Assembly (NCBI GenBank): GCA_024278855.1
Contig: JAJRSJ010000079.1
Span: 1-64,000, forward strand
Reading direction: 5' to 3'
DNA from: Alphaproteobacteria bacterium
GTDB taxonomy: Bacteria; Pseudomonadota; Alphaproteobacteria; Caulobacterales; Maricaulaceae
Length of the DNA stretch: 64,000 nucleotides
Of this stretch, positions 1 through 64,000 are shown piece by piece. The translations under genes and the position numbers were made by a program. The notes below the pieces were generated by a model. The model made no database searches. It worked only from the letters and a program-made list of their open reading frames with translations, and was not told the origin of the DNA. The stretch's first letter is position 1. The number at the start of each line of letters is the position of its first letter.

Positions 1-1
1 T

Positions 2-118
2 CTGGAAGCTGAAGCATTTGCCTATCTGGCCGTACGCAGTGTGCGCGGTTTACCATTATCATACCCAGGCACGACGGGCGTTCCAAACCCGATGTGCGGC
101 GGTAAAATAACAAAGTAA
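2..118 (+). CDS. anmK: Anhydro-N-acetylmuramic acid kinase, C-terminal end (partial)
   Basis: An open frame enters from the window edge and ends at a TAA, giving 38 residues. The tail ([25 protein letters not shown], ending near MCGGKI) matches the conserved C-terminus of AnmK. AnmK phosphorylates and opens 1,6-anhydro-MurNAc during peptidoglycan recycling in the cytoplasm. Only the last tenth or so of the gene is visible, so domain integrity cannot be judged. The identification rests on the PGTTG segment and the preceding AFAYLAVR helix, which are very characteristic of the family. Confidence 0.8.
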
Positions 119-159
119 TACGGAAAAGCCCCAAACTTCAAAACTTAAGTTACAAATAT

Positions 160-858
160 CTAAGCTTCAAACCCAATCAAGCCCGGCTCTCTTGGCGGGC
201 AATAGCTTTCGTCGAAAGTGGCATCAAGATATTTTTCGATCTCTTCCAGCGCCACGTCCAGGTTTTGGTTGTAAAAATGATCGGCACCTTCAATCAACCT
301 GCCTTGGATTTTGCGGCCCTTCTGGATCCGAATATTTTCGATGGCCCGCTCAACTTCTTCGGGCGGCACGACACTATCAAGGCTGCCGTAGGTGATCAGG
401 CCTGATGATGGACACGGCGCCAAGAAAGCCAAGTCATAGGTGTTGGTCGGCAAAGACATAGCGACAAAGCCGGATACTTCCGGGCGGCGCATCAAAAGTT
501 GCATGCCAATCCAGGCCCCAAAAGAGTAACCGCTGACCCATGAAAATGGCGCATTTTGGTTAAAACTTTGCAGATAATCCAACGCATAGGCGGCGTCTTG
601 TAATTCCCCCGTACCGTGATCGTAAACACCCTTGGAGCGCCCGACACCGCGAAAATTAAACCGCAGGACGGAAAATCCGCGCCGTTTATAACATTCATAC
701 ATGGCCACCGGTATACGGTGGTCCATATGCCCGCCCGCTTTTGGGTGGGGGGATAAAATAATAGCACACGGAGCGGCGGCATCATCACTGGGGTGATAAC
801 GCCCCTCAAGCCGACCCTCAGGGCCAGCAAAAATTACTTCAGGCATAAATTCACTCAT
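160..858 (-). CDS. Alpha/beta hydrolase (dienelactone-hydrolase/serine-aminopeptidase type)
   Basis: A 232-residue cytoplasmic alpha/beta hydrolase without signal peptide. The nucleophile elbow is GYSFGA with Ser112. Asp161 (YGSLDSVVP) and His194 (GADHFY) complete a plausible catalytic triad, and HPHPK-type and RFNFRGVGRS segments follow the order of the small bacterial hydrolase family often annotated as CocE-like or YsgA/YisE-like. The substrate is unknown. It is convergent with anmK and divergent from iscR. The ATG at 858 is preferred because the family starts a few residues before the first beta strand; an ATG four codons later is possible. Confidence 0.8.
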   Translation of the reverse strand: MSEFMPEVIFAGPEGRLEGRYHPSDDAAAPCAIILSPHPKAGGHMDHRIPVAMYECYKRRGFSVLRFNFRGVGRSKGVYDHGTGELQDAAYALDYLQSFNQNAPFSWVSGYSFGAWIGMQLLMRRPEVSGFVAMSLPTNTYDLAFLAPCPSSGLITYGSLDSVVPPEEVERAIENIRIQKGRKIQGRLIEGADHFYNQNLDVALEEIEKYLDATFDESYCPPREPGLIGFEA

Positions 859-893
859 ATTTCGCGAAATTCACCAAAAAATTCAGCATTTTA

Positions 894-918
894 ATACTTG
901 ACTATTTTAGTCGGAATT
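894..918 (+). promoter_or_regulatory. Putative IscR type-1 binding site upstream of the suf operon
   Basis: The 25 bases follow the E. coli IscR type-1 consensus (ATASYYGACTRWWWYAGTCRR plus TAT-like end) at all but the last few positions. The core is a perfect palindrome, GACTA-TTT-TAGTC (900-912). TTGACT at 898-903 could double as a -35 box, so bound regulator would block RNA polymerase. It lies 139 bases before an iscR-like gene that heads the suf operon, the expected position for Fe-S-responsive autorepression. Known: the consensus. Inferred: function here. Confidence 0.65.
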
Positions 919-1056
919 AGTAAATCGCGTGTTAGAAATCTCGTTGTTGCGGGCTTCTAACAGGCCTTTACATAAAATGCAAAAAAAAAGACATCTGAAA
1001 CACCCAAAAGCACGGTTTTATAAACACAAACCCGGATAAATGATCGAAAGCAAGCT

Positions 1057-1560
1057 ATGAAATTAACCGCCAAAGCCCGTTATGCCGTTATGGCGATCAC
1101 CGACATTGCCGTTTCGAGTAAAGACGGTGGCGCGGTCAGCCTGTCGGATATTTCCGTCCGCCAAGATATTTCGCTAGCGTTTTTGGAGCAATTGTTCGGA
1201 AAATTACGCAAAGCCGGTCTTGTGGGCAGTGAGCGCGGGGCGCTCGGCGGCTATAAATTGGCCGCTGCGGCTGATCATATCTATATTGGTGCCGTCATGA
1301 GCGCGGTGGACGAAGAAATCCAAACCAAACGCTGTGGAGATACGGGTATTGGCTGTACCGTAAAGGGTGCGAAATGCTTGTCCCATGATTTATGGCAGGC
1401 TATGGAAGATCATATTGAGGGTTTTTTTAATGCTATCAGCATACAAGATGTCATTGACCAAAAATTCCCGCAAATTTGCCCGGATATTGTTGATAAAGCC
1501 CAAGTTGGTAAATTAGAAGCCAGTAAAGCCCAAGCCAGTACATTAGAGGCGGCAGAGTAA
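1057..1560 (+). CDS. iscR: Rrf2-family Fe-S cluster regulator, IscR-like
   Basis: A 167-residue Rrf2 protein with an N-terminal winged helix (MKLTAKARYAVMA, LFGKLRKAGLV, GALGGYKLA) and three cysteines at 93, 100 and 107 (C-x6-C-x6-C), slightly wider than the C-x5-C-x5-C of E. coli IscR. These are the likely ligands of a [2Fe-2S] cluster sensing Fe-S status. It is first in the suf operon, and its stop overlaps the ATG of the cysteine desulfurase by one base. With the type-1-like site upstream, the likely role is autorepression of the operon. RirA is an alternative Rrf2 identity, but the binding site favours IscR. Confidence 0.85.
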   Translation: MKLTAKARYAVMAITDIAVSSKDGGAVSLSDISVRQDISLAFLEQLFGKLRKAGLVGSERGALGGYKLAAAADHIYIGAVMSAVDEEIQTKRCGDTGIGCTVKGAKCLSHDLWQAMEDHIEGFFNAISIQDVIDQKFPQICPDIVDKAQVGKLEASKAQASTLEAAE

Positions 1561-2696
1561 TGGGGCTTTATCTTGACCATAATGCATCGTCGCCCGCCAG
1601 ACCGGACGTTATCGACGCTATGACTAAGGCCCTAAACACGCCGGGCAATGCGCACGCGCCCCATGGTTATGGCCGCGCCGCCCGCACATTGGTTGAGGAT
1701 GGGCGCGAGGCAGTGGCTTTGGCAATGGGTGTATGCGCCCAGGATCTAATCTTTACGGCGAGCGGCACGGAAGCCCTTAATACTGTGGTAAAATCCGTGG
1801 TGGACGGCGGCTCCAAACGCTTGTTTATTTCGTCCCTAGAGCATCCAGCCTCCATATTGATGGCCGAAACCCTGAATGAGCAAAATGGTGTAGAGGTGCA
1901 CATGATACCGGCTTTGGTATCCGGTCTTTTGGATTTGAACTGGCTAAGTGCAAAACTGGCGCGCCACGACGCGGCAAAACATGGTCGCCCATTTGTCTGC
2001 GTGGCCGTTGCCAATAGCGAGACGGGTGTTGTTCAGGACGTAGCGCGAATTGTGGATTTAGTCGGTGATATGAACGGGCTATTGCTATTTGATGCCGTGC
2101 AGGCCTTGGGAAAAATTCCGCTCAATGTAACGGGGTTGGCGGACTATATTGCCGTTTCCGCCCATAAAATTGGCGGACCGCAAGGCGTAGGGGCTTTATA
2201 TATTTCGCCGGACGCACCTTTTACGTCCCTAATGATTGGCGGCGGGCAAGAACAACACCGCCGCGCCGGGACGCTGAATGTGGCCGGTATTGCCGGTTTC
2301 GGGGTTGCGGCCAAAGCCGTCTCGGACATGGCCGCCTTGGGCGCAATAAGAGATGCAATCGAGGTCGGGCTGAAGGCGCTGGAGCCAAATTTAATCATCT
2401 TTGGCGCAGATGCACCGCGCCTGCCCAATACATCATTTTTCGCCGTACCGGACACGCCCGCATCGACTTTGATGATGGCACTGGATTTGGCCGGTATCAG
2501 CCTGTCCACAGGACTGGCGTGTTCGTCGGGAAAAACCGGGGCGAGCCGGGCCGTCACTGCTATGGGGTTGGCCGAGCGCGCCGCAAATGGAGCGCTGCGC
2601 ATTTCTTTGGGTTATACAAGTCAGCCGCATGACGCGGAAATATTTTTAAAGGCTTGGGCTAAAATTCGCCGAAAAACTTATCAGGGAGCCGCATAA
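1560..2696 (+). CDS. Cysteine desulfurase, NifS/IscS type
   Basis: A 378-residue PLP-dependent class V aminotransferase-fold enzyme that takes sulfur from cysteine as a persulfide for Fe-S assembly. The PLP lysine is Lys203 (SAHKIGG), Asp178 lies in LFDAVQ, and the persulfide cysteine Cys321 sits in a long-loop GLACSSG segment, the group I (IscS/NifS) signature. The start overlaps the iscR stop by one base, implying translational coupling. The operon also carries a group II enzyme (SufS) at 8493, so two desulfurases are co-transcribed, as in other alphaproteobacterial suf clusters. Confidence 0.9.
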
Positions 2697-4198
2697 TGGG
2701 TGAGCAAAAAAACATCGCAAAAGATAGTATCGAACGCGGTACCGTAGAGGGTGTGCGGGCTTTGGAAGCCGATAAATACAAATACGGGTTTGAAAGTGAC
2801 ATCGAGCAGGAATTTGCGCCCAAGGGTCTAAACGAGGACATTGTCCGGTTTATTTCCGCCAAGAAAAATGAACCTGAATGGATGTTAAAGTGGCGGCTCG
2901 ACGCTTATGCGCGTTGGTTGACCATGGAAGAACCCACATGGGCCATGGTCGATTACCCCAAGATTGATTACCAGGACGCTTATTATTACGCCGCGCCAAA
3001 AAGCGACAAGGACGGGCCTAAATCATTGGACGAAGTTGACCCGGATTTGTTGGAAGTTTACGCAAAGCTCGGCATTCCTCTGCGGGAACAAGAAGTATTG
3101 GCGGGTGTGCAAGGTGCGCCCAAAGTTGCCGTGGACGCCGTGTTTGACAGTGTTTCGGTGGTTACAACCTTTAAAGAAGAACTGGCCAAGGTCGGGGTGA
3201 TTTTCTGTCCATTATCCGAAGCTGTGCAAAAACACCCTGAACTGGTCAAGAAGTATCTGGGTACGGTGGTGCCGCCTACGGACAATTATTTTGCCACCCT
3301 TAACACGGCCGTATTTTCCGAAGGCAGCTTCGTCTATATTCCGCCCGGCGTGCGCTGTCCTATGGAGCTTTCCACCTATTTTCGCATGAACGCCCAAGGC
3401 ACGGGCCAGTTTGAGCGCACGTTGATCATTGCCGACAAAGGCAGCTATGTCTCTTATTTGGAGGGTTGCACCGCCCCTATGCGCGACGAAAACCAACTCC
3501 ATGCCGCCGTGGTCGAGCTAATCTTGCTTGAAGACGCGGAGATAAAATATTCCACCGTACAAAACTGGTGGCCGGGCGACGCCGAGGGCAAGGGCGGCGT
3601 CTATAATTTTGTCACCAAACGTGCTGATTGCCGGGGGAAAAACTCCAAGGTAAGTTGGACACAGGTCGAGACAGGTTCTGCTATCACCTGGAAATATCCG
3701 TCCTGCGTTTTGCGCGGCGACGGCTCAAGCGGCGAATTTTACTCTATCGCCATCACCAACGGGTTTCAACAGGCTGATACTGGCACCAAAATGATCCATC
3801 TGGGCAAAAACACCAAATCAAGAATAGTCTCCAAAGGTATATCTGCAGGCAAATCAAACCAGACCTACCGAGGATTGGTTAGCGCCCATAAAAAGGCAAC
3901 AGGCGCCCGTAACTTTACCCAGTGTGATAGTCTTTTAATCGGCGATCAATGCGGTGCCCATACCGTGCCTTATATTGCCAGTGATACGCCAACTGCCCAG
4001 TTCGAACACGAAGCAACCACCTCAAAATTATCCGACGAGCAATTGTTTTATTGCCGCCAACGCGGCTTGTCCGAAGAAGAAGCAGTGGCATTACTGGTCA
4101 ACGGTTTTTGCCGTGATGTGTTGCAAAAACTGCCCATGGAATTTGCGGTCGAAGCGCAAAAACTTGTAGCCATTAGCCTTGAGGGGAGTGTTGGATAA
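2696..4198 (+). CDS. sufB: Fe-S cluster assembly scaffold SufB
   Basis: A 500-residue SufB, of the usual family length, with the parallel beta-helix core. Recognisable segments include [56 protein letters not shown] and [11 protein letters not shown]. SufB with SufC and SufD forms the cytosolic SufBC2D scaffold on which clusters are built. It overlaps the upstream desulfurase stop and the downstream lipoprotein start by one base each, so the lipoprotein gene is translationally coupled to sufB. sufC is displaced by about 2.4 kb of passenger genes. Confidence 0.97.
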
Positions 4199-4683
4199 TG
4201 CGCAACCCTACCAGATTGACGGCCCGCGTTACTGTGGCAATATTGAGCGCAATATTGCTATCGGCTTGTGATGAGCAAGGCATGAAAGATTTCCTCGCAG
4301 AACAGCCGCCCGAACAAGTCATTTTGCAAGACGGTGTAGATGCTTTTGCGGGCTATGCGCTGGTCGAAGCACCGGCTGCATTGTCGGAGATATACCCAAA
4401 CCAAGGCAAGGCCATTGTTGCATTTCTCGCGGCATTTGATTTGCGGGCTTTGGCCAATACTGAAGGTGTGTCTGCATGGGCGAAAATCCGTACCTCCACG
4501 GCGGGTGAAACCACATGGGAATATGAGCTTGCCTATTTGCCAGACGACGCCGTCTATGCGACCAGTTATAAAATTTACCTTGAGGATGTCGAGGGCGCCG
4601 TGCGCATTGCCCGCATCGGACACCGGGTCAAATGTTACCGTGGCGCCAACCCGAAACAATGGACGGCCCCACCATGTCCGTAA
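4198..4683 (+). CDS. Small lipoprotein with C-terminal KC-G-W-PC motif, unknown function
   Basis: A 161-residue unrecognised protein. The N-terminus has a lipoprotein signal with lipobox LLSAC, so it should be exported and lipid-anchored. The C-terminus is VKCYRGANPKQWTAPPCP. The next gene ends in HKCTLGKTVQKWTTEPCAS, sharing the pattern KC-x2-G-x5-WT-x2-PC, which suggests diverged tandem duplicates. The two cysteines could form a disulfide in the periplasm. It starts on the last base of the sufB stop. A cell-envelope protein inside a cytoplasmic Fe-S assembly operon is odd; its role is unknown. Confidence 0.7.
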   Translation: MRNPTRLTARVTVAILSAILLSACDEQGMKDFLAEQPPEQVILQDGVDAFAGYALVEAPAALSEIYPNQGKAIVAFLAAFDLRALANTEGVSAWAKIRTSTAGETTWEYELAYLPDDAVYATSYKIYLEDVEGAVRIARIGHRVKCYRGANPKQWTAPPCP

Positions 4684-5132
4684 AAGAACTAGCGATTATA
4701 ACTGTGGTCCTTGGGGCCATGTTTTTGTTGCTGATTAACGGGCAAATGAACTGGTCGGGAAAGTCGGTCAAAAAGCGAGATATGTTAAGTCCTGCTGCTG
4801 ATTTTTCGGACATGCCCACAACCCGCCACCCGGCGGTCGTAGCCGAGACCATAATGGCGGCCCGCAAAATAGAACTGGCACAGCAGTACAACATTGAGCC
4901 TCGCGATATTTATTTATCACTGGAAGCCCCCCCGGTGTTGGTCAAGGGCACCTTGCGCTACACCATCACGTTTCAAATGAATATAAGAGGCGTACGCGGG
5001 ATTTACGCCGAGAACTACCAAGTCGAACTGACCAAAAAACGCATGTATAGAATTTTGGACGTGCAATATGAACACAAATGCACATTGGGTAAAACCGTGC
5101 AAAAATGGACGACCGAACCGTGCGCAAGTTGA
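4674..5132 (+). CDS. Membrane-anchored small protein with C-terminal KC-G-W-PC motif, unknown function
   Basis: About 152 residues from the ATG at 4674, overlapping the previous gene by ten bases. An upstream in-frame ATG exists, but this one is followed directly by a hydrophobic segment (LAIITVVLGAMFLLLING) typical of an N-terminal membrane anchor. The rest is periplasmic if oriented N-in. The C-terminal KCTLGKTVQKWTTEPC matches the end of the preceding lipoprotein, and both have a Tyr-x-hydrophobic strand before it. No family was recognised. Neighbours suggest co-expression with Suf proteins, but function cannot be inferred. Confidence 0.65.
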   Translation: MSVKELAIITVVLGAMFLLLINGQMNWSGKSVKKRDMLSPAADFSDMPTTRHPAVVAETIMAARKIELAQQYNIEPRDIYLSLEAPPVLVKGTLRYTITFQMNIRGVRGIYAENYQVELTKKRMYRILDVQYEHKCTLGKTVQKWTTEPCAS

Positions 5133-5155
5133 AAGAGAAAGAAAAAGAGAAAATT

Positions 5156-5548
5156 ATGAGCAATAAACCAAAACGCAAACATGTCGCCAGCGGCTCTACT
5201 TGGGAGGATAAATTCGGCTATTCCCGCGCCGTAGCCCAGGGAAATTGGTGCTTTGTATCTGGTACCACCGGTACCAATTACGAAATCGGGGAAATGCCCG
5301 ACAGCGCCGCCCAGCAAGCCCGAAATGCGATCACCACAATCGACGCGGCACTTAAAGCTGCCGGATTCGAAATGGGTCATATTATCCGCGTTCAATACAC
5401 AGTCACCAACCGCGAAGTAATCGCGCAAATTCAGCCAGAGTTGCAGCGCGCATTCGGCGCCATAAAACCCGCCGCCACACTGGTGATCGCAGGTTTGATA
5501 GAAGACGATATGAAAGTCGAAATCGAAGTCACGGCGTTTAAGGGGTGA
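5156..5548 (+). CDS. RidA/YjgF-family protein lacking the catalytic arginine
   Basis: About 130 residues of the YjgF/YER057c/UK114 fold (WCFVSGTTG, AARNAIT-like helix, MKVEIEVTAF). The start at 5156 follows a purine-rich GAAAGAGAAAG stretch; the upstream in-frame ATG would add a lysine-rich tail. RidA proteins deaminate reactive enamines such as 2-aminoacrylate through an Arg in a PARSC-type motif. Here the corresponding segment reads KPAATLVIAG, so the arginine is replaced by alanine and classical imine deaminase activity is doubtful. PLP enzymes such as the neighbouring desulfurases can generate enamines, which gives a possible but unproven link. Confidence 0.8.
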   Translation: MSNKPKRKHVASGSTWEDKFGYSRAVAQGNWCFVSGTTGTNYEIGEMPDSAAQQARNAITTIDAALKAAGFEMGHIIRVQYTVTNREVIAQIQPELQRAFGAIKPAATLVIAGLIEDDMKVEIEVTAFKG

Positions 5549-5550
5549 AC

Positions 5551-5919
5551 ATGCTACAAAAAATCAACATCGACGAAAAATTCTCTTTGTTCTCTGAACA
5601 CTTCCGCCCGAAAATCGTGGCGGAGCTAAACGGGCAAGAATTTAAATTGGTTAAGGCTGAGGGCGAATACCCGTGGCACAGCCACGCCGACGCGGACGAG
5701 ATGTGTTTTATCTGGAAGGGCAAGATCACCCTGGAATTTCGCACCCATAGTGTCGATTTGGGCGAAGGCGAAGCTATCGTCGTCCCAAAGGGCGTCGAAC
5801 ACCGTCCCATAGCCCACGGCGAAGCGCAGGTATTTCTGATTGAACCCGCCGCAACGAAAAATAGTGGCGATACTGATGTAGACGAAAAATACGACGCGCC
5901 CAATGATGTGTGGATATAA
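5551..5919 (+). CDS. Small single-domain cupin protein
   Basis: About 123 residues. The ATG at 5551 is chosen because AAGGGG lies at Shine-Dalgarno distance; a GTG two codons upstream is possible. The cupin motifs are visible: WHSHADADEMCFIWKG (His, His, Glu metal ligands) and GVEHRPIAHGEAQVFLIEP. Family members bind a divalent metal; the function of this short form (often annotated as mannose-6-phosphate-isomerase-like cupin) is unknown. It follows the Rid gene by two bases, so it is part of the same passenger block in the suf operon. Confidence 0.8.
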   Translation: MLQKINIDEKFSLFSEHFRPKIVAELNGQEFKLVKAEGEYPWHSHADADEMCFIWKGKITLEFRTHSVDLGEGEAIVVPKGVEHRPIAHGEAQVFLIEPAATKNSGDTDVDEKYDAPNDVWI

Positions 5920-5921
5920 AC

Positions 5922-6593
5922 ATGAAATACCGTAAAGAACTGGAACTGGCATCTTTCTTTCCTCTCCTTGGGGAGAGGCCACGTGAGCGAAGTGAGCTGT
6001 GGGTGAGGGGATACAATTTCTTGTTGTTCTTCTTGTCCGAATGTGGTTTGAACAATGTCCCCTCACCTAAATCCTCTCCCCAAGGAGAGGACTTAAAAAT
6101 GCACTCTCATCTCACACCCCGCTCATACCCGCGCAGGCGGGTATCCAGTTTGGAAAACAAAGGACACAACAATGCTGCGTACATTTTACGCTGGATTCCC
6201 ATTGTTATGGGAATGAGTGGGGTGTTATTGGTTAGTTGTTCAGGTCAAAAAACGTCAACAAATAAAACTTTAGTCTGCAAACATAAGCTTGCTGGGTACG
6301 AAACGATGCCTATCACAATGAGATTGTTTGATGAAATTTTGCCCGAGAAGGTTAGTAAAAAAGCTGAAGTGTCTTATGGAGCTTCCCCTAAGTCTGCCAC
6401 ATATTTTGAAATTGATGCACGTTACATGGTCACTTTGCCGAAAAATGACACCTTTCCTGAGTGCACAATTACAATTGATAGGTTGTCGGGATTTGCAAAG
6501 CAAACGTGTTTAGGAATATCTGAAATTTATCCAAATGACCCACGTTCAGAAACATTTGAATTATCCTGTAAGAATAAAATAGAGAAATTATAA
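5922..6593 (+). CDS. Lipoprotein-like ORF with palindromic repeats read in frame
   Basis: The frame opens at an ATG two bases after the cupin stop (MKYRKELELA) and stays open to 6593. It runs through a 130-base inverted repeat element (5961-6090) and a second palindrome (6126-6143), encoding PLLGERPRERSELWVRG and PSPKSSPQGED, peptides typical of translated repeats rather than protein domains. A plausible stand-alone gene begins at ATG 6207 with a hydrophobic stretch and lipobox LLVSC, giving about 128 residues with several cysteines. Either repeats inserted in a lipoprotein gene without breaking it, or the true start is near 6207. Base composition after 6230 is AT-rich. No function recognised. 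Confidence 0.5.
   Translation: MKYRKELELASFFPLLGERPRERSELWVRGYNFLLFFLSECGLNNVPSPKSSPQGEDLKMHSHLTPRSYPRRRVSSLENKGHNNAAYILRWIPIVMGMSGVLLVSCSGQKTSTNKTLVCKHKLAGYETMPITMRLFDEILPEKVSKKAEVSYGASPKSATYFEIDARYMVTLPKNDTFPECTITIDRLSGFAKQTCLGISEIYPNDPRSETFELSCKNKIEKL
5961..6090. repeat. Palindromic repeat element with 18-bp perfect inverted arms
   Basis: The outer arms at 5961-5978 and 6073-6090 are exact reverse complements (CCTCTCCTTGGGGAGAGG and its complement). A second inner pair, GGTGAGGGGA (6002-6011) and TCCCCTCACC (6058-6067), is also exact. The whole can fold into a long cruciform or hairpin. It looks like a dispersed REP/MITE-type element, here lying inside an open reading frame of the suf operon. 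Copy number elsewhere in the genome cannot be seen from this window. Confidence 0.85.
6126..6143. repeat. Short palindrome (TACCCGC-GCAG-GCGGGTA)
   Basis: A perfect 7-bp stem with a 4-base loop. It is followed by GTATCCAG (6141-6148), whose complement-like partner CTGGATTCCC lies at 6190-6199, allowing a second, larger hairpin. This matches a common bacterial dispersed repeat type with CCCGC-rich stems and CTGGAT ends. It sits directly after the larger palindromic element in the same frame. Confidence 0.7.
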
Positions 6594-6594
6594 A

Positions 6595-7341
6595 ATGCTA
6601 AAAATTAACAACATTACGGCCACGGTGAATGACGGCCAGCAAACCATATTGAACGGGCTTTCGCTCGAAGTTCCGGCCGGAGAGGTTCATGCGATTATGG
6701 GGCCTAACGGATCCGGGAAATCTACTTTGTCATATGTGCTCACGGGCAAGGACGGGTATGATGTGACCGGAGGCGCGGCCGAATATATGGGTCAGGATTT
6801 ACTCGAAATGCTGCCCGAGGCAAGAGCGGCGGCGGGAATGTTTTTGTCGTTTCAATACCCGCTTGAAATCCCCGGCGTGCCGACCATGCATTTCCTGCGC
6901 ACGGCGCTGAATGCCCAAAGAAAAGCACGCGGCGAAGAGCCGATGTCTGCGCCGGATTTCCTTAAAAAAGCCCGCAAGATTGCTAGCGATCTCAAGGTCA
7001 AACCGGACATGCTCAAACGCCCGCTTAATGTCGGATTTTCGGGCGGCGAGAAAAAGCGCATGGAAATTTTCCAGATGATGATGCTGGAGCCGAAATTTCT
7101 CATCATGGACGAAACGGATAGCGGGCTTGATGTGGACGCATTGCGTATTGTTGCGGACGGGGTTAACGCTTTGCGCAGCCCTGATAGAGGCATGTTGATC
7201 ATCACCCATTACCAGCGCCTGCTCGATTACATCGTGCCTGACCGCGTGCATGTGCTGTCAGCCGGAAAAATCGTCGCCAGCGGCGGGGCGGATTTTGCAA
7301 AACAACTTGAGAAAGAAGGCTATGACAAATATGCGGCTTGA
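6595..7341 (+). CDS. sufC: Fe-S assembly ATPase SufC
   Basis: A 248-residue ABC-type ATPase with Walker A GPNGSGKST (36-44), the ABC signature FSGGEKKR, Walker B FLIMDETDSGLD and a switch His in IITHYQR. It is the family's usual length. SufC dimerises with SufB and SufD and drives conformational change of the scaffold; it is cytosolic and not a transporter. The ATG follows the previous stop by one base, keeping operon coupling despite the inserted passenger block upstream. Confidence 0.97.
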   Translation: MLKINNITATVNDGQQTILNGLSLEVPAGEVHAIMGPNGSGKSTLSYVLTGKDGYDVTGGAAEYMGQDLLEMLPEARAAAGMFLSFQYPLEIPGVPTMHFLRTALNAQRKARGEEPMSAPDFLKKARKIASDLKVKPDMLKRPLNVGFSGGEKKRMEIFQMMMLEPKFLIMDETDSGLDVDALRIVADGVNALRSPDRGMLIITHYQRLLDYIVPDRVHVLSAGKIVASGGADFAKQLEKEGYDKYAA

Positions 7342-7357
7342 TAACGCCCAACACTGC

Positions 7358-7430
7358 CATCCCGGGCTTGACCCGGGACCTCGGTGTTTGCGGCAAGTAC
7401 GAGGTCCCGGGGCGGGGCCCGGGATGACAA
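7358..7430. repeat. REP-like hairpin between sufC and sufD
   Basis: Arms CATCCCGGGC...CCCGGGACCTCG (7358-7383) and CGAGGTCCCGGG...GCCCGGGATG (7400-7426) pair into a strong imperfect hairpin. The element resembles the one at 10596-10686 (same TCATCCCGG ends and CTCGT/ACGAG loop-proximal bases), so both belong to one dispersed family. It is the only sizeable gap in the sufC-sufD junction and could form an mRNA structure affecting relative expression. Confidence 0.85.
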
Positions 7431-7458
7431 TGTGTTTTGTGAACGGAGAGGTTGGGCT

Positions 7459-8496
7459 ATGTCTTTAGTTGAAGATACAGCTTCCGCCCTGCCCCATCGC
7501 CGTATGGAAGCATGGAAATGGACGGATGTTCGGGCGTCTTTGGGCGGCGAGCAATCCGGTTTGACATCTGCTTGTGAGCCGCAATTAACCGTGCCGGTTG
7601 GTGTGTCTGTTACCCGCGAAACCAAATCTCCCGGTGGTGGCACTATGGGCAAACTGGCCGCCAATTTTTCTGGTGATATTTATATGGTTACGGTGCCTGC
7701 CGGATTTGCGTCCCGTGAGCATGTCAACATTAGCGGTCTTAAATCCGGTCATGCCCGGATTGTGTTCAAACTTGGCAAGGGTGCAAAATTACATGTGGTT
7801 GAAACCCACAACAGTAACAAGCCTGGCTTTGTCAATATGGAAACTAGCTTTGATCTGGCCGAGGGTGCGCAGTTAACCCGCACCATATTGCAAAACGACC
7901 ACGCCGATACCACCCGCATTTCCACGACGCGTATAAGCGCTTGGGGCGGCGCAAAAATCACCCAACACATTTTGGCTTTCGGGGCCGGGTTAACCCGCTT
8001 TGAGACCCGCATTGCCGCTTTGGGTAAAGACTTTGAATGCGAAATTCATGGGGCATATTTGCTGGACGGTAAACGTCACTGCGACATGACAAGTTATATT
8101 GATCTGGGCGCAGAAAACGCCCATGTGCGGCAAAGCGTCAAAGGGGGGGTTACCGACAAGGCGCGCGGTGTGTTTCAAGGCAAGTTTCATGTGCGCCGCC
8201 CGGCGCAACTCACCGACGCGGAGATGCGCCACGACGCGGTTATGTTATCGGACACGGCCCATATTCGCGCCAAGCCGGAGTTGGAAATATACGCCGATGA
8301 TGTGGCTTGCGCCCACGGTAATACGGTCGGTGCTTTGGACGAAACGGCGCTGTTTTATATGCGTTCACGGGGCATTCCGCTGCGAGAGGCCCGTGCGCTT
8401 TTAACACAAGCTTTCGTGGCCGAAGCTTTTGACGGTATGGACGATAATAGGTCGTTTATGTCAAAGATCACGGCCTGGTTGGAGCAAAACGCATGA
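7459..8496 (+). CDS. sufD: Fe-S cluster assembly protein SufD
   Basis: About 345 residues from ATG 7459, which has GGAGAGG at good distance; longer in-frame starts would read the REP-like hairpin. SufD-typical segments include WKWTDVRA near the N-terminus and, near the C-terminus, CAHGNTVGALDETALFYMRSRGI with the conserved His and RGIP. Length is slightly short of E. coli SufD (423), normal for alphaproteobacterial forms. It partners SufB in the SufBC2D scaffold. The end overlaps the sufS start by four bases (ATGA). Confidence 0.92.
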   Translation: MSLVEDTASALPHRRMEAWKWTDVRASLGGEQSGLTSACEPQLTVPVGVSVTRETKSPGGGTMGKLAANFSGDIYMVTVPAGFASREHVNISGLKSGHARIVFKLGKGAKLHVVETHNSNKPGFVNMETSFDLAEGAQLTRTILQNDHADTTRISTTRISAWGGAKITQHILAFGAGLTRFETRIAALGKDFECEIHGAYLLDGKRHCDMTSYIDLGAENAHVRQSVKGGVTDKARGVFQGKFHVRRPAQLTDAEMRHDAVMLSDTAHIRAKPELEIYADDVACAHGNTVGALDETALFYMRSRGIPLREARALLTQAFVAEAFDGMDDNRSFMSKITAWLEQNA

Positions 8497-9710
8497 ATTT
8501 CGATGTCGAAAAAATTCGTGCGAAATTTCCGATTTTGTCGCGCCAGATAAACGGAAAACCTTTGGCCTATCTCGACAATGCGGCCAGTGCGCAAAAACCT
8601 TTGGCGGTGATCGAAGCCGTGCAAAGCACAATGCAGCACAGCTATGCCAATGTGCACCGTGGCCTGCACACTATGGCTAACGAAACCACGCAAAGCTTCG
8701 AGGCGGCACGGCAAAAAGTTTGTGAGTTTCTCGGAGCTGCAGAAGCAAATGAAATCATATTTACCAAAGGGGCCACCGAAGCCTTGAATTTGGTCGCTTA
8801 CGGCCTGATGGGCGAGATCGAGGAAGGCGACGAGATTATCCTGACCCAGACGGAACACCATTCCAATATCGTGCCGTGGCATTTTTTGCGTGAGCGATTA
8901 GGTGCGGTGATTAAATGGGTGCCAGTGCTTGAGAACGGAACGCTAGACTTGGAGGTCTACGAAAGCTTGTTCAGTGAGCGTACGAAAATCGTCTCGGTCG
9001 TGCATATGTCCAATGTTCTGGGTACCATAAACCCGGTCAAAGCTATGGCTAAAACCGCGCACCAACACGGCTGTATTTTCGTGGTGGACGGCACCCAGGC
9101 GGCGGTGCATTTCCCGGTGGATGTGTTGGACATAGATGCGGATTTTTACGCCATGACCGGGCATAAATTATACGGCCCGACCGGTATAGGTGCGTTGTAC
9201 GGCAAGCGAGAAATGCTGGAGCGGCTGCGCCCGTTTCAAGGCGGCGGCGAGATGATCGAAGATGTGTTTTTAGACCGCATCACCTACGGGGACATTCCCC
9301 ATAAATTCGAGGCCGGCACCCCGCCGATCATCGAAGCTATCGGGTTGGGCGCGGCTATTGACTGGCTAAACCAGTTTGACCGCGCCGAAATTGAAGCCCA
9401 CGAAATGAAACTTTATGATCGCGCCTTGGCGGGCCTTAAGCAGGTTAATGCGTTTAAGCTTATTGACGATGCGCCCAACAAAGGTGCGGTTCTATCCTTT
9501 ACATTGGAAGGCGCACATGCCCACGATATTGCGCAAATTGTTGACAAATACGGCATAGCAATTCGCGCCGGGCAGCATTGCACCCAACCCTTGATGGAAG
9601 CGTTCGGCGTCCACTCAACGGCCCGCGCCAGCTTCGCTATTTACAACACCGAAGACGCAGTTGATCGGCTGATTAAAGCTGTTCACAAGGCACGCACTTT
9701 TTTATCGTAA
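8493..9710 (+). CDS. sufS: Cysteine desulfurase SufS (group II)
   Basis: A 405-residue PLP enzyme with Lys225 in TGHKLYGPTG, Asp199 in VVDGTQ, and the persulfide cysteine Cys363 in RAGQHCTQPLM, the short-loop group II signature. It supplies sulfur to the Suf scaffold. Group II enzymes need a partner such as SufE or SufU to relieve low activity; none is present in this window. Overlap with sufD by ATGA implies translational coupling. Confidence 0.96.
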   Translation: MNFDVEKIRAKFPILSRQINGKPLAYLDNAASAQKPLAVIEAVQSTMQHSYANVHRGLHTMANETTQSFEAARQKVCEFLGAAEANEIIFTKGATEALNLVAYGLMGEIEEGDEIILTQTEHHSNIVPWHFLRERLGAVIKWVPVLENGTLDLEVYESLFSERTKIVSVVHMSNVLGTINPVKAMAKTAHQHGCIFVVDGTQAAVHFPVDVLDIDADFYAMTGHKLYGPTGIGALYGKREMLERLRPFQGGGEMIEDVFLDRITYGDIPHKFEAGTPPIIEAIGLGAAIDWLNQFDRAEIEAHEMKLYDRALAGLKQVNAFKLIDDAPNKGAVLSFTLEGAHAHDIAQIVDKYGIAIRAGQHCTQPLMEAFGVHSTARASFAIYNTEDAVDRLIKAVHKARTFLS

Positions 9711-9734
9711 CAAAGACACTATATAGGTGAGACT

Positions 9735-10130
9735 ATGGAAGATATGAAAACAAATACAGAGCCACAGCGCGACGTTATCGACGTCGGCCCACCGCCTGAT
9801 ACATCCAAACCCACGGATGCGGACATTGAGCGCATCTCGGCGGAAGTGGTGTCGCAGATCAAGACCATTTACGACCCGGAAATCCCGGTGGATATTTATG
9901 AACTTGGCTTGATTTACAAAGTCGAGCTTGAGGACGACCGCACACTAAAGGTTGACATGACTTTGACCGCGCCGGGTTGCCCTGTGGCCGGAGAAATGCC
10001 AATATGGGTACAAGAGGCCTGTATTATGATCGACGGTGTTAACAAGGTCGAGGTCGATATGGTGTTTGACCCGCCCTGGACACCGGACTTGATGAGCGAC
10101 GAAGCCCGGCTTGAGTTGAACATGTTTTAG
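9735..10130 (+). CDS. sufT: SufT/DUF59 Fe-S assembly factor
   Basis: A 131-residue MIP18/DUF59 protein with IYDPEIPVDIYELGLIY, APGCPVAGEMP and MVFDPPWTPDLM, the standard SufT pattern with the DPE and the functional Cys in APGCP. It is involved in maturation of Fe-S proteins in the cytosol. AGGTGAG precedes the ATG. The first 35 residues are a variable acidic/proline-rich extension. Position between sufS and sufA is typical of alphaproteobacteria. Confidence 0.93.
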   Translation: MEDMKTNTEPQRDVIDVGPPPDTSKPTDADIERISAEVVSQIKTIYDPEIPVDIYELGLIYKVELEDDRTLKVDMTLTAPGCPVAGEMPIWVQEACIMIDGVNKVEVDMVFDPPWTPDLMSDEARLELNMF

Positions 10131-10211
10131 GTAAAAATTATGCATACCACCAACATCCCATCCCCTGCCACTTGAAAGACCAAGACTACAATAATTTTTT
10201 GCGAGGACGAT

Positions 10212-10586
10212 ATGGCCCAAACTAAAAAAAGACAAATCCCAAAACTCGTTACCCTAACGGACGCGGCGGCGGCGCGAGTGCGCGAAATTCTTGCCGAACG
10301 TGAGCAAGGCTATTTGCGTGTTGGTGTCTCAAACGGCGGTTGTGCGGGTATGGAATATCTGATGGAATATGTGGAGCAGCCCGAAAAATTCGACGAAGTG
10401 GTTGAGGATAACGGCGTGCAGATAGTGGTTGATGCCAAAGCGGTGCTATTCTTGCTAGGCTCTATTGTCGATTACGAGACCGAAATCCTGCACTCAAAAT
10501 TCGTGTTCAGAAACCCGAACCAGACCGATGCCTGCGGCTGCGGCGAAAGCGTAACCATCATCCCTGTGGAGGTCGCCGACGCTTAA
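10212..10586 (+). CDS. sufA: A-type Fe-S carrier protein (SufA/IscA family)
   Basis: A 124-residue A-type carrier with the three conserved cysteines: GGCAGM, and C-G-C in DACGCGESV near the C-terminus. These bind a cluster or iron for transfer from the SufBCD scaffold to apoproteins. GAGGA lies ahead of the ATG. It is the last gene of the suf run; an 81-base gap separates it from sufT and a REP-like hairpin follows it. Confidence 0.94.
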   Translation: MAQTKKRQIPKLVTLTDAAAARVREILAEREQGYLRVGVSNGGCAGMEYLMEYVEQPEKFDEVVEDNGVQIVVDAKAVLFLLGSIVDYETEILHSKFVFRNPNQTDACGCGESVTIIPVEVADA

Positions 10587-10595
10587 AATACATAA

Positions 10596-10686
10596 TGTCA
10601 TCCCGGTCAAGCCGCGAAGCGGCGCAGAGCCGGGATCTCGTACTTGCTGTAAACTACGAGATCCCAGGGCGGGACCCGGGATGACA
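10596..10686. repeat. REP-like palindromic repeat after the suf operon
   Basis: TGTCATCCCGG (10596-10606) and CCGGGATGACA (10676-10686) are inverted ends, and GGGATCTCGTA / TACGAGATCCC form the inner stem. The copy at 7358-7430 has the same ends and inner CTCG/CGAG pairing. At the 3' end of the suf operon it may stabilise or terminate the transcript, though there is no T-run. Confidence 0.85.
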
Positions 10687-10712
10687 AAACAAGAAATTAT
10701 ATTGGCAAAACC

Positions 10713-11297
10713 ATGAAACTCCTCATCTCGAAAACTTCCCCTTATTCCCGTAAAGTCCGTATTCTTGTGCGTGAGAAGGGGGTGGATGTTACGGAAATCG
10801 AAACCTTACCTTTTGATGATGAGGATGTGTTGCACAAAGCCAATCCTCTCGGCAAAGTCCCGGCCTTGTTGGTCGGTGAACGGGCGATTTATGACAGCCC
10901 GGTGATTTGTGAATATCTTGATGGTCTGGACAAACCCTGGCTGCCAGCGGGTCAGGCGGCATGGCGACAAAAAACTCTACATGCGCTCGGCGACGGTATC
11001 ATAGACGCAGTGCTGACCTTTCGTATGGAGCGTATTCGTCCGCAAGAGCAATGGTGGGATTTCTGGGCTATGCGCCAGGAAAATACTACGGGCAGGGCGC
11101 TTTTGCATCTTGAAAACATCGTGGATGAATTAGGCGAGCCGTGGGGGTACGGAAACCTGGCCGTGGCTTGTGCGTTGGGCTACATAGATTTGCGCGCCGC
11201 CGATATGCAATGGCGCACCCACGCCCCTAAACTCGCCAAATGGTTTGAAAGTTTTGAAGCCCGCAAATCCTACCAAGACACGGCTCCGCAAGAATAA
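10713..11297 (+). CDS. Glutathione S-transferase family protein
   Basis: A 194-residue two-domain GST. The thioredoxin-like N-terminus starts MKLLISKTSPYSRKVRI, with the SPYSRKV motif where a Ser/Cys contacts glutathione, then NPLGKVPAL (cis-Pro) and DSPVICEYLD, the glutathione-binding loop. The C-terminal half is all-helical (GYIDLRAADMQW). Similar proteins are annotated as YibF-type GSTs. The substrate is not predictable. It sits between the suf operon and uvrD, probably as its own unit. Confidence 0.88.
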   Translation: MKLLISKTSPYSRKVRILVREKGVDVTEIETLPFDDEDVLHKANPLGKVPALLVGERAIYDSPVICEYLDGLDKPWLPAGQAAWRQKTLHALGDGIIDAVLTFRMERIRPQEQWWDFWAMRQENTTGRALLHLENIVDELGEPWGYGNLAVACALGYIDLRAADMQWRTHAPKLAKWFESFEARKSYQDTAPQE

Positions 11298-11347
11298 ATT
11301 ACATAAGCACGGTTTACCCGCACATTTGTTTGCCTTATGTTCCGGCT

Positions 11348-13690
11348 ATGTCTTCACCTGATTCTATACCTATCTCCCCCCTACCAATATCTCAAAGAGC
11401 TATGGCGGGCGTTGTGTCTGCCGCACCTTATTTGGACGGACTTAATCCCGAACAGCGCGCCGCCGTTGAGGCTATTGATGGGCCGCTTTTGGTTTTAGCC
11501 GGAGCGGGGACAGGCAAGACGCGGGTGTTGACCACGCGCTTCACCCATATATTGGCCCAGGGCAAAGCTTGGCCGTCGCAGATATTATGCGTCACTTTCA
11601 CCAATAAAGCGGCCCGCGAAATGCGCGAACGGGTTAGCGAGCTTATTGGCGAACGGGTTGAAGGCTTGCCCTGGCTCGGGACATTTCATTCGGTCGCCGC
11701 CAAAATCCTGCGCATCCACGCCGAACTGGTCGGGCTTAAATCCAGCTTCACCATATTGGATACGGACGATCAGCTCCGGCTCCTCAAACAAATCCTGCGG
11801 GCCGAGAACATCGACGAAAAACGCTGGACACCCCGCCACCTTGGCCACTTGATTGATGGTTGGAAAAACAAAGGCAAGACGCCTGAAAAATTATCGTCCG
11901 GGGACGGCTACGGTTTTGCGGAGGGACGCGGGGCCAAATTATACCGCATATATCAAAGCCGGCTTAAAGATTTAAATGCGGCGGATTTTGGAGATCTATT
12001 GCTCCATAACCTGACCATATTCCAGAAACACCCGGATGTATTAGCCAAATATCACGCCAAGTTTAAATATCTTCTGGTGGACGAGTACCAGGACACTAAT
12101 GTGGCGCAATATTTGTGGTTACGTCTGTTGGCGCAACGTCCCGATAAAAGCGAACAGAACCTGTGTGTGGTCGGGGATGATGACCAGTCGATTTACGGTT
12201 GGCGCGGGGCGGAAGTAGACAATATTTTGCGTTTTGAAACTGATTTTCCCGGCGCGAAAGTGGTGCGTTTGGAACGTAATTACCGTTCGACCGAACATAT
12301 TTTAGCCGCAGCATCCGGGCTGATTACCGCCAATAAAGACCGGCTCGGCAAAACCTTGTGGACGGACGATAAGGGCGGTGACAAAGTGGTGGTCAGCGGC
12401 GTATGGGACGGAGCTGCCGAAGCTCGTGTTATATCGAGCGAGATTGAAAATTGGTTTAGCAAGGGCCGCAAATATAATGATGTGGCGGTGTTGGTACGGG
12501 CGTCGCGGCAAATGCGCTCGTTTGAGGAACGCTTTATTGCCCTTGGTCTACCCTACCGGGTTATAGGTGGGCCGCGCTTTTTCGAGCGGGCCGAAATCCG
12601 CGATGCCCATGCCTATCTGCGCACGGTTAAATCCGACACGGACGACTTGGCATTTGAGCGTATCGTCAATGTACCCAAGCGCGGCATTGGCGCAGTCACG
12701 GTGCAGAAGCTACAAATGGCGGCGCGGGCTATGGGTGTATCTTTGGAGGCGGCGACACGGCAGCTTGTAAAAACCGACGAGATACGCGGCAAGGCCCGCA
12801 CGGCTCTGCGCGCCTTTGTGTTAGACATAGACCGCTGGCGGACGGCAGGGGCGGATTTATCCCACACCGAACTGGCCGAGCGGATTTTGGACGAGAGCGG
12901 CTATACCGCCATGTGGAAAAGAGCCAGTGGGCGTAATGGGGACCCCAAAGCTGAAGGCAGGTTGGAAAACCTCAAGGAATTGATCCAGGCTATGGGTGAG
13001 TTTGACACGCTGGAGGCCTATATGGAACATGTCAGCCTGGTCATGGAGTTGGACACCGGGGCGGCAGATGATGACAAAATTAGCTTGATGACTTTGCACG
13101 GATCCAAGGGGCTAGAATTTCCGTTGGTGTTTTTACCGGGCTGGGAAGAAGGTTCGTTCCCGTCGCAAAAGTCTTTGGACGAAAGCGGTATGGCGGGCCT
13201 CGAGGAAGAACGCCGCCTGGCTTATGTGGGCATTACGCGCGCCAGAGAACGCGCCGAAATTTATTTTACCGCCAACCGCCAGATTTACGGTCAGTGGCAA
13301 TCCAGTATTCCGTCACGTTTTATCGATGAACTCCCCGCTGAGCATGTGGAGGTCAAGTCAGACACCGGGTATTTTGGTGGCGAGAATAATATGGCAGGCG
13401 GTTATACGGGTGTATCGGAAAGCTTTGTTGACAGCTTTGACGCAAGCTATACCAAACCCCGCTCACCCGGTTGGAATCGTTACCAACAAAACCAAAACAA
13501 AACCATAGACGGTTCCGCCACCCGTAAACCAACGCGCAAACCAAGTTCAAATTTCAAAACGGGTGAGCGCATATTCCACCAAAAATTCGGCTATGGCCAT
13601 ATCACCAATGTTAGCGGTAATAAATTGAGCGTCGCGTTTGAAAAAGCCGGAGATAAAAAAGTCCTGGACGGTTTTGTTGAGCGGGTTTGA
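11348..13690 (+). CDS. uvrD: ATP-dependent DNA helicase UvrD/PcrA
   Basis: A superfamily 1A 3'-5' helicase of about 780 residues, involved in nucleotide excision and mismatch repair. Seen motifs: Q-motif LNPEQRAAV, Walker A GAGTGKT, Ia TFTNKAAREM, II VDEYQDTN, III GDDDQSIYGWRGA, IV RLERNYRS, V LMTLHGSKGLEF and VI EERRLAYVGITRA. The C-terminus ends with the PcrA/UvrD Tudor-like tail (GERIFHQKFGYGHI). ATG 11348 is used; a TTG at 11330 or ATG at 11402 cannot be excluded because no clear ribosome site decides. Convergent with fdhD. Confidence 0.95.
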   Translation: MSSPDSIPISPLPISQRAMAGVVSAAPYLDGLNPEQRAAVEAIDGPLLVLAGAGTGKTRVLTTRFTHILAQGKAWPSQILCVTFTNKAAREMRERVSELIGERVEGLPWLGTFHSVAAKILRIHAELVGLKSSFTILDTDDQLRLLKQILRAENIDEKRWTPRHLGHLIDGWKNKGKTPEKLSSGDGYGFAEGRGAKLYRIYQSRLKDLNAADFGDLLLHNLTIFQKHPDVLAKYHAKFKYLLVDEYQDTNVAQYLWLRLLAQRPDKSEQNLCVVGDDDQSIYGWRGAEVDNILRFETDFPGAKVVRLERNYRSTEHILAAASGLITANKDRLGKTLWTDDKGGDKVVVSGVWDGAAEARVISSEIENWFSKGRKYNDVAVLVRASRQMRSFEERFIALGLPYRVIGGPRFFERAEIRDAHAYLRTVKSDTDDLAFERIVNVPKRGIGAVTVQKLQMAARAMGVSLEAATRQLVKTDEIRGKARTALRAFVLDIDRWRTAGADLSHTELAERILDESGYTAMWKRASGRNGDPKAEGRLENLKELIQAMGEFDTLEAYMEHVSLVMELDTGAADDDKISLMTLHGSKGLEFPLVFLPGWEEGSFPSQKSLDESGMAGLEEERRLAYVGITRARERAEIYFTANRQIYGQWQSSIPSRFIDELPAEHVEVKSDTGYFGGENNMAGGYTGVSESFVDSFDASYTKPRSPGWNRYQQNQNKTIDGSATRKPTRKPSSNFKTGERIFHQKFGYGHITNVSGNKLSVAFEKAGDKKVLDGFVERV

Positions 13691-13698
13691 GGCCCCCT

Positions 13699-14514
13699 TT
13701 ATCCCATACGTTTGACACCTCCGGTTTTGTCGCGGGCATAGACGGTAATGTTGGCCTGTTTGGCTTTCTCCAGAGCCAGGGTGGTCGGGCCGGATAGGGA
13801 CAGGATTGCCGGGAGTTTGGCGCGGGCGGCTTTGTCTATGATCTCATATGAACAGCGGGACGACATGAGCAAAAACCCGCTCGCCCGCGCAGCAGTTTTT
13901 ATGTTCGCATGCACTACCGCGCCAATGAGTTTATCCAGGGCGTTGTGACGCCCGATGTCCTCGCGCAAGCATTGGACGACGCCCACCTTGTTTACCCACG
14001 CCGCACCGTGAACACTTTTGCTGCGCTGGTTGAGTTTTTGCAAAGCGGCAAAATTGGCCATAGCGGTTTCCAGTGCGAATTTTTTGATGGAAACTGGTTT
14101 GGCCGCAACTGGTTTGAGCGGTGCAAATAATGCATCCGCATTGTCCAACCCGCATATTCCGCACCCGGCAGTGCCGACAAGATTACGGCGGCTCGTGCGG
14201 AGATCGAGGCGTTCCAGTCGCTTTGCACCGATTTTGAAATGCAGCTCTATACCTTTGTCCAAATGGCGGATTTCAAGGCTCTCTATATCCTCGGCCCTAT
14301 CGATAATACGCTCGCTTAAAGAAAACCCGAGGGCGAAGTCGGCCATGTCGGCGGGCGTGGCCAACATGACAGCGTAATTTCTACGGTTATAGATAAAGGC
14401 GACCGGGGTCTCGGCGGGGATATGCCAGACGCCTTCTTTAGGGGTGTCGAGAGAAGTGACCCTGTGCTCGTTGTCGGGTAGGGGCGGTTTGCCGATGACT
14501 GTCACTTTGAACAT
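13699..14514 (-). CDS. fdhD: Formate dehydrogenase accessory sulfurtransferase FdhD
   Basis: A 271-residue FdhD with the cysteine pair in GCGICG (Cys118 and Cys121), which passes sulfur from a desulfurase to the molybdenum cofactor of formate dehydrogenase. Family segments VWHIPAETPVAF-like, DFALGFSLSE and LREDIGRHNALDK are visible. Its ATG overlaps the fdhA stop by one base, so it is the last gene of the fdh operon. The order matches fdsC in fds operons; a separate fdsD was not found between it and uvrD. Confidence 0.95.
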   Translation of the reverse strand: MFKVTVIGKPPLPDNEHRVTSLDTPKEGVWHIPAETPVAFIYNRRNYAVMLATPADMADFALGFSLSERIIDRAEDIESLEIRHLDKGIELHFKIGAKRLERLDLRTSRRNLVGTAGCGICGLDNADALFAPLKPVAAKPVSIKKFALETAMANFAALQKLNQRSKSVHGAAWVNKVGVVQCLREDIGRHNALDKLIGAVVHANIKTAARASGFLLMSSRCSYEIIDKAARAKLPAILSLSGPTTLALEKAKQANITVYARDKTGGVKRMG

Positions 14515-17330
14515 TACTCGGCGGGTTCTGCGATGATTTGGCGAGATGTTTTCGAGGTTGTTCCCAAATCCCGTTGCCAGTCAGATTTGTGATTGGTCGG
14601 GACTATATTTACGGCGGTGACTTTATATTCCGGACACTCAGTAGCCCAGTCGGAATTTTCAGTCGTCACGATATTGGCACCGCTTTCGGGGTGGTGAAAT
14701 GTAGTATAAACCACACCCGGCGTCATGCGCTCAGAGATTCTGGCCCGCAAGCTAGTTTCGCCCTTGCGACTTTTAATGCTGGCCCAAGCCCCGTGTTGAA
14801 TACCGTAAGTTTCAGCGTCGGACGGGTGAATTTCAAGGAAATCTTCCCCGGCCCATTGGTTGTTATCCGTGCGCCGGGTTTGGGCGCCGACATTATATTG
14901 GCTGAGAATCCGACCCGTGGTCAGGATTAACGGGTAGCGGCGATTAGTGCGCTCGGTTGTCGGGATGTATTCGGTTAAGACAAATTTGCCCTTGCCGTGG
15001 GTGAAGCTGTCTACGTGCATGATCTCGGCTCCGTCCGGGAACTGGTCGTTAAATGGCCACTGTATAGACCCGCGCTTGTCCAGCTCGGCAAAACTGACAT
15101 TGGCAAATATGGGTGTGAGCTCGGCAATTTCGTCCCAAATCTCGGACGCGCTTTCGTGGCCCATATCATACCCCATTGCCCGGCCTAAATCCTGGGTAAC
15201 TTGCCATTCATCTTTGCCGGTCGGGGATACGCATACGGGCCGTACCCGGCCTATACGCCGCTCGGCATTGATGAAAGTCCCGTCCTTTTCCAAAAACGAT
15301 GTGCCGGGCAAAAACACATGGGCAAAGCGGGCAGTCTCGTTGAGGAATAAATCCTGGACAATGAGAATATCCAACGACCGCAAAGCGGCTTCCACATGAT
15401 GGGTGTCGGGGTCTGATTGGGCCACGTCTTCGCCTTGAATATACATGCCTTTGTAGGTGCCCGCCGCGGCTTCATTGAACATATTGGGAATGCGAAGACC
15501 GGGTACAGGGTCAAGCTTGCGACCCCATTTGTCTTCGAATAAAGCGCGGGTAGCGGTGTCACTAACATCGCGGTAACCGGAAAATTGGTGCGGGAACGAA
15601 CCCATATCGCACGAGCCTTGCACATTGTTTTGTCCGCGCATGGGATTAACGCCAACACCCGGTCTACCGATATTGCCGGTAATCATAGCCAAATTGGCCA
15701 TAGCCATGACCATGGTCGAGCCTTGGGAGTGTTCGGTGACACCGAGCCCGTAATAAATCGCCGCGTTGCCGCCTGTGGCATAAAGACGGGCTGCGGCGCG
15801 AATTTCATCTGCGCTAACACCCGTAATCTTCGACATAACATCCGGCGCATTGATCGGGTTTTTGATGAAATCCAACCAGTCGTCCAAGGATTTTTTATCA
15901 CAACGAGTCTGGGCAAAGCCCTTGTCGATCAGCCTTTCTGTAACAATCACATGGGCCATAGCATTGATCAATGCCACATTGGTGCCGGGTGTCAGGGCCA
16001 AATGATATTCGGCTTTGATATGTGGGGACTTGACCAAATCTATAGCACGCGGATCGGCGACAATCAACTTGGCCCGCTTGCCATTATTTTGTCTGAGACG
16101 TCGTTTCATTTGTGCGCCAAAAACCGGGTGAGCATCGGTGGGGTTAGTTCCAATGACCAAAATGACATCCGCGGCCAGGACGCTATCAAAGTTTTGGGTG
16201 CCAGCGCTTTCTCCAAATGTTTGCATCAGGCCGTATCCGGTTGGCGAATGGCAAACTCTTGCACAAGTATCCACATTGTTATTGCCAAACCCGGCGCGGA
16301 TCAGTTTCATCACAAGCCAGACTTCTTCATTGGTACAGCGCGATGATGTAATACCGCCGATAGATTTCACCCCGTATTTGTTTTGGGTGGTTTTTAACTG
16401 CGCTGCGGCAAATTCAAGGGCAGTATCCCAACCCACCTCGCGCCACGGTTCGTCAATAGTCTCTCGGATCATCGGTTTGGTGATGCGGTCTTGATGGCTT
16501 GCATAGGTATAGGCGAAGCGGCCTTTGACACAGGCATGGCCATGATTTGCCTTGCCGTCCTTGAGCGGCACCATGCGCACAATTTCTTCGCCTTTAAGTT
16601 CAACCTTGAATGAACAGCCAACCCCGCAATAAGCGCAAGTGGTGAGAACCGTTCTGTCGGGTTGGCCCCGTTCCAGTACGGTATTTTCAACCAGGGCGTT
16701 GGTCGGGCAAGCTTCCACACAAGCCCCGCAAGAAACGCATTCACTATCAAAAAACCCTTCCGCCATTCCGGCAACAACTTTGGAGTTTGCCCCGCGTCCT
16801 TCTATGGTTAGCGCGAATGAACCTTGTACTTCATCGCAAGCCCGCACACAGCGCGAGCAGACAATACAAGCGGCAGGGTCAAAGGTGAAATAGGGATTGG
16901 TGATGTCCTTTTCGGTGGCCTGCGGACAGACATCATAGGGGTTTTCGCTTAGCCCCAAATCTTTGGCTAATGTAACAAGCGCTGGGTCATTACCCGTATC
17001 CGACAGATACAACGCCATCACGCCTTTGCGTAATTTATGTAGTTTTTCAGATTGTGTGACCACCGCCATACCGTCGTCCACAGGCGTGGTGCAGGATGCG
17101 GGTGTACCTTTGCGGCCCTCGATTTCCACCAGACACAAGCGGCACGAGCCAAAGGCTGCCAAACTATCGGTGGCACACAATTTGGGAATGTCTATGCCTG
17201 CCAGCTCTGCCGCCCGCATAACGGACGTGCCTGCGGGGACGCTTATGCTTTGGTCGTCAATATCAAGGCGGACAACATCGCCGGACACAGAAACCGGAGT
17301 GCCAAAATCTTTCTCAATCAACAAAACCAT
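14514..17330 (-). CDS. fdhA: NAD-dependent formate dehydrogenase alpha subunit
   Basis: A 938-residue molybdopterin enzyme oxidising formate to CO2 in a soluble NAD-linked complex. Order of domains: N-terminal [2Fe-2S] domain (Cys52, 63, 66, 80), NuoG-like and ferredoxin-type 4Fe-4S motifs (ACIVCSRCVRAC; CVSCGACVEACP), the CAYCGVGC cluster, then the bis-MGD domain with the Mo ligand Cys360 in CARVCHSPTGYG (cysteine, not selenocysteine). All key residues are intact. It follows fdhB directly. Confidence 0.96.
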   Translation of the reverse strand: MVLLIEKDFGTPVSVSGDVVRLDIDDQSISVPAGTSVMRAAELAGIDIPKLCATDSLAAFGSCRLCLVEIEGRKGTPASCTTPVDDGMAVVTQSEKLHKLRKGVMALYLSDTGNDPALVTLAKDLGLSENPYDVCPQATEKDITNPYFTFDPAACIVCSRCVRACDEVQGSFALTIEGRGANSKVVAGMAEGFFDSECVSCGACVEACPTNALVENTVLERGQPDRTVLTTCAYCGVGCSFKVELKGEEIVRMVPLKDGKANHGHACVKGRFAYTYASHQDRITKPMIRETIDEPWREVGWDTALEFAAAQLKTTQNKYGVKSIGGITSSRCTNEEVWLVMKLIRAGFGNNNVDTCARVCHSPTGYGLMQTFGESAGTQNFDSVLAADVILVIGTNPTDAHPVFGAQMKRRLRQNNGKRAKLIVADPRAIDLVKSPHIKAEYHLALTPGTNVALINAMAHVIVTERLIDKGFAQTRCDKKSLDDWLDFIKNPINAPDVMSKITGVSADEIRAAARLYATGGNAAIYYGLGVTEHSQGSTMVMAMANLAMITGNIGRPGVGVNPMRGQNNVQGSCDMGSFPHQFSGYRDVSDTATRALFEDKWGRKLDPVPGLRIPNMFNEAAAGTYKGMYIQGEDVAQSDPDTHHVEAALRSLDILIVQDLFLNETARFAHVFLPGTSFLEKDGTFINAERRIGRVRPVCVSPTGKDEWQVTQDLGRAMGYDMGHESASEIWDEIAELTPIFANVSFAELDKRGSIQWPFNDQFPDGAEIMHVDSFTHGKGKFVLTEYIPTTERTNRRYPLILTTGRILSQYNVGAQTRRTDNNQWAGEDFLEIHPSDAETYGIQHGAWASIKSRKGETSLRARISERMTPGVVYTTFHHPESGANIVTTENSDWATECPEYKVTAVNIVPTNHKSDWQRDLGTTSKTSRQIIAEPAE

Positions 17331-18857
17331 TTATGCCTCAAAATCTTCCGGGAAATGCTTAATGGCACTTTGCACCGGCATGGGCGTTAAACCGCCCATA
17401 GCACATAATGATCCCTCCGTCATCAATTTGCAAATATCGTCCAACAATGCCATATTTTTCGCCACCTCTTCACCGGCAATGATTTTGTCTAGCGTCTCTT
17501 TGCCGCGCACCGAGCCAATGCGGCACGGCGTGCATTTACCGCAACTCTCGACCTCACAAAATTTCATGGCGAAGCGGGCTTATTTGGCCATGTCCACACC
17601 TTCGCCGAACACAACAATACCGCCGTGACCAAGCATGGCGCCGGCCTCTATCAATGTCTCATAATCCATTTCCACATCAAACCCCGAGGACGGAATATAA
17701 GCCCCGAGTGGCCCGCCCGCCTGTACGGTGCGCACAGCTTTACCGGAGTGCGTCCCGTTGCCGAAACCCTCAACCAGTTCGCGCAACGAGATCCCGAAGG
17801 CTTTTTCCACCAGACCGCCGCGTTTAATATCGCCGCCCAATTGAAATGGTTGGGTGCCGCGTGAACGGCCTTGACCAAAATCACGGTAATATTCTGCGCC
17901 CTTGTCCATAATGGTCGGGACACTGGCCAACGTCAGGACATTATTGATGATGGTCGGCATGGCAAACAGGCCCTCTATGGCCGGGAGCGGCGGCTTGACC
18001 TTGACCTGGCCGCGCTTGCCTTCGATGCTTTCCAGCATGGAAGTTTCCTCGCCGCAAATATAAGCGCCCGCACCCTTGCGAATAATAATATCAAATGTCT
18101 TGTCGCTACCGGCAAGCAGGTCTGCGTTTTGCCAAATCTCAACGGCCTTGCCCATTGTTTTGATGGCACGGGGCTATTCTGAGCGGATATAAATATATCC
18201 AGTGTCTGCCCCCACGGCCAGTCCGGCAATCACCATACCTTCAAGCAGGCAGAACGGATCACCCTCCATCAACATCCGGTCAGCAAATGTGCCGCTATCG
18301 CCTTCGTCGGCATTGGCGCAGATATATTTTTGATCTGCGGATGCATCTAAGGCCGTTTTCCATTTTATGCCCGTAGGAAATCCGGCTCCGCCGCGCCCGC
18401 GCAGGCCCGATTTTGTCACCACCTCGACAATTTCTCCGGTGGACATGGCCAAAGTTTTTCGCAGTCCGGCCAGACCTCCATAGGTTTCATAGTCTTGAAG
18501 GCTAAGGGGGTCAGTTATGCCGCACCGGGCAAAGGTCAGGCGTTCTTGATTGGCAAAATAAGGGATTTCTTCGGTTAACCCATGTCCAAGTTCATGGTCT
18601 TGGCCGCTCAAAAACCCTGCGTCAAACAGGCCGGAGATATCTTCAGGTGCAATTGGCCCGTAAGCCGTCCTACCTTTATTCGTCTGCACTTCTACTAATG
18701 GTTCTAGCCACAACATGCCGCGAGAACCATTGCGAATTATCCGTATATCAATTTTGCGCCGTAGGGCTTCACGGACAAGCTCATTTGCGACATCGTCCGC
18801 ACCCACCGAAATGGCGGCTGCGTCACACGGTACATATATGGTTGTTTGGCCGTTCAT
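17331..18857 (-). pseudogene. fdhB: Formate dehydrogenase beta subunit, interrupted by two in-frame stops
   Basis: A single frame of 508 codons encodes the NuoF-like flavoprotein that passes electrons to NAD. The N-terminal thioredoxin-like part, the GRGGAGFPTG FMN motif, GAYICGEETSMLESIEG and the C-terminal SCGKCTPCRIG cluster motif are all conserved. A TAG at 18174-18176 stands where the family has Tyr (RSE-stop-PRAI) and a TAA at 17580-17582 stands where the family usually has Gln (DMAK-stop-ARFAM). There is no frameshift. With no subunit beta the complex could not reduce NAD. Either recent loss, base-call errors, or readthrough. fdhA, fdhC and fdhD around it are intact. It overlaps fdhC by ATGA. 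Confidence 0.85.
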
Positions 18858-19306
18858 GACCTGTTCATTTGTTTTAACACCAGATCAAACTTCTTTGGCG
18901 TAACACGCCCGTGTAAATCATCCCCGACCAACACGGCGGGCCCAAGGGCGCAATTCCCCAAGCAATAAACGTTATGAATATCGACGTCCGGATTTTTTTG
19001 TGCGTACTTGGCCAAATCTTCACCGCCTACCGCCTGACAGGCTTCGGCGCGGCAAATTTTCACGCATATTTTCGCAGTGGCCCCTTGCGGTGGTTCACAC
19101 CTGAAATCATCATAAAAACTGACGACGCCGTGAATGTCCGCCCGTGAAATATTTAATACACTGGCAATTTCGGTCAAAGTGTCTTTGGCAAGATACCCAA
19201 TTCCGTTTTGCGCTTCATGTAAAATTTCGAGCAAAGCATCCGGTTGATTATCATAACCTGCACAAATATTGCGGATGTAGTTTTTATCTTCGGATTTACA
19301 GGCCAT
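18854..19306 (-). CDS. NAD-dependent formate dehydrogenase gamma subunit (NuoE-like)
   Basis: A 150-residue thioredoxin-fold [2Fe-2S] protein like NuoE/FdsG. It has a helical N-terminus (LLEILHEAQNGIGYL) and four cluster cysteines (CVKICRAEAC region, then VYCLGNCALGP). In fds-type formate dehydrogenases it binds the NuoF-like subunit and holds the N1a-type cluster. First gene of the operon; its last four bases overlap fdhB's start. Gene names fdsG or fdhC apply. Confidence 0.92.
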   Translation of the reverse strand: MACKSEDKNYIRNICAGYDNQPDALLEILHEAQNGIGYLAKDTLTEIASVLNISRADIHGVVSFYDDFRCEPPQGATAKICVKICRAEACQAVGGEDLAKYAQKNPDVDIHNVYCLGNCALGPAVLVGDDLHGRVTPKKFDLVLKQMNRS

Positions 19307-19367
19307 ACAATTATTATGCTCTATTTATCGCCAAAGGCCAAGCGGCTAATCTTCCTTTAATCCTCCT

Positions 19368-20441
19368 TTAATTTTCCTTGCGGGTTTCCAATGTCCCTAC
19401 CGCACTGCTTACATTGGAAAATCCGTCCGCTTTTAATCTTGCCACCAGATCAGCGCATATATCTGCCGCTATAGACGGGCCAGCATAAACCATGGCCGAG
19501 TAAAGCTGCACGGCACTGGCGCCGGCGCGTATTTTTATATAGGCATCGCCGCCATTGGCAATGCCGCCAACTCCAATCAGCGGTATATGCCCGCCGCTAG
19601 CTGCGTAAAACGCCGCCAAAATTCCGGTTGAGGGCCGCATGAGCGGCGCACCTGACAAGCCGCCCGTTTCGGTTTTATGGGCGCTTTTCAAATGTTTGGG
19701 CCTTGCGGTGGTGGTGTTGGATATAATAATACCGCTCATACCGTAGGTGCGCGCTTGTTCAGTAATGCGTTCGATCTGGGCGAAATTCAGATCTGGTGCA
19801 ACTTTGAGAAATATGGGCGGGGACGGCTGGTCGCCGGTTAAATTTTGGCGGGCTTCGGAAATGCGCCCGAGCAAATCTTCCAATGCGTCACCGCCTTGTA
19901 AATCCCTAAGACCCGGCGTGTTGGGCGAGGACACATTGATGGTAAAATAATCCGCACACCCCCATAAGGCCGCCAAACCAGTAATATAATCTGCTGCCCG
20001 GTCGTCGCTGTTTTTATTAGCACCCAGATTGGCCCCGACAATGCCGGGCGCCCCTTGTCGCGCTTTCAAGTTTTTGGCGAAACTATCAAGCCCTTTATTG
20101 TTGAACCCCATGCGGTTGATAATGGCCTGGTCTTCAGGCAAGCGAAACAGGCGCGGCTTGGCATTGCCCGCTTGTGGTAAGGGTGTGACACTGCCGCACT
20201 CAACAAACCCGAACCCGGCAGCCAACATGGCGTCTGGCACCTGTGCGTCCTTGTCAAACCCTGCGGCTAGACCTATGGGGTTTGGTAAAGACAAGCCGGC
20301 CAGTTCGGTTTTCAAGGTTTTATACTCAAAATCGTGTTTTGGCCCCAACCCAAGGGAGAGCGCCCGCAGCGCTGCATTGTGCGCCGTTTCCGGCGGCAGG
20401 GTTTTTACTAGCCCTGTGGCTAGCCGATACAAAATACTCAT
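19368..20441 (-). CDS. pyrD: Quinone-dependent dihydroorotate dehydrogenase
   Basis: About 357 residues of class 2 DHODH, which oxidises dihydroorotate to orotate at the inner membrane, passing electrons to quinone. The N-terminal helical region MSILYRLATGLVKTLPPETAH is the membrane/quinone-binding part typical of class 2. FMN-barrel segments: GLAAGFDKDAQ, GFGFVECGSVTPLPQ, NRMGFNNKG, catalytic Ser in NVSSPNTPGLR, and IGVGGIANG. The ATG at 20441 fits the family start; the open frame extends 20 codons further upstream without support. Confidence 0.95.
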   Translation of the reverse strand: MSILYRLATGLVKTLPPETAHNAALRALSLGLGPKHDFEYKTLKTELAGLSLPNPIGLAAGFDKDAQVPDAMLAAGFGFVECGSVTPLPQAGNAKPRLFRLPEDQAIINRMGFNNKGLDSFAKNLKARQGAPGIVGANLGANKNSDDRAADYITGLAALWGCADYFTINVSSPNTPGLRDLQGGDALEDLLGRISEARQNLTGDQPSPPIFLKVAPDLNFAQIERITEQARTYGMSGIIISNTTTARPKHLKSAHKTETGGLSGAPLMRPSTGILAAFYAASGGHIPLIGVGGIANGGDAYIKIRAGASAVQLYSAMVYAGPSIAADICADLVARLKADGFSNVSSAVGTLETRKEN

Positions 20442-20587
20442 AAAAACATTTCCGTGCGAATCCATTGGGCTTATCAAACGCCCGAGCGGTGGATTTAGCA
20501 AGATATTTGTGAATTATAAGCGGCCAGTTATATGTTGACCTGAGCCGCGCCACTTGCCAAAACGGGCGCTCATGACTGGATATGGAT

Positions 20588-21654
20588 ATGGCGGATTTAG
20601 AAACACTTAAAACAAAATACAGGCAGGCAATTGCGCAGGCAGATAACCTCGGCGCGCTTGATGCTGTGCGGGTGGCGGCTTTGGGCAAAAAGGTGAGGTG
20701 AGCTTGCAAATGCGCACGCTTGGCCAAATGAGTGTTGAGCAAAAAAAGGTGATGGGGCCGGCGCTGAACAGCCTCAAGAATGAGCTAGCCGCTTTGGTGG
20801 AAACCCGCAAAACTGTGTTGGAGGGCGCGGCTTTAAACGCGGCTTTGGCGTCTGAGACCCTTGATATGTCTTTGCCCGTTCGGGCGGATACGGGTACATT
20901 ACACCCGGTGATGCAGGTGATGGAAGAAATGGCGGTTATTTTCGCCGACCAAGGTTTTGCCGTCGCCGAAGGGCCGGACATCGAAGACGATTTTCATAAC
21001 TTCACGGCGCTCAATTTCCCGCCCGGACATCCGGCGCGCGACATGCACGACACGTTCTTTTTGAAGCCGGACGAAAACGGCGACAAGATGGTTTTGCGCA
21101 CCCATACTTCGCCCGTGCAAATCCGCACCATGATGAGCCAAAAACCACCGATCCGCATTATTATTCCAGGGCGGACTTACCGTTGTGACAGTGACCAGAC
21201 CCACACACCGATGTTCCATCAAGTCGAAGGTTTAGTGATCGACAAGGCCACCCATATGGGGCATCTGAAAGGCTGTTTGATGGATTTCATGTCGGCGTTT
21301 TTCGAGACCGATGTGGATGTGCGGTTCCGCCCGCACCATTTTCCGTTCACCGAACCGAGCGCCGAAATGGATGTGCGCTATGAGCGGGTCGGGGACGAAA
21401 TCCGCATTGGCCAAGGTGACAAGTGGATGGAAATCCTCGGCTGCGGCATGGTGCATCCAAATGTGCTGAAAAATTGCGGCCTAGATCCGGACGAATACCA
21501 AGGCTTCGCCTTCGGCATGGGCGTAGACCGCCTCGCCATGCTAAAATACGGCATGCCGGATTTAAGGGACATGTTCGCGGGCGATGGTAGGTGGCTAAGT
21601 CATTATGGATTTAGCCCGCTGTTGCAAGCGAATTTGGCAACGGGGTTAAGCTGA
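20588..21654 (+). CDS. pheS: Phenylalanine-tRNA ligase alpha subunit, apparent -1 frameshift near the N-terminus
   Basis: Class II aminoacyl-tRNA synthetase subunit. The first 35 codons ([13 protein letters not shown]...RVAALGKK) lie in one frame and end at a TGA. The remaining 318 codons lie in the -1 frame. The family motif LGKKG-x-x-S/T-LQM is recovered exactly if the ribosome slips back one base on AAAAAGG (20687-20693), or if one G has been lost from the sequence. Restored length is about 355 residues, normal for PheS. Catalytic-domain motifs ([39 protein letters not shown]) are intact. Because pheS is essential, a base-call deletion is likely; slippage is the alternative. The start could also be the ATG at 20582. 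Confidence 0.9.
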
Positions 21655-21968
21655 TGGTTAGTTGGTTGAATTCGCCTATGCGCGACGAACTTAGAGATAT
21701 GTGGAACACCTATGACCCAATAGGTGTATATCATTTTGCAGATAATAAAGCTGAATGGTCACAAGATGAATATGATGGCTATCATGGCATTACACTCAAA
21801 TTATTAGAGGGCAAAGCTGACCATCATAAATTTTTCAAACACCTAAAACAGATTGTCACTGTTAACATGGGCATCACGTGGAACGAACAACTGGAAGCAC
21901 ATACAAACACCTTTATTGAAGGTTTAAGTAATTGGTTCGCAAAAGGCGAGCACTGGACGAAACAATGA
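21654..21968 (+). CDS. Small acidic hypothetical protein between pheS and pheT
   Basis: A 104-residue soluble protein. The ATG shares its A with the pheS stop codon, and the TGA overlaps the pheT start (ATGA), so all three are translationally coupled. It contains MWNTYDPIGVY and DEYDGYHGITLKLLEG, a pattern (W/Y-DPIG ... DEYD-x-Y ... LL-x-G) I associate with a family of short uncharacterised proteins related to DUF1871. This assignment is tentative. No catalytic motif or membrane segment. Composition is AT-richer than the flanking synthetase genes, suggesting a later insertion. Confidence 0.75.
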   Translation: MVSWLNSPMRDELRDMWNTYDPIGVYHFADNKAEWSQDEYDGYHGITLKLLEGKADHHKFFKHLKQIVTVNMGITWNEQLEAHTNTFIEGLSNWFAKGEHWTKQ

Positions 21969-24346
21969 AATTCACTTTAAGTTGGCTCAAAGAACATCTC
22001 AATGCGGACGCCACCATCGACGAGGTTGTTGAGGCTATGACCCTTGCGGGTTTGGAGGTTGAGGGGGTTGAGAACCCGGCTGAGAGGTTGGCAGCGTTTT
22101 CTATTGCCAAAGTTGTTTCGGCCGAGAAACATCCTGATGCAGACCGTCTCAAGGTTTGTCAGGTGGAAACTCGCGACGGGTTGAAACAAATTGTCTGCGG
22201 GGCGCCCAATGCGCGGGCCGGGATGACCGTGGCATTTGCGCCCCTTGGTGCGTATATTCCGGGGCTGGATTTCTCGCTGGATAAAAAGCCGCGTAAAATT
22301 CGCGGGGTGGAAAGCTCCGGCATGATGTGCTCATCCAAAGAACTTGAAATGGGCGATGACCACGCGGGCATCATGGATTTAGACGATAGTTTCGAGATGG
22401 GTATGTCGCTCGCCGATGCGCTTGACCTCAATGGTCCGGTAATTGATTTTGAAGTGACGCCCAACCGTCCCGACTGGCTCGGCGTTGATAATATTGCGCG
22501 GGATTTGGCCGCCACCGGGCTTGGCCCCTGGATTACGCCCGCCGTAAAACCCGTGAAGGGCAGCTTCCCTTGTCCGGTAAAAATCGAGACAGATGCGCCG
22601 GACGCTTGTCCCGTCTTTGCGGGCCGGGTTATTAGCGGCCTTAAAAACGGGCCGTCGCCTGAGTGGTTGCAGACGCGGCTCAAGGCCATTGGCTTGCGGC
22701 CAATTTCTGCTCTGGTGGATATTACCAATCTCATTTCCTATGACCGCGCCCGGCCTTTGCATGTTTATGATGTGGCCAAACTTAGCGGCACCATCCGCGC
22801 GCGTCTTGGTACGGGGGAAACTTTCGAAGCATTGGACGATAAAGAATACACATGCTCGACCGACATGTGCGTGATTGCCGATGATGCCCGCGTGCTGGGT
22901 CTTGGTGGGGTCATGGGCGGTACATATTCCGGTGTCACCGCAGAGACCACGGATGTGTTTATAGAGAGCGCCTATTTCGACCCCCTGCGCACACGGCGCA
23001 CGGGCCGGGCTACGGGCATTACGTCCGACGCCAAATACCGGTTCGAGCGCGGGGTTGATACCGGGTTTGTACTGGGCGGGCTGGAGATGGCCACTGGGTT
23101 GGTGCTAGATTTATGCGGCGGGGAAGCGTCCGAGATTTATGTGGCGGGCGCAGTGCCTGCCGCGCCTGCACCGATTGAATTTGATCCGGCGCTCAACAAG
23201 CGTCTGACCGGGTTTGATTTGTCCGACAAAGACATGATTTCTATTTTAGAAACACTTGGCTTTGGCGTTAAGAGCGGAAAAATATGGACGGTCAGCGTGC
23301 CGAGCCACCGCCGTGATTGCACGATGGGTGCGGACCTAGTCGAAGAAATTGCCCGCATTCACGGCCTGCACAACATGGTGGCCGAGAGCCTACCCGTGCC
23401 GAGTGGTCGCAGAGAGCCGTTAGCCACAGATGTGCAAAACAAAATCCGCAAGGCGCGGCGGGCTTTGGCGGGCCAAGGCCTCTCCGAAGCCGTCACCTGG
23501 TCATTTGTGGCCCAAGCGCAAGCCGAATTGTTTGGCGGCGGAGATGAAAGCTTGCAACTTGATAACCCCATATCGCCAGAACTTTCCACCATGCGTCCAA
23601 GCGCACTTATCCATTTGTTGCTGGCCGGGCAAAAATCCGCCGACAAAGGTTATACGGGCGCGGCGCTTTTTGAAGCTGGCCCCACATATCAAAGCCCAAA
23701 ACCTGATGGTCAAAGCCCAACTATTGCCGGGATGCGCCGAACGGAAACCACCCGTCACTGGCAAGGCAATGTAGCCCCGGACGCTTTCACCGCCAAAGCA
23801 GACGCCGTGAGCGCTTTGAAGGCTATGGGTGCGAAAATTGACACTTTGCAGACCGCAAAACCCACTGGCGCATATTGGCATCCGGGCCGCTCGGGTCGTT
23901 TGCAAATGGGGCCGAAAAATGTGTTGGCGGACTTTGGCGAACTGCATCCAGGCGTGCTTAAAGCTATGGGGATTGAAGGCCGAGTTTGTGCCTTTGAAAT
24001 TTGGCCCGCCAATATTCCGCCTACGCGCAAGAAAAGCAAAACTAAGGGTGCGCTCGCACTTTCGGATTTGATGCCCGTGCATCGGGATTTCGCCTTCATC
24101 GTCTCTGAGGATACCCCTGCGGACAAGTTGTTACGCGCCGTAAAAGGGGCCGATAAAGCCCTGATTACGGACGTGATCCTGTTTGATGTTTATCGGGGCA
24201 AAGGCGTGGAAATCGGTTATAACTCCCTGGCTCTCGATGTCACTTTGTCCCCTAAAATCGAAACCCTGACCGACAAGGACATAGAAACCGTAAGCGCAAA
24301 AATTATCGCGCAAGCTGGTAAGATAGGTGCGGTTTTGCGAGGGTAG
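21965..24346 (+). CDS. pheT: Phenylalanine-tRNA ligase beta subunit
   Basis: About 793 residues from ATG 21965 (MKFTLSWLKEHL, the standard family start). Domains in order: OB-fold tRNA-binding/EMAP-like domain (HPDADRLKVCQV, IVCGAPNARAGM), B3/B4 editing domain (RVISGLKNGPSPEWLQTRL, NLISYDRARPLHVYD), B5, the pseudo-catalytic domain, and the C-terminal ferredoxin-fold anticodon-binding domain (LMPVHRDFAFIV, VFDVYRGKGVE-like). Complete, with no sign of the frame problem seen in pheS. Confidence 0.96.
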   Translation: MKFTLSWLKEHLNADATIDEVVEAMTLAGLEVEGVENPAERLAAFSIAKVVSAEKHPDADRLKVCQVETRDGLKQIVCGAPNARAGMTVAFAPLGAYIPGLDFSLDKKPRKIRGVESSGMMCSSKELEMGDDHAGIMDLDDSFEMGMSLADALDLNGPVIDFEVTPNRPDWLGVDNIARDLAATGLGPWITPAVKPVKGSFPCPVKIETDAPDACPVFAGRVISGLKNGPSPEWLQTRLKAIGLRPISALVDITNLISYDRARPLHVYDVAKLSGTIRARLGTGETFEALDDKEYTCSTDMCVIADDARVLGLGGVMGGTYSGVTAETTDVFIESAYFDPLRTRRTGRATGITSDAKYRFERGVDTGFVLGGLEMATGLVLDLCGGEASEIYVAGAVPAAPAPIEFDPALNKRLTGFDLSDKDMISILETLGFGVKSGKIWTVSVPSHRRDCTMGADLVEEIARIHGLHNMVAESLPVPSGRREPLATDVQNKIRKARRALAGQGLSEAVTWSFVAQAQAELFGGGDESLQLDNPISPELSTMRPSALIHLLLAGQKSADKGYTGAALFEAGPTYQSPKPDGQSPTIAGMRRTETTRHWQGNVAPDAFTAKADAVSALKAMGAKIDTLQTAKPTGAYWHPGRSGRLQMGPKNVLADFGELHPGVLKAMGIEGRVCAFEIWPANIPPTRKKSKTKGALALSDLMPVHRDFAFIVSEDTPADKLLRAVKGADKALITDVILFDVYRGKGVEIGYNSLALDVTLSPKIETLTDKDIETVSAKIIAQAGKIGAVLRG

Positions 24347-24356
24347 TAGGTTAGAA

Positions 24357-24956
24357 CTAATACTTATTCGGAAAATACTCTTTACCTGCGATCCATAAGT
24401 AAATATCAATTTGGCGAAGAGACACGCCCTTTAAGCTATAGTAATTTTTAAAATCCTCTATTACCTGCAAAAACGCTTCATACCGTTTTAGGTCTGCTTT
24501 GATAAAGTCAGAGAACTTGTCGCGTCTTTTGAAATACATGAGCATTTTTTCCACATACGAATCGTATATTGGGTATTTTTCCGGCTTATGGTGACTACAA
24601 TACTTCGTAGCAAAAGAATAGAATCTCCGAGTTTTTCCTCTTATAGTAACCGGAGCAATCTTATCAACTAACCCAATACTACCAAGCTCTAGATCCGAGT
24701 CAATTTGGCAGCTTAATATATGTTTTGCGACAGATGTGGTATCAAAAATATTTGTGCTATAAAAATCATTCAGCACACTAACTTTAAGTAAAATGTCTGC
24801 TATGGTTTTATTTTCTGGACACAATTTATAGAATAACAAATTCAGAGATTTCTCCTGAAGGACATAGCTCTCAAGGGTTTCCCATGTTTGCAAATAAGTT
24901 CTGATTATTTCTATATTAGGACGTGCAGGTAAGGCCATTTGGGAAAGTTTTGGCAA
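24357..24956 (-). CDS. AT-rich hypothetical protein, possible accessory/horizontally acquired gene
   Basis: A 199-residue soluble protein without recognised named domain. It has FYSFATKYCSHHKPEKYPIYDSYV, resembling a motif (F-x-S-K-Y-C-x-H-H-x-P-x-x-Y-P-I-Y-D) seen in scattered, often mobile, uncharacterised bacterial proteins. The surrounding DNA is clearly AT-richer than pheT and eipA on either side, with different codon use (many AAA, TTT, ATA). It sits alone, convergent to pheT. The motif is from memory of such proteins; function unknown. Confidence 0.7.
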   Translation of the reverse strand: MPKLSQMALPARPNIEIIRTYLQTWETLESYVLQEKSLNLLFYKLCPENKTIADILLKVSVLNDFYSTNIFDTTSVAKHILSCQIDSDLELGSIGLVDKIAPVTIRGKTRRFYSFATKYCSHHKPEKYPIYDSYVEKMLMYFKRRDKFSDFIKADLKRYEAFLQVIEDFKNYYSLKGVSLRQIDIYLWIAGKEYFPNKY

Positions 24957-24960
24957 AGCC

Positions 24961-25611
24961 CTAAAACGGCCAAATACCTTTTTTGCGTTTGTAGGACAAA
25001 TAGCCTACATTGGCGCCGAGGCGGGCGCCGACGCCTGTGCGAATTGGGGCTAGGGTGATGCCTTCGGCTCTTTGGTAATTAACGCCCATACCGCCGATTA
25101 AATAGGCCGAGCCGTCTACACCGGGGAAGCGGCGAAAAATGTAATTAGGGTCTTCAAGACCGTAGACCAGTGTAAACACTTTGGAAGCATTGCCGCCCCA
25201 GTCCCAGCCAACGCTCGGCCCGCGCCAATAAATTTTGTGGCTACTTCCGTCTTTCATCCAAAGCGTACCGTCCCCGTAACGCAGCCCGGCAACAAATGCA
25301 CCGCCGCCTTCCTGTCCAGTGATATAGCCGACCGGACGGCCTTGCTTGCGGAACAAACGCTCGATCATGGAGCCAGCACTTTCTGCCGTCACGCCCAGAT
25401 GTGTAGACAATGCGGAGACCAGTTCGGTTTCATTATAGGTTGAACCGGGTGCGGTATTCTGTTGTTGCGCCTCGCGGCTATCCCTGTTTCCGGTCGGGTC
25501 GCTTTGGGTTGTCGCACAACCGGAAAGCCCTAAGCCCACGGTGAACAAGAAGGCCAATAGCATGTGGGGCCAATAGCGTGTGTGTGTATTGATTTTCGTT
25601 TGCGTCAACAT
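24961..25611 (-). CDS. eipA: EipA/DUF1134 envelope integrity lipoprotein
   Basis: About 216 residues from the ATG at 25611, which has GGAG seven bases upstream; two earlier in-frame ATGs exist. The signal peptide ends in a lipobox-like LGLSGC. The mature part matches DUF1134: GSMIERLFRKQGRPVGYITGQEGGGAF, VGWDWGGNASKVFTLVYGLED and RAEGITLAPIRTGVGARLGANVGYL. In Brucella the DUF1134 protein EipA is a periplasmic beta-barrel needed for envelope integrity, and its gene is activated by CtrA. A perfect TTAA-N7-TTAA box lies upstream here. Confidence 0.88.
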   Translation of the reverse strand: MLTQTKINTHTRYWPHMLLAFLFTVGLGLSGCATTQSDPTGNRDSREAQQQNTAPGSTYNETELVSALSTHLGVTAESAGSMIERLFRKQGRPVGYITGQEGGGAFVAGLRYGDGTLWMKDGSSHKIYWRGPSVGWDWGGNASKVFTLVYGLEDPNYIFRRFPGVDGSAYLIGGMGVNYQRAEGITLAPIRTGVGARLGANVGYLSYKRKKGIWPF

Positions 25612-25650
25612 TTTCGTCTCCATAATTATAGGCATTTGCGCTTACCTGCG

Positions 25651-25665
25651 TTAAACTATGGTTAA
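25651..25665. promoter_or_regulatory. Putative CtrA box upstream of eipA
   Basis: TTAA (25651-25654), seven bases, TTAA (25662-25665): a perfect match to the CtrA consensus TTAA-N7-TTAA. It lies 40 bases from the eipA start codon, in the eipA-mgtE divergent gap. CtrA is encoded in this window at 51470. CtrA control of eipA is established in Brucella, which supports functional relevance. Confidence 0.6.
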
Positions 25666-25775
25666 TAAAAGGCAAAAATACGGCAGGCCTCCATTAATTT
25701 TTCCTATGAATTTACGTCCAGATATGTGTAAGAGGGCACAGTTGGCATTTGTGTGTAATATAACAGGAGGACGGC

Positions 25776-27191
25776 ATGTCAGACCCATCTGATTTTACAC
25801 CCTCATCTGATTTCACAGACATACCTGCTGCGTCTTCTGTAGATATTGATATGCAACATGTGTCCGCGCTGCGCGCCGCAATTGCGGCAGGGGATGGCTC
25901 GGTATTGCGCCGGTTATTGTCAGAAGAACATCCGGCGGAGCTTGCGGACAGGTTCGAGCAATTATCTGCGGACGAGAGGGTTTTGCTAGTTGAGCTGGCG
26001 CCAGATGTGATTAGTCCTTCCTTGTTGGCCGAGTTGGAAGACGAGGTAGTGGAAGACATTTTGCCGCTTCTGGAGCCTGGGCAAATTTCCAAGGCTATGG
26101 AAGAGCTGGACTCCGATGATGCCATCCAGATTTTTGAAGAATTGCCCAAAAACCGCCGCGCTCAGGTGTTGGCAGATTTGCCGGCACAAGACCGCAAAGA
26201 AATTGAAGACGGGTTCGCGTTTGACGGGGAGACCGCCGGGCGGTTGATGCAACGGGAATTTGTCGCTGCACCAGATTTTTGGAGCGTTGGCCAAACCATT
26301 GACCATATGCGTATGCAACATAAACAAGGGGCGGGTAATTTACCGGATAAGTTTTTTGATATCTATGTGGTTGACGCCCATTTTCACCCGCTTGGTTATG
26401 TCCCGCTATCGACGCTGATGCGTCTGGAAAGTGACCAAATTCTTAGAGATATTATGGACACCAACCTGACCGTGATCAAACCTGATTTGGACCAAGAAGA
26501 CGTGGCCTATTTGTTTGAAAAATTCGATCTGATTTCGGCGCCGGTACTGGACGCAGATGGGCGTTTGTCCGGCATGATTACCGTAGACGATATTGTCGAG
26601 ATTATTCAAGACGAACACACCGAAGATATGTTGGCTCTGGCCGGGGTCAATGAAGCCGGGTTGGTGGATACGGTGTGGTCAACCGTAGGTGCGAGAGCGC
26701 CGTGGCTCTTTGTTAATTTGCTGACGGCTATTGGCGCGTCTTTGGTCATTGCTTTATTCCAGGACGAAATTGAGCAATTGGTCGCACTGGCGGTCTTGTT
26801 GCCAATCGTTGCGTCCATGGGCGGCAATACGGGGACGCAAGCTTTAACCGTTGCCATACGGGCCTTGGCCACCCGCGACTTGACATCGGCCAATAGGATG
26901 CGTGTGATCCGCCGCGAAGCCTTGGCGGCACTTGTCAATGGGGTGATTTTTGCTATGGTTCTCGGCGCGATAACACTGGTATGGTTTGGCCAGCCAAAAT
27001 TGGCACTGGTCATAGGGGCCGCATTAGTGTTTAATCTGTTTTGTGCTGGGCTTGCGGGCATTTTGGTGCCGCTTGGCCTTAAAAAAATTGGGGCAGATCC
27101 GGCCGTCGCATCGTCGGTTTTTGTGACCACAGTGACCGATGTTATTGGATTTTTGGCATTTTTGGGTCTGGCGTCTATTTTTCTTTTATAG
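25776..27191 (+). CDS. mgtE: Magnesium transporter MgtE
   Basis: A 471-residue MgtE. The cytosolic N-terminal superhelical domain (EEHPAELADRFEQL, LEPGQISKAMEELDSDDA, GRLMQREFVA) is followed by paired CBS domains (LMRLESDQILRDIMDTNLTVI, PVLDADGRLSGMITVDDIVEII), a linker helix, and five membrane helices with the pore motif MGGNTGTQALTVAIRALATRDL. The N and CBS domains gate the channel by Mg2+ binding. A strong AGGAGG precedes the ATG. Confidence 0.96.
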   Translation: MSDPSDFTPSSDFTDIPAASSVDIDMQHVSALRAAIAAGDGSVLRRLLSEEHPAELADRFEQLSADERVLLVELAPDVISPSLLAELEDEVVEDILPLLEPGQISKAMEELDSDDAIQIFEELPKNRRAQVLADLPAQDRKEIEDGFAFDGETAGRLMQREFVAAPDFWSVGQTIDHMRMQHKQGAGNLPDKFFDIYVVDAHFHPLGYVPLSTLMRLESDQILRDIMDTNLTVIKPDLDQEDVAYLFEKFDLISAPVLDADGRLSGMITVDDIVEIIQDEHTEDMLALAGVNEAGLVDTVWSTVGARAPWLFVNLLTAIGASLVIALFQDEIEQLVALAVLLPIVASMGGNTGTQALTVAIRALATRDLTSANRMRVIRREALAALVNGVIFAMVLGAITLVWFGQPKLALVIGAALVFNLFCAGLAGILVPLGLKKIGADPAVASSVFVTTVTDVIGFLAFLGLASIFLL

Positions 27192-27263
27192 GTTTGGCTT
27201 AAGGATTGCACATAAACACGTAAAATATATTTGTGTCTTGTTTTGAGACAGCTAGGAGCCCTT

Positions 27264-29195
27264 ATGGCGCACAATTATAGTATTTCTGAATTTGGTTTGA
27301 AATTGATCAAGGCCTATGAAGGTTTTCGCCCCGTAGCGACCAATCTGGTTTCCGGGCAAAAAGTGATTGGATATGGACATATTTTCATGCCTGGTGACAT
27401 GGCCATGCTCAACAAGAGACAGGCTGAAGATCTGTTGCAGGTTGATCTTGCGCCCTTTGAAGCTCTGGTTAATTCAAATGTATATGCGCCGTTATCCCAA
27501 AGCCAATTTGATGCCTTGGTCTCTTTAAGTTATAACATCGGCGAAGAGGCGTTTCTTAATTCCAGCGTGCTTTACCATCTCAATACGGGGCAGTCCTTGG
27601 CTGCCGCTGCCGGTTTTGATGAATGGCGGAAAAGTGTGATTGGGGGTAAGACCTATATTGTTGACGCTTTGGTGCGCCGCCGCACGGCGGAAAAAGCATT
27701 ATTTTTGCGCCCCGCCACCGGAATTGTAGCCACGCCGCGCCATGAATTACCGCCCATGCGCGTACAAGATGAACAGGGCAAAGATGCAGGCATGGACGTG
27801 TTTGAAACAACCAACGCCGCCGGGTTTGTCGGTCAGACACCTTATAGCGTGGGTGATGTTGAAGATGCCAGCATTGCTGATGATGCAGCAGACCGTGTGT
27901 TAAACTTAAGCGATGCGGTGGTAGATGAGCCGGAGCCAACTGAAAACAACCTCAGCACTGAATACATAATCGGCAATGAAGAAATAATAACCGGGGAAGT
28001 CAATGAGCATAATATATCAGAATATAGCGTCTCTGAGGATGATGCCCCTGAAGATGGTATCTCTGGAGAAAGTTTCACGGAAAACCCGTTAGAAACAGAT
28101 GAAACCGTATTGTTTATCCAAAGCCTTGTTGACGAAAACAATGCTGCAGATCTGCAAGCGGAAAACCCGGACGATCCTAGTGTAGCGCTAGGCAATGATG
28201 CAGGCATAAACGAAACTGATATCATTGATGAAATTTTAGATGAAAATACGTCCCCGATTGCGGTAGCAGCAGCACAGGTTAGTGAACGTCTAGACCGATT
28301 GATTGAAGGGGAGCAAAGCGAAGAAAAACCCTCGCCGGACAACGTGGAAAATGATTTGCCGTCTCAAATCAGTGAAGTTCAAACTAGTGAAGTTCAAGAT
28401 AGCGATATGGCAAGTGACGACACAACTGCAGAAATAAGTGACGAGAGCAAAAAAGAAGCAAGTGATCTGGTAGGTGAAGCCGCGCCTAACCTGCAGGCCC
28501 GCCAACATTTTGGCGGCATGAAATTAGTTGAGATGGATATACCGGGCAATATTGATTATAATTTACAGACCCCAGAAACGGAGGGTGTTGAGGCGGAGAT
28601 TGTTGGAGCGGAAGCGCCTGCAACGGATGCATCTGAAATCAATGAAAACGCGCAAGATAAGCCACTATTTAATCTGGTGACAGAGGATAAGTTGACGGAA
28701 AATACAGGTGATTTAGAAGAAGGCTTGCCCGTTCACGACGTTCAACAAGAAGAGCCGGAGCCGATCACGGAATTTTCTGAAACGGCGCAAGACATTCAAA
28801 ATGATGCTCCGCTGACATTGCAAGACGGGGTAATGCAAGAAGACGCACTGCACGGGGTTGAAGCCCAAAATACCATAGATGTGCAAAAAACTATAGATGA
28901 ACACGGGGATTTTGTGCCAAGAGAACCCGCGCCCATAGCTGCGTTGCAAAATCCGGCCCCCAATTTGGTCGCAAAGGATAAATCCAAAAACAAAGCCGGG
29001 TTCTGGATAGCGCCTGTGATTGGCTTGTTTTTGCTTGGCGGCGGGCTGTGGAAGACTAAATTTTCAACGCCTGTTATTGCAAATGAATGGAATGCTTATA
29101 TTGCTCCGGTCGCTTTGCTTGTCGGTGGGTTAATCTTGTTCGGCGGCTTGTATTATTTGCTCAAAGCTCTGTTGCCGCGAAATATGGCTAATTAG
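27264..29195 (+). CDS. GH24 lysozyme-like domain with long acidic linker and C-terminal membrane hairpin
   Basis: About 643 residues from ATG 27264 (AGGAGCC upstream). Residues 1-150 are a phage-type T4-lysozyme-like GH24 domain: LKLIKAYEGFRP with catalytic Glu19, IGYGH, a Q-x-FDALVSLSYNIG segment and FDEWRKSVIGGK. Residues about 180-575 are very acidic, low in complexity and rich in Glu, Asp, Ser, Thr and Asn. Two hydrophobic segments follow at about 580-595 and 611-633. No N-terminal signal peptide is seen. Phage and prophage endolysins lack such tails. A membrane-tethered peptidoglycan hydrolase is plausible, but how the catalytic end reaches the periplasm is unclear. Confidence 0.8.
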   Translation: MAHNYSISEFGLKLIKAYEGFRPVATNLVSGQKVIGYGHIFMPGDMAMLNKRQAEDLLQVDLAPFEALVNSNVYAPLSQSQFDALVSLSYNIGEEAFLNSSVLYHLNTGQSLAAAAGFDEWRKSVIGGKTYIVDALVRRRTAEKALFLRPATGIVATPRHELPPMRVQDEQGKDAGMDVFETTNAAGFVGQTPYSVGDVEDASIADDAADRVLNLSDAVVDEPEPTENNLSTEYIIGNEEIITGEVNEHNISEYSVSEDDAPEDGISGESFTENPLETDETVLFIQSLVDENNAADLQAENPDDPSVALGNDAGINETDIIDEILDENTSPIAVAAAQVSERLDRLIEGEQSEEKPSPDNVENDLPSQISEVQTSEVQDSDMASDDTTAEISDESKKEASDLVGEAAPNLQARQHFGGMKLVEMDIPGNIDYNLQTPETEGVEAEIVGAEAPATDASEINENAQDKPLFNLVTEDKLTENTGDLEEGLPVHDVQQEEPEPITEFSETAQDIQNDAPLTLQDGVMQEDALHGVEAQNTIDVQKTIDEHGDFVPREPAPIAALQNPAPNLVAKDKSKNKAGFWIAPVIGLFLLGGGLWKTKFSTPVIANEWNAYIAPVALLVGGLILFGGLYYLLKALLPRNMAN

Positions 29196-29293
29196 GCAGC
29201 ATCCCAAGGCAATAATTAAGCCTTTGTTCAGCATAATTATTGGCGGAATACAAACGGATTAAAGGTAATTTACGTCCGTAGGAGGGTAGCCAT

Positions 29294-30223
29294 ATGAGCA
29301 TTTTTAAAAATTGGACCGACACACATACACGCAAATTTCACAATGACATTTTGTGTGTCAATCATAGTTTAGAATCTACGGGCCTGTTTACGGACGCTGC
29401 ATTGGCTGAAATGCTCGATAATCACCCGGATCATATGCTCGATGTTTGTACAATGGGTAAAGACAAGATGTACCCGAACAAATTTCGCACCGGAGATTTT
29501 CGCGGCTGCGACGGCAAGTCTCTCATCGAAATGGTCAAAGAGGGCAAGCTTTATATCACTGCACGCCGGGCTATGAACTTGCATCCGCAATATAACGAAG
29601 TTTTACAGAAAATGTACGCAGCATTGTCCGAGAAAACCGGCAATAAAGAATTTAATGCTAATGGCGGCATTCTCATATCTTCTCCTATCGCCAAAGTACC
29701 CTATCACACCGACCGACAACATGTGGTATTGTGGCATATACGCGGCACCAAGCGGGTTTATGTTTACCCTATGGCCAATAAATTCATGTCCGACACCTCC
29801 TATGAGGCAGTCGCAACAAATACGTTGTTGGACGATTTACCTTATGAAGACGCCTTTGATGCGGATGCTGCCGTCCTGACCTTAAAGGGCGGGGAGATGG
29901 CTTGTTGGCAACTCAACCAGCCGCACCGGGTTGTCAATGAAACATTTTGTGTGTCCATAGCCAGCGAATATTCAGACCGCACAAGTGCGCTGAAAAATTC
30001 TGCAATGTACGCACAAGCGGCCATGCGCAGCAGGTTTGGTTCCAACCCCGTTTGGCAAGACACGGCGCCTTCTATACGTTTGGCCAAGGCGGTTGCGGGC
30101 AAAGTTTTAAAAAAATCCGGATTGTACAAAACGATAATCACACCCGACTTTGTAACCTTCAAGGTCGATAAATCTGCGCCGGGGTATATTGTGGATATTG
30201 AACCTGTTCCCCGCGATTTTTAA
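29294..30223 (+). CDS. JmjC/cupin-8-like Fe(II)/2-oxoglutarate oxygenase family protein
   Basis: A 309-residue protein with a double-stranded beta-helix core. PYHTDRQHVVLWHIRG gives the H-x-D pair (His138, Asp140) and QPHRVVNE the distal His211, the metal triad of JmjC/cupin-like oxygenases. RGTKRVYVYP matches the K/R-x-W/Y-x-L/Y-P strand common to these proteins. AGGAGGG precedes the ATG. The substrate is unknown; relatives hydroxylate proteins or small molecules. The gene stands alone with a small AT-rich inverted repeat upstream. Confidence 0.75.
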   Translation: MSIFKNWTDTHTRKFHNDILCVNHSLESTGLFTDAALAEMLDNHPDHMLDVCTMGKDKMYPNKFRTGDFRGCDGKSLIEMVKEGKLYITARRAMNLHPQYNEVLQKMYAALSEKTGNKEFNANGGILISSPIAKVPYHTDRQHVVLWHIRGTKRVYVYPMANKFMSDTSYEAVATNTLLDDLPYEDAFDADAAVLTLKGGEMACWQLNQPHRVVNETFCVSIASEYSDRTSALKNSAMYAQAAMRSRFGSNPVWQDTAPSIRLAKAVAGKVLKKSGLYKTIITPDFVTFKVDKSAPGYIVDIEPVPRDF

Positions 30224-30261
30224 CAGCTTTCTTATTGCCTGCCGCTCTGTTAAACACAGGT

Positions 30262-30696
30262 ATGACGGTTCACATGATCAAATTATCAGTTGGCACTCAG
30301 TCCATTGAAAGCTTGGCGGCTTGGCAAAAAAGTTTGGCCAAACGGCGCGCAGGTGAAAGTCTGCCCGCTTTTGCTGACCATGTCACCCGTATGTCACCAA
30401 AAAGACGGGCTGAAATTCTAGAGGGTGGCTCGATCTATTGGGTGATAAAAGGCATTATTCAGTGCCGAAACCCCATAGTGGATTTAGCGCAAACCTTTAC
30501 CCAAGATGGGCGTAAGGCTTGCCGGATCGTCTTGGCGCCAGAACTTATACCTGTCGTACCAACCCCGAAACGTGCATTTCAAGGGTGGCGTTATTTCAAC
30601 CCCGAAGACACACCCGCAGATTTATCCAGTATGGGCGCGGAGCAAAACCTGCCCGCTCATATTCGCACTAAACTGGTCGAGTTAGGCGCTTGGTAA
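30262..30696 (+). CDS. DUF1489 family protein
   Basis: About 144 residues of an alphaproteobacterial conserved protein of unknown function. Typical segments: MIKLSVG near the start, LAAWQKSL, HVTRMSPKRRAEILEGGSIYWVIKG, ACRIVLAPELIPV, and RAFQGWRYF. The start MTVHMIKLSVG at 30262 fits the family's usual M-x-L-H-L-I-K-L beginning. Soluble, no signal peptide. Convergent with the FkbM gene, with adjacent stops. Confidence 0.85.
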   Translation: MTVHMIKLSVGTQSIESLAAWQKSLAKRRAGESLPAFADHVTRMSPKRRAEILEGGSIYWVIKGIIQCRNPIVDLAQTFTQDGRKACRIVLAPELIPVVPTPKRAFQGWRYFNPEDTPADLSSMGAEQNLPAHIRTKLVELGAW

Positions 30697-31437
30697 TCAA
30701 TTATTGCGTTTGAAATATACATCATGGTGGATGTTGTGAAATGCGAAATAGCCGCGCTTCCCTAGCCAGGTTTCAATTTTTTCTTGGTTTTTTTCCCATA
30801 ACTCAATTTGTAAAACACATTGATTATTGGTCAGGAAGTTTTCCATGCCCTTAAGCGCCTCCGCTTCATGTCCTTCCACGTCCAACTTGAGAAATGCGCG
30901 CTGGCCTTTATCCGTGAATTGGCTGTCAAATGTGCGGATTTCTACCTGCTCGCGGTGTTTAAAATGCCGCTTTGGATTGTTTTTCTCGTCCAAATCTAAC
31001 GTGGCAGTCCCCGACGAGCTTGCATCAAAGGCGATGCTTAAATTCTCTGCTTTTGCGCCTAGGCCGTAATTATGGGCGGCGGCTTTGGCAGACAATTCGT
31101 TAAGTTCAAGATTGGTGACAAGTCTAGAATATGTGCGTGCTACAGGCTCAAAGGCCTCAATACGCTCCAAATCAGGTGCATTTACGCCCAATAATACACT
31201 ATACAAACCAAAATTGGCACCGCAGTCAAAAAACACTGTTATTTGGTTGCTCGTGATATATTTGCCCGCAAAATCCAGTTGTTCGCGCTCAAAGGGGCGG
31301 CCGATCAGCAAACGGTTATCAATCCAGTCATTTGGATATAACTTCCAAACCGCGCCAAGCCTTTTTGCGGTAATCGGTTTCTTGCGCAGCCGTAACAGAC
31401 GTTTGGCGATGCTGAAATATGGGTTAAATCCTGACAT
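30697..31437 (-). CDS. FkbM family methyltransferase
   Basis: A 246-residue SAM-dependent methyltransferase. FFDCGANFGLYSVLLG is motif I (SAM binding), and RAFLKLDVEGHEAEALKGM is the FkbM acidic-loop/EGHE signature. FkbM proteins O-methylate natural products, glycolipids or glycans; the substrate here is unknown. It is the last gene of a six-gene minus-strand operon, seven bases after the FAH-family gene, an unusual partner for catabolic enzymes. Confidence 0.88.
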   Translation of the reverse strand: MSGFNPYFSIAKRLLRLRKKPITAKRLGAVWKLYPNDWIDNRLLIGRPFEREQLDFAGKYITSNQITVFFDCGANFGLYSVLLGVNAPDLERIEAFEPVARTYSRLVTNLELNELSAKAAAHNYGLGAKAENLSIAFDASSSGTATLDLDEKNNPKRHFKHREQVEIRTFDSQFTDKGQRAFLKLDVEGHEAEALKGMENFLTNNQCVLQIELWEKNQEKIETWLGKRGYFAFHNIHHDVYFKRNN

Positions 31438-31444
31438 TTATGAC

Positions 31445-32329
31445 CTAAACAATTCTATTAACGAGTGTCCCAATGCCCTCAAGACATATGCTGATTTCGT
31501 CCCCCGTTTTAAGCATATGTCCATTTTCCAAACCGCACCCACCGGGCAAAGTTCCGGTGCCGAAAAACTCTCCCGGATAGAGATGCTCTGCGCGGCTGAC
31601 ATGGGCCAGGGCTTCGCCGAGCGTATAGTGCATGCCAGCAGAGGAGACAGAGCTTATTTGCTTTTCGTTAATTGAGACCGTGCCTTTTAACTGGTTGATG
31701 CGCGGCAGGATTTCGTCTGGCGTGACAAATTCTGCCGATATGGCATTGGCGAAATGCTTGGATTTTTGCGGCCCAAACCCGCTGGCCATTTCGGGCATTT
31801 GCACATCGCGAGCAGAAAAGTCATTAAACACGACAAAGCCGCCAATGGCCGCTTCTGCCTGTTTAGGGGTTGCATTAAAAAGTGGCTTGGCCAGTACAAA
31901 GCCAATCTCTAGCTCATAATCTATCAGGTTTGAATAATCCGGCCAGACAATATCTGTTTCGTGGCCGAAAAAATTCATATGCCCGCCCATATAAAAAATC
32001 GGTTGTTGATACCACAGCGGTGCAGGTTTTAATTTTGGATGGGCTTTACCCGTCAGTTTTTTGTACATTTGCGTCAGGCGGTAGGCACCTGGCCGATTGG
32101 TTTTGGCATAATTGCTGGCGGCATTGATATAGTGCTGCTCATATAGCATGAAATCACGGTAGGATTTTGGGGCAAAGGGCTTGGGGTCACGATCATTGAT
32201 CTCGGTTTGTCCGGTCGCTTTAAGAAATTGCTTGTAAAGTCCGCCGTTTTTTCGCACAGACCTCCATCCACCGTCCTGCCAAATCTGTAAGCCGTATTTA
32301 CCGGCATTCAGATATTTCCTAAATTTCAT
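31445..32329 (-). CDS. Fumarylacetoacetate hydrolase (FAH) family protein
   Basis: A 294-residue FAH-fold enzyme. The metal-binding acidic triad is seen in DYELEIGFVLAKPL, with FNDFSARDVQ, and the C-terminal SRAEHLYPGEFFGTGTLPGGCG and LKTGDEISICLEGIGTL are hallmarks. The family cleaves C-C bonds or decarboxylates 1,3-diketo or hydroxy acids, typically in aromatic catabolism. The N-terminal 80 residues are not the SH3-like domain of true FAH, so fumarylacetoacetate itself is not the assured substrate. Six bases follow the GST gene. Confidence 0.88.
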   Translation of the reverse strand: MKFRKYLNAGKYGLQIWQDGGWRSVRKNGGLYKQFLKATGQTEINDRDPKPFAPKSYRDFMLYEQHYINAASNYAKTNRPGAYRLTQMYKKLTGKAHPKLKPAPLWYQQPIFYMGGHMNFFGHETDIVWPDYSNLIDYELEIGFVLAKPLFNATPKQAEAAIGGFVVFNDFSARDVQMPEMASGFGPQKSKHFANAISAEFVTPDEILPRINQLKGTVSINEKQISSVSSAGMHYTLGEALAHVSRAEHLYPGEFFGTGTLPGGCGLENGHMLKTGDEISICLEGIGTLVNRIV

Positions 32330-32335
32330 GCCGCT

Positions 32336-32977
32336 TCAACCTCCAGCCATTTCTGCGGCAAAATGCGTGTGGACACGTTGGTAGAATTCTTGCTGCATCA
32401 AGCCTGTACGCCATTTGGTAATGGCTTCATATTGCGCCAAATCAATACCGCACATATCTGCAGGTTCCAGACCGGCTAGCAGATTTATATCGGCGAGCGT
32501 GATTTGATCTCCAACCAGATATTCATGTTCTTGTAACCGAGAATTTATCAAGGGAAGATCCCTGCCCAACATGTTTTCCCCGGTTTTGATTGAAGCCTCG
32601 TCTGGTGTTTCGCCGATAAGTTGACAGACAATTTTGTTGAAAAATACCCGCGCCATAGCTTGCATAACATGATGGCTGCCCACATCCGCCCATTGATTGA
32701 CCATAGCTTGTTCTTGCGCGTCTTGGGGGTAGAAGGCGGACGGGCCGGACAGGGCACACAAATATTTATTGATGGCGTCCGATTGGCTCAATTTAAAGCC
32801 GCTATCGTCTATGGCCGGAACGCGCCCGGCCGGATTGATCTCAAGATATTCCGGTTTTAGCTGTTCGCCCATTTGTAAATCCACATGCACATATTCGTGG
32901 GGCAGGCCAAGATAACTGACACACAACCGCACCTTATTGGTCGGCATAGACATAAAATGACCATAAATTTTCAACAT
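32336..32977 (-). CDS. Glutathione S-transferase family protein (second copy)
   Basis: About 213 residues from ATG 32977 (GGAGAAA upstream). N-terminal thioredoxin-like domain: FMSMPTNKVRLCVSYLGLPHEYVHVDL, NPAGRVPAID and LSQSDAINKYL; C-terminal helical domain with GDQITLADINLLAG. GST partners of FAH-family enzymes often act as maleylacetoacetate-type isomerases, which would make sense here but is inference. Member of the PadR-flanked operon. Confidence 0.88.
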   Translation of the reverse strand: MLKIYGHFMSMPTNKVRLCVSYLGLPHEYVHVDLQMGEQLKPEYLEINPAGRVPAIDDSGFKLSQSDAINKYLCALSGPSAFYPQDAQEQAMVNQWADVGSHHVMQAMARVFFNKIVCQLIGETPDEASIKTGENMLGRDLPLINSRLQEHEYLVGDQITLADINLLAGLEPADMCGIDLAQYEAITKWRTGLMQQEFYQRVHTHFAAEMAGG

Positions 32978-33056
32978 GTTTTTCTCCAAACGCTCTATGA
33001 TGCTTAAAAACTACATTAGCCTAGTCTTGCGTTTCGACAAGACCCTAAGAGGCTTT

Positions 33057-33890
33057 CTAAGCATCTGTGTTTTTCGGTAAATTTGCAAAAGTACCGACGC
33101 GTTTTTGTGCTCTAGCTTGCATGGCTTCCATCATTTCGGCAGGGTTCAAGAAACTGGCATTCCACGTGGCGATCTGCTCGAGGGCATCTTTGGTGCAGTG
33201 GTCTCGGCCGTAAGTGATGGTTTTCTTGCAGCCCATGACGGCCAGAGGGGATTTGCTTGCAATCATTTTGGCAATGTCCATAACACCCGCAAGCATATCG
33301 TTCTGGTCTTTATAGACGGTGTTGACCAAGCCGTAATTCTTCGCTTCAATTGTACCCATTTTACGGCCGGTATAGGCAAGCTCTCGGACAATGCCTTCGG
33401 GCAGATGGTTGAGAATGCGCGGAAATGTACCAACATCCGCCGTCATGCCCACATCAATTTCGGTGATGGTGAAAAAAGCGTCCTCGGTAGCATAGCGCAT
33501 ATCCGCAGCGGTGACCATATCCACACCCGCTCCGTAGCACCCGCCTTGTACCGCTGCCAATACCGGAATACGGCACTGCTCCAGACTTGAAAATGTGTCT
33601 TGCAAATATTTGACTTTATCCAAAAACGCCGCTCCGTAAGCCGGGTGGGTTTTATCAAGACCGTCCGCGACCCCGCCTGCCAACATTGAAATATCAATAC
33701 CGGCACAAAAAACCGGGCCAGTGGAAGAAATGACAATCACGCGGGCTTTAGCGCCGTTGTCAATTTCGCCGATAGCCTTGGGCAGTTCAGCCCAAAAATC
33801 TGCCGCCAGCGCATTGCGCTTTTTGGGGCGGTTTAAGACAATATGGGCGATATTGTTTTCAATGTTGAGCTCGAAACTTTGGTAAGCCAT
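33057..33890 (-). CDS. Enoyl-CoA hydratase/isomerase (crotonase) family protein
   Basis: A 277-residue crotonase. Oxyanion-hole segments are STGPVFCAGIDISML and VQGGCYGAGVDMVTAADMRYA. The catalytic acidic position falls in FTITEIDVGMTADVG, with Glu and Asp present as in dienoyl-CoA isomerases (ECH1-like: two acidic residues), and FPRILNHLPEG agrees. ECH1-type delta3,5-delta2,4-dienoyl-CoA isomerase is therefore the better guess over plain hydratase. It is 8 bases after the DUF2855 gene. Confidence 0.88.
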   Translation of the reverse strand: MAYQSFELNIENNIAHIVLNRPKKRNALAADFWAELPKAIGEIDNGAKARVIVISSTGPVFCAGIDISMLAGGVADGLDKTHPAYGAAFLDKVKYLQDTFSSLEQCRIPVLAAVQGGCYGAGVDMVTAADMRYATEDAFFTITEIDVGMTADVGTFPRILNHLPEGIVRELAYTGRKMGTIEAKNYGLVNTVYKDQNDMLAGVMDIAKMIASKSPLAVMGCKKTITYGRDHCTKDALEQIATWNASFLNPAEMMEAMQARAQKRVGTFANLPKNTDA

Positions 33891-33898
33891 ATTGTCCC

Positions 33899-34987
33899 CT
33901 ATAGTGTAAATAAATAACCTTGGGACGGATCACTTTTACCGTCCAAAAAATCGTTATAGCATTTGTGCAGCGCCGTGTCGCCGTGTGGCTTGCTCATATG
34001 CAGCACGTGCTTGGCACTGTCGCAAAACGGCAACCAGCTAGTGGAGAGTTTTTTGGCAAACCCGGCACCGCCCCATTCTGTAATGCGTTTCTTAGCTTGG
34101 TCGGGCGCGAAGAACATAATGGGCGGCGCGCCCTTATGGGTTTTGGGCGGCGGTGCACCTTGCCAGTGTGATTTACCAACCATGCAGTTATAGACCAGGT
34201 TTTCACCGAATTGTTCATAGAGCATAGCATTCACTTCACCGTTTCCGGCCATGTCTATGAGCGCCGTTTTTTTGTTAGCATCTAGGCCCATAATATTGTC
34301 ATAACTTTCTACGAAATCGTAAAATCCAGTGCTGGCGGTAAACGCCATATTGCCGCTTGACGTAAGACCAACGGTTTTGACCGCATTTCTTTGTTTTAAG
34401 CAAAAACCTGTGCCGAGTGCGGTTTTGGATGAAGCGCTAAGCAGGATTATTTGTTCGGCGCCAAAGCAATCATTGGCAGCAAAAAAATCATCAATTAGAA
34501 ACGATGTGGTAAACAATGGGCGCAAAACCGGCTGTAAATCATCTAGCTTTGGATCAAATGATGGATCGTTGCCGGTCAAAGTATATGTGTTGTAAATGGG
34601 GTGTAAGGGGGCGCGGTGATCCGCCCCGTCTTGAAAACCGAGAGCGGATAATTTTACGGGCTTTATATCCATGCTTTTGGCAATCGGAAAAAATCCGTAA
34701 ATTCGGGTGCCAACCACAATGTCCGTGCATTTGCTCGCCGTCACAACTCCGTAGCCCCAAACTGGCATGCGGCCAAAATTTTCGGCCTCAATGCCGTAAG
34801 CTTTCGGGTCGAAAAATTTCCAATACCCAATCATATCCCCGGTGACCATATAGGTGATATTGTTGGCGGTCAGGGCAAAGGGGCCAATATCTACCCGGAT
34901 ATGGTGGTCGGCAAGCTCGCTTTCTTGCAGCTTAACCAATTTGGTATTGCGAAAATCATTGCGGTTGACCAATAAAGTCTGGTTCAT
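33899..34987 (-). CDS. DUF2855 family protein
   Basis: A 362-residue protein of the uncharacterised DUF2855 family, which has a quinone-oxidoreductase/MDR-like layout. Seen: NRNDFRNTKLV, FALTANNITYMVTGDMIGYWKFF (a GroES-like segment), PVWGYGVVTAS, IYGFFPIAKSM, and ILLSASSKTALGTGF. It lacks a clear GxGxxG. Known members are encoded near catabolic genes, but no reaction is established. It starts two bases after the SDR gene stop, so the two are likely coupled. Confidence 0.8.
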   Translation of the reverse strand: MNQTLLVNRNDFRNTKLVKLQESELADHHIRVDIGPFALTANNITYMVTGDMIGYWKFFDPKAYGIEAENFGRMPVWGYGVVTASKCTDIVVGTRIYGFFPIAKSMDIKPVKLSALGFQDGADHRAPLHPIYNTYTLTGNDPSFDPKLDDLQPVLRPLFTTSFLIDDFFAANDCFGAEQIILLSASSKTALGTGFCLKQRNAVKTVGLTSSGNMAFTASTGFYDFVESYDNIMGLDANKKTALIDMAGNGEVNAMLYEQFGENLVYNCMVGKSHWQGAPPPKTHKGAPPIMFFAPDQAKKRITEWGGAGFAKKLSTSWLPFCDSAKHVLHMSKPHGDTALHKCYNDFLDGKSDPSQGYLFTL

Positions 34988-34989
34988 GC

Positions 34990-35868
34990 CTAATAGCCTT
35001 TCATGATTTTGGTCGGTGAGCGCTCAAACACCTCGTCTGGGACAAAGAAATCTCCGGCCAGAGGGCCGGCGTACCCCGGCGCGTATTTGGCAAAATCTGT
35101 CACACCCTCCGCCCTGAGCAATTCTTCGTCTATAACAAAATTGCCGGTAAAAATTGCCGGGTCTTTGCACATCATAATATGGGCCGTGTCCGAGAGTATA
35201 TCTGGCGTGCGGCTTAATTTGGCCATTTGGTCGCCGCCCAATACATTGCGCACGGCGGCGGTATCAATGGCGGTCAAAGGCCATAGGGAATTAACCCCAA
35301 TGTTAAATTGTTTAAACTCCTCGGCCATGCCCAAAGTACACATGGACATGCCGTATTTAGACATAGTGTAGGCGGTGTGGTTTTTGAACCATTTTGGCGA
35401 CATGTCGAGGGGCGGTGATAAATTGATGATATGGGCATGGTGGGAAACCTTTAAGTAAGGCAGGCACAGCTTGGACATTAAAAACGTACCGCGGGCATTG
35501 ACCTCGTTCATCAAATCATAACGTTTCATGTTTGTGGCTTCGGTTCCGGTAAGGGCGATAGCGCTGGCATTGTTGACGCATATGTCAATACCGCCAAATG
35601 TATCGACGGTTTTATCAATGGCGGCGGCGACCATATCCTCACTGCGCACATCACAAATCAGGGGCAGGGCTTTACCGCCCAACCCTTCTATTTCCTCGGC
35701 GGCGGTATAAATCGTGCCGGGCAATTTCGGGTGGGGCGCCGCCGTTTTGGCCGCAATGGCCACATTGGCCCCGTCCTTGGCCGCCCGCAAGGCGATGGCC
35801 AAACCAATGCCCCGCGAACCGCCTGACATGAAGATGGTTTTGCCTTTAAGATTTTTTATATCCGCCAT
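34990..35868 (-). CDS. SDR family oxidoreductase, HSDL2-like
   Basis: A 292-residue classical short-chain dehydrogenase. NAD(P)-binding SGGSRGIGLAIA, CDVRSED, NNASAI, then the active site Tyr-x3-Lys in AYTMSKYGMSMC and preceding Ser. Long insert DGANVAIAAKTAAPHPKLPGTI and the motif HIINLSPPLDMSPKWFKNHTAYT are characteristic of the hydroxysteroid dehydrogenase-like 2 branch, which acts on acyl or steroid-like alcohols. First gene of the six-gene operon transcribed away from padR. Confidence 0.9.
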   Translation of the reverse strand: MADIKNLKGKTIFMSGGSRGIGLAIALRAAKDGANVAIAAKTAAPHPKLPGTIYTAAEEIEGLGGKALPLICDVRSEDMVAAAIDKTVDTFGGIDICVNNASAIALTGTEATNMKRYDLMNEVNARGTFLMSKLCLPYLKVSHHAHIINLSPPLDMSPKWFKNHTAYTMSKYGMSMCTLGMAEEFKQFNIGVNSLWPLTAIDTAAVRNVLGGDQMAKLSRTPDILSDTAHIMMCKDPAIFTGNFVIDEELLRAEGVTDFAKYAPGYAGPLAGDFFVPDEVFERSPTKIMKGY

Positions 35869-35922
35869 TTGCGCTCTCCGGAAAAATTGCTATGCTAGGG
35901 TCTGATACTCGGCACTATAACC

Positions 35923-35944
35923 ATTATGCAATTGGTTGCATAAT
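35923..35944. promoter_or_regulatory. Perfect palindrome in the SDR-padR divergent promoter (candidate PadR operator)
   Basis: ATTATGCAA (35923-35931), TTGG, TTGCATAAT (35936-35944): 9-bp perfect arms with a 4-base spacer. It lies between the divergent SDR-operon start (35868) and the padR start (35974). PadR proteins bind palindromes of about this size with ATGCA-like half sites, so it is the best operator candidate for control of both units. Confidence 0.6.
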
Positions 35945-35973
35945 AAATTTTGGGAAAATTATGGCAGGTTTTA

Positions 35974-36513
35974 ATGGCATTAGCTGAAGCAATTTTGGTT
36001 TGCCTAACCGATCGCCCCATGAGCGGCTATGATCTGGCCAAGACCTTTGATGCCAGTATCGGGTTTTTCTGGCGCGCTTCACACCAACAAGTATACCGCG
36101 AGTTGGCGCGGCTACGCGACAAAGGCTTGGTGGAAAGCAAGGAGATTGAACAAAGCGGCAGACCCAACCGGATTGTCCACACCATCACCGAAGCGGGCGA
36201 ACAGGTCGTCCATGCCTGGTCGCTTAAACCGTGCCGCATGCCTTCGGTCAAGGACGAATTACTAGTCAAGCTATATGCGCTTGAGCATGTGGACTTGCCG
36301 GTTTTGCGCGAACAATTAGAGCTACGCACGGACCAGCACCGGGCTAAATTCACGGCATATTTGCGGATCAAGGAAAAATTTTACGACGGTAAAACCCTGT
36401 CCCGCGCCCAAAAAGGCAAATTAATCGCCCTAACCATGGGCATCAGCAATGAACGCGAAATTATCAAAGCCTTGGAGCAGGCGGTTAAATCATTGGGACA
36501 AATTGATGAGTGA
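35974..36513 (+). CDS. PadR family transcriptional regulator
   Basis: About 179 residues from ATG 35974 (AGG upstream). N-terminal winged helix: MALAEAILVCLTDRPMSGYDLAKTF, FWRASHQQVYRELARLRDKGLVES, GRPNRIVHTITEAGEQV. The C-terminal vir-like helical dimerisation half (LREQLELRTDQHRAKF) places it in the larger PadR subgroup with a ligand-responsive C-terminus. It is divergent from the SDR-FAH operon and probably represses it in the absence of a phenolic or lipid inducer (inference). Confidence 0.9.
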   Translation: MALAEAILVCLTDRPMSGYDLAKTFDASIGFFWRASHQQVYRELARLRDKGLVESKEIEQSGRPNRIVHTITEAGEQVVHAWSLKPCRMPSVKDELLVKLYALEHVDLPVLREQLELRTDQHRAKFTAYLRIKEKFYDGKTLSRAQKGKLIALTMGISNEREIIKALEQAVKSLGQIDE

Positions 36514-37102
36514 GATGGATAAAACTGCAAGAAAAAACCCGATGGTAAAATGGTTTTGGATACATTTAATTGTCGTGGTGGCCCTGATTGCCGGAATGTT
36601 TATCCTGACAAAAATGTCCAGGGAGCGCGCAGGCGGTGCAGATACGGTCGTGTATATTGTTCGCCACGCCGAAAAAATTACCGGAGAAAATGCAGGCCGT
36701 GACCCGGCACTTACGGACGCGGGGCAAAACCGGGCGTTGGTTTTGGCCGAAATATTACGCAGTGAAAACATCTCCCATGTCTATTCCAGTGATTATATCC
36801 GAACCCGCGACACGGCAGCCCCGACGGCGAAAAATGCAAGCGTTTTGGTGGGTCTTTATGACCCACGTGATTTGCGCGCTTTGGCCGAGCGTATCAAGCA
36901 ACAAGGCGGGCGTTATCTGGTTGTTGGACATTCCAACACTATCCGCGAAACTGCGCAGGCTTTAGGGGCCAGCATCACCGATGCGCCCGTTTATGAGAAA
37001 AGCGAATATGATCGGCTCTACCGGGTGACACTAAACCAAGACGGGCAAACAACCATGCGCCTTCGCCGCTATGGGCAGCGTTATACCCCGGATAATAAAT
37101 GA
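36506..37102 (+). CDS. Membrane-anchored histidine phosphatase (phosphoglycerate mutase-like)
   Basis: About 198 residues from ATG 36506, overlapping padR's stop by eight bases. Residues about 15-37 (WFWIHLIVVVALIAGMFIL) form one membrane anchor. The catalytic histidine lies in YIVRHAEK (RHG-like motif, here RHA) and the second in LVVGHSNTIRE. Members include SixA- and Ais-like phosphatases; substrate unknown. The domain is probably periplasmic. Its stop overlaps the next gene's ATG (ATGA). Confidence 0.85.
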   Translation: MSEMDKTARKNPMVKWFWIHLIVVVALIAGMFILTKMSRERAGGADTVVYIVRHAEKITGENAGRDPALTDAGQNRALVLAEILRSENISHVYSSDYIRTRDTAAPTAKNASVLVGLYDPRDLRALAERIKQQGGRYLVVGHSNTIRETAQALGASITDAPVYEKSEYDRLYRVTLNQDGQTTMRLRRYGQRYTPDNK

Positions 37103-37877
37103 AAACGACAGTGAGCAGTAGTGTAAGTTTTCGCATTTTTTGACGAGCATTGCCGTGAGCATTGCCGCCGTGGCCTTCAATGCATTTGCCGTTGATGACA
37201 GTGATGCAGTTCCGCTCCAACGGCCCCCTGCGGTCATGCCCGGCAATGCCGTGCATAGTGGATATTGCAATATTTCCTTTGATCTGACTAAGGCCGGGAA
37301 CCCAATAAATATCAAGGCGATAATGTGTACGGATAATTTGTTTGAACAAAGTGCGGTGAGGTCTGTTGGAAAATGGACATATACGCCGAAAATAAAGAAC
37401 GGTAAACCAGTGCCGCGCAAAGCAATAGAAACAAGAGTGATCTTCATTCTTTCGGATGAACGCGGCAACGAGATACCCGAAACAGACCCTGTTGATGAAG
37501 ACAGGTTTGTCTATGATGGCAACAAGACCAAAGGCAAGATTGTTTATCAAATGCCGCCCTATAATGGTCGTCCGGACAAGGGTGAGAAATCAGAATATTG
37601 CTGTATGGCCTATTCCGTTAGCCAAATTGGAACGCCGTTTAATGTCATAGCGGAAAATTGTAGCCGTAAGGGTTTTTCCGCCCCTTCGGATGAATTGATC
37701 CGCATGTGGGTGTATGCGCCCGTCAAGAAAAACGGCATACCCGTTTCGTCAGGAAATTATACCCAAGTTATGTATTTTGCCCATCGCCCAAGAGCTTTCT
37801 TGCGTGATCCACACGGTTATACCCCAATTCCTGGTACGCCAGACGACACGGCAAGAACATGCCGGATAAGCAGCTAG
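37099..37877 (+). CDS. Secreted protein with two TonB C-terminal-like domains, apparent frameshift in the signal peptide
   Basis: The ATG at 37099 overlaps the previous stop (ATGA) and begins MKTTVSSSVSFRIF, then hits TGA after a run of six T (37136-37141). The -1 frame continues LTSIAVSIAAVAFNAFA, completing a good signal peptide, to 37877. One extra T would restore a continuous gene, so a homopolymer error or slippage is likely. The mature protein holds two tandem repeats related to the TonB C-terminal domain: GYCNISFDLTKAGNPINIKA...VGKWTYTPKIKNGKP and EYCCMAYSVSQIGTPFNVIA...MWVYAPVKKNGIP. No TonB membrane anchor or proline spacer. Confidence 0.7.
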
Positions 37878-37890
37878 TGTCTGTGGGCAT

Positions 37891-38319
37891 TTAGGACAAC
37901 GAAACCTGTACAAGCGTCCATAAAAAGAAAATTCCGTTGGCGGCCAATGTGCAAACCACCGCAAAAGCTCCAAGGTCTTTGGCGTGTTTTCCCGTGGGCG
38001 AAATTTCAGGAGATATGCGGTCTATGATCACTTCAATGGCCGTGTTTAGGGCTTCGGCGGTCAAGAGCAGCAAAAATAAAACCGTACTGATTAAATAATT
38101 GACCGCAGACACCCCCAGAACAAAATATGCAACCAATACCAACAGGAATAAAATCGCTTCAATCTTGGCGGCCAACTCGGCTTTGAACATATATAAAAAC
38201 CCGGCGAAAGAATGGCGCGATGTATTGCCCAATTGGTAAAAAAATAAACCAAATGGCCCCAACCCCTTGGCGCGACGCGCTTTTACTTTATTATATTTTG
38301 TTTCAGTTTCAATTTTCAT
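37891..38319 (-). CDS. dgkA: Diacylglycerol kinase DgkA
   Basis: A 142-residue integral membrane kinase that recycles diacylglycerol to phosphatidic acid. After a basic N-terminal extension come the amphipathic helix (FAGFLYMFKAELAAKIEAI), three membrane helices, and the signature AEALNTAIEVIIDRISPEISPTGKHAKDLGAFAV with the catalytic Glu and metal-binding residues. Slightly longer than E. coli DgkA (122). Divergent from the oxoprolinase gene. Confidence 0.95.
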   Translation of the reverse strand: MKIETETKYNKVKARRAKGLGPFGLFFYQLGNTSRHSFAGFLYMFKAELAAKIEAILFLLVLVAYFVLGVSAVNYLISTVLFLLLLTAEALNTAIEVIIDRISPEISPTGKHAKDLGAFAVVCTLAANGIFFLWTLVQVSLS

Positions 38320-38367
38320 ATATTATCACTTTAACAATGCGGCGCGAAAGGTCTATTGTTTAATTCT

Positions 38368-41300
38368 ATGAATACAAATTGGAAATTTTGGATAGACCGG
38401 GGCGGGACATTCACTGATATAGTGGCATGTGACCCGCGTGGGTGTATCCGCACTAAAAAACTGTTGTCTGAAAACCCTGAAAATTACCAAGATGCGGCGC
38501 TTGAGGGTATGCGGCAATTTTTGGATGTGCCTAAACATGCCCCGCTTCCCGGAGACAAAATCGCTAGCGTTAAAATGGGTACAACCGTGGCCACCAATGC
38601 TTTGCTAGAGCGGGCCGGGACACCAACCGCTTTGGCCATTACGGCGGGGTTGCGAGATGCGCTCGAAATTGGCTATCAGGCGCGGGCCGATATTTTTGCG
38701 CTTAACATCATAAAACCCGCCCCGCTTTATGATGCGCTGGTCGAGATAGACGAAAGGCTTGACGCCCAGGGCGGTGTGATTACCACACCCGATATGGAGC
38801 AAGCGCGTAAAGGTTTGCAAGCACTTTATGATGATGGCTACAGAGCTTTGGCGATTGTATTTCTGCATGCTTACCGCAATCCAGACCACGAAAAGCGGAT
38901 CGCAAAACTGGCGAAAAAAATAGGCTTTAGCCAGATTTCGACTAGCGCCGAGGCCAGTCCCTTGGTCAAGATGATAGCCCGCGGACGCACGGCGGTGGTG
39001 GATGCTTATCTGTCTCCAATACTTCGCGGTTATATAGACCGTGTGGCGGATGCTTTGGAGGGGGTGGGCGAATTATTGTTCATGCAGTCTTCTGGCGGGC
39101 TTGCGGATGCGAGCAATTTTTACGGGCGTAATGCCGTGCTGTCCGGGCCTGCGGGCGGGGTGGTCGGGGCGGTGCGCACGGCCAGTAGCGCCGGGTTTGA
39201 CAAAATAATTGGTTTTGATATGGGCGGGACATCTACGGATGTCTGCCATTATGCGGGCCGTTATGAGCGGTGCCAAGAGGCCGAAATTGCGGGCGTGCGT
39301 ATGCGCGCCCCTATGTTGGAGATCCACACAGTTGCGGCGGGCGGCGGCTCTATACTTGCATTTGACGGGAGCCGGTTTTTGGCAGGCCCGGCGTCTGCGG
39401 GGGCCAATCCGGGGCCGGCGGCATACAGGCGCGGCGGGCCGATCACTGTTACCGATATAAATGTTGCCCTTGGTAAATTACGGCCCGAGCATTTTCCTGC
39501 GATTTTCGGGCCAAAGCAAGATGAAGCTTTGGACATATGTGCGGCTCGCGACAGCTTTGCCAGTATAGCGGAAGAAACCGGCAAAAGCCTTGAAGAGACT
39601 TGCGAGGGCTTCCTGCAAATCGCGGTCGGGCATATGGCCCGCGCCATCAAGAAAATATCGGTCGAGCGCGGTTATGATCTGAAAGGCTATACTCTGGCCT
39701 GTTTTGGTGGCGCGGGCGGCCAACATGCTTGTCTGGTGGCAGAGCAGCTTGGAATAGAGCGGATTTTTATTCATCCACTGGCGGGCGTGTTATCGGCTTA
39801 CGGTATGGGTTTGGCAGATATATTGGTTCTGGAGCAAGCAAGTCTAAATCTACCAATTGCGCATATAGATGCGGCGTTTAAGACTGCAGACAGCTTGCGC
39901 ACTACCGGGCGCGATAAATTACTGTCCCAAAATCTTGCTGCAAGCGACATCAAATCCGTAAGCCGGGCCTATGTGCGCTACGGGGATTCTGATACGGCTT
40001 TGGAAATCATGCTGACGCCAAATCTGAAACAGGATTTTGAACAAGTCCATTTGTCCCGGTTCAGTTTTATCGACAAAGACGCCGATATTATCATCGAGTC
40101 CATAAGTGTGGAAAGCTCCGGCGGCGGCGAGCAGGTGCAAATAATAAACCTAGAAAACCATAAGACGGGCCAGGAAAACCCGGTGACATTTTACGCCAAA
40201 GGCGAGTGGCATATGGCCAAAGTTTATCACCGGAGTGGTTTGGAGGTGGGTAAAGCTGTATCAGGTCCGGCGATAATTCTGGATGCTGGCGGAACCAATA
40301 TAGTTGAACCGGGGTGGCAGGCGGAACTAACCGGGGATAATAATTTGATTATGAATTTTCCCCCGCCGCTTCTGCAACGTGCCGACACCTCCTCTTTGAA
40401 AGCCGGAAGAGGGAAAAACGAAAGTCAGAAAAAAGCAGGCGGGAAAAAAGATCCCGTCCGTTTAGAGATTTTCAATCAATTATTTATGGCGGTGGCTGAG
40501 CAAATGGGGGTGGTTCTGCAAAACACGGCCCGCTCCGTCAACATCAAGGAACGGTTGGATTTTTCCTGTGCCGTATTTGATGCAAGCGGTGGGTTGGTCG
40601 CCAACGCCCCGCACATGCCCGTGCATATTGGCTCTATGGACGCCAGTGTCAAAGCCTTGATGGATTCAGGTCTGAACATGTCTGCGGGTGACAGTTTCGT
40701 CCACAACAACCCCTATGCGGGCGGCACACATTTGCCGGATATAAATGTGATAACGCCGGTATTGGATGCGGGCGGCGACAGGCTATTGTTTTATGTAGCG
40801 TCCAGAGGACATCACGCCGACATTGGCGGGTTGGCACCGGGCAGCATGTCGCCGTTGGCTGTGAATATCCACGAGGAAGGTGTAGTGATTGATTGTATGG
40901 TATTGGTGAGCGGCGGCGTGTTTAGAGATGCTGATATTCGCGCCGTGCTTGGCTCTGGCCAATATCCGGCCCGTAATCCTGCGAATAATATCGCTGACCT
41001 CAAAGCCCAAATTGCCGCCAATTCCAAAGGCGCATCGGAGCTTTTGAAATTGTGCGAAAGCCACGGATATGAAACCGTAAGCGCCTATATGGACTATTGT
41101 CAGGACAACGGCGAGGACAGTGTGCGCCGGGCTATTTCGGCGCTAGGGGACGGAGAATTTGTCTACGAGATTGATCAGGGCAGCAAGATATGTGTGAAGA
41201 TCATGGTGGACAAAAAAGCGGGCAGCGCGGTGATTGATTTTGCGGGAACTGACCCCCAAAGAGATGATAATTTCAACGCGCCCGAAGCCGTCACCCATGC

Positions 41301-41979
41301 GGCGGTTCTGTATGTATTTAGATGTTTGGTCGGTACGGATATCCCCCTGAATACCGGGTGTATGCGCCCGCTTGATATACGTATACCGAAAGGCTGTCTA
41401 TTGTCCCCTAGCCACCCGGCGGCGATTGTTGCGGGCAATGTTGAGATTTCGCAAGCTGTTACCAATGCTTTGTTCGGAGCACTTGGGGTGCTTGGCTCTA
41501 GCCAGGGTACGATGAACAATCTCACCTTTGGCAATGATAAATACCAGTATTATGAAACCATATGTTCCGGCGCGCCCGCCGGCCCCGGCTTTGACGGAGC
41601 CTCGGCTATCCACACCCATATGACCAATTCTCATTTAACCGACCCGGAAGTGCTAGAGCTTCGCTGTCCGGTGCGCCTTAAAACCTTTGAGATTATGCGC
41701 GGTTCTGGCGGTAAGGGGAGGCACAATTCAGGCGACGGCGTGCGCCGGGCTTTAGAGTTTTTGGAACCCATGCAGTGCGCAATATTGTCCGGCAACCGGG
41801 TGATACCGTGTGCAGGCGTTAATGGCGGCGAGCCGGGACGGCTTGGCAATAACAAGATTATACGCAAGGGCGGTAGCGTTGACAAACTGGCAGGTTGCGA
41901 CAGCACCGAAGTCGGCCCCGGCGACATATTCCTACTGGAAACCCCGACTGGGGGCGGCTATGGTAAGCGTGAAAGTTGA
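38368..41979 (+). CDS. 5-oxoprolinase / hydantoinase A-B fusion protein
   Basis: About 1203 residues. The HyuA half has [28 protein letters not shown], and the actin-fold phosphate loop [12 protein letters not shown]. The HyuB half starts near residue 690: [42 protein letters not shown], then [14 protein letters not shown] and [12 protein letters not shown]. The fusion and length match ATP-dependent 5-oxoprolinase, which opens 5-oxoproline to glutamate; hydantoinase or acetone carboxylase-like activities are alternatives. First gene of a tight five-gene operon. Confidence 0.9.
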
Positions 41980-41986
41980 ACGGATT

Positions 41987-42766
41987 ATGGCCAGAGACAA
42001 GATAAAATTCACGGGCGCATTTGGGGACAGCCTTTCGGCCCGGCTTAACTGGCCGGACGATATGGACAAAAGCGATGTGCGGGCCTGGGTATTGTTTGCC
42101 CACGGGTTTTCTATTGGCAAGGATTTAAAACCGGTGCGGACGATTGCCAAGACTTTGGTCAGCGTCGGGTTTGGGATGATGCGGTTTGATTTTACCGGGC
42201 TTGGCGAAAGCGGCGGTAATTTCTCCGATACTAATTTCAGCTCCAATGTCAAAGACATATTGGGCGCCGCCGCTTATTTGCGGGAGCATAAAAAAGCTCC
42301 GGCAATTCTTATCGGCCACAGTTTTGGCGGCACGGCTGCCTTGATGGCGGCGCAGGATTTGCCGGAATGCAAGGCGGTCGCTACGATTGGCTCGCCGTTT
42401 GATACCCGCCATATCGTGCATCAATTTGCAGACCAACTTGAAGAAATAGAACGCGACGGCGAAGCGCAAGTTTTTCTGGCCGGGCGGCCTTTCGTGATCA
42501 AGGAACAATTTTTGGATGACATCAGAAGTCAGGACATGGGCAAAGCAATTGCCAATTTACGCCGCGCCCTGATGGTGTTTCATTCACCCCAGGACAAGGT
42601 CGTCGATATTGAAAACGCCAGCCATATTTATTCAAAAGCCCGTCACCCCACAAGTTTTGTCAGCTTGGACAAGGCGGACCATTTGCTGCTCCGCAACCCA
42701 AGAGACGCCGCCTATATAGCCAGAGTTCTGGCCGCATGGTCGCGGCGCTATATAGAGGTAGTATGA
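41987..42766 (+). CDS. Alpha/beta hydrolase of the hydrolase-OsmC family, without OsmC domain
   Basis: About 259 residues from ATG 41987; an in-frame ATG at 41960 overlaps the oxoprolinase end. KFTGAFGDSLSARLNWP, FAHGFSIGKDL, MRFDFTGLGESGGNFSDTNFSSNV and the nucleophile elbow IGHSFGGTAAL match the hydrolase half of proteins commonly fused to OsmC. Here the OsmC domain is absent and the protein ends with SRRYIEVV. His and Asp of the triad fall in DKADHLLL and HSPQDKVVDIE. The substrate is unknown; thioesters or esters are plausible. Its stop overlaps the next start (ATGA). Confidence 0.85.
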   Translation: MARDKIKFTGAFGDSLSARLNWPDDMDKSDVRAWVLFAHGFSIGKDLKPVRTIAKTLVSVGFGMMRFDFTGLGESGGNFSDTNFSSNVKDILGAAAYLREHKKAPAILIGHSFGGTAALMAAQDLPECKAVATIGSPFDTRHIVHQFADQLEEIERDGEAQVFLAGRPFVIKEQFLDDIRSQDMGKAIANLRRALMVFHSPQDKVVDIENASHIYSKARHPTSFVSLDKADHLLLRNPRDAAYIARVLAAWSRRYIEVV

Positions 42767-44196
42767 GCGATTTTAAAGACATGCTGAAGGCGGGTACCGA
42801 GGGGATCGCCATATTGGATGCGCAGCGATGTGCGCAGTTGGCCAAGGACGAAGATGTGCTGTTGGTGGACATCCGCGATGTGCGCGAACGCGACCGCGAC
42901 GGCTGTATAGCGGGGGCTTATCATATGCCGCGCGGTATGTTGGAATTTTGGATGCATCCCGGTAGTCCCTATTACAAATCCGTATTTGGAAAATACGCGA
43001 AATTTATTTTCATTTGCGCCAAGGGCTGGCGGGCCAGGATGGCGGCGGTTGCGGCCAAGCAATTGGGCTATAACGCCAGTGTCATGGACGGTGGATTTAG
43101 TGCTTTATTGGATTTGGGGCGTGCTACAGGCCTTGGTCTGGTGCAGACGGACGGGGATAAATTTTATACCCTGTCCGAAATAGAAGCCAAATTGCCGCAT
43201 ATATTAAAGCGGGAAAACATTGCCAGATATGAGGACGGCAAGGTTCTAATCGGTAATCGCAAGGACTATCCGTTTTCGAAAAATTTTGTAACTTGCGACA
43301 GCGTTGAAGAAGTGGCCGTGGCCATAGAGACTATGGTGACGCAAGGCGTAGGTCCGTGGGTGGCGGCGGTGCATGCTATGGCTATGCGGGCCGATCAGTT
43401 AAAGGGCGACAAGAATATTCTGGCCGGGTTAGAGCTTGCGAAAGACCGCCTCGTTCGGACACGCCCGACCAATACGCTGATCCGCTACCGCTTGGAAGAC
43501 GTGTTGAGATCTGCGCAGATTGCTCTGGATAAAGGTCGTGACCCGGCTGAGTTTATCTTAAAGCGCATAAAAACCATCATGGACCAGATGTATAAATTCT
43601 ATGGTCGCCGCGCCGGGTATGGGGCCAAGTTGATTGATGATGATGACGGGATTTTGACCATGTGTTTCGCCGAAACTTCATTCGTTCTGGCCATGATTAT
43701 GGCCAAAGACGCGGGCAAAAACATCACGGTTTATGTGCCTGAAACGAGGCCGTTCTTACAAGGTGCCCGCCTGACAGCACCGAGTTTGGTTGAGTGCGGC
43801 ATCAAGGTAAAACTGATCACTGACGGTATGGGCGCAGCCCTGATGGCGGAAGGGAAAATCCAGAAATACATGACGGCCGCAGACCTGATCACTCTGGACG
43901 GCCATGTGGTCAACAAGGTCGGAACCCTGCCAAATGCTATCGCCGCCCATGCCCACGGCATCCCGTATTTCGCCTTCGCCTGGGGATGCGATAAAAACAA
44001 ACCGGGCAGGGCTAGTGTTGAGGTCGAACAGCGCGATCCTGCGGATATCCGGAATATAGGAGGTGTCTCCACCACGCTTGAGACAATCGACGCCGCCTAT
44101 CCAGCCTTTGACATTACCCCGCCAAAATATGTGGCGGGCATTATAACAAGACACGGCGTTCTAAGCCCTTACACCCTAAACAACGGATTTGAATAA
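42763..44196 (+). CDS. Rhodanese domain fused to an MtnA/eIF2B-like sugar-1-phosphate isomerase domain
   Basis: A 477-residue fusion. Residues about 15-125 are a rhodanese: VLLVDIRDVRERDRDGCIAGAYHMP and the active loop ICAKGWRAR with Cys85, so sulfur transfer is possible. Residues about 180-477 are MtnA/aIF2B-like: GVGPWVAAVHAMAM, RPTN, ILTMCFAETS with Cys301 at the catalytic Cys position of MtnA (usual THCN), and ETRPFLQGARLTA. The segment corresponding to MtnA GADR-x4-NGD reads AADL-x4-DGH, so one acidic residue has become His. It probably isomerises methylthioribose-1-phosphate or a related 5-deoxysugar phosphate, with altered chemistry or specificity. Coupled to the phosphorylase gene by a one-base overlap. 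Confidence 0.8.
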   Translation: MSDFKDMLKAGTEGIAILDAQRCAQLAKDEDVLLVDIRDVRERDRDGCIAGAYHMPRGMLEFWMHPGSPYYKSVFGKYAKFIFICAKGWRARMAAVAAKQLGYNASVMDGGFSALLDLGRATGLGLVQTDGDKFYTLSEIEAKLPHILKRENIARYEDGKVLIGNRKDYPFSKNFVTCDSVEEVAVAIETMVTQGVGPWVAAVHAMAMRADQLKGDKNILAGLELAKDRLVRTRPTNTLIRYRLEDVLRSAQIALDKGRDPAEFILKRIKTIMDQMYKFYGRRAGYGAKLIDDDDGILTMCFAETSFVLAMIMAKDAGKNITVYVPETRPFLQGARLTAPSLVECGIKVKLITDGMGAALMAEGKIQKYMTAADLITLDGHVVNKVGTLPNAIAAHAHGIPYFAFAWGCDKNKPGRASVEVEQRDPADIRNIGGVSTTLETIDAAYPAFDITPPKYVAGIITRHGVLSPYTLNNGFE

Positions 44197-44954
44197 TGAG
44201 CGAAATTACGGCGTTAATTGGTGGCACGGGGATTTATGCCCCAGGAAACATAAAGGAGGGCAGGGTTGTTCGCCGCGAGACGGTGAGCACGCCTTACGGT
44301 GATGTTACGGTTGAGAGAACTGACGATTTGATATTCCTGAACCGCCATGCGCCCAATCATTCGGTGCCGCCCCACAAGGTCAATTACCGGGCCAATATCA
44401 AGGCGCTGCATATGTTGGGCGTCCGCCGGATTTGTGCGACTTTTGCGGTTGGTTCAATCAACGGGGATTTTGAACTGGCGGTTCCGGTTATCCTTTCGGA
44501 TTTCATTGACTATTCCTCTGGTCGCGAACATTCGTTTTTCGACAAGATCGAAGCTTCAAAAGGCCATGTGGATATGAGTGTGCCGTTCTGCCCTGTATTA
44601 TCAGGCGCGTTGGAGCGTGAGGCCAAAGCGCGAAATTTAAAAGTCCGGCGCGGTGGTGTTTATGCTTCGACCAATGGGCCGCGTTTTGAAAGCCCGGCTG
44701 AAATAAAAGCCTACCGCAAAATGGGCGCGGATGTTGTCGGCATGACTTTATGCCCGGAGCTGCCCCTCGCATTGGAGCTTGGCATGTCCTATGCTGGTTT
44801 GGCGTTTTCCATCAACTGGGGCGCAGGCATGACACCAAATATCGAGCTGGTTCACGAGGGTGTTGATATTATAAAAGACAAAATGCTGCATGTTATGATG
44901 GCGGCGTTGGCCAACACCAAGGACGCGGACTGCACACCTGCGAGCATATTATGA
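44196..44954 (+). CDS. 5'-methylthioadenosine/methylthioinosine-type nucleoside phosphorylase
   Basis: A 252-residue trimeric PNP/MTAP-family enzyme: ALIGGTGIY phosphate loop, LNRHAPNHSVPPHKVNYRAN, IDYSSGREHSFF, TNGPRFESPAEI and the ribose-binding MVGMT-like VVGMTLCPE. The base-recognition loop reads SINWGAG with Asn207, where human MTAP has Asp. Asn is found in the methylthioinosine phosphorylase PA3004 and in 6-oxopurine PNPs, hinting at inosine-type rather than adenine nucleosides. The product would be the sugar-1-phosphate used by the upstream isomerase. Overlaps both neighbours (1 and 4 bases). Confidence 0.85.
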   Translation: MSEITALIGGTGIYAPGNIKEGRVVRRETVSTPYGDVTVERTDDLIFLNRHAPNHSVPPHKVNYRANIKALHMLGVRRICATFAVGSINGDFELAVPVILSDFIDYSSGREHSFFDKIEASKGHVDMSVPFCPVLSGALEREAKARNLKVRRGGVYASTNGPRFESPAEIKAYRKMGADVVGMTLCPELPLALELGMSYAGLAFSINWGAGMTPNIELVHEGVDIIKDKMLHVMMAALANTKDADCTPASIL

Positions 44955-45730
44955 CCAAGTTTTCTTACCAAAATGAACTGGATGATTTCAAGGCTACCGC
45001 CCACTGGTTGGCCCTGCGCGGTTGGTCGGAAGCGGCGGGCGGTAATATGTCTATCAGGTTGGACGCTCCCGCTAAGCTACACGAAAATGACCATATCAAA
45101 TTGCCCATAGACGTGCCGTATCTGGCTGGCAAGGCGGTGTTGCTTACGGGCTCGGGGACGCGGGCGCGGGAAATCGGACTTGATCCTTTGCCCCATATTG
45201 GTCTGTATAAAATCAGTGATGACGGGCGCTATTATGGCTGGATTGCCGGCAATAAAACCCCGTCCATGGAATTACCGGCCCATTTCGCCATTCACAATAC
45301 TTTGGAGCAGCACCGCCCGGGCGACAAAGCCATTTTGCACACCCATCCGGTTAGCCTGATCGCTTTGTGCCATATGCCCTTATTTAATAACGCTAAAGCC
45401 ATCTCCGATAAAATCCTGTCCATGCAAAGCGAGGCGCGTTTAATTTTGCCCGAGGGCATCGGGTTTGTGAAGCACGCATTGCCGGGGTCTTTGGAGTTGG
45501 GCCTGAAGTCGGCGCTAGAATTAGAGCGCCATCATTTGGTTTTGTGGCAATATCACGGAATACTGGCCACTGGCGAAACCCTGGCGGGTGCGTTTGACAA
45601 GCTAGAAGTGTTTGAGAAAAGCGCACGGGTTTATTGGCAATTACGGGCGGCAGGCCTTGATCCGTGCGGTATTAGCGAGGCCGAGATCAAGCACACACTC
45701 AAAGCTTTCGGGCGGTTGGAGCGATATTAA
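44951..45730 (+). CDS. Class II aldolase, rhamnulose-1-phosphate aldolase (RhaD)-like
   Basis: A 259-residue zinc aldolase. Phosphate loop AAGGNMS (28-34), catalytic acid Glu107 in SMELPAH, zinc ligands His130 and His132 (LHTHP) and His202 (QYHG). The spacing Glu-His-His-His (107/130/132/202) closely follows E. coli RhaD (117/141/143/212), and EGIGFVKHALPG...HHLVLWQYHGILATG is RhaD-like rather than MtnB-like. After an MtnP/MtnA pair, it should cleave a 5-deoxy- or 5-methylthio-ribulose-1-phosphate to DHAP and an aldehyde, as in known DHAP shunts (inference). Last gene of the operon; stop overlaps the convergent permease stop. Confidence 0.85.
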   Translation: MTKFSYQNELDDFKATAHWLALRGWSEAAGGNMSIRLDAPAKLHENDHIKLPIDVPYLAGKAVLLTGSGTRAREIGLDPLPHIGLYKISDDGRYYGWIAGNKTPSMELPAHFAIHNTLEQHRPGDKAILHTHPVSLIALCHMPLFNNAKAISDKILSMQSEARLILPEGIGFVKHALPGSLELGLKSALELERHHLVLWQYHGILATGETLAGAFDKLEVFEKSARVYWQLRAAGLDPCGISEAEIKHTLKAFGRLERY

Positions 45731-47031
45731 ATATACCTGCGAGGTTCGCGCCAATGGGCGTAAGCCAATAATACCGCCGTATAAATGGCCAATGTAATCC
45801 AACCTTTATTGCCGACAAAACCCCAGGACGCATATATACCGTAGCCGTAAATAACCACCGCCAATACTGGTAAACCCCGTGTGGCCCAGACGGGGAGTTT
45901 GAACGGGGCATCTCTATATGCCTCTGGTCTTTTGCTTACCAAACCCCACAGGGCAAATACCGGGAACAGGCCGAATATCGCCCCGACCGCATTGCCCAGA
46001 ATTGCTACATAGCTGAGGCTCATACCCGTTAAGATCGGGACTATGCCAACAACAAAAAATAATGTCAGAAATATCCACGGCGTCCCAAAACGGTTTTCGG
46101 CGGCTAGGTTTTTAGGGAGCCAGCCGTCCTTCGTGGCCATGGATAGCCCGCGTGTGCTCCAGGCAAATATTGCATTTAGCGATGTGACCAGTGACAGCAT
46201 CACCCCGCCCGCGATAAAGGCAATATAAACCCCCGGCGGGAAGATAACCTTGGCGGTAGCCGCTAGGTTCTTACCCTGCACATCGTCTAGCGGCAGCACA
46301 CCCGTAGCCACAACGGCGATACCGATATAGAGCAACGTCACTACGGCCAAGGATATGCCCATGACCAACGGAATTGTGTGGCCGGGGTTTTTCATCTCGT
46401 CGCCAAATTCGCTGATGAATTCCGATCCGATTAAACTTAGCCGGAGCAAGAACGCGGCGGCAAAAAACCCGCCAATGCCGCTTGGGAATATATTTTCCGG
46501 TTTGGTGTATTGGCGCATATCGTCCACATGCCCAAAGCCTGCAAATATATAAATAAGCAAAGAGGCAATCAATACCACGACCATCAGGCTTTGAAATCGG
46601 GCCGCCGTTTTTATCCCGAGCAGATTTGCGACAAAACAAGCCGTCATAATCAATGCGGCGACCAACATCATGTTAATTTCGGGGATTAACGCTTGGGCAT
46701 ACTCGGCAAACCCGATGGCAAAACTGGCCAATATTATTTGCCCGGCAATCAGCAAACCCAGATCAACGACAGCCGTTTTTGGGCCAAGCAAATCGCGCAC
46801 ATAAGTATAATTGCCGCCGCGTGCAGGCACAGCGGAACCAAGCGCCGCAATACACAAGGTCGGAATAGCCACGATAAACAGCGCCAGAACAAACGCCCAC
46901 GGCACGCCGTGGCCAGTCATGCTAATGCTGATTCCGGTGAGTACTACCACGCCAGTACCGATTATTTGCCCCAAGGAAATACTGAGAAGGTCCCAAAAGC
47001 CGAGTTGTTTTTTAGTGGGTTTTTCATGCAT
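45727..47031 (-). CDS. APC family amino acid/polyamine permease
   Basis: A 434-residue inner-membrane transporter with about 12 hydrophobic segments. The first helix carries the APC substrate motif SLGQIIGTGVVVLTGI, and helix 6-like region FAAAFLLRLSLIGSEFISEFGDEMKNPGHTIP is typical. Substrate not predictable. Its Shine-Dalgarno (GGAAGGAAAG on the minus strand) is supplied by one arm of the inverted-repeat element just upstream. It follows the adenosine deaminase on the same strand. Confidence 0.9.
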   Translation of the reverse strand: MHEKPTKKQLGFWDLLSISLGQIIGTGVVVLTGISISMTGHGVPWAFVLALFIVAIPTLCIAALGSAVPARGGNYTYVRDLLGPKTAVVDLGLLIAGQIILASFAIGFAEYAQALIPEINMMLVAALIMTACFVANLLGIKTAARFQSLMVVVLIASLLIYIFAGFGHVDDMRQYTKPENIFPSGIGGFFAAAFLLRLSLIGSEFISEFGDEMKNPGHTIPLVMGISLAVVTLLYIGIAVVATGVLPLDDVQGKNLAATAKVIFPPGVYIAFIAGGVMLSLVTSLNAIFAWSTRGLSMATKDGWLPKNLAAENRFGTPWIFLTLFFVVGIVPILTGMSLSYVAILGNAVGAIFGLFPVFALWGLVSKRPEAYRDAPFKLPVWATRGLPVLAVVIYGYGIYASWGFVGNKGWITLAIYTAVLLAYAHWREPRRYI

Positions 47032-47231
47032 CTTTCCTTCCTCCGTTTACGGGGGAAGTGCCGAAGCCCTTGCACCAAGAGGGCACTCTCAAGAGGTCGC
47101 GTAGGCGATGGGGGGCGCACATCTTGTGCGCTACTGAACGTGCGTAATTATCTAAACCATCGTACCAACGCAAGAGCGTTGGCCCCCATCCCCCCTTCGG
47201 GGTACTTCCCCCGTAAACGGAGGAAGGAAAG
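47032..47231. repeat. 200-bp element with perfect 28-bp terminal inverted repeats
   Basis: Bases 47032-47059 and 47204-47231 are exact reverse complements over 28 positions (ends CTTTCCTTCC... / ...GGAAGGAAAG). The inner 144 bases contain a further small hairpin (CCAACGC-AAGA-GCGTTGG at 47165-47182) and no gene. It resembles a MITE or REP-type mobile palindrome. The outward ends read GGAGGAAGGAAAG, a purine-rich sequence acting as ribosome-binding site for the permease that starts at 47031, one base beyond the arm. Confidence 0.85.
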
Positions 47232-47252
47232 TGCTGAAACATTATCTGAATT

Positions 47253-48662
47253 TTAAAACCTGCTTTCAAACGCAGCATATCTCTCGTCCAGTTTTTTAAT
47301 CAGCCGGGCTTTGGTTTGCTCGTCTACGAAAGCATAGCGCAGGGCGTTATAGCTCATGTCTTTTAGCTCGGCGTAGGAGAAGCCGTGTTCCCTAACACCG
47401 CGCACATATTCATGGGTCAAATCAATGCGGGCCACACCTTCATCGTCCGTGGACAAAGATAGGGGTACACCCGCCGCTTGGTATATTTTCAAAGGATGTT
47501 GATCGCCTGTGATGCCGAGGATGGCGTCTGAGGAGGTCAAATTGATCTCGACCAGGATTTTGTTGTCGGCCATGTATTTAAGCAAGTCTTTATAGCCTGC
47601 CTCGAAAATAATATCCGAGCCGTGGCCAATGCGTTTGGCGCGGGCAATGTGTACGGCTTGGGTGATATGGTCGCGCAGCTCGTCTGGATGCACGAGACCC
47701 AGCCATAGTTCGCCGGCGTGTAGGGAGATATTGCGCGCACCCAGGGTTTCATAAAGATAGCCCAATTGTTCCATATGGTCGTCATAATCGCGCAGGGCAA
47801 TGAAATCATCTTCGGGAGCGACCAGGTTTGTGCCGACAAAACGCTCGTCCTGAGCCATCAACTCCCAACCAAATATAGTGTGGGCATAGACGGCGGCCAG
47901 GGGCAGGGTACGCACGGGTTGGTTTTGGAAACGAACCTCAACATCACAACCCGGTTTAGCAGTGTCTGTTCCGCACCCCAAAAGCTCGTCTTTTCGCGCC
48001 ATAGCGGTGTCAATATCGCGCTTTGCACGGGCAACAAGATCGGGCAGTGCCGCGCCAAATTTCCCGTTCATCAGGGTTTCGTAATCTTTGGCGGCGTCTC
48101 CCGTCATGGGTGCATTTGCCACCATGGGCAATATGGTCTCGAACAATTCCATCGTGTGCATCAGTTCAAGATATAGTATATTTTGCTCTCCGGCCAGATT
48201 GGCGGTCTCGGCTACCATGTCCCCGAACCGCGACGGCAAGGCGGCCATAGAGCCAAAGGTTCTGAAAAACTGGTCATGCCCAGACCACCCGGCATGGGGG
48301 ACGAAATCCCGAAGCGAAAAACGTTCGATCAAATCATTGCGCAAATCCTGATTACCCGTAAGCGCCGTCTTGACATCCGGCATATTGCCGCAACCATTTT
48401 CGCCGGGAAACCGGATCGATAAATTTGGCCTGTCCAGACACATGCCGTCGACTTCCGCCCATTTGATCCAGCTTTCCGCATAGACGGCCCCGAACAAATG
48501 ATTGTGCAAATCTCCGCCCTTGGGCATGTCTTGCAAGAAATCCCGAAGCTCTATCTCGCTGTTTTTGATGCTGTCAAATTTTGCGGATACACCCGTCGGC
48601 GCGATGTTTTGCGTGCAAGCCGCAAATAGTGCAGCGATCGCAATTGTCATAATTTTTTTCAC
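47253..48662 (-). CDS. Secreted lipoprotein adenosine deaminase
   Basis: About 469 residues from GTG 48662, which has GGAGA at correct distance and yields a clean lipoprotein signal (VKKIMTIAIAALFAAC, Cys16). Zinc and catalytic motifs of the adenosine/AMP deaminase superfamily: GDLHNHLFGA, SLHAGELWLG with the catalytic Glu, RIGHGSDI and LSTDDEGV. The long N-terminal part and export resemble ADGF/CECR1-type extracellular deaminases. It would convert periplasmic adenosine-type nucleosides to inosines. Longer in-frame starts would add an unlikely 28 residues. Confidence 0.88.
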   Translation of the reverse strand: MKKIMTIAIAALFAACTQNIAPTGVSAKFDSIKNSEIELRDFLQDMPKGGDLHNHLFGAVYAESWIKWAEVDGMCLDRPNLSIRFPGENGCGNMPDVKTALTGNQDLRNDLIERFSLRDFVPHAGWSGHDQFFRTFGSMAALPSRFGDMVAETANLAGEQNILYLELMHTMELFETILPMVANAPMTGDAAKDYETLMNGKFGAALPDLVARAKRDIDTAMARKDELLGCGTDTAKPGCDVEVRFQNQPVRTLPLAAVYAHTIFGWELMAQDERFVGTNLVAPEDDFIALRDYDDHMEQLGYLYETLGARNISLHAGELWLGLVHPDELRDHITQAVHIARAKRIGHGSDIIFEAGYKDLLKYMADNKILVEINLTSSDAILGITGDQHPLKIYQAAGVPLSLSTDDEGVARIDLTHEYVRGVREHGFSYAELKDMSYNALRYAFVDEQTKARLIKKLDERYAAFESRF

Positions 48663-48690
48663 AGGGTTTCTCCAAATTATTTCAGGCGGG

Positions 48691-49911
48691 TTATTCCAAG
48701 AATGTTTTAAGGGCAACCGTCTCGTCTGCCAATGCTTTTTTATCAATGGTTTTACCCATGCCCATAGTTTGGGGGATCAGCCGTTTCGCGACCATAAATT
48801 CCCCGGGGCGGTTAACAGCATCCACGGCGAGCAATCTGTCACCTTTGAAATAGAACGCCGCGAAACTGCGTCCCTCGTCAGGACTGCCGCGCAGAACAAT
48901 GTCGTCATAGCTAGCGGATAGCCCGGCGATTTGCAGTTTAAGATCAAATTGGTCCGACCAGAACCAGGGCAGGGCATTATAGGGTTTGGGTTTTTCGCAA
49001 ATGTTCAGCGCTGCCGTCTTAGCTTGTTCGGTGGCATTGGGTACGGATTCCAGGCGCAAATAAGTGCCGTAAAGCGGATTGTGGTGCCAGGTGACATCAC
49101 CAACGGCATAGATGTTCGGGTCGTTTGTCTGGCAAAACTCATTGACGATTATGCCGTTACCAGTTTCAAGTCCGCAGTCTTGCGCCAGTTCACTATTGGG
49201 TATAACCCCGATACCGATAATGACCATATCGGCGGCAAACTGACCTTTTGTCGTGATAACTTTCAGGCCGTCTTTGATCTGCGTTGCGGTGCAGTTCTCT
49301 TTAATTTCCACGCCTTCTTCCCTGTGGATGCGCTTGTAAAATTTCGACATCACCGGAGCTGTTACTCTTTGCAAGATCCGGTCTTCCGTCTCCAAAACTG
49401 TGGCTTTTATGCCTTGCTTGGCAAGTGACGCCGCCGCCTCCAGACCAATATAGCCACCACCGATAATAACGGCTTTTTTGGCCGTCCCGGCGGCGGACTT
49501 TATTTTCAAAACATCATCAACATTACGCAGATAAAACACATCCGGTAAATCCATACCTTTTATAGGTAAAAATCGCGGCCTTGCGCCGGTCGCCAAAATC
49601 AATTTATCATATTGTAATGTGCTGCCATCGTCTAAAAACACCAATTTATCGTCGCGGTCAATCTGGCGCACCTTATGTCCTGTCAAACAGTCTACATTCG
49701 CCGCCTCGTAAGTGGCGGCGGGTCTTATCAGCAATTCGTCCAGTGTTTTTTCACCGGACAAAAAATCCTTAGACAAAGGCGGGCGGTGATAGGGTAAATA
49801 TGGCTCCTCGCCGATCAACACTATGTTTCCCGTCCATCCATTTTGCCGCAGGCTAACGGCCGCTTGTCCGCCTGCGTGGCTTGCCCCGATGATGATACAG
49901 GTTTTGCTCAT
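48691..49911 (-). CDS. NAD(P)H-dependent ferredoxin reductase-type flavoprotein
   Basis: A 406-residue two-dinucleotide-domain FAD oxidoreductase. FAD GxGxxG-like IIIGASHAGGQAAVSLR, LPYHRPPLSKDFL, LILATGARPR, the NAD-binding AVIIGGGYIGLEAAASL and FAD-binding IYAVGDVTWH. Closest in layout to rhodocoxin/putidaredoxin reductases that feed ferredoxins of oxygenases. No ferredoxin or P450 lies beside it. It is 28 bases upstream of the deaminase gene on the same strand. Confidence 0.9.
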   Translation of the reverse strand: MSKTCIIIGASHAGGQAAVSLRQNGWTGNIVLIGEEPYLPYHRPPLSKDFLSGEKTLDELLIRPAATYEAANVDCLTGHKVRQIDRDDKLVFLDDGSTLQYDKLILATGARPRFLPIKGMDLPDVFYLRNVDDVLKIKSAAGTAKKAVIIGGGYIGLEAAASLAKQGIKATVLETEDRILQRVTAPVMSKFYKRIHREEGVEIKENCTATQIKDGLKVITTKGQFAADMVIIGIGVIPNSELAQDCGLETGNGIIVNEFCQTNDPNIYAVGDVTWHHNPLYGTYLRLESVPNATEQAKTAALNICEKPKPYNALPWFWSDQFDLKLQIAGLSASYDDIVLRGSPDEGRSFAAFYFKGDRLLAVDAVNRPGEFMVAKRLIPQTMGMGKTIDKKALADETVALKTFLE

Positions 49912-49979
49912 GGCCGTTTGTTTACCCTATATTGGTCTTAATCCAAGACTTGATTTACCAAGGACGTCTCTTGATGGGT

Positions 49980-50660
49980 TTAGTAGGATAAAATGTCTTG
50001 ACCCAAAAGGTCTTTGGGCAAGGCTTTATTCTCCAGTAAGTTTTTACACAGGCTAATCAAAGGGCCGTCTTGCATTATTGCTTCCAACCCGCACTGCTCC
50101 TGTGTGACAATGATGTCGGCATTATGTTTGCTCGGCTCTACAAATTTCTCGTGCATAGGGACAACCTGGTCGTCAAATTGTGTTTGGATGCAAGCCAATG
50201 TCCGTCCGCGCTCAACCACATCGCGCCTTACCCTGCGGTCAAACCGTGTGCCTTGATTGCAAGCAACGAAAAATTTATAATCAAATATTGGCAGGAGAAG
50301 TTTTTGGCTCAAGATCAAAATGCCTTCAATTAAAATGATAGGTTTGGGTTCCACCCGTTTTGTAATTTCGGTGCGGCGGTGGGTGGTAAAATCATAGGTC
50401 GGGATGTCTACGGCTTGGCCAGATTTTAGTTGTTGTAAATGAGCATGAAATAAATCCCAGTCAAAGGCATCGGGGTGGTCAAAGTTTGGCAAGGGCTGAC
50501 TAGGTTTTGCGCCGCCTAGATCAAGGTAATAATTATCTTGGCGCAGGACGGTGCAGTGACCCGCGCCCCTAGCTCCGTTTATGGCTTCGCACGTATATTT
50601 AGCCAACCGAGTTTTCCCCGAACAACTACCCCCTGCAATAGCTATGGTATGAATGCCCAA
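49980..50660 (-). CDS. udk: Uridine kinase-like nucleoside kinase
   Basis: A 226-residue P-loop kinase: Walker A GGSCSGKT, then RQDNYYLDL, NFDHPDAFDWDLF, YDFTTHRRT and ILIEGILIL, the uridine/cytidine kinase pattern, with RRVRRDVVERGRT in the lid. It phosphorylates uridine or cytidine to the monophosphate for salvage. The C-terminus is longer than in E. coli Udk. Together with the adenosine deaminase and phosphorylase nearby, it marks a nucleoside-salvage neighbourhood. Confidence 0.88.
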   Translation of the reverse strand: MGIHTIAIAGGSCSGKTRLAKYTCEAINGARGAGHCTVLRQDNYYLDLGGAKPSQPLPNFDHPDAFDWDLFHAHLQQLKSGQAVDIPTYDFTTHRRTEITKRVEPKPIILIEGILILSQKLLLPIFDYKFFVACNQGTRFDRRVRRDVVERGRTLACIQTQFDDQVVPMHEKFVEPSKHNADIIVTQEQCGLEAIMQDGPLISLCKNLLENKALPKDLLGQDILSY

Positions 50661-50735
50661 TGTCCGCTCCTGAATTTAGAACGGTATGACGCGATTTTTT
50701 TCGATTCGCAATAAATTTTACGTCCAAAAAATGCC

Positions 50736-50766
50736 AAAAAAAGTCATGGCGCTTGTGCGCCATGAC
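50736..50766 (-). terminator. Rho-independent terminator for the FliJ-like gene
   Basis: GTCATGGCGC (50743-50752) and GCGCCATGAC (50757-50766) form a perfect 10-bp stem with a 4-base loop. Read on the minus strand it is followed at once by seven T, so it terminates transcripts coming from the gene at 50799-51173. Confidence 0.9.
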
Positions 50767-50798
50767 TGCTCTTCCCCGGTATATTTCGTAGTTTGTAC

Positions 50799-51173
50799 TT
50801 ATCCAGCTTTTCTTGCAGCAAGTTTTTCGGCCTTTACGGCGAGTTGGCGGGCGCGGACACGTTCGAAACTATCCAATGTATCCATTGCCATGCGCAATTC
50901 ATTGCTCAGATCCTTGTTTTGCAACTCAATATCGCCGAGTGTGACTTGCAGGTTTTTTTTGCGCTCAATTACCGAATTGGCGTAGGAGCCATAAGCGACA
51001 AACCCGTCTTTGTGTGCATTTGCCTCAACTTTTTCTTCAGGTACGCTGTCATTAAGCTTACGCATTTGACGTTCAAGATCCTCGCGGGTGGCTTCTAGTA
51101 CGGCCACACGGTTTTACAGATCTGAAATCGCGAAGCGTGTCGCGCGCACGCTTTTATCCATTGAAGTATTCAT
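50799..51173 (-). pseudogene. FliJ-like coiled-coil protein interrupted by a stop codon
   Basis: From ATG 51173 (AGGTGA upstream) the frame encodes MNTSMDKSVRATRFAISDL, then TAA at 51114-51116, then NRVAVLEATREDLERQM and on to 50799 in the same frame, about 124 codons. A CAA or CAG to TAA change would explain the stop. The product is helical and charged, with a FliJ-like pattern; FliJ is the flagellar export chaperone. Adjacent divergent ctrA is a known neighbourhood of fliI/fliJ genes in alphaproteobacteria. A GTG at 51107 could restart translation of the last 102 residues. Family assignment is tentative. Confidence 0.6.
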
Positions 51174-51352
51174 TGTTCACCTAACCCTTATGCCTAAACT
51201 ATGGCTTTATTGGCGTTTTCGCCTTTGATTGGGTTTGTACGAGAACAGGCTTACAATCTGGTAAACAAATGAAAATAAATCCGGCTTTATAGTGCGTCTG
51301 TAACAATTTGACGCAATAACGCCCGAATTATTATGGAAAATGATATTTATCG

Positions 51353-51426
51353 TTAACTTTTGATTTACGGGATTCACGTAAGGCTAACTATACGTTAACT
51401 AATATTAACGATAAACGAAGTGATTC
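51353..51426 (+). promoter_or_regulatory. ctrA control region: CtrA-like boxes and GANTC sites
   Basis: The 296-base gap between the FliJ-like gene and ctrA holds TTAA-N7-TTTA (51353-51367) and CTAA-N7-TTAA (51384-51398), each one mismatch from the CtrA box, plus a further TTAA at 51405-51408 making CGTTAA-CTAATA-TTAACG an inverted repeat. GATTC occurs at 51371-51375 and 51422-51426, matching the CcrM target GANTC. In Caulobacter, ctrA is autoregulated and its P1 promoter responds to GANTC methylation through GcrA. Function here is inferred. Confidence 0.6.
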
Positions 51427-51469
51427 GCCCATTTGGATTTGTTTGGTGGGCATGTTCTGGAGGGAAATT

Positions 51470-52165
51470 ATGCGCGTTCTGCTCATTGAAGACGATACCG
51501 CGACGGCACAAAGTATCGAACTTATGCTCACATCAGAGGGCTTTAACGTCTATACAACGGAATTAGGTGAAGAAGGGGTCGATCTGGGCAAGCTCTATGA
51601 TTATGACATCATCCTGCTTGATCTGAATTTGCCGGATATGCCGGGTTTTGATGTATTAAAGACATTGCGCCTCGCCAAAATTAACACACCGATCTTTATT
51701 TTGTCCGGTACGTCCGATGTTGATACGAAAGTACGCGGACTAGGTACGGGAGCTGACGATTATATGACCAAGCCGTTCCACAAGGACGAGTTGGTGGCCC
51801 GTATTCACGCGGTTGTCCGCCGCTCAAAAGGTCACGCCCAATCGATTATTCGCACGGGCGAAATTGCCGTTAATCTTGATGCCAAGACGGTCGAGGTCGG
51901 TGATCACCGTGTGCATCTGACCGGCAAAGAATACCAAATGCTAGAGTTATTATCCTTGCGCAAGGGTACGACCCTAACCAAGGAAATGTTCTTAAACCAT
52001 CTTTACGGCGGTATGGACGAGCCGGAACTTAAAATTATCGATGTATTTATCTGCAAGCTGCGTAAAAAACTGGCCGCAGCCTCCCAAGGCGAACATTATA
52101 TAGAAACCGTCTGGGGACGCGGCTATGTACTGCGCGAACCCAACAAAGAACGCATCAGCGCTTAA
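51470..52165 (+). CDS. ctrA: Cell-cycle response regulator CtrA
   Basis: A 231-residue OmpR/PhoB-class regulator. Receiver: [20 protein letters not shown], phosphoacceptor Asp51 in [41 protein letters not shown]-binding winged helix: [53 protein letters not shown]. This is the near-invariant alphaproteobacterial CtrA, a master regulator of cell cycle, motility and envelope genes. ATG 51470 has GGAGGG upstream; an earlier in-frame ATG lacks this. Confidence 0.97.
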
Positions 52166-52196
52166 AGTTTACCTAAGGCTGTTCCCGCGACCCCAT

Positions 52197-52236
52197 AAAA
52201 ACCCCGCTCATTGATACACTCATGGGCGGGGTTTTT
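52197..52236 (+). terminator. Rho-independent terminator after ctrA
   Basis: AAAAACCCCGC (52197-52207) pairs with GCGGGGTTTTT (52226-52236), with an 18-base loop, followed by a T-run. It closes the ctrA transcript. The A-rich 5' arm means it could also work in the opposite direction for the relE gene ending at 52241. Confidence 0.85.
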
Positions 52237-52240
52237 TGGT

Positions 52241-52513
52241 TTAGCGGTACACATCTTTCCTATCGCCAATTCGCACAATAAGTATGGTCACGGTCTTGTC
52301 CTGAATGTCTGCAATGATCCGGTAATCACCGACCCGGTAGCGCCAGAGATTTGCGAATTGCGTACCCTTGAGAGCCTTGCCTAAACTGCGAGGGTCATCA
52401 AGCTCGGCGAGGCGGGTTTCCAGAAAACCACGAATGCGCTGTCGATGGGTGGGATTTAGTTTTCGAACGGTTTTTCGTACCGAGCGGGCATATTCAATCG
52501 TCCAGGCTACGAC
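52241..52513 (-). CDS. RelE/ParE-type toxin lacking a canonical start codon
   Basis: Directly after the antitoxin's TAG the same frame continues for 90 residues: VVAWTIEYARSVRKTVRKLNP, ELDDPRSLGKALKG, FANLWRYRVGDYRIIADI, and ILIVRIGDRKDVYR. This is a complete RelE mRNA-interferase-like fold including the typical G-x-Y-R-[IV]-I core. No ATG, GTG or TTG occurs in frame before residue 75. The expected start (family begins M-x-W-x-I) falls on GTA or GTC, seven or four bases after GGAGGA. The toxin is either silenced by loss of its start, started from a non-standard codon, or affected by a base error. Confidence 0.75.
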   Translation of the reverse strand, partial: VVAWTIEYARSVRKTVRKLNPTHRQRIRGFLETRLAELDDPRSLGKALKGTQFANLWRYRVGDYRIIADIQDKTVTILIVRIGDRKDVYR

Positions 52514-52732
52514 CTAATCCTCCAAACTGCGCCAAAACTCGTCACTACTCATAATTTTATCGTCGCCGCTCCGGATTTTTTCCAGCACACTTTCAGACAA
52601 ATACACATCTTCCATATCTTCCAGCGCCTCCAAAATAGCTTTGCGGGCATAAAAACTTTTGGTGCGTCCGGTTGCTTTGGCCAAAGCCGCCAAGCGTAGT
52701 TCGATGTTTTCAGGTAATCTAATAGCCAACAT
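52514..52732 (-). CDS. Ribbon-helix-helix antitoxin (RelB/DUF6290-like)
   Basis: About 72 residues from ATG 52732 (AAGAGA upstream). The N-terminal RHH motif MLAIRLPENIELRLAALAKATGRTKSFYARKAILEAL binds DNA, and the C-terminal tail (SVLEKIRSGDDKIMSSDEFWRSLED) would wrap the toxin. The stop is directly followed by the RelE reading frame, the usual antitoxin-then-toxin order. It would autorepress the pair. Confidence 0.85.
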   Translation of the reverse strand: MLAIRLPENIELRLAALAKATGRTKSFYARKAILEALEDMEDVYLSESVLEKIRSGDDKIMSSDEFWRSLED

Positions 52733-52795
52733 ATCGGTTCTCTTTACATGTTTGTCATATATGTATAACACATATTACAAATAATGCAATAGACT

Positions 52796-53263
52796 CTAAT
52801 CCGGCAAAACATCCGGCTCGCCGTGCCATATTGTTATGTGTTTTGGGTGGTCAGCGGCGTCTACGGTTTTTTCGCACACGGTTGCGTCTTGAACACTCAT
52901 GCCGGCATCAAAGATGGTTTCGCGCGAACCGCTGACCAAATAATGCCAGTCCGGTAGCTCTTTGCCTTCGGCCAACAAACGGTAGGCGCAGGTGCGGGGG
53001 ATCCAAGCTAATTTGCGTACATTTTTGGCCGTAAGCTGCACGCAATCCGGCACATACAATTTTCGGGTTTTGTAGTTTTTACAGCGGCATGTGGCCCCGT
53101 CCAATAGCTTGCAACGAATATCGGTAACATAGACGGCCTCGGTGTCTGCATCTTCCATGCGCAACAAGCAACATTTACCGCAGCCATCACACAGGCTTTC
53201 CCACTCCGGTTTACTCATTTCGTCAAGGGTGTTACGTTCCCAAAATGGTTTGCTCAATTTCAT
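52796..53263 (-). CDS. YcgN/UPF0260 cysteine-cluster protein
   Basis: A 155-residue member of the YcgN family. FWERNTLDEMSKPEWESLCDGCGKCCL is the family start, with cysteine clusters CDGCGKCC, RCKLLDGATCRCKNY, PDCVQL and RTCAYRLL; eight or more cysteines likely bind a metal or Fe-S cluster. SGSRETIFDAGMSV is also typical. Function unestablished. Divergent from the PBP1a gene. Confidence 0.93.
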   Translation of the reverse strand: MKLSKPFWERNTLDEMSKPEWESLCDGCGKCCLLRMEDADTEAVYVTDIRCKLLDGATCRCKNYKTRKLYVPDCVQLTAKNVRKLAWIPRTCAYRLLAEGKELPDWHYLVSGSRETIFDAGMSVQDATVCEKTVDAADHPKHITIWHGEPDVLPD

Positions 53264-53332
53264 GCCGTATTGTTACATCATTCTCATGAAAAATGAATTG
53301 GGAATTTCTGCAAAAACGCGCTAAAGGAGAGT

Positions 53333-55318
53333 ATGGAAACATACCGAGCAGATTTGGGCACAGAAAATAACGGCCGCAGCAAAACAAAACGTCGCTGGTT
53401 GTGGACAATTTTGCTTGTGTTTTTGGTTGCCGGCTTGGCCGGCTATGCCCAAGGCAGGCGCTATTTGCTAGACGGTTTGCCGGATTTGCCCAACAAGCAG
53501 GCCATGTGGGAAATGAATGTAGAGCCCAATATTACGGTCTTGGACAAAACCGGCCGGATTATCGGGCATCGGGGGCCTTATTATGGCAAACCCATGAAGC
53601 TGTCCGAATTGCCCGCTTGGGTGCCGGACGCGTTTTTGGCCATTGAAGACCAACGTTTCTGGGAGCATCCCGGCATTGACCGCAAGGCTATTGTGCGTGC
53701 TTTGCTGGAAAACACCAAAGCCGGCAAAAAAGTCCAGGGCGGTTCGACCTTGACCCAGCAATTGGTCAAAAACATGGGGTTGTCGCGCGACAAAACCTAC
53801 AAGCGTAAATTCCAGGAAATGTGGTTAGCCTATAAAATGGAGCAAATCCTGTCAAAGCAGGAAATCCTGGAACTATATATAAACCGGGTAGATCTGGGCA
53901 ATAGGGCGTTTGGGGTTGAAGCGGCCGCGCAAAGGTTGTGTGGTAAACCGGCAAAGGAGTTGAGCTTGATGGAAGCGGCGGTGCTAGCCGCCTTACCCAA
54001 AGCCCCCGGCACATATGATCCGGTGAGAAATCCGCAAGCCTCGAAAGACAGGGCTAGGTTGGTTTTACAAACCATGATGGTGCAAGGCAAAATATCACCC
54101 CAAGAAATGCATGAAGCCGAGCAAGCTGCCGCCGAGCTTAACCTTGGTCAGGACACCTATCTGGATGAACAAAACCTTGGTTATGTATTTGATATGGTTT
54201 CGGAGCGGGCCAGAGAATTGATCGGCGCGGGTACGAAAGATTTGGTCATCTATACAACCATTGACGCCGAGCTACAGACTACGGCTTTGCAATCCATTAC
54301 CAAGGTTGTACAAAAATACAAAAAATCTCGCAAGGTCAGCGAGGCGGCTCTGGTCAGTGTTGAAACCGAAACCGGGGCGGTGCGCGCCCTTGTGGGTGGT
54401 TTGGATTATAACAAAAGCAAATTTAACCGGGCAACCCAAGCCTTGCGCCAACCCGGTTCGTCCTTCAAAGCTTTGGTCTATGCGGCGGCCTTAGAGGCCG
54501 GGTTCACACCGGGCACGGTACGCATTGACCAACCGACCACTATCGGCAGCGGGGAACATGAATGGGCCCCAAAGAACTACACCCGCCGCTTTAGAGGTCC
54601 CATGACGGTGCGAGAAGCACTCAAATTGTCCATCAATACTGTGGCGGCCCAGGTGGGGGCTGAGGTCGGCCCCAATAAGATCGTCGAACTGTCCCAGCGT
54701 CTTGGTATCACAACTAGGCTTGGCGCCCATTATTCCATCGCATTGGGGGCTTCCGAAGTGCATCTCATTGATATGGCGGCCGTGTTTATGGTCTTTGCCA
54801 ATGAAGGGGTAAAGCATACACCTTTTTTGATTGAAAGCATCAGTGATACGGCAGGTAACCGCCTCTATAGCCGCAAAAAACATATGGCCGAGCGGGTTTA
54901 TGCCTTGCCCTATGCCAGACAAATGACCGGCATGTTGCGCGATGTGGTAGACAGCGGAACTGGTTATGCAGCCGGGCTTGGAGAGCGGCAGGCGGCGGGC
55001 AAAACCGGGACCTCCCAGGATTTTCGCGACGCCTGGTTTATCGGCTTTACCGCCGATTACACCACCGCCGTTTGGATGGGCAATGATGACAACTCACCCA
55101 TGAAAAAAGTCACAGGTGGTTTGCTGCCCGTAGATGCCTGGAAAGATTATATGCAAAAAGCCCACAAAGGCAAAAAACGCCGGCCTCTAAAAGCCCCAGA
55201 ACCTATCGTCACCGACGAAGAGACCAAAACCCTGATAGCGTTCTATGCGGGCCTAACCGAAAGTTTGACAAAAGAACGCAACCTCGCCAACGGACAAGTC
55301 GCAAATTCGGGAGGATAG
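53333..55318 (+). CDS. Class A penicillin-binding protein (transglycosylase/transpeptidase)
   Basis: A 661-residue PBP1a/PbpC-like protein with one N-terminal membrane helix (about 23-40). Glycosyltransferase (GT51) domain: Glu105 in AIEDQRFWEHPGID, GGSTLTQQLVKN, KRKFQEMWLAYKME. Transpeptidase: SxxK Ser376 (PGSSFKAL), SIN at 433-435, KTGT at 557-560. It polymerises and cross-links peptidoglycan in the periplasm. The short length (no ODD-type insert) is typical of the alphaproteobacterial PBP1C/PbpC-like group. AGGAGA precedes the ATG. Confidence 0.94.
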   Translation: METYRADLGTENNGRSKTKRRWLWTILLVFLVAGLAGYAQGRRYLLDGLPDLPNKQAMWEMNVEPNITVLDKTGRIIGHRGPYYGKPMKLSELPAWVPDAFLAIEDQRFWEHPGIDRKAIVRALLENTKAGKKVQGGSTLTQQLVKNMGLSRDKTYKRKFQEMWLAYKMEQILSKQEILELYINRVDLGNRAFGVEAAAQRLCGKPAKELSLMEAAVLAALPKAPGTYDPVRNPQASKDRARLVLQTMMVQGKISPQEMHEAEQAAAELNLGQDTYLDEQNLGYVFDMVSERARELIGAGTKDLVIYTTIDAELQTTALQSITKVVQKYKKSRKVSEAALVSVETETGAVRALVGGLDYNKSKFNRATQALRQPGSSFKALVYAAALEAGFTPGTVRIDQPTTIGSGEHEWAPKNYTRRFRGPMTVREALKLSINTVAAQVGAEVGPNKIVELSQRLGITTRLGAHYSIALGASEVHLIDMAAVFMVFANEGVKHTPFLIESISDTAGNRLYSRKKHMAERVYALPYARQMTGMLRDVVDSGTGYAAGLGERQAAGKTGTSQDFRDAWFIGFTADYTTAVWMGNDDNSPMKKVTGGLLPVDAWKDYMQKAHKGKKRRPLKAPEPIVTDEETKTLIAFYAGLTESLTKERNLANGQVANSGG

Positions 55319-55473
55319 CTGCGCAAATAGCGGGCGATCTTGTATAAGCGCAACCCGCATACACCGTTGCAGAATTGAAGAAAATCATTGCAAACAACAA
55401 TTAAACCCGCTCACCCCTGCGCCCTTTTGGAAGTACCCTTGGGGTGCGGATAAAGGGGAAGTGGAATTTACGT

Positions 55474-56931
55474 TTAATCCAAAATTCGTCCAACCGCCTT
55501 GTCCCAACCTGCGAGCAAATCCTTGCGTTCATCTGCCGCCATGTTCGGCGTAAAGCGTCTGTCGGTTTCGCTGCGAAATTTGCGAACATCCGCGTAAACG
55601 CCCACATGGCTGCCGGCCAATAATGCTGCGCCTAGCGCCGTGGTTTCCATGTTTTTTGGGCGCTTTACCTCTATGTCTAAAATGTCCGCTAGAAAGCCCA
55701 TTGTCCAGTTATTGGCGGCCATGCCGCCGTCTACTTTCAGGGCTGTGATTTGGGCACCGTCGGCTTGCATGGCGGCGAGGAGATCGTGGGTTTGGTAGCA
55801 AACGCTTTCCAATGCGGCGCGGACGAAATCTGCCGGGGTGGTGGCGCGGGTGATGCCGAATATGGCGCCTCTGGCGTTGGCGTCCCAATGTGGCGCACCG
55901 AGCCCGGTAAAGGCTGGCACCATATATAGACCGTTATTGGAGGCCAAGCTTTTGGCCATGTTCTGCGTGTCGCTAGCTGATTTGATCAAACCCAGTTCGT
56001 CGCGCAGCCACTGCACTGCCGCCCCGGCCACGAAGATAGACCCCTCCAACGCATATGTGATCTTGCCGTCCAGGCGGTACGCAATGGTGGACAGCAAGCG
56101 GTTCTTGGATGTGAGTTTCTTGTCCCCGGTATTGAGCATGACAAAACATCCCGTCCCGTAGGTGGACTTGATGTCGCCGACCGCAAAGCAGCCTTGACCA
56201 ATAGCAGCAGCTTGTTGGTCTCCCGCTACGCCTGTGATCGGGATTTTTGCGCCGACCACAGCTTTATCCGTCGTGCCGAAATCCGCCGCGCAGTCCAAAA
56301 CCTCTGGCAGTAAAGAGCGCGGCACATTAAACAGGTTTAGAAGCTCGTCGTCCCATGCATCCGTCTTGATGTTGTAAAGGCTCGTGCGGCTGGCATTTGT
56401 CGCGTCGGTAACATGAGCAGTCCCGCCCGTTAACCGCCAAATCAGGAATGTATCAATGGTGCCAAAACAAAGTTCGCCGCGCATTGCCCGCGCCCGCGCC
56501 CCCTCAACTTTGTCTAATATCCAACCGATTTTGCTAGCGCTAAAATACGGGTCACATAACAGCCCGGTTTTTTCGGTGACCATGGCCTCAAAGCCATCGT
56601 CTTTCAGCTTGGTGCAAACGTTCGCCGTGCGCCTGTCCTGCCAGACCACTGCATTATATATGGGTTTGCCAGTCGCTCGTTCCCAAATCACACAGGTCTC
56701 GCGCTGGTTGGTAATGCCGAGTGCGGCGATGCCCGGCGTGTTTGCTAAACATTTTCTTACACACGCAAGCACGCCGGACCAAATTTCCTCCGGGTTATGC
56801 TCAACCCAGCCGTCATTTGGGTAATATTGAGTGAACGGTTTTTGTGCACTGAACACGGGTATTGCGCCGCCATCATAAACAATAGCCCGGCTCGACGTGG
56901 TGCCTTGGTCTACGGCGAGGATATGGGTCAT
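55474..56931 (-). CDS. glpK: Glycerol kinase
   Basis: About 485 residues from ATG 56931 (AGGAGCG upstream). FGGY-family motifs: [77 protein letters not shown] and [20 protein letters not shown]. It phosphorylates glycerol to glycerol-3-phosphate, which GlpD (58156) then oxidises. It is divergent from the lipoprotein gene at 57055, and no glpF is present. Confidence 0.96.
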
Positions 56932-57054
56932 GGTCGCTCCTTTTTGCGTAATATACACAATGCCGTGCAATGTGCTATAATTTTGCGACGGGTTTTGTTG
57001 GCGCTCGCGTTTAAGAGACGCTAGGGTGTAGAGGGTAAGGTAGCGGAGGGTTTT

Positions 57055-58143
57055 ATGGTAAAATTAGGCAAATGGCTAGGCGCGGGCATTGTAACATGTT
57101 TGTTTCTCATTGGCTGCGGCGGTGGTGGTTTTGTAACCCCGCCCCCGCCTCCACCTCCCCCGCCGCCGCCCGTAACGGATATTTGGGCGGACGTCAAAGC
57201 GGCCATAAATGCATCCAGTGTTGCCGATATTCGTTTGATGGTCGGGGACGGCGGCGGTGTGGTGTTTTCCTATGAAAAAGGTTCGTTTCCCGCAGATAAC
57301 CAATATTTTTTGGCCTCGTCTTCAAAGCTATTGAGTGGCGCGACCATTTTTCGTTTGGTTGAAAGCGGCACATTGTCACTGGATAGCCGCGCCGCCGACA
57401 TCATACCGTGGTGGACAAGCGATCCCGCCGATGCGCGCAGCCGGGTGACGTTGGAACAATTATTGTCATTTACCTCCGGGTTTAACGATGCACCGACCAG
57501 TGCCAGCTGCATAACGGACGCTACGACCAGTGTGGGCGCATGTGCGCAAGAGTTTTATAGTGCCGGGATTGGCACGGCGCCGGGGGACGCATATTATTAC
57601 GGCCCAGCCCATTTGCAAATTGCCGCACATATGGCGGAACTTGCGACAGGCATGTCTTATGCGCAGATTTTCAAAACCGAAATCGTGGATGTATTGGGGT
57701 TAAGCAATAATACGGTTTTTGCATTCCCGAGCACGACCAACCCGCGCGCATCGGGCGGCGCTCAATCAACACCGGAAGACTATGCCAAGTTTTTACGCGC
57801 TCTTTTGGCGGGAGAGATTGTTACGGATATACACACATTCACCCAAGACCGTACCCCTAATGTGGTGTTTGGGTTTCGTCCGGGCGCTACCGGAGCTACG
57901 GGGCGCGACTGGCATTACGGCCTTGGTTTTTGGCGGCCATGCGACATACCCGAGTGGAATAATACTTGCGAAAATAATATTGTAATATCTAGCGGCGGCG
58001 CATTTGGTTGGCGTCCGTGGATTGATTATAACAATAATTATTTCGGTCAAATATCCATGGAAGTTGCGGCCGGCACCCACGGCGCCTCAGCCCTGCAACG
58101 CCAACTTGAGCCCCTGATCGTAACAGCCCTTGCCAATAGATAG
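57055..58143 (+). CDS. Serine beta-lactamase-fold lipoprotein with polyproline tract
   Basis: A 362-residue exported lipoprotein: signal with lipobox FLIGC (Cys21), then eleven consecutive prolines (29-39) as a spacer from the membrane. The catalytic domain has S-x-x-K at 88-91 ([10 protein letters not shown]), the usual [11 protein letters not shown] and [11 protein letters not shown] segments, and a [11 protein letters not shown] region at the Tyr motif, placing it in the class C beta-lactamase/DD-peptidase/esterase family. Substrate unknown (peptide, ester). It lies between glpK and glpD, 13 bases before glpD, and may be co-transcribed with it. Confidence 0.85.
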
Positions 58144-58155
58144 GGTTCGGCTTTA

Positions 58156-59646
58156 ATGTCGGGCATGGAAAACAAAACATATGACCTTCTGATTATCGGC
58201 GGCGGTATTAACGGGTGCGGGATTGCGCGGGATGCGTCTGGGCGCGGGCTGTCGGTGTGTTTGGTTGAGAAAAATGATCTGGCCAGCGGCACAAGTTCTA
58301 AAAGCTCCAAGCTGATCCACGGCGGGTTGCGCTATCTGGAATACGGCGAGTTCCGGTTGGTGCGTGAGGCACTTAAAGAGCGCGAAACTTTGATGCGCAT
58401 TGCGCCGCATCTGGTCAGCCCCCTGCGGATTGTTCTGCCCCACCATAAAGGCCTTAGACCTAAATGGATGCTTAGACTTGGCCTGTTTATCTATGACCAT
58501 TTGGGCGGTGGGCGGACCTTGCCCGGCACCTCCGTGGTTGATTTGCATACAGGCTCACCCAAAGGTGTTCTAAAGCCGGAGTTCAAGGCCGGGTTCGAGT
58601 TTTCCGATTGCCGGGTTGATGATGCACGGCTTGTGGTCATGAACGCACTGGGTGCGCAAAATCGCGGTGCGGAAATTTTGACCCGTAGTAAATGCACGGC
58701 GCTCACACATAAGGACAATATCTGGCAAGCGGAGATTAGCGAGCACCCCGGCGGTAAAACCCGTACCGTAAAGGCCCGCACACTCGTCAATGCATCGGGG
58801 ATCCGGGTTGACGAAATGGTCGAATTGGCCTTGGGGCAGGAGGTTCCGGATCATCTGCGCTTGGTCAAAGGCTCGCACATTGTCACCAAGCGTCTGTATC
58901 CGGGGCGGCAACTTTATATGTTTCAAAATCCGGATGGGCGGATTATTTTCGCTATTCCCTATGAACAGGATTTCACCCTGATCGGCACCACAGACGCGCC
59001 CTATAAGCTTAGCGACGGCCCCATAGAAATATCGGACGCGGAGACGGATTATCTGATTGGTGCTGCCAATGATTATTTTAGCGCACCCATAAGCCGCGAT
59101 GATATTGTCTGGAGCTATGCCGGAGTGCGGCCTTTATATGATAATAAAAAAGGCAATGCGTCTGCCGTCACCCGCGATTATGTATTCGATATCCGGTGCG
59201 AAACCACCCCGCCCGTATTGTCCATATTTGGCGGTAAGATTACCACCTACCGCGAGCTTTCCGAACACGCCCTGCGCAAGATGGAAAAATATTTCCCCGG
59301 CTTAGGTCAAGATTGGACGGCTAGTAAGCCACTGCCGGGCGGTGATTTGGCCGTGGGGTTCGAAGATTTTGTGAAATTACAAGCACAAAAATATCCATTC
59401 CTGGCCCCGGAACATCTCCTACGCCTGTGCCGAGCCTACGGCACCAGAATAGACATATGGCTAGAGGGTGCAAAGGCGGCGAAAGATATGGGCCAAAATT
59501 TCGGCGGTACACTCACGGAACGTGAAGCCAAATATCTCGTAAAACACGAATGGGCCAAAACCGCCGAAGACATATTGTGGCGGCGGACAAAATGCGGCCT
59601 GCACATGAGCAAGGCTGAGCGCGACGGGTTTCGGGACTGGTTTTAA
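58156..59646 (+). CDS. glpD: Aerobic glycerol-3-phosphate dehydrogenase
   Basis: A 496-residue FAD enzyme at the inner membrane that oxidises glycerol-3-phosphate to DHAP and passes electrons to quinone. FAD motif LLIIGGGINGCGIARDASGRG, then SSKSSKLIHGGLRYLEYGEF, VKGSHIVTKRLYP, IFAIPYEQDFTLIGTTDAPY and SIFGGKITTYRELSEHA. Start: ATG 58156; an ATG three codons later is close. Works with GlpK next door. Confidence 0.96.
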   Translation: MSGMENKTYDLLIIGGGINGCGIARDASGRGLSVCLVEKNDLASGTSSKSSKLIHGGLRYLEYGEFRLVREALKERETLMRIAPHLVSPLRIVLPHHKGLRPKWMLRLGLFIYDHLGGGRTLPGTSVVDLHTGSPKGVLKPEFKAGFEFSDCRVDDARLVVMNALGAQNRGAEILTRSKCTALTHKDNIWQAEISEHPGGKTRTVKARTLVNASGIRVDEMVELALGQEVPDHLRLVKGSHIVTKRLYPGRQLYMFQNPDGRIIFAIPYEQDFTLIGTTDAPYKLSDGPIEISDAETDYLIGAANDYFSAPISRDDIVWSYAGVRPLYDNKKGNASAVTRDYVFDIRCETTPPVLSIFGGKITTYRELSEHALRKMEKYFPGLGQDWTASKPLPGGDLAVGFEDFVKLQAQKYPFLAPEHLLRLCRAYGTRIDIWLEGAKAAKDMGQNFGGTLTEREAKYLVKHEWAKTAEDILWRRTKCGLHMSKAERDGFRDWF

Positions 59647-59700
59647 GATAGTTCTTGCTTTGTTCTACTCAAGGTGTTACACACTCTTTACGGGAATAAA

Positions 59701-59810
59701 TACAAGAGGCGTGGAGTGAACGTAGTGAACGCCTACTAAAGTGGGTAAAAGGGAAGTATAACAAGAGGCGCGGAGTGAACGTAGTGAACGACAGGGAAGT
59801 ATAATGGGTG
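59701..59810 (+). repeat. Tandem ~60-bp direct repeat upstream of yifB
   Basis: ACAAGAGGCG-Y-GGAGTGAACGTAGTGAACG...GGGAAGTATA occurs twice, at 59702-59760 and 59761-59803. The second copy is shortened by a 16-base gap and runs into the start codon, supplying GGGAAG as ribosome site. Each unit has partial dyad symmetry (GTGAACG-TA-GTGAACG-type). The rest of the 157-base glpD-yifB gap holds no gene. Confidence 0.75.
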
Positions 59811-61354
59811 CACGAATTTCTACGGTTGCTTTTGTCGGGGCCGAGGCCCGGCTTGTGGATGTGCAGGTTCAGGTCGCGCCGGGGCGGCAAGCCTTTAATA
59901 TTGTCGGGCTGGCCGATAAGGCGGTGGCCGAAAGCAAAGAGCGGGTGATCGCTACTTTTGCCGCTATGGGGCTTAAGCTTCCTTATAAACGTATTGTCAG
60001 CAATCTTGCCCCTGCCGACCTGCCCAAGGCCGGGGCCCACTATGATCTGCCGATCATGTTGGCCTTGATGGCTATGTTGGGCGCGGTGCCCGGAGATGCG
60101 CTGGACGGATATGCGGCCATTGGAGAATTATCCTTGGACGGAAGCATTACCGGCGTGCCCGGCGCTTTGCCTGCCGCCATGTGTGCCAGTGCCAATGATT
60201 TGGGTTTGATTTGTCCCGAGGCTAACGGCCCCGAAGCGGCATGGGCCGGGGATTTACCCGTTTTGGCTCCTAAAAATTTAATCCAGCTTCTCAATCATTT
60301 CAAAGGCACACAGGTTTTGTCGCGGCCTGCGCCCGGTGAATTACTCGATGTTGTCAACCCGTTGGATATGCGCGATGTGCGCGGACAAGAAACGGCCAAG
60401 CGGGCTTTGGAAGTGGCGGCGGCGGGTGGTCATAATATGTTAATGGTCGGGCCGCCGGGCTCTGGTAAATCCATGTTGGCAGCGCGCATGGCCGGCATAT
60501 TACCGCCGCTTTCAGCTCATGAACTGCTTGACGTCTCCATGATCCATTCCGTAGCGGGACTGCTAGAGCGGGGTCAGTTGTCAAGAGCGCGGCCATTTCG
60601 TAGCCCTCATCATTCGGCGTCCATGGCGGCCATGGTCGGAGGCGGGGTCAAAGCCAAGCCGGGCGAGGCGTCTTTGGCCCACCGGGGTGTGTTGTTTTTG
60701 GACGAATTACCGGAGTTTTCGCCGCAAGTCTTGGATAGTTTGCGCCAACCTTTGGAGGTCGGCGAAATCAATGTGGCGCGAGTCAATGCCCATGTGACAT
60801 ACCCGGCCCGGTTCCAGCTGATTTCTGCTATGAACCCGTGCCGTTGCGGCGGCGCGGGTGGTGCGGACGGTATTGCGTGCAGGCGCGGCCTGCGCTGTGC
60901 GGCGGATTATGAAGGCAGGATATCGGGGCCGTTCATGGACAGGATTGATATTCAAATTGATGTACCCGCCGTGACACCCGCCGATCTGGCCTTGCCGCCG
61001 TCCAAAGACGGTACACGCGAAGTGGCGGCGCGGGTATTGGCAGCACGTCAGATGGCAGAAGCTCGTAACGGCGGTTGTACCAATGCGGAATTGTCCACGG
61101 CACAATTGGATCATGTGGCCGTACCTGAACGCGACGGCATGGCACTTTTACAAAAAGCAGCGGAGACGCTCGGCCTGACTGCACGCGGCTATCACCGGGT
61201 TTCGCGGGTGGCACGTACATTGGCGGATTTGGACGCCACAGAAAATATCAAACGTTTGCATATTGCCGAAGCTTTGGCCCATAGGCGTGACCGTAAGCCT
61301 GTCTTACAAAATGAATTTAGTGCCAGCAAGACCTTCCGAAGGCCTGTCCGCTAG
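59804..61354 (+). CDS. YifB/ComM family Mg-chelatase-like AAA ATPase
   Basis: A 516-residue protein: N-terminal Lon-protease-like S5 domain (VDVQVQVAPGRQAFNIVGLADKAVAESKERV, LPKAGAHYDLPIMLAL), AAA core with Walker A GPPGSGKSM and Walker B VLFLDELPEF, AMNPCRCG (zinc-ribbon-like insertion with Cys residues), and a C-terminal TARGYHRVSRVARTLADL. ComM is a branch-migration helicase that assists integration of incoming DNA during transformation. The DNA-uptake link is family knowledge, not shown here. Confidence 0.93.
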   Translation: MGARISTVAFVGAEARLVDVQVQVAPGRQAFNIVGLADKAVAESKERVIATFAAMGLKLPYKRIVSNLAPADLPKAGAHYDLPIMLALMAMLGAVPGDALDGYAAIGELSLDGSITGVPGALPAAMCASANDLGLICPEANGPEAAWAGDLPVLAPKNLIQLLNHFKGTQVLSRPAPGELLDVVNPLDMRDVRGQETAKRALEVAAAGGHNMLMVGPPGSGKSMLAARMAGILPPLSAHELLDVSMIHSVAGLLERGQLSRARPFRSPHHSASMAAMVGGGVKAKPGEASLAHRGVLFLDELPEFSPQVLDSLRQPLEVGEINVARVNAHVTYPARFQLISAMNPCRCGGAGGADGIACRRGLRCAADYEGRISGPFMDRIDIQIDVPAVTPADLALPPSKDGTREVAARVLAARQMAEARNGGCTNAELSTAQLDHVAVPERDGMALLQKAAETLGLTARGYHRVSRVARTLADLDATENIKRLHIAEALAHRRDRKPVLQNEFSASKTFRRPVR

Positions 61355-61449
61355 AAGACAGTTGCATATTTTACCAATTCGTAACTTGAGAATTTGCTGC
61401 AACCTACTATATTGATGTTGAGAGAGGGGATTTTACAGGAGACTGCCCC

Positions 61450-62118
61450 ATGCCTATAGTGAAAAACACGAGAATAAATATGATCAAACCCACCGCTTTG
61501 AAAAAACTGGTTTTTATAGCGAGTGCATTGGTGTTGACGGCATGTGCCACAGCAACACCGTACCAACCATCGGCTAACGCCAATATGCGCAATGGGTTTT
61601 CTGAATTACAAATCGAAAATGACCGGGTTAAAGTGACCTTTGACGGAAACTCTTTGACGGATCGTCAAACCGTCGAGACATATTTGCTCTACCGTTCGGC
61701 TGAACTGACCAAGGCGGCGGGTTATGATTATTTCACCTTAACCGATCGTGCCACCGACAAAAAAACCCGCATTCAGGACACCGGTTTCCAAGACCCATAT
61801 TACGGCCTGTTTAATTATTCATATTTCCATCCCGGCCATGGTTGGAGTAGTCCATATTACCGCCCTTATTACCATTCTTTTTACCGCTCAGGCCGGTCAC
61901 ATTTTGGTGGGCGTTATGGCCGCTATAGCCCGTTTTATGATAATTGGGGCAGTGGTTTTGACTACCGAGAAATCACCCGCTACCGGGCCAGTGCAGAGGT
62001 TAAGTTCGGGCGCGGTATGAAACCCGCGAATGCCAATAATGCGTTTAACGCCCAAGAGGTTCTGGATAATCTTGGTGACAAAATTATCTACCCGGAAATC
62101 AAGGAAGCTAATAATTAG
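61450..62118 (+). CDS. CC0125/CC1285-type lipoprotein
   Basis: A 222-residue exported lipoprotein with lipobox VLTAC near residue 32 (start at 61450 with AGGAG nine bases upstream; ATG 61480 would give a shorter signal). ATPYQPSANANMRNGFSELQIENDRVKVTFDGNSLT...YLLYRSAELTKAAGYDYFTL is the pattern of Caulobacter-type CC0125/CC1285 lipoproteins. A Tyr/His/Ser-rich region (about 115-160) follows. Function unknown. Its TAG shares three bases with the convergent gene's stop. Confidence 0.85.
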   Translation: MPIVKNTRINMIKPTALKKLVFIASALVLTACATATPYQPSANANMRNGFSELQIENDRVKVTFDGNSLTDRQTVETYLLYRSAELTKAAGYDYFTLTDRATDKKTRIQDTGFQDPYYGLFNYSYFHPGHGWSSPYYRPYYHSFYRSGRSHFGGRYGRYSPFYDNWGSGFDYREITRYRASAEVKFGRGMKPANANNAFNAQEVLDNLGDKIIYPEIKEANN

Positions 62119-62675
62119 GGGTCTGTCTCTGGTTTAATCAGCCCTTCCAGACCGTCAATGCTTGCCGCATTACTGTTGTAGCGGTGTTGATGCCAATCCA
62201 TAAGTTCGCGGTTTTGGTGGTGCCGCCTTAATTGCGCACGCTCGCCGGTAAATTCGTAAAACGGTACGCCCCACCCGCAACTATCGGCAATACGGGTAAT
62301 CTTAACTTTGATAACACTTCGAACACGCGGTTCCGGCGGAAACAATTTACACAAATCATCAAAGCCGGGATCGTCAAAACTGACCGCAACGCCGCGCCCG
62401 TAAAGCCGCAAAATATTAGCCTTACCTTCAAAAGCACAAAACATAATGGTGATACGACCATTTTCCTTCAGGTGTGCCAGGGTCTCAATCCCTGAACCAC
62501 CGAGATCAAGATAGGCGACAGTTAAGGGGTCAATCACGGCAAAGCTGTCATAGCCTTTGGGCGAAACATTAACATGCCCACCCTCGCCAAGCGGCGCAGT
62601 CGCAACAAAAAACATTTTTTGGGCTTTAATAAATGCGGTCAATTTATCGTCAAGTTTTTTGAAAATCTTTGACAT
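62115..62675 (-). CDS. Pyridoxamine 5'-phosphate oxidase-like flavin-binding protein
   Basis: About 186 residues from ATG 62675, overlapping the MBL-hydrolase stop by one base. Split-barrel PNPOx-like fold: FIKAQKMFFVATAPLGEGGHVNVSPKG, YLDLGGSGIETLAHLKENGRITIMFCAFEG, LRLYGRGVAV. Such proteins bind FMN, F420 or heme; the GHVNVSPKG variety is a common stand-alone group of unknown substrate. Coupled to the MBL gene. Confidence 0.88.
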   Translation of the reverse strand: MSKIFKKLDDKLTAFIKAQKMFFVATAPLGEGGHVNVSPKGYDSFAVIDPLTVAYLDLGGSGIETLAHLKENGRITIMFCAFEGKANILRLYGRGVAVSFDDPGFDDLCKLFPPEPRVRSVIKVKITRIADSCGWGVPFYEFTGERAQLRRHHQNRELMDWHQHRYNSNAASIDGLEGLIKPETDP

Positions 62676-63367
62676 CACATAATACCGCTAGTGCGCCCAC
62701 CAACTTTACCCACAACATTATCGCCAACAAACGGGTTTGAGCGGCGCTCATCACCGAATGTACTCATGGGGCCGTGACCGGGGATGAAACGCATATCATT
62801 GCCTAGCGGCCAGAGCTTTTTTGTTATGCTTTCAACCAATTGCTCGGGATTGCTTTTGGGAAAATCGGTGCGTCCAACCGAGCCCTTAAACAAAACATCC
62901 CCAACAAAAGCGATCTTCATGTCTTGATTATAGATGACCACATGGCCCGGCGTATGACCGGGGCAATGCACGACACCAAATTTGACACCGCCCAGTTCAA
63001 GTATATCTCCGTCTTCAAGATAGCGGTCTGGTTTACAATTGCGTCCCATATCTTTTTGGCCATATTTGGCCCAATCAGCAGAAATTTGGTCCATCCAGAA
63101 CTGGTCGTCTTTGTGGGGGCCGATGATGGGTACATCCAAAGCCTCTTTAACGTCCTCAGCCCCGCCAGCATGATCCAAATGCCCGTGGGTCAGCCAAATT
63201 TCCTGGAGCTTGACGCCGTGTTTATCAACACCGTGCAATATTTTACCAGCATCACCACCCGGGTCAACCAATACACCGTGCATGGTTTTAGTATCCCACA
63301 GCAAAGTGCAGTTTTGCTGAAACGGGGTCACGGGAATAATACGAAGGTCAAGAGTGGTATGGGACAT
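62675..63367 (-). CDS. MBL-fold metallo-hydrolase (glyoxalase II-like)
   Basis: A 230-residue cytosolic hydrolase. Metal motif THGHLDHAGG (H-x-H-x-D-H), then HCPGHTPGHVV, FVGDVLFKGSVGRTDFP and FIPGHGPMST complete the two-metal site. The GRTDFP and GHGP segments match the YcbL/GloB-like group that hydrolyses thioesters such as S-lactoylglutathione. Upstream of, and coupled to, the PNPOx-like gene. Confidence 0.92.
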   Translation of the reverse strand: MSHTTLDLRIIPVTPFQQNCTLLWDTKTMHGVLVDPGGDAGKILHGVDKHGVKLQEIWLTHGHLDHAGGAEDVKEALDVPIIGPHKDDQFWMDQISADWAKYGQKDMGRNCKPDRYLEDGDILELGGVKFGVVHCPGHTPGHVVIYNQDMKIAFVGDVLFKGSVGRTDFPKSNPEQLVESITKKLWPLGNDMRFIPGHGPMSTFGDERRSNPFVGDNVVGKVGGRTSGIM

Positions 63368-63427
63368 AGCGACAATGGGCCATTCCTTGACGAAAAGGTC
63401 AAGCCTTATATGAAAACAACAACCTAA

Positions 63428-64000
63428 TTATTGGGTAAGCCGCAATTTGAGCAAATTATTGCCAATGGAATCAAATGCCTTTTGCAGCTCGGCGCTGTTG
63501 CGCGCATCAAAAAACTTACCTGCATCGCTAGCGCAGTTACGCAAGATATTTTTCGCTGTAATATCGCCAAATGCATAAGCAATGGTGTAAACCTCCACAT
63601 TATCCGCTTTGATTTTACGACATAGGGTTTTGGTTAAATCGTTTGCAGAAAGCGCGTCAGACCCATTATGCGTCTTACCGTTCTTGGATTTGGTGTTGGC
63701 GCCATCGGTCATTAAAATCAGGGCATTACGGGTATTGCGGCTGTATTTGGCCTTTGCCTCGACAAGGGGTTGTTGACGGGTCAAGGAGCGCCAACCCCAC
63801 AATAAACCTGCGGGCATATAGGTTGCGCCGTTTGCATTTAGCGCGTTAATAGTGTTTTTCACATCACTAAGTTTGTTGGTGAGGGGCCGTATCTGTGTGC
63901 TGCAAGAAATATTAAGCAGGCCCGGAATTTTTATATTGGCATAATTTGCCCGCTTGTTCCACGGCTCGTTTCGTGAACCAACACAGCCATTCCATTTGTA
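63428..64000 (-). CDS. vWA-domain TadG-like pilus assembly protein (3' part, continues beyond window)
   Basis: The minus-strand frame is open to the window edge (190 codons seen). It includes WNGCVGSR (matching the W-x-GCV-x-R segment of TadG-like proteins), GATYMPAGLLWGWRSLT, the MIDAS-like LILMTDGANTK, and the C-terminal TIAYAFGDITAKNILRNCAS...AELQKAFDSIGNNLLKLRL. TadG-family proteins are anchored by an N-terminal TadE-like helix and take part in Flp-pilus assembly. The N-terminus is not visible, so anchoring is inferred. Confidence 0.8.
   Translation of the reverse strand, partial: YKWNGCVGSRNEPWNKRANYANIKIPGLLNISCSTQIRPLTNKLSDVKNTINALNANGATYMPAGLLWGWRSLTRQQPLVEAKAKYSRNTRNALILMTDGANTKSKNGKTHNGSDALSANDLTKTLCRKIKADNVEVYTIAYAFGDITAKNILRNCASDAGKFFDARNSAELQKAFDSIGNNLLKLRLTQ

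Follow-up and report, generated by a model that had tools for sequence, protein, structure and literature searches.

MTA and 5'-deoxyadenosine are waste products of S-adenosylmethionine that nearly all cells make and that are released to the environment. DHAP shunts that open either with MtnP or with a nucleosidase and a kinase have been published (PMC10986504, PMC5893883, PMC6079011). The shunt of R. rubrum, R. palustris and E. coli ATCC 25922 (MtnP or Pfs plus MtnK, then MtnA and Ald2; PMC10986504, PMC5893883) follows the same logic of phosphorylase or nucleosidase/kinase, isomerase and class II aldolase as the locus in our window (the whole stretch of 64,000 nucleotides that was analysed), and the E. 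coli operon includes a transporter gene, as does the window locus. However, in place of MtnP or the nucleosidase/kinase pair the window has an inosine-type phosphorylase and an exported deaminase, its isomerase comes from another clade, and its aldolase is of the RhaD type rather than the Ald2/FucA type. The drdK-drdI-drdA system for 5-deoxyribose disposal (PMC6079011) resembles the window in that its isomerase lies outside the canonical MtnA clade and is encoded in a cluster with a class II aldolase, but the window has no kinase; a phosphorylase, a deaminase and an APC permease are found instead, together with a RhaD-type aldolase. In the methylthioinosine route of Pseudomonas aeruginosa (MTA deaminase, MTIP, MtnA), deamination precedes phosphorolysis, as we propose here; the isomerase of that route is canonical, whereas in the window the deaminase is an exported ADA-like lipoprotein and an aldolase follows. 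The route proposed for Methanocaldococcus jannaschii (MtiP, a deaminase and MJ0454; PMC6302742) likewise comprises a deaminase, an inosine-accepting phosphorylase and a promiscuous isomerase for MTA and 5'-deoxyadenosine, but it is archaeal, its isomerase and aldolase differ from those of the window, and no clustered exported deaminase has been described there.

The core of the window locus probably encodes a DHAP shunt that begins with deamination, acts on 5'-methylthio- or 5'-deoxynucleosides from outside the cell and ends with a RhaD-type aldolase. The observations behind this reading are the protein families, the kept catalytic residues, the separate clade of the isomerase, the conserved neighbourhood and the absence of competing routes; the substrates, the direction of transport, the order of steps, the stereochemistry of the aldolase and the cleavage products are those suggested by families, residues and context. 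The exported lipoprotein deaminase would convert MTA or 5'-deoxyadenosine to the inosine form, which the APC permease would import. The phosphorylase would then release hypoxanthine from the inosine form and leave 5-methylthio- or 5-deoxyribose-1-phosphate, from which the MtnA-like isomerase would form the matching ribulose-1-phosphate, and the RhaD-type aldolase would cleave this substituted ribulose-1-phosphate to DHAP and methylthioacetaldehyde or acetaldehyde. The DHAP shunt itself is already known; what is new is the deaminate-first arrangement with a RhaD-type aldolase, which, if true, would be a further way for bacteria to use MTA or 5'-deoxyadenosine as a carbon source.

The source genome (2.72 Mb, rated complete) has Robiginitomaculum MAGs as its closest named relatives. 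ORF calls bore out, positions and spacing included (7, -4, -1 and -4 bases), a plus-strand run of five genes that an earlier note on this DNA had described (Table 1), in which the rhodanese and the isomerase form one fusion ORF (42763-44196). The assignment of the hydrolase to the OsmC family in that note did not hold, as the domain search gave Hydrolase_4 and no OsmC domain; the protein is presumably akin to the hydrolase part of chains in which such an enzyme is fused to OsmC. The APC permease gene is convergent with the operon and overlaps the aldolase stop, and the ADA-like lipoprotein has its likely start near 48662, with the longest ORF extending to 48746. Both of these genes lie outside the interval covered by the earlier note, yet are conserved with the core.

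Table 1. Genes and domains of the window locus, with the basis of each assignment.
Feature	Position	Strand	Basis and remarks
Fused HyuA-HyuB (5-oxoprolinase / N-methylhydantoinase family)	38368..41979	+	Pfam, PDB; 1203 aa
Alpha/beta hydrolase (Hydrolase_4), optional accessory	41987..42766	+	Pfam
Rhodanese domain, N-terminal part of fusion, optional	42763..43152	+	Pfam, alignment
MtnA-like isomerase domain (IF-2B/MtnA family)	43168..44196	+	Domain models, alignment, tree; predicted 5-methylthio-/5-deoxyribose-1-phosphate isomerase
MTIP-like nucleoside phosphorylase (PNP_UDP_1)	44196..44954	+	Models, residues; predicted to split methylthioinosine / 5'-deoxyinosine
RhaD-type class II aldolase	44951..45730	+	Best model RhaD; predicted to convert 5-substituted ribulose-1-phosphate to DHAP and aldehyde
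APC-family permease	45727..47031	-	Domain models; predicted nucleoside importer
Adenosine-deaminase-like lipoprotein	47253..48662	-	Predicted extracytoplasmic deaminase; lipobox in relatives

The stable core consists of the isomerase and the phosphorylase, usually with the aldolase, plus the convergent APC permease and the ADA-like lipoprotein. Among the 137 family genomes in which it was scored, the isomerase clade was found in 14, with 10 of 14 in the genus (source genome included) and 4 in a sister genus, labelled g18. Wider samples searched at E <= 1e-60 yielded 1 further genome among 385 of the class and 0 among 398 of the phylum; the clade is thus rare there. Isomerase, phosphorylase, permease and lipoprotein are kept together in both genera with the exceptions of G112, in which the phosphorylase is on a different contig from the isomerase, and G117, in which the lipoprotein is in a separate locus with its oxoprolinase. 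The isomerase, permease and lipoprotein also adjoin in the gammaproteobacterial MAG L039, and in L033 and L034 the isomerase and phosphorylase genes are separated by a PIN-domain-like ORF. Since parts of the order recur in 14 genomes of two genera, and not in the source genome alone, as the earlier note had asked to be checked, the gene order is not due to chance. The distribution of the aldolase argues against the shunt reading: the RhaD-type gene is in the cluster in the genus and no RhaD was found in the 4 g18 genomes with isomerase and phosphorylase; 6 other g18 genomes have RhaD without the clade isomerase or an operon-type phosphorylase; and G109 and G110 combine phosphorylase, RhaD and deaminase with a canonical MtnA only, without the clade isomerase.

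The isomerase differs from canonical MtnA in its score against TIGR00512 (178.5 bits, cut-off 279) and in having neither the CNAG nor the RGAP motif. In the alignment, CNAG is replaced by CFAE, followed by a seven-residue deletion, and RGAP is replaced by QGVGP. The catalytic Cys and Asp, whose positions we take to be those of B. subtilis MtnA, are invariant in the clade, as is expected of an MtnA-family isomerase of a DHAP shunt. In a maximum-likelihood tree of 33 rows, the window isomerase fell into a clade of 14 members (support 100/100) apart from canonical MtnA, with which the second MtnA of the source genome (contig C36) grouped; the exact places of G258 and the spirochaete sequence are unsure because of their long branches. 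In Acetoanaerobium and Lactobacillus, the gene of the clade member is one of a cluster of three, the others encoding a FucA-like aldolase and a methylthioribose-kinase-like protein; in Fusobacterium it adjoins a kinase gene, and a class II aldolase gene lies at a distance of about 4 kb. In gene content, which is what was compared, these kinase-isomerase-aldolase clusters match the drdK-drdI-drdA and DHAP-shunt clusters (PMC6079011, PMC10986504). At the G258 locus, which is of high GC with ORFs that are hard to read, so that only isomerase, aldolase and phosphorylase were used, the isomerase is accompanied by a FucA-type aldolase and by a phosphorylase that is not of the operon type. No match to acireductone dioxygenase over the cut-off was found in 20 genomes, which makes oxygen-dependent methionine salvage unlikely downstream of the isomerase. 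If the shunt reading is true, C[FY]x[ED] together with the shortened loop would be a signature for an MtnA-like clade that is annotated as methionine-salvage isomerase.

The curated models that best match the phosphorylase are those of methylthioinosine and methylthioadenosine phosphorylases, all below their cut-offs; PRK09136 scored best, with 195.7 bits against a cut-off of 223, so that the cut-off for a curated S-methyl-5'-thioinosine phosphorylase was not reached. At the residue level, the protein has the pattern of S-methyl-5'-thioinosine phosphorylase, namely a base-site Asn and no 5'-OH-binding His. P. aeruginosa MTIP (3ozb fragment) has the same Asn as the operon phosphorylase, and so does the deo-cluster phosphorylase of the source genome; the archaeal MTAP aligned has Asp. 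The position of a His in the deo-cluster phosphorylase, which we take to be the 5'-OH-binding residue of PNP, is Leu or Phe in the operon phosphorylases. A PNP-like 5'-OH His in the window phosphorylase was considered and rejected, as its position varies among relatives and the true equivalent is the Leu/Phe. The operon-type phosphorylase was detected in 14/14 genus genomes with no second match in any, and most other family genomes have only an MtnP-like protein, 33-40% identical to it. Given that the only other PNP_UDP_1 protein of the source genome is the deo enzyme, the operon phosphorylase is the one MTAP/MTAN-type enzyme there and the sole candidate in its superfamily for disposal of MTA or 5'-deoxyadenosine, and it is predicted to split methylthioinosine or 5'-deoxyinosine.

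Ordinary inosine catabolism, in which ribose-1-phosphate would be converted to ribulose-1-phosphate and then to DHAP and glycolaldehyde, would also account for an exported ADA-like enzyme adjoining the operon, for a phosphorylase with a base residue of the inosine type and for the weak similarity of the aldolase to the ribulose-1-phosphate aldolase NF053831. We consider it unlikely, because ordinary nucleosides already have another route in the source genome, which encodes DeoB and a deo cluster with a phosphorylase of its own, because the operon phosphorylases have Leu/Phe where the 5'-OH-binding His would be, and because the phosphorylase superfamily yielded no second enzyme that would serve MTA or 5'-deoxyadenosine.

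The position of the APC permease beside the core is kept in both genera as well as in L039. Its membership in an amino-acid permease family argues against the shunt reading. MtrA (YfnA) is an APC-family protein as well. It is through MtrA that B. subtilis takes up methylthioribose (PMC5743806). The ADA-like protein has LHNH, HAGE, IGHG and STDD motifs and a lipobox, which is also present at the N-terminus of the ADA-like proteins of relatives. G117 has a second exported deaminase, which belongs to the TRZ/ATZ family; among the models of that family is 5'-deoxyadenosine deaminase. The gene of this second deaminase is divergent from the rhodanese-isomerase gene, an arrangement like that on a P. 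aeruginosa plasmid, where a TRZ/ATZ hydrolase is beside MtnA. Replacement of the ADA-like lipoprotein by this deaminase in G117 was rejected, since the lipoprotein is still present there beside the oxoprolinase.

An amino-acid-type permease within the core would also suit a larger, amino-acid-bearing 5' substituent (S-inosylhomocysteine from S-adenosylhomocysteine, or similar), taken up by that permease and later cleaved by a PLP lyase. A methionine-gamma-lyase-family gene adjoins the isomerase in L039, a tryptophanase-family gene is near the G117 cluster, and a wider pocket may result from the shortening of the loop that follows the catalytic Cys. The same shortened loop, however, occurs in the isomerases of the kinase-type clusters (Acetoanaerobium, Fusobacterium and Lactobacillus), for which small 5-deoxypentoses are the expected substrates, and no PLP lyase accompanies the core consistently, so that this alternative is very unlikely.

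Clusters elsewhere are consistent with the deaminate-first shunt. On a Polaromonas plasmid, an isomerase of the window kind and an ABC transporter are divergent from genes for a nucleoside deaminase, an aldolase of the FucA/Ald2 type and an annotated S-methyl-5'-thioinosine phosphorylase. The Polaromonas aldolase was found by tblastn in an unannotated gap and its reading frame is interrupted; the phosphorylase is 41% identical to the operon phosphorylase over 194 residues, and the isomerase is split into two ORFs, the two pieces being 38-52% identical to the window isomerase. A spirochaete has a run of deaminase, isomerase and phosphorylase. That these functions recur while the deaminases, aldolases and transporters that serve them are unrelated points to a pathway of deamination, phosphorolysis, isomerisation and aldol cleavage. 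The chances are about even that the DHAP shunt has a third entry here: exogenous 5'-modified adenosines would be deaminated before they enter the cell, the resulting inosine analogues would be phosphorolysed, a distinct MtnA-like clade would supply the isomerase, and a RhaD-type aldolase would have been recruited for the cleavage. Such a route would have been put together independently, from different parts, in the Robiginitomaculum relatives, on the Polaromonas plasmid and perhaps in spirochaetes.

The oxoprolinase has HyuA_N, HyuA and HyuB domains in a single chain, as is expected of the 5-oxoprolinase / N-methylhydantoinase family. An orthologue is present in 87/136 family genomes, usually in one copy, with about 50% identity and mostly without the shunt; in G117, G118, G123, G127 and G135 it is on contigs other than that of the isomerase. 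For this shunt-independent distribution it was rejected as a pathway step; with its lack of linkage in those five isomerase genomes, the oxoprolinase is probably a co-located neighbour outside the route. It is directly upstream of the operon in most genus members, where the tight spacing makes co-transcription with the operon probable. In G117 the oxoprolinase is directly followed by the ADA-like lipoprotein; judging from this genome, the phosphorylase, isomerase and aldolase genes of other genus members look like an insertion between these two. The hydrolase is absent from the locus in L033, L034, L036, L040, L047 and L052, and the rhodanese domain is missing in the isomerases of L038, L039, L040, L047 and g18. 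Both are optional add-ons to the core. For the stand-alone rhodanese relatives L042-L045, no context in common with the pathway was seen, and in the collection of papers searched none treated methylthioribose-1-phosphate isomerase together with rhodanese.

The earlier note had joined phosphorylase, MtnA-like isomerase and class II aldolase into a DHAP-shunt route, for which families, residues and conserved clustering now argue. It had also taken all five genes as one functional unit, oxoprolinase, hydrolase and rhodanese included, that would act on a sulfur aldehyde, a thiol or a glutathione conjugate. To this idea, which the tight spacing, the usual place of the oxoprolinase just upstream and the intact catalytic loop of the rhodanese (CAKGWR in the alignment) would fit, we give very little credence: the oxoprolinase occurs in the family regardless of the shunt, and relatives that keep the core dispense with hydrolase and rhodanese. 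The locus would then be a warning against taking operon neighbours such as the oxoprolinase for pathway steps.

The known DHAP-shunt aldolases are FucA/Ald2-like. The window aldolase, a class II enzyme clustered with phosphorylase and isomerase as in DHAP shunts, is of the RhaD type instead, and keeps the zinc ligands and glutamates of RhaD. Both this and the stereochemistry speak against the shunt reading: E. coli RhaD forms a (3R,4S) product and a ribose-derived ketose needs (3R,4R), so that the proposed role would require a changed stereopreference. If the shunt reading is true, a RhaD-type enzyme would join the aldolases recruited for the DHAP shunt. That the enzyme is instead a rhamnulose-1-phosphate aldolase in an incidental gene order, the alternative that the earlier note had named against itself, has a negligible chance: the score is over the curated cut-off of PRK03634 (205.4 against 170) but far under that of TIGR02624 (141.5 against 401), rhamnose isomerase (RhaA) was found in 0/14 genus genomes, and Ala replaces RhaD Asn29 in 7/7 operon aldolases compared.

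The place that the phosphorylase and aldolase genes hold in other genomes is taken at L039, a locus of a gammaproteobacterial MAG, by a methionine-gamma-lyase-family gene, which directly follows the isomerase gene (L039:11123-12346). At the cluster of G117 (L052:11609-14593), two genes are divergent from the rhodanese-isomerase gene: one encodes an exported deaminase of the TRZ/ATZ family, the other belongs to the tryptophanase family. Close relatives of this deaminase were found in G106, G113, and G116, on contigs separate from the cluster.

RhaD was also found without the window-type isomerase or phosphorylase in six genomes of the sister genus g18 (G120, G121, G122, G124, G125, and G128), where the orthologues stand alone in varied contexts (L108-L113).

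In two relatives, an ORF separates the isomerase gene from the phosphorylase gene (table below). In G111 (L038:7426-9138), three ORFs separate the oxoprolinase and hydrolase genes: a small one, one for a regulator of the AsnC/Lrp type, and one that by eye is PhzF-like.

ORFs that separate isomerase and phosphorylase genes at L033 and L034
Feature	Coordinates	Basis
PIN-domain-like ORF (VapC-like)	L033:11730-12143	by eye
PIN-domain-like ORF (VapC-like)	L034:5728-6171	by eye

Around canonical MtnA (L054:5688-7158 and L024-L029), neither MtnB nor acireductone dioxygenase was seen; a small cupin-like ORF adjoins the MtnA gene, often together with an SDR gene. On the Polaromonas plasmid, the aldolase and isomerase genes both appear to be interrupted (L137:3358-4022 and 5947-6992), which may reflect decay or sequencing error.
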